In this document: positions 1 through 38,144 of the stretch, one piece after another
Position numbering within the stretch: the first letter of the stretch is position 1
Layout of the letters: each line of letters opens with the position of its first letter
Origin: an uncultured SAR86 cluster bacterium
GTDB taxonomy: Bacteria > Pseudomonadota > Gammaproteobacteria > Magnimaribacterales > D2472
Direction: 5' to 3'
Assembly (NCBI GenBank): GCA_902563835.1
Contig: CACEZB010000011.1
Location: 1-38,144, forward strand
Length of the DNA: 38,144 nucleotides
Notes under the pieces: generated by a model
Told to the model about the DNA's origin: nothing
Seen by the model: only the letters and a program-made list of their open reading frames with translations
Databases searched by the model: none
Program-made: the position numbers and the translations under genes

Positions 1-2
1 TT

Positions 3-68
3 TTAAGATCAGAAACTGCAGCAATATATATTTCTACTTTAATTAAGAATCATTTTGGTAAAATTTAA
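3..68 (+). CDS. C-terminal end of an unidentified upstream gene (partial)
   Basis: An open frame enters from the left edge and stops with TAA two bases before the gshB start codon. The 21 visible codons read like an ordinary amphipathic C-terminal helix and a basic tail (ends NHFGKI). The tight spacing to gshB fits an upstream member of the same operon. The piece is too short to name, and it could be a chance open frame. Confidence 0.35.
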   Translation, partial: LRSETAAIYISTLIKNHFGKI

Positions 69-70
69 TT

Positions 71-997
71 ATGACAGATAAAGTTTTATTTATAACCGAT
101 GCCTACAAGGATTTAAATATAAAGAAAGATACTTCAATATTGATGATAGAGGAGGCAATAAGTCTTGGGTTTAAGTCATTCCAATGTGAGATTAACGATT
201 TATATATTGATGAAGGCATTGTTTATGCGGCCTCTAGAGAAATTTTTTCTGCAGGTTCTACACAGGTTGAAGGAATTTCAAAACAAGAAATAAGATTATC
301 TGATTTTAAATTTTCTTTTATGCGTAAAGATCCGCCTGTAAATGAAAGTTATATCAATTCCCTCCATTTGCTTGGATTAGCAGAAAAACAAGGGGCGGTT
401 GTATTTAATAAGCCAAGATCAATTAAAGAATTTAATGAAAAAATTTTTGCATTACATTTTAAAGAATTTACTCCAAAGACTTTAGTAACTTCTAATATAA
501 ATAAAATAGAAAATTTTTTTGAACTTCATAAGACAATAATAATTAAACCTTTAGATGGAATGGGCGGGGCTTCAATATATAAAATCGATGAATTAAATGA
601 GGAAAATAAAGATTTATTAATAAAAATGACAAATTCTCAACAAACCCATATTATTTGCCAAGAGTTTATAGAAGATATATACGATGGCGATTTTAGAATA
701 CTTATTATCCATGGAAAACCCTTCCACAAAACATTAGCTAGGATTCCTCAAGGCGATAGTTTTAAAGGCAATCTTGCCGCTGGGGGTAGAGGTGAGGCTA
801 GAGACATTTCAGATTATCAAAAAATAATTGCTGAAAAGGTTGGAGAATACTTAATGAAGAAGCATATTAATTTTGCTGGCATTGACGTGATTGGTAAATA
901 TCTAACTGAAATTAATATAACAAGCCCAACTTGCGCGAGAGAGATTTTTGATCAAACAGGATTAAATCCGATTAAAGAATATTTCAAAGGTTTATGA
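71..997 (+). CDS. gshB: Glutathione synthetase
   Basis: ATP-grasp ligase that joins gamma-glutamylcysteine and glycine to make glutathione in the cytosol. The 308-aa length is normal for the family. The N-terminal half carries the substrate-binding fold (conserved MRKDPP near residue 85). The ATP-grasp part shows KPLDGMGGASI near 160 and the family C-terminal signature EINITSPTCAREI near 280. The start gives the usual hydrophobic first strand (VLFITD). The stop overlaps the next start by four bases (ATGA), so gshB and the TonB-like gene are probably translationally coupled. The order gshB, tonB-like, ruvX matches Pseudomonas, except that yqgE, which sits between the latter two there, is missing. 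Identification is firm. Confidence 0.95.
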   Translation: MTDKVLFITDAYKDLNIKKDTSILMIEEAISLGFKSFQCEINDLYIDEGIVYAASREIFSAGSTQVEGISKQEIRLSDFKFSFMRKDPPVNESYINSLHLLGLAEKQGAVVFNKPRSIKEFNEKIFALHFKEFTPKTLVTSNINKIENFFELHKTIIIKPLDGMGGASIYKIDELNEENKDLLIKMTNSQQTHIICQEFIEDIYDGDFRILIIHGKPFHKTLARIPQGDSFKGNLAAGGRGEARDISDYQKIIAEKVGEYLMKKHINFAGIDVIGKYLTEINITSPTCAREIFDQTGLNPIKEYFKGL

Positions 998-1620
998 ATT
1001 CACTATCCACTTCACAGCAAAAAATTAGCAAACGCTCTTTAACATTTAATAAGTCTTTTATTATTTCTATAACCATGCATGCAATATTAATTTTCGGAAT
1101 TTCTATTACGACCTATTACAAACTCCCAATCTTTAATGAATCGCCAATTATTAATGTAAAGTTGGCAAATTCTAACCAAGATTATTTAGCAGATGCAGCT
1201 TTTAGTTCTGAAGATGATTATATAAATGACATGCCTTCACAAGAAAGTGGGAATATTCAAGCTTCAAAAAATACATATAAATCTTTAAAAGTTAAAAAAC
1301 TTCAAGCAAACTCTAAAGTAAATAGTGAAGAGGCAGTTTATTTAAATCTTTGGCAGAGGAAGATTGAATCAACAGGGGATAAGATCATTTCAGAAAATAA
1401 GAATTATTTAAATGGTAAGGTGCAAATTATGGCAACAATAGATGTCTACGGTAATCTAGTTAATTCTGAGATACTTATTTCCTCAGGCAATAGATTGATT
1501 GATGATATGGCTATCAATATTTTAAAAGAATCATCACCATTTGCACCATTCAATATAAGTATGTCAAATGAATACAGTGTTCTTGAAATAGTAAGAGACT
1601 GGAATTTTTCCTCTAATTAG
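994..1620 (+). CDS. tonB: TonB-like energy transducer
   Basis: Inner-membrane-anchored periplasmic protein of the TonB family, which passes proton-motive-force energy to outer-membrane receptors. It has 208 aa: a basic N-terminus, one membrane span at about 21-41, a polar linker, and a C-terminal TonB-type domain from about 120 (GKVQIMATIDVYGNLVNSEI, then a SSGNRLIDDMAI helix). Unlike classical TonB it has no proline-rich Glu-Pro/Lys-Pro spacer; the linker is Ser/Lys/Asn-rich. Its place between gshB and ruvX is that of the TonB3-type protein of Pseudomonas, so it may serve a dedicated receptor or surface structure rather than iron uptake in general. ExbB/ExbD are not in the window. The next start codon follows its stop directly. 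Confidence 0.8.
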   Translation: MNSLSTSQQKISKRSLTFNKSFIISITMHAILIFGISITTYYKLPIFNESPIINVKLANSNQDYLADAAFSSEDDYINDMPSQESGNIQASKNTYKSLKVKKLQANSKVNSEEAVYLNLWQRKIESTGDKIISENKNYLNGKVQIMATIDVYGNLVNSEILISSGNRLIDDMAINILKESSPFAPFNISMSNEYSVLEIVRDWNFSSN

Positions 1621-2013
1621 ATGCAAATAGTTGCTTTTGACTTTGGAGAAAAAAAGATAGGTGTTGCTGTAGGTCAGACTTCAACATATACATCTTCTCC
1701 ACTTCAAGTAATTTTTAATAATCATGATAAAGTGAATTGGAATGAGATTAGTGTATTGTTAGAAGAATGGAGGCCTGAACTTATTCTTATTGGAAAGCCT
1801 TTAAATATGGATGGAACAGATAGTGAAATGATGAAGAAAGTAGATGCCTTTTATAAAAAATTGGAAAGTTTATACGATGCAAAGTTTGAATATGTTGATG
1901 AAAGACTCACAACATTTGAAGCAAGAGATATTCTTAAAGAAAATAATATAGAAACTGTAGATGCCAATGCTGCAAAAATATTAATAGATAATTGGTTTAA
2001 TAGAAATAAATAA
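1621..2013 (+). CDS. ruvX: Putative pre-16S rRNA nuclease YqgF/RuvX
   Basis: RNase H-fold nuclease of the YqgF/RuvX family, linked to maturation of the 5' end of 16S rRNA. At 130 aa it is slightly shorter than the ~138 aa of E. coli. The first strand carries the catalytic Asp7 in AFDFGEKKIGVA, the second acidic patch is VDERLTT at 92-98, and the C-terminal helix DANAAKILID carries the last acidic residue. The ATG directly abuts the preceding TAG, and dnaG starts two bases after its TAA, so it is an internal operon gene translated by coupling. Confidence 0.93.
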   Translation: MQIVAFDFGEKKIGVAVGQTSTYTSSPLQVIFNNHDKVNWNEISVLLEEWRPELILIGKPLNMDGTDSEMMKKVDAFYKKLESLYDAKFEYVDERLTTFEARDILKENNIETVDANAAKILIDNWFNRNK

Positions 2014-2015
2014 TT

Positions 2016-3743
2016 ATGTCGATATCATCATCATTTATTGAACGTTTACTAGCTTCTGTAAATATTGTAGATGTCATTGGAGGAAGAGTGACTCTTGAAA
2101 GAAAGGGTGGTGGATATTGGGCAAAATGTCCATTTCATGGATCGGGAGAAGAAAGGACTGCATCTTTTAAAGTCTATGAAGAAACTGGAACATATCACTG
2201 TTTTGGTTGTAAAGAGTCTGGCAATGCCATACATTTTTTAAGAAAATATGATGGGCTTGATTTCATTGAAGCAGTTGAAATGCTGGCCTCTCAAGTTGGA
2301 ATGGAGGTTCCTAAACAAGAAGCGCCTATCGATACCTCTAATGCAACAAAAATAAATAATCGTGCTGCAGAAATATTCTATGAACAACTTAAATCAAAAG
2401 ATGGTATTAATACTGTTGCATATTTAAAAGATAGAGGTATTTCTGGAGAGACTGCCAAGTTTTTTCAATTAGGGTATTCAACAAATAAGAAACCTACATT
2501 ACACCAAAGACTAATAAAAGAATTTGAAGAAACGGATATTAAAGAATCTGGTTTGTTTGGAAATAATGATGATGGAGAATTTTACGATAGGTTTAGGGAC
2601 AGACTTATGTTCCCTATAAGAAATATAAAAGGTGAATGTATTGCATTTGGTGGCAGGCTAATTGAAGATAAAAATAACCAAGCAAAATATCTTAATTCGC
2701 CAGAAACCAAAACTTACAAAAAGAAGTATGAGCTTTATGGCCTCTTTGAAATTAGAGAGATTAATAAAAGGCCTGATTCTATTTTTCTTGTTGAGGGATA
2801 TATGGATGTTATAGGGTTATTTCAACACGATGTAAAAAATGCTGTTGCCTCATCTGGAACTGCCTTCACTCAAGAACAGCTAAGAAAGATTTTAAGTTAT
2901 ACAAATACAATCCATATAGTTTTTGATGGTGATGAGGCTGGTCATTAAGCATCTTGGAGAGCTGTTGAGAATGCTTTACCACTTCTTCGCGAAGATACCA
3001 GAATTAGTTTTATATTTCTTGATCCGGATGAAGATCCAGACAGCTATATTAGAAAAAATGGCAAAGATGCATTCATGAAACTAGCAAAAGAATCAAAATC
3101 ATTTTCTGAATTTTTTATAGAGACTATAAAAGAACATGATGATTTAACTTCGGTTGAGGGAAGGTCAATGGTCGCTCGTTTTGCATTACCACTAATTAAT
3201 AAAATTTCGAACGATACTTTAAAACAAGCATATATCAAAGAAATATCTAATATTTGTGATCTAGATATATCCAAGCTTACTCAAAATACATCAAATTCAG
3301 TAAAATCCAATTCCTCAAAAAAAGAAGAAGTTAAAAAAAATTCTAGTTCTATTTTAAAGAAGTCTGTCTTAGGTATTTTTATGGCACTAATCCAATACCC
3401 CAAATTAGCAACTACCCAAGAGTTCGATCTAATTAAAACAGATTCTAAATTTTCTTTTTTAAAAGATATTAAAAATTTTTATATAGATAACCCTGAAATT
3501 TCAGCTTCAATTATTTTAGAAAAGATAGCAAATGAAAATGTTAAAAATATTTTTGGTGAAGCATTGGTATCAGAAATCAAATTATCTAAAGAAGATGCTT
3601 TGTCTATGATAAAAGATTGCTTGGAGTTAATTATTAAATCTGAGGCTGAAAGAGAAGAAATTTTAAAAGAAAAGTATAATATGCAAGAATTAACTTCTTC
3701 CGAAAAAAGAGAATTACAACAAATTATTCTAAAAAAAAGATAA
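2016..3743 (+). pseudogene. dnaG: DNA primase, interrupted by an in-frame stop codon
   Basis: The frame encodes a DnaG primase of about 575 codons, near the family length, but a TAA at 2946-2948 splits it into 310 aa and a downstream part whose first in-frame ATG is at 3075. The N-terminal CHC2 zinc finger is present (CPFH, then CFGC about 25 residues later), as are the RNA-polymerase core and the first TOPRIM motifs (LVEGYMDV, FDGDEAGH). The stop falls right after DGDEAGH. Reading continues in the same frame as ASWRAVENALPLL and DPDEDPDSYIRKNGKDAF, which matches the rest of the primase TOPRIM domain, and ends with the helicase-binding domain. No frameshift is needed: one base change in a Lys codon (AAA to TAA) explains it. 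As dnaG is normally essential, a sequencing or assembly error is likely. Confidence 0.88.
2946..2948 (+). other. In-frame TAA stop inside the DnaG TOPRIM domain
   Basis: The codons before it spell DGDEAGH and those after it ASWRAVE, a continuous match to DnaG. The stop occupies a site that is usually basic or polar in relatives. A ribosome halting here would lose part of the TOPRIM domain and the whole DnaB-interaction domain. Confidence 0.9.
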
Positions 3744-3792
3744 AATGTCGCAGGAAGAAAAAGCTTTAATAAAAGATTTAAGCTCAAATTAG

Positions 3793-3812
3793 ATTGATTT
3801 TTGATAATCAAT
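3793..3812 (+). other. Small inverted repeat between dnaG and rpoD
   Basis: ATTGATT at 3793-3799 and AATCAAT at 3806-3812 can form a 7-bp AT-rich hairpin with a 6-base loop. No T-tract follows, so it is not a normal terminator. In E. coli the dnaG-rpoD gap is an RNA processing site, and this could play a similar role. That is inference and the stem is weak. Confidence 0.3.
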
Positions 3813-3851
3813 CCATACATATAGGGGATATACTCGAGGTGCAACTAATCC

Positions 3852-5666
3852 GTGGATAAATTAAACCAAAAGGGCTCAAGAATTGCAGAGCTTATAGAAA
3901 AAGGAAGAGAACAAGGCTATTTGACCTATGCTGATGTTAATGATCATTTGCCAGATGATATATCTGATCCAGATCAGGTAGATGAAATTATTGGGATGAT
4001 TAATGACTTGGGTTTGCAAGTTCACGAAACTGCACCTGATGCTGATACTTTGATGCTTGCTGAATCTGAAAATTCTGATGATATTGCTTTAGAACAAGCT
4101 GCTGAAGCTCTTGCTGCTGTCGAAAATGAAACTGGAAGAACAACTGATCCAGTTCGAATGTATATGAGGGAAATGGGAACCGTTGATCTTTTAACTAGAG
4201 AAGGCGAGATAGAGATAGCAAAGAGAATAGAGGAGGGAATGAGAGATCTCCTAGATGCAAGTGTTTATTATCCAAAAACAGTTGAATATGTCTTGTATTA
4301 TTTTCAACTTGTAAAAGATGGTGAAAAGAAGATTAATGATTTATTAACAGGGTTCTTAGAAGAAATGGAAGAAGTCCCTTCAGCAGGGCCCGGAAGTCAA
4401 AGAGCTAAAGAAGAAGCAGAGGCTGCTGAATCATCAGATGAAGAATCTTCCTCTGGTCCTGATATGAAAGAAGTTCAAAGACGAATGACCAGCCTCAAAA
4501 AACAATTTAATAAAACCACTAAAGTTATTGAGAAAAAAGGAAGACACTCAAAAGAAGCTAATGCAGAATACAAAAAGCTTGGGGAGATTTTCCAGTTCTT
4601 AAAATTTAGTCCGAGAATGTTCGATGATATTGCAGCTATTGCAAGACATGGATTGAATAGCCTGAGAGAAAAAGAAAGATTTATCCAAAATGAACTAGTT
4701 AAAAAAGCTCGTATGCCAAGAAAAGATTTTTTAGCTTTATATCCAGGCAATTTAACTAAAGTTAGATGGGTTGATGCCTTAATGAAAGAAAAAAAATATA
4801 AAAAAGATCTATTAGAGGCCGTTAAACAAGATGTTGTTATTGCTCAAAAAGACATTATAGCTCTTGAAGAAAAAATTGGTTTATCCATTAAAGAAATTAA
4901 AGAAATTAATAGAAATATGTCTATGGGAGAAACCAAAATGCGACGGGCTAAAAAGGATATGGTTGAAGCTAACCTTAGATTAGTTATTTCTATTGCAAAA
5001 AAATACACCAATAGAGGATTGCAATTTTTAGATTTAATTCAAGAAGGTAATATTGGTTTGATGAAAGCAGTTGATAAGTTTGAGTATAGAAGAGGTTATA
5101 AATTCTCTACTTATGCAACATGGTGGATAAGACAAGCGATTACTAGGTCTATTGCAGACCAAGCAAGAACAATCAGAATCCCAGTCCATATGATTGAAAC
5201 TATAAATAAATTAAATAGAGTCTCTCGTCAGATGATGCAAGATATGGGTAGGGAACCAACTCCAGAAGAACTAAGTCAAGAACTTGATATGCCTGAAGAC
5301 AAGGTTAGGAAAGTGCTTAAAATTGCAAAAGAACCCATTTCAACTGAAACACCTATTGGGGATGATGAAGATTCAAGCTTAGGTGATTTCATTGAAGATA
5401 CTGTTATTGAATCTCCATTAGAAAATGCTACTGAGGAAAGTTTACACTTTGCAACTGATGACGTTCTTGCCTCACTTACAGCAAGAGAAGCAAAGGTTTT
5501 AAGAATGAGATTCGGTATTGGCATGAATACAGACCATACACTTGAAGAGGTAGGCAAGCAGTTTGATGTTACCAGAGAAAGAATAAGACAAATTGAGGCA
5601 AAAGCTTTAAGAAAGTTAAGACATCCTAGTAGATCGAGTCACTTAAAAAGTTTCTTGGACGAATAA
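3852..5666 (+). CDS. rpoD: RNA polymerase sigma factor RpoD (sigma-70)
   Basis: Primary sigma factor, 604 aa, within the normal range for gammaproteobacteria. Region 1.1 (about 1-80) has the typical [17 protein letters not shown]. Region 1.2 starts at [16 protein letters not shown] near 99. A long acidic and basic non-conserved insert follows, then regions 2.1-2.4 from about 366 ([35 protein letters not shown]). Regions 3 and 4 end with [19 protein letters not shown], the -35 recognition helix-turn-helix. The start is GTG at 3852, chosen because it gives the region 1.1 start and has GAGGT at 3836-3840 upstream. It follows dnaG as in the macromolecular-synthesis operon, but rpsU is not upstream. 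It converges on the YrbL-like gene with a 3-base gap and no evident terminator. Confidence 0.98.
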
Positions 5667-5669
5667 ATT

Positions 5670-6305
5670 TTATTTCCAATTACCTTTTCTACCAGACAGA
5701 TCCCAATTAATTCTACTCCACATTAACTTAATTCTCTTTTCGACGTATCTTTTAGCAAAATAAGTTGAATAGTCATGGAGGGGTATAAATGCCTGCGGAC
5801 CAAGACCATCTATAATTTTTATTATTATTTTTCCATCTTGTTTTTTTAGAACTAGATTATGCGGAATAAGATTTTTAGTTAAGATTAAATTTTCTCTTAG
5901 CCATATATGAAATTCTTCTATAGATTTCTTTATTTCCTCAGTAACCCCATGAGTGAATAAATAATTTTCAAGAGTTTCAGCAATCTGATTGTCATTTTTT
6001 ATTAGTTCAGTTTCTGAAGCTATTCCAATATCCGTTTCAATCATTCCATACCATTTCGCTAAATGATTCCATATCTTTGGGTTATTACTTGTTAGAGCTT
6101 TTTGATTGTAAGCTTTTTGTTCTCTTAGATTATCATCAAAACTATTTTTTGATCTAAGTTTTTTATACCAAGGTTTATTCTTTATGATTTTTTCGAGCAA
6201 TCCAGGATGCACAACTTTAAGACATCTACCAGGATTATTTGGATGCACATAACATTTTCTATTACCACCTTCAGCAAATGGAGTGGAGTTACTTAGAACA
6301 ATCAT
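5670..6305 (-). CDS. YrbL-family (PhoP regulatory network) kinase-fold protein
   Basis: A 211-aa protein matching the YrbL-PhoP_reg family by its layout. It opens with a glycine-loop-like stretch and a conserved basic strand (AEGGNRKCYVHPNNPGRCLK, residues about 11-30). Near 145-160 it has a catalytic-loop-like NLIPHNLVL, and then a DFG-like IIDGLG. This is a degenerate protein-kinase fold. Family members are known as PhoP-regulated genes of uncertain biochemical role. The catalytic Asp usual before the xxPxN loop is replaced (LIPHN), so true kinase activity is doubtful. The gene stands alone on the minus strand, tail-to-tail with rpoD. Identification is by motif pattern only. Confidence 0.72.
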   Translation of the reverse strand: MIVLSNSTPFAEGGNRKCYVHPNNPGRCLKVVHPGLLEKIIKNKPWYKKLRSKNSFDDNLREQKAYNQKALTSNNPKIWNHLAKWYGMIETDIGIASETELIKNDNQIAETLENYLFTHGVTEEIKKSIEEFHIWLRENLILTKNLIPHNLVLKKQDGKIIIKIIDGLGPQAFIPLHDYSTYFAKRYVEKRIKLMWSRINWDLSGRKGNWK

Positions 6306-6371
6306 AATAAGATAATAGCCTATCAGTTTTAAATGAAAAGTTTAAAGACTTCCTTAAAAAATTAATTCTTA

Positions 6372-6377
6372 TATAAT
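6372..6377 (+). promoter_or_regulatory. Probable -10 element of the CAU tRNA
   Basis: A perfect TATAAT lies 27 bases before the mature tRNA 5' end, a reasonable distance for a short 5' leader. No convincing TTGACA-like -35 is seen 16-18 bases upstream, so the call rests on the -10 and its position. Confidence 0.4.
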
Positions 6378-6404
6378 TATCGCTCTTTTGTTCATATGAA
6401 CATT

Positions 6405-6481
6405 GGGCCTGTAGCTCAGTTGGTTAGAGCAGTGGACTCATAATCCATTGGTCGGAGGTTCGAGTCCTCCCGGGCCCACCA
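6405..6481 (+). tRNA. tRNA with CAU anticodon (Ile2 or elongator Met)
   Basis: A full 77-base cloverleaf with encoded CCA. The 7-bp acceptor stem is GGGCCTG pairing with CGGGCCC. The D arm, a 5-bp anticodon stem with loop CTCATAA, and the T arm GGAGG-TTCGAGT-CCTCC are all intact. G1-C72 pairing and the lack of three G-C pairs in the anticodon stem exclude initiator tRNA. C4-G69 and C5-G68 in the acceptor stem are features that TilS uses to pick tRNA-Ile2, whose C34 becomes lysidine to read AUA. AUA codons are frequent in the surrounding genes. Ile2 is therefore favoured, but Met cannot be ruled out by eye. It has a near-identical 3' partner at 7189-7222. Confidence 0.96.
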
Positions 6482-6484
6482 TTT
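6450..6484 (+). repeat. Direct repeat copy 1 (3' end of the CAU tRNA)
   Basis: These 35 bases recur at 7189-7222. The two copies share GGTCGG, then GGTTCGAGTCCTCCC and GCCCACCATTT; they differ by two substitutions and one missing base. The arrangement, tRNA 3' end then DNA then a second tRNA 3' end, resembles the att repeats left by elements that integrate in tRNA genes. No integrase gene lies between the copies. Confidence 0.7.
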
Positions 6485-6543
6485 GCAATTTATACTTGAT
6501 AGCACTTAATCTTGTGACTCTATATTTTTACGCCTTTCAGCAA

Positions 6544-6702
6544 CTACATCAATCTAAATGCTCTTGCTATACATAACCCACCAAACCCACCAGTTATGTA
6601 TCCCAAGATATTAGTTAACCAAAAGTCCATTGAAAAAAACCACATTCCTAATGCAAAAGATATCAGTCCCCAAATAATTCCGTAAACAAATGTCTCACTC
6701 AT
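6544..6702 (-). CDS. Small hydrophobic membrane protein, unknown
   Basis: A 52-codon frame starting MSETFVYGIIWGLISFALG. It is almost wholly hydrophobic, with two likely membrane segments at about 5-24 and 28-48 and a short basic tail (ARAFRLM). It begins five bases after the stop of the 132-aa gene on the same strand, so the two could be co-transcribed. No strong Shine-Dalgarno sequence is visible, so translation probably depends on coupling. It lies between the two tRNA-end repeats. No family is recognised. It resembles small two-span membrane proteins but could be spurious. Confidence 0.5.
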   Translation of the reverse strand: MSETFVYGIIWGLISFALGMWFFSMDFWLTNILGYITGGFGGLCIARAFRLM

Positions 6703-6707
6703 AGTAA

Positions 6708-7106
6708 TTAATTTAGTTGCCCATCAATCATTACATCACCCACACCCTTTTTCACCAGCTCTTCATGGATCACTTCCATAAAAGTATTTTGATAATCTGG
6801 TGTATTTTTTCCAAAGTCTGCTTCGATTTCTAATATGGCAACTGTAAAACCTGCTAAACCTGGACCTGAGACCCTTTTGTAGTGACTCATTATGGAGTCT
6901 TTGTCAGGGTGACTTGGGTCAGAATAAAATCTTGACTGGAGTGAAACATCTACAATTTTTAGTATTTCTTGTTGAATTCCCTCTGAAGTTTGACAATTCT
7001 TTGTATCAATTAACTGATGTGCTATTGCTTCTAGAAATCTATCAGCAACCCATCTTGCAGTGCCTCCCACAGCACCTTTTCTTGCAGCAAATTTCATTAA
7101 ACCCAT
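6708..7106 (-). CDS. Hypothetical protein (132 aa)
   Basis: Not recognised. The product is soluble-looking with mixed charge. The N-terminus is basic and glycine-rich (MGLMKFAARKGAVGGTARWV), followed by predicted helices (ADRFLEAIAHQLI) and a polar C-terminal half with Asp/Lys-rich turns (FYSDPSHPDKDSI). There is no signal peptide, membrane span or metal motif. The start was taken at the ATG giving the basic amphipathic N-terminus. It lies inside the interval bounded by the two tRNA 3' ends, so it may be cargo of a decayed integrated element. Base composition looks host-like, unlike the amine oxidase further right. Confidence 0.6.
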   Translation of the reverse strand: MGLMKFAARKGAVGGTARWVADRFLEAIAHQLIDTKNCQTSEGIQQEILKIVDVSLQSRFYSDPSHPDKDSIMSHYKRVSGPGLAGFTVAILEIEADFGKNTPDYQNTFMEVIHEELVKKGVGDVMIDGQLN

Positions 7107-7140
7107 ATATACTCCATTATCTAACTCTATTAAATATATA

Positions 7141-7167
7141 CCTACTTTTATTTTTTTTCAAAGTAGG
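7141..7167. repeat. Inverted repeat beside the tRNA remnant
   Basis: CCTACTTT at 7141-7148 is perfectly inverted as AAAGTAGG at 7160-7167, around an 11-base T-rich loop. It occupies the place where the 5' half of the tRNA-Ile should be, just left of the remnant, and lies upstream of the 132-aa minus-strand gene. It could be a recombination scar, an operator, or chance. Confidence 0.45.
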
Positions 7168-7171
7168 GTTG

Positions 7172-7219
7172 ACCCCTGATAAGGGTGAGGTCGGTGGTTC
7201 GAGTCCTCCCAGCCCACCA
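7172..7219 (+). pseudogene. tRNA-Ile(GAU) 3' fragment
   Basis: The sequence matches a bacterial tRNA-Ile from the anticodon stem onward: ACCCC-TGATAAG-GGGT stem-loop with anticodon GAU, variable region GAGGTC, T arm and CCA. The acceptor 5' strand, the D arm and everything before the anticodon stem are missing. In the T stem GGTGG faces CCTCC, leaving a T-T mismatch; the left strand fits tRNA-Ile and the right strand equals that of the CAU tRNA 0.7 kb away. One base of the acceptor 3' strand is also lost. It cannot fold as a working tRNA. Confidence 0.85.
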
Positions 7220-7222
7220 TTT
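7189..7222 (+). repeat. Direct repeat copy 2 (end of the tRNA-Ile fragment)
   Basis: Partner of 6450-6484. The shared block spans the T arm, the acceptor 3' strand, CCA and three following T residues, so identity continues past the tRNA itself. Confidence 0.7.
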
Positions 7223-7257
7223 TAAAGGGTTTCCAAGGTTTTACTGTTCTTAAAATG

Positions 7258-7263
7258 TATAAT
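7258..7263 (+). promoter_or_regulatory. Possible -10 element of the amine oxidase
   Basis: A perfect TATAAT lies 40 bases before the start codon, in the AT-rich strip between the tRNA fragment and the GC-rich gene. No well-spaced -35 is seen. It may be a host-derived promoter now driving the foreign gene. Confidence 0.3.
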
Positions 7264-7302
7264 TTCCTAATTGAGTGGGAATATAAATACTTTTAAGATC
7301 AT

Positions 7303-8607
7303 ATGTATGACAGGATCCAACATAATTCGACTGTAGTAGTAATTGGTGCTGGGGCTTCGGGTATTGCAGCGAGTGAGAATCTAATGGCCGCTGGATTCAA
7401 GGTGATCTTAATTGAAGCGCGGGATCGAATGGGCGGGCGCGCCAGTACGAGATTAGTAGGCTCCGTCCCTTTTGATGCCGGCGCCTCATGGCTTGCAGAC
7501 TCCCAAGTAAATTATCTTCGTACCACGGCGGATTCGATGGGGGTAAAGCTCTATCCAACTGATTTCAATCGTGCGCTGGTTCAATACAAGGGCGTAAACG
7601 TACCCGTCGAAGGCGCAGAATTTATGACAGCAGTTGAGAGACGGCTCACACTCCCTTACATCAAGCTCCGTATCCGCGAGTTTTTTGGGTTGCGTAAGAC
7701 ACTTCCTTCTATGGCATCCATACTAGACCCATTACTTAAGAAATACGGCGCACAGGCGGCTTACGCTAGAGAACTCATAATCGTTAACGAAGCGACCAAC
7801 CTAGATCTGACTTCAATCGCGCCGCTCTTACTCGAGCATGATTTAATCGGGGACGACGGTTACGATCCATTTCCGACGGACGATGTTATGGTCGATGGTG
7901 GGATGCAAGCGTTTGTGACTTCGCTCGCCAAGAAGGTTAAGCCCAGCTTAAGAGAAGCGGCTCAGGCTGTCATTCGAACAGAAAATGGGGTTACCGTTCA
8001 AACCACTCGCCGCCGCATCGACGCTGACGCTGTGATCGTGACAGTTCCTCTTGGTTTGCTTAAGGGTGGGACAATCCAATTTGATCCGGGATTACCCATC
8101 GAACACAGAGCTGCGATAGACCGCCTCGGATTTGGCAATGAAAAGAAAACCTGTCTCGTTTACCCCAATATGAATTGGGCTAAGGAACACCACTTGGTGG
8201 CACTGCATGACTCGCCTTATTTCAATTTCATGGTCAACGTGGCAGCGATTAAAGGCCAGCCTATGGTTATGGCCTTGAGTGCTGGGGATAAGCAGGTTGC
8301 AGCGGACTCATTGTCGATCGACGAACTGGCGACTGCACTTCACGTTAACGTCAGATCTATCTTGGGCTCCGATGCCCCCGATCCTATCGATTATAGTACC
8401 ACCGACTGGGGGAATGACCCCTATGCACTTGGCGCTTACTCACACAGTTCATTGGATACACTCGGCAATGAGAAAAAAATACTACAGCATCCAATTGCCG
8501 GTCGCATCTTGCTCGCAGGCGAAGCTCTCTCTAATCGCAGTGGATACGTCGATGGTGCGTGGAACGATGGACAAAGGGCCGCCTCTGTATTCATAAACAA
8601 TTTATGA
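7303..8607 (+). CDS. Flavin monoamine oxidase-family protein, horizontally acquired
   Basis: A 434-aa FAD-dependent amine oxidase (MAO / polyamine oxidase superfamily). The Rossmann motif is VVVIGAGASG (11-20), with Glu38 at the end of the second strand and the following RDRMGGRAST typical of this family. A GASW motif follows, and the C-terminal FAD motif is AGEALSNRSGYVDGAWNDG. Such enzymes oxidise primary or secondary amines to imines with H2O2 release; the substrate cannot be told here. There is no signal peptide. The striking point is composition: by eye the gene is near or above 50% GC with many GCG, CGC and GTC codons, whereas its neighbours are about one-third GC and favour TTA, AAA and ATA. 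It sits directly after a truncated tRNA, so recent transfer is the best reading. Confidence 0.9.
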   Translation: MYDRIQHNSTVVVIGAGASGIAASENLMAAGFKVILIEARDRMGGRASTRLVGSVPFDAGASWLADSQVNYLRTTADSMGVKLYPTDFNRALVQYKGVNVPVEGAEFMTAVERRLTLPYIKLRIREFFGLRKTLPSMASILDPLLKKYGAQAAYARELIIVNEATNLDLTSIAPLLLEHDLIGDDGYDPFPTDDVMVDGGMQAFVTSLAKKVKPSLREAAQAVIRTENGVTVQTTRRRIDADAVIVTVPLGLLKGGTIQFDPGLPIEHRAAIDRLGFGNEKKTCLVYPNMNWAKEHHLVALHDSPYFNFMVNVAAIKGQPMVMALSAGDKQVAADSLSIDELATALHVNVRSILGSDAPDPIDYSTTDWGNDPYALGAYSHSSLDTLGNEKKILQHPIAGRILLAGEALSNRSGYVDGAWNDGQRAASVFINNL

Positions 8608-8688
8608 CTACGAACATAATGTGCCAATACCCAAGATGATTTACTTTAGATATATAATAACAACTATAAATTTTATAAAGGATTTCTA

Positions 8689-10836
8689 ATGATTAAAAAA
8701 TATATGTTTATTTTTTTAACAATTTTTGTTCTAAATATTACTGCTGATGAAGGAATGTGGGAACCATATCAAATGAAATCATTACAAAAAGAACTTCGTG
8801 CCAGTGGTTATAAGGGGAGTGTTGCTAATGTTAGTGACTTATTTAAGCATCCCATGAACGCTATTGTAAGTTTAGGAGGCTGTTCAGCAGCTTTTGTTTC
8901 AGATCTAGGCTTAATAGCTACAAATTATCACTGTATAGAAAGAAGCTATCTTCAATTCAATTCAAATGCGGAATCTGATTTATTTGAAACAGGTTTTGTT
9001 GCACGAACAAAAGATGATGAAAAAAGGTCTGCTCCAGGGGCGCGTGTATATGTAACCTTAGAAAGTACTGATATTACCAATAAAGTATTAGATGGTTTAA
9101 GTGATGACACTGCTGCCCTTGAAAGAGCTGAAATTATTGAAGATAACAAAAAAGCAATAATAAGAGAGTGTGAGACTTCTGATGAATTTGAATGTAGGGT
9201 CAGATCGTTCTTTAGTGGTGAAACATATAAATTAGAAAAAGTATTAAAAATAAAAGATGTTAGATTAGTTTATGCGCCTCCCTCATACATTGGAGAATAT
9301 GGAGGAGAAATAGATAACTGGATGTATCCAAGACATACAGGCGATTTTGCATTACTTAGAGCATATACAGCCAAAGATGGTTCTAGTAAGGAATTTAACA
9401 AAGATAATGTGCCTTATAAATCTGATTCATTTTTAAAAGTTTCTGCTAAGGGTGTAAAAGATGGTGATTTTGTCATGGTTGTTGGATATCCGGGAAGAAC
9501 CAATAGAACTATTACTTTTAATGAAATCAAATGGGATCTTGAAACTGGATTTCATGAGACTGTAAAATTTCTCAAACGAGGTATTGATCTAATGGAGCAG
9601 AATACTAATTCTTCTGATGGCTCTATGCTTAAATATCGAGGTTTAAAAAGTGGTTACGAAAACTACTATAAGAAAATATCCGGTCAAATAGATGGTGCAA
9701 ACAACTTTAAACTTATTGAATCTGAGAAAATTAAATGGAGAAATTTTTTAGATTTTGTTGAAAAAGATGCATCAGAAACTGATAAAAATTATCTTAGTGA
9801 ATTACTAAACTTAATTGATGAAGATCAACAAAAAAGCCTAGCCAGATCTTACTATGGAAATTCTGCTTTAATCTCACAAGCAAAAAGAATTTATAGGAAT
9901 GCTGTTGAGAGAGAAAAAATTGATGCAGAAAGAAAACCAGGTTATCAAGATAGAGACCAGGAAAGAATTATTAATCGAATTAAGAGTCTAGATTATTCAT
10001 TTGATCCAAGAGTAGATAGGGCTATATTTGAAGATAGACTAATTGTTTATTCAGGCTTTGATTCATCCTTAAGAAGAGCTACTTATAGCAAGCTCCTTAG
10101 CTTGGATGAATCCAAGGAAATAATTCTAAGCAAAGTTGATGAGATTTATTCAACAGATTACCAAACCTCAGAAAATTTTTTACAAATGTTTGAGATGAGC
10201 TTAGATGAATTAAATAACTCTCAAGATCCCTTAATTGTTTTTGCAAAAGATACTTTTGATGAGTCTTTAGCCTATGAGAAAGAATCTGAAGAAATAGGAG
10301 CAAAAAGGCAATTACTTAAATCAAAATTTATAGGTCTTTTAAAAAAATATTATGAATCATCTGGCAAGCAAATGTATGCAGATGCCAATGGAACTCTTAG
10401 AGTTACTTATGGAAATGTTGCCGGCGTATCTCTAAAAGATGGTTTAATTTATGAGCCTTTTACAAGACTAGAGGGTATTGCTCAAAAACATTCAGGCATA
10501 AAACCATTTAATGCTAGCGAAAAACTTTTAAATTTAATCGAAGCAAAAGATTATGGTAAATATTTTTATAAGCCAATTAATTCAGTACCAGTTAACTTTC
10601 TTTCAACGTTAGATATAACTAATGGCAATTCAGGGTCTGCAACTATTAATTCAAAATTTGAGCTTGTTGGATTAGCTTTTGATGGCATGCTTGAAACAAT
10701 TATCGCAGATTATAAATATATACCTGATGCAAGAACTATTTCTGTAGATTCCAGATATCTTCTTTGGACATTAGAAAAGTTAGATGAGGCAGAAAATATT
10801 CTTGAAGAATTAACGATAAGTAATTCAATATATTAG
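8689..10836 (+). CDS. Exported S46-family dipeptidyl-peptidase
   Basis: A 715-aa serine peptidase of family S46 (DPP7/DPP11 type), which trims dipeptides from the N-terminus of peptides in the periplasm. A signal peptide spans about 1-19 (ends LNITA), followed by the family's DEGMW. The triad can be placed as His81 in ATNYHC, Asp219 in PRHTGDF and Ser648 in NGNSGSA. The long helical insertion between them (about 270-560) is the family lid. At the position that is Arg in Asp/Glu-specific DPP11, the local alignment seems to give a small residue, so a DPP7-like broad or hydrophobic preference is more likely; that is inference. Length is normal. The next gene, also exported, starts 41 bases downstream and may be co-transcribed. 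Confidence 0.9.
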   Translation: MIKKYMFIFLTIFVLNITADEGMWEPYQMKSLQKELRASGYKGSVANVSDLFKHPMNAIVSLGGCSAAFVSDLGLIATNYHCIERSYLQFNSNAESDLFETGFVARTKDDEKRSAPGARVYVTLESTDITNKVLDGLSDDTAALERAEIIEDNKKAIIRECETSDEFECRVRSFFSGETYKLEKVLKIKDVRLVYAPPSYIGEYGGEIDNWMYPRHTGDFALLRAYTAKDGSSKEFNKDNVPYKSDSFLKVSAKGVKDGDFVMVVGYPGRTNRTITFNEIKWDLETGFHETVKFLKRGIDLMEQNTNSSDGSMLKYRGLKSGYENYYKKISGQIDGANNFKLIESEKIKWRNFLDFVEKDASETDKNYLSELLNLIDEDQQKSLARSYYGNSALISQAKRIYRNAVEREKIDAERKPGYQDRDQERIINRIKSLDYSFDPRVDRAIFEDRLIVYSGFDSSLRRATYSKLLSLDESKEIILSKVDEIYSTDYQTSENFLQMFEMSLDELNNSQDPLIVFAKDTFDESLAYEKESEEIGAKRQLLKSKFIGLLKKYYESSGKQMYADANGTLRVTYGNVAGVSLKDGLIYEPFTRLEGIAQKHSGIKPFNASEKLLNLIEAKDYGKYFYKPINSVPVNFLSTLDITNGNSGSATINSKFELVGLAFDGMLETIIADYKYIPDARTISVDSRYLLWTLEKLDEAENILEELTISNSIY

Positions 10837-10877
10837 AGTTAGATAGATTATTTCTGAATTTTTTATCAAGAAAAAAG

Positions 10878-11846
10878 ATGATTAAAATTTTACTTTCATT
10901 ATATTTACTTATTTCAGTATCTCTTTTTGCTGAATACAAGAATACAAATGGTGAATCTTTAGATAAAACATTTAGCGATATGATTAAATGGATTAGATCT
11001 GACATTGAACCAAAAATAAGCAATATAGAAATATCTTCTGAATGGAAGAATTTGAATCTACAAGAAGATGATAATTATGTTATTTGGATTGGCCATTCAA
11101 CCTTTTTAATTAAAAAAGATGGAATAACAATACTTACAGATCCAGTTTTTTCTGATCGAGCTTCTCCTTTCAAAAACATTGGGCCAAAAAGACTTATTCC
11201 TCCTGCAATACCACTAGATAAAATTCCTAATATAGACTTTGTAACTGTTAGTCACAATCACTATGATCATTTAGATATAAAATCCTTAATTAAGATTTCA
11301 AAAAAACATCCAAAAGCTATTTTTTTAGTTCCAGCTGGAGATCTTAAGCTGCTGAAAAGAAAAAGAATTAAAAATGCTTATGAATTTAAATGGTGGCAAT
11401 CATTTAAAGCAAGCAATTTTGAATTTATCTTTACTCCTGTTCAACATTGGTCAAAAAGATCCTTATTTGATAGAAATAAAAGTTTATGGGGAGGTTGGTA
11501 CATAAAACATAAGGAATATTCTTTATATCATGCTGGTGATACCGGATATTCTAATGATTTTAAAGATACAAAAATTAAACTCGGTTCCCCTAAATATGCA
11601 TTCATACCAATAGGTGCATATGACCCTGAATGGTTTATGGCAGAGAGCCATGTAAATCCTGAAGATGCCATTCAAATCATGTTAGATTTGGAAGCAGAAA
11701 AAGCTTTTGGGATGCATTGGGGCACTTTTTCTCTTACTGATGAGGATACAATCGAACCAAGAGAAAGGCTTAAAAATGCTGTTAAAGAAAATAATTCGAT
11801 TGATTTTATAACCTTAAAACCAGGAAAAACAATTAATTTAGAATAA
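10878..11846 (+). CDS. Exported MBL-fold metal-dependent hydrolase (NAPE-PLD/RomA-like)
   Basis: A 322-aa metallo-beta-lactamase-fold protein. The hydrophobic N-terminus (1-18, MIKILLSLYLLISVSLFA) looks like a signal peptide. The zinc motif is SHNHYDHLD near residue 130, preceded by WIGHSTFLI and LTDPVFSDRASP, which are typical of the NAPE-PLD/RomA branch. Further ligands are the His in the TPVQHW stretch, the Asp in YHAGDTGYS and the His in FGMHWGTF. Relatives include phospholipase D-type enzymes acting on N-acyl-phosphatidylethanolamine and outer-membrane-linked RomA proteins; the substrate here is unknown. The Asp-rich motif and length support a catalytically intact enzyme. Confidence 0.85.
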   Translation: MIKILLSLYLLISVSLFAEYKNTNGESLDKTFSDMIKWIRSDIEPKISNIEISSEWKNLNLQEDDNYVIWIGHSTFLIKKDGITILTDPVFSDRASPFKNIGPKRLIPPAIPLDKIPNIDFVTVSHNHYDHLDIKSLIKISKKHPKAIFLVPAGDLKLLKRKRIKNAYEFKWWQSFKASNFEFIFTPVQHWSKRSLFDRNKSLWGGWYIKHKEYSLYHAGDTGYSNDFKDTKIKLGSPKYAFIPIGAYDPEWFMAESHVNPEDAIQIMLDLEAEKAFGMHWGTFSLTDEDTIEPRERLKNAVKENNSIDFITLKPGKTINLE

Positions 11847-12000
11847 TATTTTTATCAAAATATAGTTTATAAATTAGTTCAAAATAATGCTTAATTTTTA
11901 GGCATAAATCTATTGAAAATTTTGATTTACAAAGTTAAAAAAATGTCGTTTAATCAGATGATAAATCTTATATATTTGTCATAAATTTGAAGGGGGAAAT

Positions 12001-13305
12001 ATGACTCATCCAAACCATCCAAGTGTAGATCAAAGTGATCGGGTAGTACCATATAATCTAAGGCAGAGTGGCCGTACTCCAACCGAACTATTAATCTCAA
12101 CTCGTGTAAGAAAATCGCCTTTTTGGCATCTATCCCATGAAGCGGGTTGCTGGAGAGCAACAATTTATAATCGAATTTATCATCCAAGAGGATACGTTAG
12201 ACCTGAGGATGGTGGAGCCATGGTTGAATATGACGCATTAGTGAATAGAGTAACTATGTGGAATGTTGCTGTTGAAAGACAGATAAGAGTTAAAGGGCCA
12301 GACGCAGAAGCTTTTACAGATTTTGTAATAACTCGTGACGCAACAAAAATTGAACCGATGCATGGCAAATATGCAATATTATGTAATGACAAGGGCGGGA
12401 TTCTTAATGATCCAGTTTTATTAAGACTTGCAGAAGATGAATTTTGGTTTTCTATTTCAGATAGCGATCTTTTGTTATGGCTTCAAGGAGTAAATGTAGC
12501 GAAAAAATTTGATGTCAAGATTGATGAAATAGATGTATGTCCTGTTCAAATACAGGGACCTTTATCTGAAGATCTTATGGCTAAGTTAGCTGGTGAAGAA
12601 TTAAGAGATGTTCCATATTACGGACTAATGGAAACAAAAGTTGGCGGAGCTGATTGTGTTATTAGCCAAACTGGATTTACTGGTGAAAAAGGTTATGAAA
12701 TCTATGTTCGTGATGCACATGAAAATGCAGAAAAAATGTGGAATGCAGTTCTTGAAGCAGGTGAGGAATTTGGTTTAATGGTTATAGCACCAGCTCATCA
12801 TCGTAGAATTGCAGCTGGTATTTTATCTTGGGGTCAAGATTTAGATCATGAAACATCTCCATTCCAAGTTAATCTTGCATATCAAGTGCCTCGAAATAAA
12901 GCTGCTGATTATATTGGTAAAGAAGAGCTTGAAAAACAAAGAGCAGTCATTGATGATGGCAAAGCTCCTTTTAAAATGAAAATGGTTGGCATAACTTTAG
13001 GCGGAAAGGAAATAACAGATTATGCTCCAGATTTTTGGTTGATTGCTGATACCGATGGAAATGATATGGGTTATGTCACTTCTCCTTGGTGGTCTCCAGA
13101 GCTCGAAACAAACATTGCTCTAGCTTGGGTGCCATGGTCTTCATCGGAAATAGGCACTAAATTATTAGTTAGATTACCTGATGAATATTCAGTATCACCT
13201 GGCGAGCCAGTTGAAGGCGAAGTTGTTGATGTTCCATTTAGAGAGTCAGTTAATCCTAATAAAAGAGAAGTTGAAAAAGCAAAAGGACTCGATTTCGCTG
13301 AATAA
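12001..13305 (+). CDS. GcvT-family folate-dependent enzyme, DmdA-like
   Basis: A 434-aa protein of the aminomethyltransferase (GcvT) superfamily that resembles the DMSP demethylase DmdA more than glycine-cleavage T protein. Shared stretches include WNVAVERQIRVKGPDA, GGILNDPVLLRLAEDEFWFS followed by ISDSDLLLW, and VQGPLSEDLMAKL. DmdA and relatives move a methyl group from a substrate to tetrahydrofolate. It is about 65 residues longer than SAR11 DmdA, mostly by an N-terminal extension (YNLRQSGRTPTELL) and extra C-terminal residues. Whether it acts on DMSP, glycine betaine or another methylated osmolyte cannot be decided. A strong ribosome site (GGGGG about 4 bases upstream) precedes the ATG, and a terminator-like hairpin follows, so it is probably a single-gene, well-expressed unit. 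Confidence 0.85.
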   Translation: MTHPNHPSVDQSDRVVPYNLRQSGRTPTELLISTRVRKSPFWHLSHEAGCWRATIYNRIYHPRGYVRPEDGGAMVEYDALVNRVTMWNVAVERQIRVKGPDAEAFTDFVITRDATKIEPMHGKYAILCNDKGGILNDPVLLRLAEDEFWFSISDSDLLLWLQGVNVAKKFDVKIDEIDVCPVQIQGPLSEDLMAKLAGEELRDVPYYGLMETKVGGADCVISQTGFTGEKGYEIYVRDAHENAEKMWNAVLEAGEEFGLMVIAPAHHRRIAAGILSWGQDLDHETSPFQVNLAYQVPRNKAADYIGKEELEKQRAVIDDGKAPFKMKMVGITLGGKEITDYAPDFWLIADTDGNDMGYVTSPWWSPELETNIALAWVPWSSSEIGTKLLVRLPDEYSVSPGEPVEGEVVDVPFRESVNPNKREVEKAKGLDFAE

Positions 13306-13316
13306 AAGATTTAGAT

Positions 13317-13348
13317 AAAGCGGAAGTTATGAAAATAATTTTCGCTTT
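13317..13348 (+). terminator. Terminator-like hairpin after the DmdA-like gene
   Basis: AAAGCGGAAGTTAT at 13317-13330 pairs along all 14 positions (two G-T wobbles) with 13335-13348, closing a GAAA tetraloop. Only a short T run (CGCTTTCT) follows, so termination may be partial. It lies 11 bases after the stop codon and 28 bases before hflX. Confidence 0.6.
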
Positions 13349-13376
13349 CTACTCCAACCAAAATAACATTTAGTTC

Positions 13377-14693
13377 ATGCATATTGTTGAAAACAATAAG
13401 ATTCAAAATGCTTGTCTAATTTTTATCGAAGTTGAATCTTTAGCTCAACAAACAAAATTAGAAAATGATTATGAAGAGTTTTGTTCTTTAGTCTCTTCTT
13501 GTGATACAAAAATTAAAGAAAAGATAAAACTTAATCAGAAAACTCCATCAACTAAAACCTTCCTATCTCAAGGAAAATTAGAAAATATTAAAACTGTAAT
13601 TTCTCAAAATCATATAGACCTAGTAATAATAAATCACAAACTCACCGCATCGCAAAATAGAAATCTTGAACTTTACTTAAATAAAAGAGTGATTGATAAG
13701 ACTGAATTAATACTTGATATTTTTGCTTCTCGAGCAACTTCCCATATAGGTAAATTACAAGTTGAATTAGCTCAACTTAACCACCTATCAACAAGACTAA
13801 TTAGAGGCTGGACTCACCTAGAAAGGCAGAAGGGTGGAATAGGCTTAAGAGGTCCTGGTGAAACTCAGCTTGAAACAGATAGAAGGTTAATAGGAAAAAG
13901 AATAAAGAGATTAAACCAAAGATTGGAAAAAGCACATAAACAAAGACAAGTTAATAGATATTCAAGAAAAAAAAGTAGGAATAAGTTAGTTGCCTTGGTG
14001 GGTTATACCAATGCAGGAAAAACCACTTTATTTAATAAATTAACCGAAAGTACACAAGTTGCTGAAGATAAGTTGTTCGCAACCTTGGATTCAGTTACTA
14101 GAAAAAATAAGAATCCTGCACATGGACCTATACTTTTTTCTGATACTGTAGGATTTATATCCAATCTTCCTACCCAGCTCATAGAATCATTTAAAGCAAC
14201 TTTAGATGAATTACAGACAGCAGATTTATTACTGCATATAGTTGATATTGCAGATAAAGATTACAAAGTAAAAATTTTAGAAGTAAATAAAATTTTAGAA
14301 GATTTAAAATTATTAGATATTCCCCAGATTATTGTAAATAACAAATGTGATTTGATTGAAGAGCAAAAATTAACATTACTCAAAACTAGAAAAGATAATG
14401 AAATTTTTATATCTGCAGAAGGTGAAGATTCATTTGTGGACCTTCGCTCTAAAATTAATATACAGTTATTTAATGGTATATATGAGGGATGGGTCTCATT
14501 AGAAAATAATTTGGGGAATATAAGATCCACTTTATTTGATATGGGGTGCATAGAGGAAGAAAAAGTTTCACCATGCGGGAAGATGTTTGCAAATATAAAA
14601 ATAGGCCAAGAAGAACTTAATCAATTCATTAATTTAAAAGGTTTTGAACTTTGTCGAGATAACGATATAATTTTTAAATCTATCAAAGGTTAA
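13377..14693 (+). CDS. hflX: GTPase HflX
   Basis: A ribosome-associated GTPase, 438 aa, normal for proteobacterial HflX, which splits or rescues stalled ribosomes. The N-terminal HflX domain (1-195) includes the conserved linker GLRGPGETQLETDRR near 156-170. The G domain shows G1 GYTNAGKT at 209-216, G2 around TLDSVTR at 237, G3 DTVGF at 256-260 and G4 NKCD at 322-325. In most gammaproteobacteria hflX follows hfq and miaA; neither is nearby, so the gene has been moved. A DoxX-type gene starts three bases after its stop. Confidence 0.95.
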   Translation: MHIVENNKIQNACLIFIEVESLAQQTKLENDYEEFCSLVSSCDTKIKEKIKLNQKTPSTKTFLSQGKLENIKTVISQNHIDLVIINHKLTASQNRNLELYLNKRVIDKTELILDIFASRATSHIGKLQVELAQLNHLSTRLIRGWTHLERQKGGIGLRGPGETQLETDRRLIGKRIKRLNQRLEKAHKQRQVNRYSRKKSRNKLVALVGYTNAGKTTLFNKLTESTQVAEDKLFATLDSVTRKNKNPAHGPILFSDTVGFISNLPTQLIESFKATLDELQTADLLLHIVDIADKDYKVKILEVNKILEDLKLLDIPQIIVNNKCDLIEEQKLTLLKTRKDNEIFISAEGEDSFVDLRSKINIQLFNGIYEGWVSLENNLGNIRSTLFDMGCIEEEKVSPCGKMFANIKIGQEELNQFINLKGFELCRDNDIIFKSIKG

Positions 14694-14696
14694 AAA

Positions 14697-15122
14697 ATGA
14701 AAAAACTAAATAATCTACTTGAGTCAATTGCAAAACCATTAGCACCAATTTCACCTTGGTTATTAAGATTAGGACTAGGAACATCTTTTATACTCCACGG
14801 AATAGGGAAGTTCCCATTACCGCCTGAAAGAATGGTTACATGGTTTGAAAGTATGGGTTATATGAACCCAGAAATTGTGACTAGCATGGTTGCGATAGGA
14901 GAGGTCGCAGCAGGAGCAGGAATAATATTAGGTGGCTTATTAAGTAATCATGTAGGCAATTTGATTACCAGGATTGCTGGTGGCATGGGCGGAGTTATCA
15001 TGATAGGAGCAATTTTTATAGCCCACTCAGATTGGTTGATCACAAAAAAACTTTTCATGAGTGAGCAAATATTCCTTTTAATATTAAGTGCCTATTTTGC
15101 AATTAAAGGCAACAGTAAGTAA
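14697..15122 (+). CDS. DoxX-family membrane protein
   Basis: A 141-aa integral membrane protein of the DoxX/SURF4-like family with four hydrophobic segments. Family features are the opening LLRLGLGTSFILHGIGKF, an aromatic-Met turn (MVTWFESMGYMNPEI) and the second span VAIGEVAAGAGIILGGLL. DoxX-type proteins are tied to quinone-related redox reactions and oxidative stress, but this subgroup has no settled role. It starts three bases after hflX ends, so the two are probably co-transcribed, with no obvious functional link. Confidence 0.82.
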   Translation: MKKLNNLLESIAKPLAPISPWLLRLGLGTSFILHGIGKFPLPPERMVTWFESMGYMNPEIVTSMVAIGEVAAGAGIILGGLLSNHVGNLITRIAGGMGGVIMIGAIFIAHSDWLITKKLFMSEQIFLLILSAYFAIKGNSK

Positions 15123-15199
15123 AAGCTTAAAATTTTAAATCCCTTATTAAATTAATTATTAAAAGATATATAAATATTTTTTAATTTCTACTTGCAAAT

Positions 15200-15218
15200 C
15201 TAAATGAGAATCATTATC
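15200..15218. promoter_or_regulatory. Fur box upstream of the FecA-like receptor
   Basis: The 19 bases containing AAATGAGAATCATTATC match the Fur consensus GATAATGATAATCATTATC at 15 of 19 positions by hand alignment. The site lies about 127 bases before the receptor's likely start codon, leaving room for a long leader. It predicts repression under iron-replete conditions. Confidence 0.85.
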
Positions 15219-15230
15219 ATTCCCATTCAT

Positions 15231-15320
15231 GGAAGCTACTTTATTGGTCATTCCCCTAAAAGTGTGCAGTTTTTAGATTTTAATTAATCAGAAATCTTTA
15301 GGCGAATAAAAGTAGCTTTC
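15231..15320 (+). promoter_or_regulatory. Structured leader region of the receptor gene
   Basis: 15231-15242 (GGAAGCTACTTT) pairs with 15309-15320 (AAAGTAGCTTTC) over 12 bp with one G-U, and can extend by three more pairs past a one-base bulge at 15308. Inside, CCTAAA at 15255-15260 pairs with TTTAGG at 15297-15302, and AGATTT at 15275-15280 can pair with AAATCT at 15292-15297. The nested structure sits between the Fur box and the ribosome site, so it would be in the mRNA leader. No T-tract follows, and it does not match riboswitch classes I know by their core motifs. Confidence 0.5.
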
Positions 15321-15344
15321 AACTTAATTTTTATGAGGATAATT

Positions 15345-17540
15345 ATGAACAAAATCTTAAATAAATTCTTTTATGATATTTCACCTTTATTTTTCATAGG
15401 TGTATTTTTAGTTTCATCATTTGTTTTAAGTGCTGAGGAAGGAACAGAGATTGAATCAGTAACAATTATTGGTACTAAAGATGATGCAAAAGAACTTCCA
15501 GGCTCTGGATCAGTTATATCAAATGCAGATCTGAAAAAACAAATGGATACAGATATTCATAAAATACTATCAGCTGTTCCTGGTGTTTACTTTAGAACTG
15601 AAGATGGTTATGGATTGAGACCAAATATTTCTATTCGTGGTACTTCTATCGATAGAGCGGCAAAGGTAACTTTAATGGAGGATGGAATATTAATTGCTCC
15701 GGCTCCATATACTTCTTCTTCTGCATACTATTTTCCAACTACAGGAAGAATTAATTCAGTTGAGGTATTAAAGGGACCTGCATCTATTAGCCAGGGGCCA
15801 AGCACAATTGGAGGCGCAATAAATTTAATTAGTACTCCAATTCCTGAAGCTAACTCAGGTAAATTTATTCAAGAGTTAGGTCAGAATGGTATGGTTAGAA
15901 CTCATGGTTATTATGGCGGTAATTCTGGAAATTTAGGAGCATTAGTTGAAGTTCATGAACATCAAACCGATGGTTTTGATGGTATCGCAAATGTAGGAGG
16001 CGACACTGGATTTAATAAATCTGATGTCATGTTTAAAGCAAGATATGAATCAGGCAATCATTCATTAACACTTAAGATGTTAGAAATGAATGAGAAATCA
16101 GAACAATCTTATGTAGGCCTTTCTCAAGCAAGCTTTAATAAAAATCCAAGATTAAGATATGGAATGACTCAATACGATGTTATGGATAATGATGGAGATC
16201 AAATGTCATTAACATATGCTGGATCAATAGGTAACTTTGATGTTGTTGCCTCTAAATGGAGTAATGATTACCACAGAGATTGGTTTAAAGTTGACAAAGC
16301 AAATAATACTAAAGCTCATGGTGTAAGTAATGGTATTAATAGCGTTATTTCTGCAGCTAACGCAGGCAACGCAAATGCTCAAGCAATCCTTGATGGTCAA
16401 TTAGCTGTGCAAGTAAAGCTTAAGCATAATAATAGATTCTATACCAATGAAGGCTTTCAATTTAAGGTTTCGACCGAAGTTGGAATGCATGCCTTAACTG
16501 TTGGTTATAGAGATATGGAAGACTCTGAGAGCAGATATCAAGAATATGAATGCTTTGATCAAAGTGCAAGTGGAGTTAATTCTGCTCTTTATTCATGTGG
16601 TACTGGCTATACAGGAAGCAATAATAGATTAAGAGAATCTGAAGCAACTTCTTATTACATTGAAGACAAAATTACATTAGGAGATTTAGTTGTAACAATT
16701 GGTCATAGATCCGAAGAATATGATCAAGTTGAAAATAGATGGGATGATGGAACTCCAACTAGAACACAATTAAATAGCAGTTATCCAAAAACAAAAGATG
16801 GAGATTATACTTCTACTGGATTTGGTGCAACTTATGATCTAAATGAAAATATGCAACTTGTTGCTGGTTTTCATGAAGGTATGACAGCTATGTTTGGTAC
16901 AGATCCTGAAACAGCCGATAATATGGAATTAGGATTGAGATATTCCGAAGGAATGTCTGATGTTGAAGTATTCTACTTTCAAAGTGATTATGAGAGCTTA
17001 AAAGCAGAATGTAAAAATTCTCAAGGTGGCGATTGCAACGAAGGAGATGTTTTTGACGGTGGTGCAGTTGACGTGTCAGGTCTTGAAGTTTCTGGTTCTA
17101 TGATTCTTGAGGGCAATAATGGAACGTCTTATCCAATAGGCTTAACATACACATCTACCGATGCTACATTCGCAAACAGTTTTGATGATGATGGTGATTA
17201 TTGGGGGGTTGTTGCAGCAGGCGACGATGTTCCTTATGTACCAGATAGATCATTAGCTTTAGTAGCAGGGTTTGTAAAATCAAATGGCTTAAGTGGCAAT
17301 GTAAGATGGGTAAATAATGGTAGCTCATGTTCTACCGCTGCTTGCGGCACTAACCAAACTATAGATGCTCATAGTTTCGTAGATATTAATTTAAGAAAAG
17401 CATTAAACGAGAATGTTGATATCTATGTTGGTGTTGAAAACCTTCTTGATGATGAGGATGTTGTAGCTAGAGCACCAAAAGATGGAGCTAGATCACAAAA
17501 ACCTAGAACAATGAAGGTAGGATTTGCACTGAATTTCTAA
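15345..17540 (+). CDS. TonB-dependent outer-membrane receptor, FecA-like
   Basis: An outer-membrane gated channel, 731 aa from the ATG at 15345. That start has GAGGA five bases upstream; an in-frame ATG at 15333 would only add MRII and contains the ribosome site. A signal peptide (about 1-29) is followed by a plug domain from about residue 35 (ESVTIIGT), with LRPNISIRGTSIDRAAKVTL, LMEDGILIAPAPYTSSSAYY and GGAINLISTPIP. These closely resemble the ferric-citrate receptor FecA. The rest is a 22-strand barrel ending in Phe (VGFALNF). There is no N-terminal FecR-signalling extension, so it is a transporter only. The Fur box upstream supports an iron-chelate substrate. The exact siderophore is not determined. 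Confidence 0.92.
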   Translation: MNKILNKFFYDISPLFFIGVFLVSSFVLSAEEGTEIESVTIIGTKDDAKELPGSGSVISNADLKKQMDTDIHKILSAVPGVYFRTEDGYGLRPNISIRGTSIDRAAKVTLMEDGILIAPAPYTSSSAYYFPTTGRINSVEVLKGPASISQGPSTIGGAINLISTPIPEANSGKFIQELGQNGMVRTHGYYGGNSGNLGALVEVHEHQTDGFDGIANVGGDTGFNKSDVMFKARYESGNHSLTLKMLEMNEKSEQSYVGLSQASFNKNPRLRYGMTQYDVMDNDGDQMSLTYAGSIGNFDVVASKWSNDYHRDWFKVDKANNTKAHGVSNGINSVISAANAGNANAQAILDGQLAVQVKLKHNNRFYTNEGFQFKVSTEVGMHALTVGYRDMEDSESRYQEYECFDQSASGVNSALYSCGTGYTGSNNRLRESEATSYYIEDKITLGDLVVTIGHRSEEYDQVENRWDDGTPTRTQLNSSYPKTKDGDYTSTGFGATYDLNENMQLVAGFHEGMTAMFGTDPETADNMELGLRYSEGMSDVEVFYFQSDYESLKAECKNSQGGDCNEGDVFDGGAVDVSGLEVSGSMILEGNNGTSYPIGLTYTSTDATFANSFDDDGDYWGVVAAGDDVPYVPDRSLALVAGFVKSNGLSGNVRWVNNGSSCSTAACGTNQTIDAHSFVDINLRKALNENVDIYVGVENLLDDEDVVARAPKDGARSQKPRTMKVGFALNF

Positions 17541-17582
17541 TTTGGGCGAGAGGGGTGTAAAAATATCCCCTGATATTACTAG

Positions 17583-17611
17583 AGGGGCAATGTATTATTG
17601 CCCCTTTTTTT
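17583..17611 (+). terminator. Rho-independent terminator after the receptor gene
   Basis: AGGGGCAAT pairs perfectly with ATTGCCCCT around the 5-base loop GTATT, followed by a run of seven T. It starts 42 bases after the receptor stop and ends 16 bases before the next gene, isolating the two. Confidence 0.92.
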
Positions 17612-17627
17612 GATTTAGAATAGGACT

Positions 17628-18146
17628 ATGAAAAAATTACTTCAATATGATGATGTAAAGGTTTTCAAATATGACAACCTATTTCTCGCAGTTATATACA
17701 CCATAGGCCATATATTTATTGCAATGGCTTGTAATAGAATTATTACAGGTGCCTCCTTGGATATGGCTGCTGCAGATGCGTTCATCGAACCAATAATCAA
17801 TGGCTTTTGGTTTTATTTCCTTTTAGTTTTTTTAAAAAAAATTATCGAAGAAAAATTTATTACAAGTAAAATCGGAATTTATTTAGCATTCATTTATACA
17901 ATTGGGCACATCTTAATTGCTATGACCTGCAATAGATTGCTTACAGGAGCGCCATTAAATCTAGCAGCAATAGATGCAATAATCGAACCTCTTATAAATG
18001 GTTTTTGGTTTTACTTGCTTTTTGAAGTATTTAATAAATACAAACAAACCATACAAAATGGTTCAGCTAGCTCAAATAATCATTCATCAATATCAAAAGC
18101 GCCTTCTAAACTGGCACCCATCAATAATAAAAAGAATTTAGATTAA
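17628..18146 (+). CDS. Tandem-duplicated small membrane protein (DUF2061-like)
   Basis: A 172-aa membrane protein built from two copies of one unit: about 20-63 and 86-129. Each reads YTIGHIxIAMxCNRxxTGA, then a short polar turn and IEPxINGFWFY. By eye about 32 of 43 aligned residues are identical. Each unit has two hydrophobic segments around a TG turn, a layout like the DUF2061 two-span family, which is otherwise often a single copy. The C-terminal 40 residues are polar and Ser/Asn/Lys-rich, probably cytosolic. Function is unknown. It stands alone between the receptor's terminator and a tRNA. Confidence 0.7.
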   Translation: MKKLLQYDDVKVFKYDNLFLAVIYTIGHIFIAMACNRIITGASLDMAAADAFIEPIINGFWFYFLLVFLKKIIEEKFITSKIGIYLAFIYTIGHILIAMTCNRLLTGAPLNLAAIDAIIEPLINGFWFYLLFEVFNKYKQTIQNGSASSNNHSSISKAPSKLAPINNKKNLD

Positions 18147-18189
18147 ATATACAAAAAAATCTTCATTAAAGTACAATATTGCAACTTAA

Positions 18190-20502
<2,313 letters not shown>

Positions 20503-20503
20503 T

Positions 20504-21757
20504 TTATTTTGTTCCTATCATCTTTATATTTTGTAGTGATTGCATAAAATATATTGCAATCACTGCAAATATATTTAGATATAATTGCGCTAAAAGTAAT
20601 TTTGTTGAAATAAGTTCTAAATTAAGAAACTCAAAATAATATATTCCTAAAATAGCAAAAAAAGAAAAAAACATTATTAAGCGATAGGCTAATATTTTTG
20701 CTTGCATTAAATAACCTGTAAGCGTAGATATAATAATTATAGCGATGGCAAAGATTGCAATTTCAGAATATGTATGCGTTGCAACAAATGTAAGTACTGC
20801 GCCTGATACAGCAATTGTTAGCAGCATTTGGAAGAAACTAAAGAACTTTATATCAGAGGTAATTTCAGGATTAAACTTTTTGTAAAAATCATCTGGATTT
20901 TTGTCTTCAATACAATCTTCAGGTCTCCAGTATGTTTCAGAAAACCATACTTTTATTTTATCTTTCCATGATTTTGTTTTGATTGTATCTTTAATCATAA
21001 TAGAAAATACTTGGAAATTTGCCCACATGGGATTCCAACTATTTAAAGGAGTTGCTGTTCCATATACTGGCTCTAAGTCTGATCTTTGAGGTGTATATGT
21101 TCCAAAAATTCTATCCCAAAGAATAAACACTCCTCCATAATTAGCATCGATATATTCTTTATTTTTAGCATGATGAATCCTATGGTTCATAGGAGTTATA
21201 AATATTTTTTCTAAAAACCCTAAATGACCAATATGTTCTGTATGCACCCAAAATTGATAAACTAAGTTCACTCCAGCGACTGCTATAAATACTTCAACAG
21301 GGACTCCAAGCATTATCATTGGCATATAGAAAATCCATTTCCATAACCATCCAGTGCTTGTCTGTCTTAGAGCAGTAGCAAGATTATAATCTTCTCCATG
21401 ATGGTGAACGCTATGAGTTGCCCATAAAATTTTTATTTCATGATGCATTCTATGCATCCAGTAATAAGACAAATCATATAAAAGGAATGCCATTATCCAT
21501 GTAAAAGGGTTTTTTACAGAAAGTAATTCTAAGTTAAGAGATGAGCTTATATACAAGAATATTACACTTTGCATTCCAAGATTTAACATAGTTGGAAATC
21601 TGCTGATCATCCCGATTGTTATACTGGTAACAGTATCATTTAGTCGATATGTATTTTTACCAATATATCTTCCATAGACATATTCAACCATTATTAATAA
21701 AAAAAATACTGGTATAGCAAAGGTTATAATGACTGATTTATCTGTAACTACTTCCAT
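20504..21757 (-). CDS. Membrane-bound fatty acid hydroxylase / sterol desaturase family protein
   Basis: A 417-aa integral membrane non-haem di-iron enzyme. The eight-His signature is clear: HRMHH at 102-106, HSVHH at 115-119, HTEH at 172-175 and HRIHH at 192-196. Surrounding text (YYWMHRMHHEIKILWATH, MNHRIHHAKNKEYIDANYGG) is like the branch that contains alkylglycerol monooxygenase. Members hydroxylate or cleave lipid substrates using O2; the substrate here is unknown. Beyond the catalytic half there are 4-5 extra membrane spans at about 295-410, longer than the ~280-aa family core. It is the last gene of a minus-strand run starting at 25720, 27 bases after coaW. Confidence 0.88.
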   Translation of the reverse strand: MEVVTDKSVIITFAIPVFFLLIMVEYVYGRYIGKNTYRLNDTVTSITIGMISRFPTMLNLGMQSVIFLYISSSLNLELLSVKNPFTWIMAFLLYDLSYYWMHRMHHEIKILWATHSVHHHGEDYNLATALRQTSTGWLWKWIFYMPMIMLGVPVEVFIAVAGVNLVYQFWVHTEHIGHLGFLEKIFITPMNHRIHHAKNKEYIDANYGGVFILWDRIFGTYTPQRSDLEPVYGTATPLNSWNPMWANFQVFSIMIKDTIKTKSWKDKIKVWFSETYWRPEDCIEDKNPDDFYKKFNPEITSDIKFFSFFQMLLTIAVSGAVLTFVATHTYSEIAIFAIAIIIISTLTGYLMQAKILAYRLIMFFSFFAILGIYYFEFLNLELISTKLLLAQLYLNIFAVIAIYFMQSLQNIKMIGTK

Positions 21758-21784
21758 ATTATTAGAATTATATAAAAAATTTAC

Positions 21785-22597
21785 TTATTTTGTTTGAATA
21801 CAAGCTAATGCTCCGAGTACATTACCATATTCTCTATTCTCTTCATATATACCATTAATATTTGCTAATTTTAATCTTTGATCAATAGCTTCTTTTATAG
21901 TTTTTGATAATGAGAGTCTTCCAAGAAAATACACCTTGTCTACACCGGCCAAAATTGCATTTAAATATGCGGTTGTTCCAATAACTTCACCAATCATATT
22001 TGTTAAAGATGCTGCAACATCTTTTGGGTTGTGATTCTTAATTTCTTTTGCTTTGGCAAAATTTGAAGCTGTAATACTAGGATTTAAAGACCCTATATCA
22101 TTTACAACTTCACCAATTAGATGATCTATGTTTTTTCTATTTCCTTTATTTGAAAGTTTTTCTATTTCATGGATATTAGAAGTGTTTATTAATAAGTTTG
22201 AAAGGCCTTGTAATGTACCGCCACCGATAGATATTCCTCCAAGATATTGGTAATTTTTTTCATCATAAAAAACACAACCCGTTCCTGTCCCAGCACTTAT
22301 AACAACAAATTTCTTATTATTAATATTATATAAATTCTTTGCCCCCAGCCCAATTGCTTCGACTTCATTCACTTTAAAAATAGGAATATCTTTAAAAGTA
22401 TTATTGAGGTTAGCTGATTTACCTCCAGTTACAGCAATTTTTTTTACTTTATTAGAGTCTAATTTTGTAAGGTCAAATATTTTCTTTAAAAAATTATCAT
22501 TAATTTCTTCCGATGGAATAGAGGAATAGATTTTTTCCGTCTTATTAGACACAAGAATATCAGTATTAGTAATACCAAAATCTATAGCTATTTCCAT
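21785..22597 (-). CDS. coaW: Type II pantothenate kinase (CoaW-like)
   Basis: An ASKHA-fold kinase, 270 aa, that phosphorylates pantothenate as the first step of coenzyme A synthesis. The first phosphate loop is AIDFGITNTDILV, followed by the VTGGKS stretch, an EVEAIGLGAKNL catalytic helix, and the second loop VISAGTGTGCVFY followed by LGGISIGGGTLQGL. The pattern fits type II (Staphylococcus/fumble-like) rather than CoaA or CoaX. Bacterial type II enzymes are usually insensitive to CoA feedback. It lies in a close-packed operon with membrane and metal-related genes that have no known CoA link. The identification is good; a related sugar-kinase-like role is the main alternative. Confidence 0.82.
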   Translation of the reverse strand: MEIAIDFGITNTDILVSNKTEKIYSSIPSEEINDNFLKKIFDLTKLDSNKVKKIAVTGGKSANLNNTFKDIPIFKVNEVEAIGLGAKNLYNINNKKFVVISAGTGTGCVFYDEKNYQYLGGISIGGGTLQGLSNLLINTSNIHEIEKLSNKGNRKNIDHLIGEVVNDIGSLNPSITASNFAKAKEIKNHNPKDVAASLTNMIGEVIGTTAYLNAILAGVDKVYFLGRLSLSKTIKEAIDQRLKLANINGIYEENREYGNVLGALACIQTK

Positions 22598-22615
22598 AAT
22601 ATTTAAATTAAATAA

Positions 22616-24808
22616 TTATTCAGAAGCGCTTTCTGGCCAAGCCATAGGTATCTGTTGTTGTGGATTAAATACCCTAGAACCTAATGCAGGATATGCATTT
22701 GCTGCAGCTTTAATCTCATCTTCAGTAATAAATTCACTTGGAACTAGTCTAAAAACATCAAGTCCTCTCGTAATTTCTGTACCATATATAAAACCTTCAT
22801 AGAAATATGTTGACCAGTACCCTCCAGTAATCAATAAATCTTTAAGTATTGGGCCTCTATCAAAATAGGCTATTTCTATAGGATTAGAAGAATCTGTAAA
22901 ATCAATTATTGAGATGCCGCCTTGATACCATGCTTGAACAAAGATATCTCTATCAGGTATTGGAATTATAGATCCATTATGTGCAACACAATTTTCAGTC
23001 TCTAGCTGAGGAGCTGGCATTTTATAGTGACTCTTAAATTCAAGTTTGTTATCAACAATGTCATATATTGCATCAGCACCCCAATCCAATGGATCCCATG
23101 CGCGACATCTTGCTCGACCACCGCCACCCCATTCATCAGTAAAAATTACTTTAGTACCATCATTATTAAAAGTTGCTGAGTGCCAATAAGCAAAACCTAC
23201 ATCTGATACAACATCTAATCTTTTTGGGTTATATGGGTCTGTTATATCAAATAAGATTCCATTACCAGAACAAGCTCCAGCAGCAATATTTGCAGATGGA
23301 AATACAGTTATATCATGACATTGATCAGTTGGTTCAGTATCTTGAGTATCATCTCCATGGTCGCCACCACGCCATAAACCAGCAACTCTTCCTGTTTCCA
23401 TATCCATAAACACAGCAGGACTTTTGACAATTTTTGATTCAGATGGGTTTTTTATAGGAATTTCTATAATATCAATCGTGAAATATGATGTTCCGCCACC
23501 ATCCCAACCAAAACATTCAGATAATTCTTCATTATCTCTAACACGACCGGTTCCTGAGTTATATACAATAATCTTTTTATCTGAGGAAGAGACTACTGAA
23601 TGGGTATGAGACCCTCTGCATGTTTGAACAGCTCCAACTTGCTTTGGTTTAGTTAAATCAGAGATATCAAAAATTCTTATTCCTCTAAACCTGTCAGAGC
23701 TTGAATCTCTATTAACTCCTTCTAAACCGCAATCAACTCTGCTTCTATTTTCTTCAACAGACATAATAAGTAAATCATCAACTATTGATACATCCCCTTG
23801 ACCACCTGGACAAACAACAGAAGAAATAAGGCTTGGAATCCCATTATCATTTAATTCATAAATATTAAAACCATGATAACTCCCTGCAATAAGAATATTA
23901 TCCTTGAAAGCCATATCAGTGTTTGCAAAAGATAACATCGGCGATCTAAGAGACCTTGAAATCTCTGCAGTGGTTTTATTTTCATTATCTTCTGTTAAGT
24001 CCTCTGATCCCTTTGCAGTAGGATTATTTGGATCAAAAAAACCAGTTGGTTTTCTTAGTGAGGTTATTAATTCCATATTTAAAATAGCTTCATCAGCAAT
24101 AAATAAACCAGGTGCTAATCCAGACCTTGGATCATCTGAAAGCCCAACTAAAATACCATTCATTCTTTCTATTTCAACACCCTGATCATTAACAAGATCT
24201 GATACAAATTCATTTAGAATAGGGTCATAAGCATTTCCTGGATATTTTTTTAACTCTTCAACCATTTCTAATGCACCATCGTGGTGGGTGATCATAAGTT
24301 GAAGGAATAATCTATCAAAATCTGTACTTTTTGAATTACTTAAATCATTTAATTGTTTAGGAGTAGCCATACCAGCCATATTCATATGCATATGATGACT
24401 TTCATGTATATGATGATCATTATGAGGACTATCAGCATATTCATTTCTTTGCTTTAACCAACTTTCCATAAAGTTAATTTCATCTTTCTGAGAAACATCA
24501 ATTCTTTTTGCAAGGTCTAGTATTGTTTTATTATTTGTTCTTTCGTTTGCCATCTCTGACATGATTATTGCTTGTTCATGATGCACTATCATCCCTTGAA
24601 GGAATTTAACATCAGCTTTTATATATGAGGTATTAGCAATATTAGTTGCAGCTTTTGCATCAAGTTTTTTAGAAGCTTCTCCAGGTGCTCCTGGTTGAAT
24701 AATTGGCGGACTTGGAATAATTCCTTGAGCTATAATTATTTGACTGGAAAGAATTAAAACGCAAAAAGTTATATTAATATTTTTAAATATTTTATTTTTC
24801 ATCATCAT
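22616..24808 (-). CDS. DUF305-LVIVD beta-propeller fusion, exported
   Basis: A 730-aa exported protein. The N-terminus (to about 28, ends SSQIIIAQ) is a signal peptide; the third of three consecutive ATGs may be the real start. Residues about 60-220 hold two DUF305 units, each with a four-helix His/Met pattern: DVKFLQGMIVHHEQAIIMSE and DRLFLQLMITHHDGALEMVE. The link is rich in His and Met (HNDHHIHESHHMHMNM), a likely Cu or other soft-metal site. Residues about 290-715 form LVIVD-type propeller blades (GFNIYELNDNGIP, IRIFDISDLTKPKQVG, ISIIDFTDSSNPIEIAYF). Metal binding is inference from DUF305/CopM-type proteins. Its ATG overlaps the end of the 62-aa gene. Confidence 0.85.
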   Translation of the reverse strand: MMMKNKIFKNINITFCVLILSSQIIIAQGIIPSPPIIQPGAPGEASKKLDAKAATNIANTSYIKADVKFLQGMIVHHEQAIIMSEMANERTNNKTILDLAKRIDVSQKDEINFMESWLKQRNEYADSPHNDHHIHESHHMHMNMAGMATPKQLNDLSNSKSTDFDRLFLQLMITHHDGALEMVEELKKYPGNAYDPILNEFVSDLVNDQGVEIERMNGILVGLSDDPRSGLAPGLFIADEAILNMELITSLRKPTGFFDPNNPTAKGSEDLTEDNENKTTAEISRSLRSPMLSFANTDMAFKDNILIAGSYHGFNIYELNDNGIPSLISSVVCPGGQGDVSIVDDLLIMSVEENRSRVDCGLEGVNRDSSSDRFRGIRIFDISDLTKPKQVGAVQTCRGSHTHSVVSSSDKKIIVYNSGTGRVRDNEELSECFGWDGGGTSYFTIDIIEIPIKNPSESKIVKSPAVFMDMETGRVAGLWRGGDHGDDTQDTEPTDQCHDITVFPSANIAAGACSGNGILFDITDPYNPKRLDVVSDVGFAYWHSATFNNDGTKVIFTDEWGGGGRARCRAWDPLDWGADAIYDIVDNKLEFKSHYKMPAPQLETENCVAHNGSIIPIPDRDIFVQAWYQGGISIIDFTDSSNPIEIAYFDRGPILKDLLITGGYWSTYFYEGFIYGTEITRGLDVFRLVPSEFITEDEIKAAANAYPALGSRVFNPQQQIPMAWPESASE

Positions 24809-24980
24809 CTTTTATCTCTTCAGACTCTCCTTCAATAATATTACCTCTTTGCTCTTTTTGACCAAACCTATTAATTCTATTATCTCTATTTAGTTGTTTT
24901 CCAGACGCTCTGACTTTCCCAAGTTTAAAAAAAACATATAAAGAGAAGAGGGCTAAGATTATAAATATAATTGAATTCAA
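24792..24980 (-). CDS. Small single-span membrane protein (62 aa), unknown
   Basis: One N-terminal membrane span (about 3-20, IIFIILALFSLYVFFKL), then a short basic region (RASGKQLNRDNRINRFGQ) and a very acidic tail (EGESEEIKDDDEK). The layout recalls the N-terminal anchor of Tim44-like proteins, but no such domain follows. Its 3' end overlaps the DUF305-LVIVD start by 17 bases and its start is five bases after the BaxI-family stop, so it is an integral part of this operon. The phrase NRFGQ parallels LNRFGRSG at the N-terminus of the BaxI-family neighbour. Confidence 0.65.
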   Translation of the reverse strand: MNSIIFIILALFSLYVFFKLGKVRASGKQLNRDNRINRFGQKEQRGNIIEGESEEIKDDDEK

Positions 24981-24985
24981 AAGTA

Positions 24986-25720
24986 TTACCGACTTCTAAT
25001 TTTTGCTAAGAGTCTAAGTATTTCTAAATACAACCATATCAAAGTTACCATCAGACTAAACGCACCATACCATTCAAGATATTTAGGCATACCTTTTTCA
25101 GCTCCTTCTTCGATAAAATCAAAGTCAAGAACGAGATTTAGCGAAGCAATCGCAACCACAAATAAAGAAAATCCAATACCAAACAGACCATTTGAATGAA
25201 TAAATCCAATACTATTTCCAAAAAAGCTCATAATAAAACTAACTAAATAAAGGATAAATATTCCCATTGTTCCTGCAAAAATCATCAGTCTGAAATTTTC
25301 AGTTGGTTTAATAATTCCGCTTTTATAACAAAATAAAAGTGATGCAAGTATTCCAAAAGTTAATCCAATAGCTTGAATGCCTATACCTGGATATTGCGCC
25401 TCAAAAATCATAGTAATTCCGCCAAGCGCTACTCCTTCTATAGCTGCATAAGCAGGTGCAGTATAAGGAGAATTTTTAGGCCTAAATATCGTAAATAATG
25501 CTATCACAAAACCTATTAATATTGCGGGCATAACTAAACCTGGAGAGTTCCAACCAAAATAAGCACCCCCAACACATAACGCCAATAAAATACCAGTTTT
25601 ATTAACAGTGCCGTCAAGGGTCATCGCCTCTCCACTAATATTCTCATTGATTCCAAATCCTTTTGAAAATGCAGGATTTCCTGATCTTCCAAATCTATTT
25701 AATGCTGAATGTTTAGACAT
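24986..25720 (-). CDS. Bax inhibitor-1-like (BaxI_1 / YccA-type) membrane protein
   Basis: A 244-aa protein with about seven membrane spans. It matches the bacterial BaxI_1 group: polar N-terminus ending in the conserved GEAMTLDGTVNKTGILLAL, then YTAPAYAAIEGVALGGI and the C-terminal segment LVLDFDFIEEGAEKGMPKYL with acidic residues typical of the family's pH- or calcium-sensing site. Family members act as calcium leak channels or modulators of membrane proteases; the role in this organism is unknown. It begins the five-gene minus-strand run, and a 7-bp inverted repeat lies 22-42 bases upstream of its ATG. Confidence 0.88.
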   Translation of the reverse strand: MSKHSALNRFGRSGNPAFSKGFGINENISGEAMTLDGTVNKTGILLALCVGGAYFGWNSPGLVMPAILIGFVIALFTIFRPKNSPYTAPAYAAIEGVALGGITMIFEAQYPGIGIQAIGLTFGILASLLFCYKSGIIKPTENFRLMIFAGTMGIFILYLVSFIMSFFGNSIGFIHSNGLFGIGFSLFVVAIASLNLVLDFDFIEEGAEKGMPKYLEWYGAFSLMVTLIWLYLEILRLLAKIRSR

Positions 25721-25741
25721 ATTAGTTACTCCAAGATAAGT

Positions 25742-25762
25742 ACTATACTAAATAGGTATAGT
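25742..25762. repeat. Inverted repeat upstream of the BaxI-family gene
   Basis: ACTATAC at 25742-25748 is inverted as GTATAGT at 25756-25762 around a 7-base spacer, between the di-iron gene and the BaxI-family gene. No T-tract follows in the direction of transcription, so an operator is more likely than a terminator. Confidence 0.4.
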
Positions 25763-25782
25763 CAGAAAAACAAATTTAAAGA

Positions 25783-26889
25783 TTAGACAACTTCTGGAAT
25801 TTGACCAAACTTTTCTAAAGGCTTTTTCATTTCAGCCCAGTCACACTCAAAATCATCTGGAGCATTCTCATACTCAAGAAGACCTAAAGCCTCAAATTTT
25901 GGTCTTACCGAATCAGTTAATAAACCAATTCTCTTAAGATTTGGCATCACTCTAGTAAATAAGAAATTTCTGAACAATTCAAAACTTCCAGTATTTAAAG
26001 AAAATTCTCTTGCTTCCTCTTCTGTCATTTTTAAAAATCTTTGCTCTGATTTTGTATTAATTAATCTATCTCTAGATATAACACAGGCTTCATATGCAAA
26101 TTGAGCTCTATCTTCTATTTCTTCAGGTGATAGTGTTTTTAGATAATCTTCTAAATAATTTATACCAAAAGTTACATGCCTTGCTTCATCACGAACTACA
26201 TAATGAAGTAATTGCTTTAACAAAGGATCTTTTGTGATCGCTTTAAGCATTTGGAAAGCAGCTAAAGCTAGCCCTTCAATAATTATTTGCATACCGATAA
26301 ATTTAAGATCCCATCTTTCATCTGTAAGAATTTTATCAAGCAATAACTTTAAATTAGGATTGATTGGATAATGGATTCCAATTTTATCTTGTAGATATTT
26401 ATTAAATACTTCAACATGCCTAGCTTCATCAAATGTTTGAGAAGCTGCATATAGTTTTGCATTATAGGTAGGGGCGCAACTTGCTAACTGAGATGCTACT
26501 AATAGGGCACCTTGTTCTCCATGAAGAAATTGGCTCATTAGCTCAGCAGTACTATGCCTATCAAAAAGTATTTTTTCTTCTTCTGTAAGATCATTGTAAG
26601 CATCAAGAGTTTCATGAGGAAGCTCCTCATCAGGCTCCATAATTCTTTTATCAGCTGGATGCGTATAATCCCAATTAAGATCAATAGAGCCATTCCAATT
26701 TAATTCTTTGCCAAGCTCATAAAGTTTTTTAATTCGATTATCTGCAACAGTGTAATCCCAGTTATATGCACCAGTAAGAGGTGTATGGAAAATTTCCACA
26801 ACATCTTCAACTTGTTTTTGAGTTAGGTTTATATCCTCATCAAAATATAAAAGATCCTCTGGGGGTCCATCCTGTTTATGAATTTTCAT
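25783..26889 (-). CDS. Ferritin-like di-iron protein (R2/BMM-type ligand set)
   Basis: A 368-aa soluble protein with all six carboxylate/His ligands of an R2-like di-iron site: Glu125 (HGEQGALL), Glu155 and His158 (DEARHV), Glu205 (IIIEGLAL), Glu235 and His238 (DEARHVTFG). Each DEARH lies on a helix 30 residues after its partner Glu, as in ribonucleotide reductase R2, fatty acid desaturases and related oxygenases. It lacks signs of the RNR radical pathway, so it is better viewed as an uncharacterised di-iron oxygenase or oxidase. It appears monocistronic: 62 bases separate it from the BaxI-family gene, and a perfect palindrome lies just upstream. Confidence 0.8.
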   Translation of the reverse strand: MKIHKQDGPPEDLLYFDEDINLTQKQVEDVVEIFHTPLTGAYNWDYTVADNRIKKLYELGKELNWNGSIDLNWDYTHPADKRIMEPDEELPHETLDAYNDLTEEEKILFDRHSTAELMSQFLHGEQGALLVASQLASCAPTYNAKLYAASQTFDEARHVEVFNKYLQDKIGIHYPINPNLKLLLDKILTDERWDLKFIGMQIIIEGLALAAFQMLKAITKDPLLKQLLHYVVRDEARHVTFGINYLEDYLKTLSPEEIEDRAQFAYEACVISRDRLINTKSEQRFLKMTEEEAREFSLNTGSFELFRNFLFTRVMPNLKRIGLLTDSVRPKFEALGLLEYENAPDDFECDWAEMKKPLEKFGQIPEVV

Positions 26890-26910
26890 ACTTTACCTAC
26901 TAATAATTAA

Positions 26911-26935
26911 ATAATGTTTACACCGTAAACATTAT
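26911..26935. promoter_or_regulatory. Perfect palindrome, probable operator of the di-iron gene
   Basis: ATAATGTTTAC at 26911-26921 is exactly inverted as GTAAACATTAT at 26925-26935 around ACC. The 11-bp arms with TTTAC/GTAAA cores look like a TetR-type repressor site. It lies 22-46 bases upstream of the di-iron gene's ATG, over the probable promoter. No regulator gene is in the window. Confidence 0.65.
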
Positions 26936-26952
26936 GTATTTTATAATAATTG

Positions 26953-28722
26953 TTAATCATTGAAAAGTTTTGTTAATTCATCTAACAAGACTTCACCAAG
27001 TTCTTCAGCTCTATTAATAGTTAGTGCATTTTTATAGTATTTTGTTACATCATGTCCTATACCAATTGCCTGCAACTCAATAGGGCTTTCATTTTCTATT
27101 TTAGAGATTATTTCTCTTAGATGATTATCTAGGAAATCCTCTCTATTTGCTGACAAGGTACTATCATCTACTGGAGCTCCATCTGATATAACAATTAATA
27201 TTTTTCTTTCTTCTGGTCTTTTAATTAAACGTTCATGCGACCAAGCAAGCGCCTCACCATCTACATTTTCTTTTAGCAATCCTTCTCTTAGCATTGCACC
27301 AAAATATTTTCTCGATCTTCTCCAACTATTATCAGCACTTTTATATATTATGTGCCTAATGTCATTCAATCGCCCTGGATTAGAACTCCCTCCATTAATT
27401 TGCCATAATTTCTTAGAATCTCCACCTTTCCAGTGTTTGGTAGTAAATCCAAGTATCTCAGTTTTAACCTGACATCTCTCTAAAGTACTTCCAATGATAT
27501 CCGTACAAATAGCAGCCAAACTAATAGACCTTCCTCTCATTGAGCCAGAATTATCAATTAATAGAGTAACAACTGTGTCTTTAAAATTATTTTCTGTTTC
27601 TTGTTTAAAGCTTAAAGGATATCCAGGATTAGCTATAACTCTATGCAGTCGAGCATTATCCAACATACCTTCATCTAAGTTGTAATTCCAGCTAGTATGT
27701 TGTTTAGCCAACAGTAATCTTTGTAATCTATTTGCAAGTTTTCCAATAGTGGGTAGATGCGGCTTAATTAAATTATCTAATTGATTTCTCAGCCTTAAAG
27801 ATTCATCTGTCGTTATTAAATCTTTGGCTTCAATTATTTCATCAAAATTTGTTGTATAAATTGAATAATCTTTTTTATGTTGAGCGTTAAATTGGTTATT
27901 TGGATATGCTAAAGCTTCTATTTCCTCATCTATCGAAGTGTCATCAGTTTTATCAATTGCATCTTGAATATCTATATCAATATCACCTTTAAAATCTTTG
28001 AGATCTGCTTTTTGTTCTTCACTAGAATCTCCGTCTAGGTTTAAATCTTGTTCATTTAATTCATCATTTGAACCAGGAGATTCATTTAATTCACTATCAT
28101 CTTCATCGTCTTCCGCACTTTCCTTAATTAACTTTAATTTCTTAAGAAATTTAATAGATATTTTTTCAAATTTTTTCTGATCTTTTATATTAGCTAAAAG
28201 ATCTGCTTTGATAGGATCCAAAGAGCTATCCAATTTATATTTTTCATTAAATTTATTTAGAATATTTTTTGATGTTTCACTTAACTTGAATTCTGCAGCA
28301 TTTTTTAACCATAAGTTTGCACCATAAGATAAAAAATTAAGCGATTTATCATCATTAAGACTCAGACTTTTTGCTTCGATAAAGTTAGATATATTTTCTT
28401 TAGAACCTAAATATTCTAAACAGCCCAATAATTCTACTCTTGAGATTTCTAACTCATTAAAGATCATTCTTGCTGGAAGAGTTAAAGGTGGTTCTTTTGT
28501 TTTTGAGTGAAAAAGATGCCAAAAGGCTTGAAAATCTGATTCACCTCTCCATTGTTTTATATCTTTAGTAGATCTTGGTGCAGATGGAATAATTATATGA
28601 TTACCCATTGGGGGTCTTTGAGATAGACCTTTATTAGATGTTATTTTTTTATTTTTTGATATAGCTTTAACTGTTGAAACGGCCGCTTCATGTAAGTGTT
28701 CTCTATTCTTTATCCAACCCAT
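26953..28722 (-). CDS. cobT: CobT-like VWA protein (cobaltochelatase subunit family)
   Basis: A 589-aa homologue of the CobT subunit of aerobic cobaltochelatase. The N-terminal helical part (1-190) leads to a strongly acidic stretch at about 202-265 ([19 protein letters not shown] and more). The C-terminal von Willebrand A domain has the MIDAS motif DNSGSM at 390-395 and a second conserved ISDGAPVDD near 515. In CobNST, CobS and CobT form the AAA+/VWA motor that drives metal insertion by CobN. cobS is directly upstream (six bases), but no cobN or other cobalamin gene is visible, so a different client is possible. Confidence 0.9.
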
Positions 28723-28728
28723 TAATAT

Positions 28729-29709
28729 TTATTTATCTGATGTATCTTTTTCAAGCTCAAGATTAAAACACCTTTGGAAGTATTCACCAATTATTGACTT
28801 TTCAACCTCATCACATTTGTTTAAAAAAGTTAATTTAAATGAAGTGATCAGATCTTTAAAAATCTTATAATTTTGACCCCAAGATATTACAGTTCTTGGA
28901 GACATTAAAGTAGATATATCACCATTTTCAAAACCCACCCTAGTTAAGTTAGCTAATTTAATCATGTTTTTAATAACTTCTTTATTTTTAGCGCCTTTCA
29001 AATTTCCTAATTTAGAAGCAACGACTTTTAATTCTTGATTAGGATCTAAATAATTTAAAGTTGCTAGAACATGCCATCTATCCATTTGGCCTTGATTAAT
29101 TTGTTGTGTTCCATGATATAGCCCCGTCATATCTCCAAGTCCAACTGTATTAGTGGTTGCAAATAACCTAAATGAAGGATGGGGAGTAAGAATTTTATTT
29201 TGATCTAATAAAGTTAGCTTACCCTCAACTTCAAGTATTCTTTGTATTACAAACATAACATCTGGACGTCCAGCATCATACTCATCAAATACCAGAGCAA
29301 CAGGATTCTGTATTGACCAAGGAAGTAAGCCTTCTTGGAATTCAGTGATTTGTTTTCCATCATTTAGTTTAATAGCATCCTTGCCAAGAAGATCTATTCT
29401 GCTTATATGACTATCTAAATTAATTCTTACACAAGGCCAATTCAATCTTGCAGCAATTTGTTCAATGTGGGTAGATTTTCCTGTTCCATGGAAACCTTGA
29501 ACCATCACTCTCCTGTTATGCTCGAAGCCTGCAAGAATAGATAAAGTTGTATCTTTATCAAAAACATAAGAATCATCAATTTCAGGAACCCAGTCTGTCT
29601 TATTTTTAAATGCTTTAACAGATAGTTTGCTATCTATATTAAAGACACTTGAAACACTGACCTTATGGTCAGGTTTGTTTGGTAACTCTATTGCTTTATT
29701 AATAGTCAT
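28729..29709 (-). CDS. cobS: CobS-like AAA+ ATPase
   Basis: A MoxR/CobS-type AAA+ ATPase of 326 aa, the usual length for CobS. Walker A is GFHGTGKST at 72-80, Walker B is ALVFDEYDAG with Asp142-Glu143, and sensor 1 is LFATTNTVG. The family's N-terminal segment is present (VPEIDDSYVFDKDTTLSILA). It works as a hexamer with CobT. The pair is separated by six bases and surely co-transcribed from the divergent promoter region 29710-29817 shared with the SDR gene. Confidence 0.92.
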   Translation of the reverse strand: MTINKAIELPNKPDHKVSVSSVFNIDSKLSVKAFKNKTDWVPEIDDSYVFDKDTTLSILAGFEHNRRVMVQGFHGTGKSTHIEQIAARLNWPCVRINLDSHISRIDLLGKDAIKLNDGKQITEFQEGLLPWSIQNPVALVFDEYDAGRPDVMFVIQRILEVEGKLTLLDQNKILTPHPSFRLFATTNTVGLGDMTGLYHGTQQINQGQMDRWHVLATLNYLDPNQELKVVASKLGNLKGAKNKEVIKNMIKLANLTRVGFENGDISTLMSPRTVISWGQNYKIFKDLITSFKLTFLNKCDEVEKSIIGEYFQRCFNLELEKDTSDK

Positions 29710-29817
29710 AATTAAAAACTTAGTTTTAGGACTGCATATCCTACCTTTTGACGCTTTAAAGTTCTAGTTTTTTTATAAACAATGTAAGATGTTGCTTTTA
29801 ACTATTTAATTAAACTT

Positions 29818-30573
29818 ATGTCAGAAAGATTAAAAGATAAAGTGGCTCTTATTACAGGAGGAGCTCAAGGATTAGGAAAAGAGATGGCAAAATCAATGCT
29901 TGCAGAATCTGCGCATGTGATTATTGCTGATATTAATGAAGCTAAATTAGTTGAAGCAGCAAAGGAGCTATCATGCTCTCATCTTCTACTAGATGTAACT
30001 AAAGAAGAACAATGGCAGTCAGTTATAAAACAAATAACTGATGATACAGGCTCTCTAAATATTTTAGTAAATAATGCTGGTATTGGTGGGGGAGGCGATG
30101 TTGAAATGACCGATTTTGAAACCTGGGATTTAGTACATAGAGTAAATTTAGATTCAGTTTTCTTAGGATGTAAATATGCATTACCTTTAATGAGAGAGTC
30201 CGGAAATGGCTCAATAATAAATATTTCATCTATGTCAGGAATTGTTGCTTCTCACAATACTGCTGCATACAATTCTTCGAAAGCTGCTGTAAGACATCTT
30301 TCTAAATCTGTAGCTTTACATTGTGCAAAATCAACAAATCTTGTTAGGTGTAATTCAATTCACCCTGTATTTACAAGAACAGCAATGGTTCAAAGCATGA
30401 TTGACTCAGCGCCAGAGAGAGATATAGAAAATAAGCTTATTCAGCAAATTCCCATTAGAAAGCTTGCAGAACCAATAGATATTGCCAATGCTGCAGTTTT
30501 CTTAGCTTCAGATGAATCATCTTTTATCACTGGGACTGAATTAGTGGTCGATGGGGGCTTGAGCGCTACATAA
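29818..30573 (+). CDS. Short-chain dehydrogenase/reductase
   Basis: A classical SDR, 251 aa. The NAD(P)-binding motif is LITGGAQGLGKE at about 11-22, Asp39 after the second strand (IIADIN) favours NAD over NADP, and NNAG follows. The catalytic set is Ser in NISSMSG, Tyr-x-x-x-Lys in AAYNSSKAA and Asn in HRVNLDSV. The C-terminal SSFITGTELVVDGG is typical. The substrate is unknown; resemblance to hydroxysteroid/3-oxoacyl reductases is general. It starts two bases before... the tesB gene follows its stop after two bases, which suggests a role in acyl-CoA or lipid metabolism. Confidence 0.9.
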   Translation: MSERLKDKVALITGGAQGLGKEMAKSMLAESAHVIIADINEAKLVEAAKELSCSHLLLDVTKEEQWQSVIKQITDDTGSLNILVNNAGIGGGGDVEMTDFETWDLVHRVNLDSVFLGCKYALPLMRESGNGSIINISSMSGIVASHNTAAYNSSKAAVRHLSKSVALHCAKSTNLVRCNSIHPVFTRTAMVQSMIDSAPERDIENKLIQQIPIRKLAEPIDIANAAVFLASDESSFITGTELVVDGGLSAT

Positions 30574-30575
30574 AG

Positions 30576-31450
30576 ATGAATAAGAAGAAGTCACAACTAA
30601 GTAAGTCTCTTCAATTATTTAATTTAGAACAAGTTGATAGAGATATTTTTAGCTGGACTGGAAAAAATGTCGGTTATAAAAGAATATTTGGTGGACAGGT
30701 TATGGCTCAAACTCTTATAGCTGCATACAAGACAGTTAATAGTGAGCATTTTGCACATTCTTTTCATTCATATTTTTTAAGACCAGGAGATTTAGAAAAA
30801 CCAATTACTTTTACTGTTGATAGGATTAGAGATGGAAAAAGTTTTACTACAAGAACTGTAAAAGCAATCCAAGATGGAGAAGCTATATTCAATTCATCTA
30901 TCTCTTTTCAAAAAAGAGAAAAGGGATTAGAACATCAAATTGAAATGCCAGATGTTCCAGAGCCTGAAACTCTTAAAAGCGAGATTGAAATAAGAAAAGA
31001 AATCTTAAAAGAATTAAAAATGGATGAAAAAGATATGCCGATGTTCATCAGACAAAGAGAAATTGAAATGAGACCAGTTGAGAAACAGAATTATTTTAAA
31101 CCCGAAAGAATGCCGCCTTATAAAAATACTTGGATTAGGACCGAAGAAAAATTACCAAAAGATCAGATTATTCAACAGGCTTTTTTATTATATATTTCTG
31201 ATATGGGCTTATTAGGTGCTGCAAATAATACTGTTGGGGTAAGTTTTCTAACAAAGAATTTACAAAATGCAAGTCTAGATCATGCAATGTGGTTCCATCG
31301 TAAATTAAATCTAGATGGATGGTTTTTATATACTATAGAAAGTCCTATAACTAGAAATTCTAGAGGTTTTTCAATAGGATCTATTTTTTCAAGAGATGGC
31401 GATTTAATAGCCTCATGCACTCAAGAAGGCTTAATAAGGTTGTGGGATAA

Positions 31451-31454
<4 letters not shown>
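30576..31454 (+). CDS. tesB: Acyl-CoA thioesterase II
   Basis: A double hot-dog thioesterase, 292 aa (E. coli TesB is 286), which hydrolyses medium and long acyl-CoAs to free acids and CoA. Family motifs are YKRIFGGQVMAQTLIAAY near the N-terminus, HSFHSYFLRPGD, and in the second half the conserved SLDHAMWFHR and CTQEGLIR that hold the catalytic Asp and Gln. It is co-transcribed with the SDR gene and overlaps the hemE 3' end by four bases tail-to-tail. Confidence 0.95.
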
Positions 31455-34215
<2,761 letters not shown>

Positions 34216-34225
34216 CTATAAAAAT

Positions 34226-37200
34226 ATGCCAAAACTTTATAAAGAAAATGAATTTCGTGATAACTGTGGATTTGGTTTAATTGCTAGTATAGAGGGCGTT
34301 AAATCAAGAAAAATAGTTACAGACTCTATTAATGCTCTTATTAGCATGACTCATAGAGGTGGCTTGGGTTCAGATGGAAAAACTGGCGATGGTTGTGGAA
34401 TATTAGTCGATATTAATAAAGATTTTTATTACAAAACCTTAAAAGAAGAACAAAATATTAAACTATCAGGAAGATTTGCAATTGCCCAAATTTTTTATTT
34501 TAAAGACCTTTCTAAAATATTAAAAAAGATAAAGACAATTTTTACAGATGAAGGTTTGGAGCTTATTGCTTTTAGAGATGTTCCCGTAAATAAAAAAGTA
34601 TTAGGAAGCATAGCTTTAGATTGTATGCCTAATATATACCAACTATTTATAAAACCAGTTTCAGATAATATTAGTGAAGATAAATTTCAAACAGCTATTT
34701 TACAGGCAAGAAAATTTATAGAAGAGATTTATTTGGATGATGAGAAGCTATATTTTTGTAGCATGTCCTCAAAAACCATCATTTATAAGGGCTTAATGCT
34801 TCCAAAAGATATTAGTAATTTTTATAAAGATCTTAAGTCAAAATACTTCGAGTCTTCTATATGTGTTTTTCATCAAAGATTTTCAACCAATACAAGTCCA
34901 AGATGGCATTTAGCCCAACCATTTAGATTTTTAGCACATAACGGAGAAATTAATGCTATTAGAGGTAATAGGAATTGGGTCAAAGCAAGAGCTAGTATCT
35001 TTAAGACTCCATTAATACCAAAAATACAAAATTTTAAACAGATTGTTAATGAAGATGGTTCTGATTCTTCTGCGCTTGATAATATGTTAGAAATTTTGGT
35101 CAAAGGAGGAATAGATATATTTAGATCCATAAGGATGGTTTTACCACCAGCCTGGCAAAATGCCCAGCTTTTAGATCCAGATATTAGAAGTTTTCATGAA
35201 TATAATTCTATGCATATGGAGCCATGGGATGGACCAGCAGGTATTGTTATGTCTGACGGCGACTGGGCTATCTGTGTGCTTGATAGAAACGGTTTGCGGC
35301 CAGCAAGATTTCAGATAGATACCAATAATATAATTTCTATAGCATCTGAAACAGGAATTAATCCAATTGATGATAAAGATATTGTTTTTAAGGGGCGAGT
35401 AGCGCCTGGTGGAATGATAGCAATTAATACCTCAACTAAGGAGATATTATCTGAGAAACAAATCGATGAAAAACTTAAGAACAGAGCTCCATATAGAGGA
35501 TGGTTAAAAGAGAGTTGTATTCATGTCGAATCTAGTCTCGATAAATATGAAGGACCAGGGTTAAAAAAAATTGATTCAAAAGAATTTAATATTTCATCAA
35601 AACTATTTCTTTTGTTTAAAGAAGAAAGATCATCTGTTATCAAACCTTTAGCCATAGATTCTCAAGAAAGCACTGGATCAATGGGAGATGATACCGCGCT
35701 TGCAGTTATGAGTAAGATGCACCGACAAATTTATGATTATTTTAGGCAACAATTTGCTCAAGTTACTAATCCCCCAATTGATTCTTTAAGGGAAGTAAGC
35801 GTTATGTCACTTGAAACCTGTTATGGACCAGAATTAAATATATTTGAAGAAACTCCAGAACATGCAAAAAGATTAGTAACATCTTCTCCAGTTCTATCAT
35901 ATAAAAAACTTCAATCAATTTTAGCCAATCCATATTTTAAGTGTGATGAAATAAAGCTTGAGTATAAAAAACAAGTTGATTTAGAAAGTGCTTTGGGTGT
36001 TCTAAAAAAGAAAATTGCTCAAAGTGTTAAAAAAGGAAATACCATTATTCATTTGATTGAATCTTTGCCCAACGAAGAATCATTACCAATAAATGCACTA
36101 TTGGCAGTTGGTTGCACTCATCAATATTTAGTTAAGCTAGGACTTAGATCTAAAGTAAATATAGTAGTCACATCATCTTCAGCAAGAGATACTCATCAAA
36201 TTGCATGCTTAATAGGCTTCGGAGCAACAGCAGTCTATCCAACTTTGGCATACCAAACAATATTAGATTTAACTGAAAGAAATGAACTGAAAGGTAATGC
36301 TCATGAAAATTGTGCACGATATAGAAAAGGGGTTAATAAGGGACTATTAAAAATAATATCAAAAATGGGAATATCTACAATTTCTAGTTACAGAGGCTCT
36401 CAATTATTTGAAATAGTTGGTTTAAACGAAGAAATAGTAGATATGTGCTTTACGAATACTGTAAGCAGAATACAGGGCAAAAATTTTAATGATTTAGATA
36501 ATGAAATTAGAAAATTAAATGATTATGCAAGATCTAATTTATCTGACATGAGTGTTGGCGGTCTTTTAAAGTATGTTCATGGAGGCGAATATCATACTTA
36601 TAATCCTGAAATTGTGAAGAAATTACAAGAAGCAGTAGCATCAGGATCAAATGATATTTATAAAGAATATTCTACTCTTGTTGATAATAGACCCCCAGCA
36701 ATGCTCCGAGATTTATTAAGAGTAAAACATACTAATAATAAAGTTAAAGAAATTGAGTCGGTTGAAAAAATAATTAAGAGATTTGATTCTGCTGGCATGA
36801 GTCTTGGATCGTTATCACCAAAAGCACATGAAACCCTTGCTGAAGCAATGAACACACTTGGGGCTAGATCAAACTCAGGGGAAGGTGGAGAAGGAAAACA
36901 TAGATATGGCACTATTAAAATGTCAAAAATTAAACAGATTGCTTCTGGAAGATTTGGTGTGACGCCTCATTATTTGGTAAATGCTGAAGTTCTCCAGATT
37001 AAAATAGCTCAAGGAGCAAAGCCTGGTGAGGGTGGCCAACTTCCTGGAGGCAAAGTTAATAAACTGATAGCTGAATTAAGATACTCAACACCTGGAATTA
37101 CATTAATTTCACCACCTCCTCATCACGATATATATTCAATTGAAGATTTAGCTCAACTAATCTATGACTTAAAGCAAGTAAATCCAAATGCGCTTATTTC

Positions 37201-38144
37201 AGTAAAATTAGTATCTGAGCCAGGTGTAGGAACTATTGCATCAGGAGTTGCGAAAGCTTACGCAGACTTAATAACTATTTCAGGACATGATGGTGGGACA
37301 GGTGCAAGTCCATTAACTTCTATTAGATATGCAGGCTCACCTTGGGAGCTTGGTTTGTCTGAAGCTCATCAAAGTTTAAGAGATGCTGGCCTAAGACATA
37401 AAGTTAGATTACAAACCGATGGAGGAATGAAAACCGGTCTTGATGTTATTAAAGCAGCAATATTAGGAGCAGAATCGTTTGGGTTTGGTACTGGCCCAAT
37501 GATTGCTATGGGGTGCAAATACTTAAGAATCTGCCATCTTAATAATTGTGCAACTGGTGTCGCAACACAAAGACAAGACTTAATAAACCAACATTTTATT
37601 GGTGAAAAAGAAAGAGTAATGAATTATTTTAAATTTATAGCGAATGATGTTAGAGAGCATTTAAAGATGATAGGTGTCTCAAAACTAGAGGAAATTATAG
37701 GCCAGACACATTATTTAGAACAGATCACAGATATAGAAGAACAATATAAATCTATTGATTTATCTGGATTAATAGAAATAAGTGATAATCAAAGTGAGCC
37801 ACATTTTTGCACTGTAGATAAAAATCATCCATGGGATAAAGGTGAGTTATCGCAAAAGATTTTGGATGAATCTAAAAGGTTTATTGATAACAATAAAAAG
37901 GGCACCTTGCACTTTAATATCTCTAATAGAGATAGATCTATTGGTGGAAGTATTTCTGGATATATTGCTCAAAAATATGGAGAAAAAGGTTTAGAGAAAA
38001 AACTCTCTTTAAATTTTAAAGGTTCTGCAGGTCAGAGTTTTGGCTGTTGGAATGCAAATAATTTAAATTTAACAGTTGATGGTGATGCAAATGATTATGT
38101 TGGTAAAGGGATGAATGGCGGGAGGATAGTTATTAAGAATACTT
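34226..38144 (+). CDS. gltB: Glutamate synthase large subunit (3' end cut off by the window)
   Basis: The large subunit of GOGAT, which makes two glutamates from glutamine and 2-oxoglutarate. About 1306 of the expected ~1490 codons are present without a stop. The N-terminal class II amidotransferase begins after a 13-residue leader at Cys14 (NCGFGLIAS), the nucleophile once the leader is removed; THRGG, CVFHQRFSTNTSPRWHLA and FLAHNGEINAI follow. The central domain, the FMN-binding synthase domain (GVTPHYLVNAEVLQIKIAQG, KPGEGGQLPGGKV, SGHDGGTGASPL) and the 3Fe-4S cluster (CKYLRICHLNNC) are intact. The beta-helix domain starts at the edge. It is on the opposite strand to gltD, head-to-head with an 88-base gap, rather than upstream of it in one operon. 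Confidence 0.97.
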   Translation, partial: MPKLYKENEFRDNCGFGLIASIEGVKSRKIVTDSINALISMTHRGGLGSDGKTGDGCGILVDINKDFYYKTLKEEQNIKLSGRFAIAQIFYFKDLSKILKKIKTIFTDEGLELIAFRDVPVNKKVLGSIALDCMPNIYQLFIKPVSDNISEDKFQTAILQARKFIEEIYLDDEKLYFCSMSSKTIIYKGLMLPKDISNFYKDLKSKYFESSICVFHQRFSTNTSPRWHLAQPFRFLAHNGEINAIRGNRNWVKARASIFKTPLIPKIQNFKQIVNEDGSDSSALDNMLEILVKGGIDIFRSIRMVLPPAWQNAQLLDPDIRSFHEYNSMHMEPWDGPAGIVMSDGDWAICVLDRNGLRPARFQIDTNNIISIASETGINPIDDKDIVFKGRVAPGGMIAINTSTKEILSEKQIDEKLKNRAPYRGWLKESCIHVESSLDKYEGPGLKKIDSKEFNISSKLFLLFKEERSSVIKPLAIDSQESTGSMGDDTALAVMSKMHRQIYDYFRQQFAQVTNPPIDSLREVSVMSLETCYGPELNIFEETPEHAKRLVTSSPVLSYKKLQSILANPYFKCDEIKLEYKKQVDLESALGVLKKKIAQSVKKGNTIIHLIESLPNEESLPINALLAVGCTHQYLVKLGLRSKVNIVVTSSSARDTHQIACLIGFGATAVYPTLAYQTILDLTERNELKGNAHENCARYRKGVNKGLLKIISKMGISTISSYRGSQLFEIVGLNEEIVDMCFTNTVSRIQGKNFNDLDNEIRKLNDYARSNLSDMSVGGLLKYVHGGEYHTYNPEIVKKLQEAVASGSNDIYKEYSTLVDNRPPAMLRDLLRVKHTNNKVKEIESVEKIIKRFDSAGMSLGSLSPKAHETLAEAMNTLGARSNSGEGGEGKHRYGTIKMSKIKQIASGRFGVTPHYLVNAEVLQIKIAQGAKPGEGGQLPGGKVNKLIAELRYSTPGITLISPPPHHDIYSIEDLAQLIYDLKQVNPNALISVKLVSEPGVGTIASGVAKAYADLITISGHDGGTGASPLTSIRYAGSPWELGLSEAHQSLRDAGLRHKVRLQTDGGMKTGLDVIKAAILGAESFGFGTGPMIAMGCKYLRICHLNNCATGVATQRQDLINQHFIGEKERVMNYFKFIANDVREHLKMIGVSKLEEIIGQTHYLEQITDIEEQYKSIDLSGLIEISDNQSEPHFCTVDKNHPWDKGELSQKILDESKRFIDNNKKGTLHFNISNRDRSIGGSISGYIAQKYGEKGLEKKLSLNFKGSAGQSFGCWNANNLNLTVDGDANDYVGKGMNGGRIVIKNT

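Follow-up and report, generated by a model that had tools for sequence, protein, structure and literature searches.

Additive flexible genomic islands, in which gene cassettes target tRNA genes, have been described from 'Candidatus Actinomarinales' (PMC7771536), in a paper in which the word integrase does not occur. The additive island fGI-2 of 'Candidatus Methylopumilus' (Methylophilaceae) contains recurring repeats of the last 20 bp of a tRNA-Lys, which mark inserts between 330 bp and 42 kb in size (PMC10872708). The part of that source concerned with the tycheposons of Prochlorococcus describes them as cargo elements at tRNA genes, tRNA-Met being among the targets, and as equipped with a tyrosine recombinase (PMC10872708). 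A published SAR86 paper mentions only a hypervariable envelope region (PMC3569297), and we found no report of a tRNA-anchored additive island for SAR86. This lineage is abundant and uncultured in the surface ocean and has a streamlined genome with very few recognisable mobile elements.

The SAR86 locus described here resembles the islands of the Actinomarinales in that small cassettes target tRNA genes within a streamlined marine genome. It differs from them in the tRNAs used (CAU and Ile(GAU)), in a cargo of metal, phosphate and defence genes, in cassette arms that are conserved between genera and in one fragment that stands at a non-cognate tRNA. As in fGI-2 the inserts are marked by tRNA-end repeats, the repeats at the SAR86 cassette ends being tRNA fragments, but the tRNA is a different one, and whereas the repeats of fGI-2 precede islands in varying number, those of SAR86 form the distal end of each insert. 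With the tycheposons, as far as that part of the source describes them, the locus shares the placement of cargo at tRNA genes of oligotrophic marine bacteria; unlike in them, no tyrosine recombinase was recognised among the CAU-site cargo genes, and SAR86 genomes mostly hold two Xer-type genes only. Classical integrase-bearing islands and satellites at tRNA genes also displace an anticodon-to-CCA identity block to their distal end. The CAU-site cassettes differ from these in having no recognised integrase, integrase-bearing elements having been seen in SAR86 at tRNA-Leu (G004 and G027) and not here.

Gene content at the tRNA(CAU) site

The window, by which we mean the whole stretch of 38,144 nucleotides analysed here, is contig 11 of the SAR86 genome G000 (0.99 Mb, 73 % complete). 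This genome presumably represents either one cell or a metagenome-assembled genome (MAG). The named records of the same genus are SAR86 cluster single cells and MAGs. Many of the genomes compared are incomplete and the collections searched are samples; the variable zone itself was compared across 20 related genomes in which both flanks are present. Coordinates of all features are collected in Table 1.

Table 1 Features of the window and of the related loci referred to in the text
Feature	Genome or contig	Coordinates	Strand	Role and evidence
rpoD	window	3852..5666	+	conserved left flank; Pfam Sigma70 domains; genus-wide left of the tRNA
YrbL/PhoP_reg family gene	window	5670..6305	-	conserved left flank; PF10707, E 1.4e-32; same place across the genus
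Intact tRNA, CAU anticodon	window	6405..6481	+	insertion target; ARAGORN and Rfam (75.5 bits)
52-aa hydrophobic ORF	window	6544..6702	-	orphan cargo; sequence
132-aa ORF	window	6708..7106	-	orphan cargo; predicted mostly helical, low confidence, model pLDDT 50.6
Inverted repeat CCTACTTT...AAAGTAGG	window	7141..7167	+	beside the fragment; possible cassette-end arm; folding z -1.5, not significant alone
Displaced 3' fragment of tRNA-Ile(GAU)	window	7172..7219	+	distal cassette end; anticodon arm to CCA
Foreign flavin amine oxidase gene	window	7303..8607	+	just right of the fragment; PF01593; G+C 0.503 (window 0.332)
Peptidase S46 and metallo-beta-lactamase-fold genes	window	8689..11846	+	further variable content
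GcvT-like gene	window	12001..13305	+	conserved flank to the right of the variable content; PF01571; right border in 20 genomes
Displaced CAU fragment	G032	34-77 (tRNA positions)
Displaced CAU fragment	G054	33-77 (tRNA positions)
Displaced CAU fragment	G030	36-77 (tRNA positions)
Displaced CAU fragment	G013	32-65 (tRNA positions)
Own-genus tRNA-Ile(GAU)	G000, C2	33784-33862		divergent from sister genera
Two successive inserts at tRNA-Ile	G128, L234	3310-9756 (oriented)		phosphate-related cargo in one
Type I restriction-modification cassette	G184, L238	1806-8435		between tRNA-Ile and its displaced fragment
tRNA-Leu(TAG) elements	G004, G027 (L201, L202)	8837-12678, 5978-9578		integrase-bearing
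Three full CAU tRNAs	G012, L036	2512-7443 (oriented)		N gap and repeated flanks
Phage-encoded tRNA(CAU)	IMG/VR L134, L135	1874-1950, 7551-7627		full tRNA gene

Across the genus, in the 20 genomes with both flanks, the order rpoD, yrbL and tRNA(CAU) to the left and a GcvT-like gene to the right is constant. The gene between rpoD and the tRNA is no orphan but a member of the YrbL family. ARAGORN and Rfam agree on the complete CAU tRNA that had been read from the sequence, and in most of 60 relatives that were searched all of its 77 nt are the same.

Between the tRNA and the GcvT-like gene the 20 genomes hold 0.1 to 10.2 kb of changing gene content. The cargo of this zone includes DUF411, CobW, an Fe2+ transport protein, a CREG/PNPOx-fold (haem-utilisation-like) protein, an ABC importer and a TonB-type receptor, as well as an S46 peptidase, a purple acid phosphatase, a sulfatase-like protein and others (names given without a Pfam search were assigned by inspection). 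In G016 the site is empty, with 123 bp between tRNA and GcvT-like gene, so that a relative with one intact tRNA and no insert, which the first-pass annotation had proposed to look for, does exist. That annotation had also considered the case of close relatives all sharing the same fragment and the same two genes; their content in fact varies strongly.

Short inserts at this tRNA end in 3' fragments of the CAU tRNA, starting from the anticodon arm, in four other genomes, of which G054 belongs to another family and G013 has a decayed fragment. Directly after the fragment of G030 come TTATTG and the cobW end (junction ACCA/TTATTG), as they come after the intact tRNA in G032, G006 and others. Since the fragment stands exactly where the intact tRNA adjoins cobW in relatives, the phosphatase cassette of G030 must have entered at the tRNA, displacing the old tRNA 3' end and cobW with it. 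A fragment stands in the same manner in front of the DUF411 end in G054.

An intact tRNA at one border and a partial direct repeat of a tRNA at the insert end are both seen at the CAU site, the partial repeat being present in G000, G032, G054, G030 and G013. It derives from the bordering tRNA in G032, G030 and G054, as is usual for such islands, although the published descriptions do not call this essential; the window has an Ile(GAU)-type repeat next to a CAU tRNA, and the tail of this repeat may belong to either type. The closest relative, G032 (AG-430-O03), is 93 % identical to the window in the left flank and 95.6 % identical to the right of the fragment. Between these flanks G032 has CobW and DUF411 with a CAU-type fragment, and the window has two orphans with a tRNA-Ile-type fragment. 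The suggestion that this is a small integration hotspot is strongly supported by the empty site, by differing cargo at the same place and by displaced fragments at cassette ends. Because most variable regions in the genus are without a recognisable tRNA fragment, ordinary homologous recombination between the flanks may account for part of the turnover. Three full CAU tRNAs in G012 (SAR86A) were considered as a tandem insertion and rejected, given the N gap and repeated flanks; they probably represent alternative alleles that were linked up when a population was assembled.

The two minus-strand genes between tRNA and fragment had been called unknown, and no relatives of either were found. The 52-aa ORF has no Pfam match and is absent from the other 19 cargo sets compared. 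The 132-aa ORF has no Pfam or PHROG match and no relative in 199 genomes of the SAR86 order, 369 genomes of the class, the genome contigs, IMG/VR or phages, and the model of its protein, made without relatives, was too poor for a structure search. The neighbouring gene just outside, the amine oxidase, is clearly foreign by its G+C, as had been noted. Its only close copy among 199 SAR86 genomes is a decayed one in G032 with large internal deletions, and because G032 retains only this deleted copy, the gene is being lost.

Origin of the tRNA-Ile(GAU)-type fragment

The truncated 3' half of a tRNA-Ile(GAU) recognised at the distal end of the window cassette aligns with a SAR86 tRNA-Ile(GAU), of the sister-genus type, over 49 columns with a score of 86, against a best score of 27 in 30 shuffled 10-kb sequences. 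The two differences are one mismatch, A to T in the T stem, and one deleted base, an A; the T-T mismatch reported for this stem is present by inspection. Neither ARAGORN (bacterial or default mitochondrial settings) nor Rfam calls the fragment as a tRNA. The ends said to be shared with the CAU tRNA are in common over 35 columns, including TTT after the CCA, although at 91 % identity the repeat is near-perfect and not perfect.

A full tRNA-Ile(GAU) is present elsewhere in the same genome, but its sequence is different from that of the fragment. This own-genus form, which 30 of the 34 genomes of the genus possess, G000 included, departs from sister genera in its anticodon stem and T arm. The fragment, by contrast, has 96 % identity with the tRNA-Ile of G034 and of further genera in the family. 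Since the tRNA-Ile of its own genus is divergent and the fragment matches sister genera, the fragment cannot derive from its own genus and is of a foreign tRNA-Ile type, that of sister genera. In view of the same two observations, the proposal that two tRNA genes recombined within one cell is not supported. The changed tRNA-Ile(GAU) of the genus possibly represents an escape from integration.

We consider it very probable that SAR86 has an insertion hotspot, an additive flexible genomic island, at the 3' end of its CAU tRNA gene downstream of rpoD and yrbL, and that the latest event there in the window was the entry of a 0.7-kb cassette with an end of the sister-genus tRNA-Ile(GAU) type. Small cassettes holding a single gene or a few would recombine into the tRNA gene, each bringing a replacement 3' end that keeps the tRNA intact and leaving an anticodon-to-CCA fragment at its far end. 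The window cassette would have carried the 52-aa and 132-aa genes and brought its terminal fragment from a sister SAR86 genus, in which the same cassette type uses tRNA-Ile. Because fragments start at the anticodon loop and integrase remnants exist, we infer that the insertions were the work of a tyrosine integrase which either acted in trans or was lost afterwards. The window fragment is of tRNA-Ile type up to the T arm and the left tRNA is fully CAU, which is not the product of a simple reciprocal crossover in the anticodon loop. Given an intact CAU tRNA to the left and a tRNA-Ile fragment to the right, the crossover at entry would have lain near the tRNA 3' end (CCCACCATTT or GGTTCGAGTCC) and not in the anticodon loop.

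The tail of the fragment, CCTCCCAGCCCACCA, may be original or chimeric. The remnant had been described as chimeric, and a true chimera would be a sub-case of the hotspot explanation with another last step: an ancestral CAU fragment would have stood before the amine oxidase gene, and an incoming tRNA-Ile-type cassette would have replaced the older one by recombination within GGTTCGAGTCCTCCC, with Ile sequence left and CAU sequence right. Such a replacement fits the fragment at the same place in G032, next to its closely similar right flank, the 15 exact bases in common across the T arm, and the predicted lack of CobW and DUF411 to the right of the window fragment. It needs two more changes in the tail relative to the CAU tRNA (G to A and one lost G), however, and so gains no parsimony over a tRNA-Ile fragment with two changes. 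A displaced and dead tRNA-Ile fragment of G128 moreover has a G at the same T-stem position, which shows that such changes arise alone. A chimera and a single foreign tRNA-Ile fragment with two changes are therefore equally parsimonious, so that the chimera is possible but not proven; the CAU-like half need not be a crossover, and we regard the chimera as a credible last step about which we are somewhat sceptical.

It is improbable that the fragment is instead a mini tRNA-Ile gene whose D arm was deleted, and not a fragment of the attachment type. Directly before the anticodon arm GGGTTG (7166-7171) pairs with CAGCCC (7210-7215) at 6 of 6 bases (one G-U), as only 0.00065 of random window positions do, but this pairing was noticed post hoc and a comparable 5' strand is missing in the other fragments. 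The T stem with its T-T mismatch, the lack of a call from ARAGORN or Rfam under the settings given above and a regional RNA fold that is not unusual (z -1.17) also speak against such a gene. An old, inert duplication of a tRNA fragment unrelated to mobility is extremely improbable, for while the fragment goes unrecognised as a tRNA gene and so is probably non-functional, the idea is refuted by how strongly the site varies among close relatives. Cassettes of unlike content, moreover, terminate in similar fragments at two tRNA genes and in several genera.

Cassettes at tRNA-Ile(GAU), integrases and carriers

The hotspot explanation extends to sister genera, where tRNA-Ile(GAU) is a site of cassette insertion with partial repeats in G128, G060, G194, G164 and G184, and also in G049 of another family. 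G128 has two successive inserts at tRNA-Ile with two fragments, one insert encoding a PstS-like protein, an apparent phosphate transporter set and a C-terminal integrase remnant. There are 10.5 kb with a GmrSD-type gene at tRNA-Ile in G060, two tRNA-Ile fragments in G164 and a type I restriction-modification cassette in G184. The tRNA-Ile fragments mostly start exactly at CTGATAAGG, and three cassettes that come from three genera and differ in cargo have 66-100 nt in common directly before this core (scores 77-150, where 99 % of shuffles reached at most 26). The CAU cassettes of G030 and G054 likewise have an arm in common (score 38). That arms are common to cassettes with unlike cargo suggests that the cassette ends are the mobile unit. 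The left arm of the window resembles the arms of the tRNA-Ile cassettes only at noise level and is not clearly related to them. Rather speculatively, and with doubt, one may imagine a SAR86 family of cargo-only cassettes with conserved ends (about 60-100 nt plus the anticodon-to-CCA core) that would jump between tRNA-Ile(GAU) and tRNA(CAU) and between genera, served in trans by an integrase that is rare or decayed; the window would hold one such cross-site jump. The arms at L234, L237 and L238 contain an inverted repeat of the form AAACC(C/T)TATACCTA(A/T)AGG(G/T)TTT, together with repeats GAACGAACGA, before CTGATAAGG.

No integrase was recognised among the cargo genes of the CAU-site cassettes, and in nearly every SAR86 genome the Phage_integrase genes number no more than two, which fits XerC and XerD. 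The integrase remnant beside the G128 tRNA-Ile fragments is a 57-aa C-terminal piece (weak Pfam match, E 0.035) with partial relatives in G164 and G099.

Within the genus, G004 and G027 carry an integrase-bearing element at tRNA-Leu(TAG). It encodes a divergent integrase-like protein of 412-420 aa, a short tyrosine recombinase and a large replication-like protein, and looks like a satellite or plasmid-type element. These divergent integrase-like genes escape PF00589, so absence by Pfam is no proof that an integrase is absent. As the enzyme acting here the tRNA-Leu integrase was rejected, there being no clear homologue near the CAU site. A viral carrier was rejected as well: within IMG/VR the CAU core turned up solely as part of a full tRNA gene that two related phage contigs encode, and the viral carrier searches did not find the tRNA-Ile core or the cassette arms. 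On these two phage contigs the tRNA(CAU), with 3' 43 bases equal to those of SAR86, lies beside a tRNA-Arg(TCT).

Conclusions

The same pattern occurs in the Actinomarinales (PMC7771536) and the Methylophilaceae (PMC10872708), and the SAR86 site is thus another case of a pattern known from other streamlined marine bacteria; less usual here are the occurrence of a tRNA-Ile end at a CAU site and the conservation of arms around cargo that differs. The cassette end sequences are usable as queries for the vehicle and the enzyme. For SAR86, a site marked by tRNA fragments would be a place at which phosphate, metal-handling and defence genes are gained, and would offer streamlined genomes adaptability without their carrying integrases.
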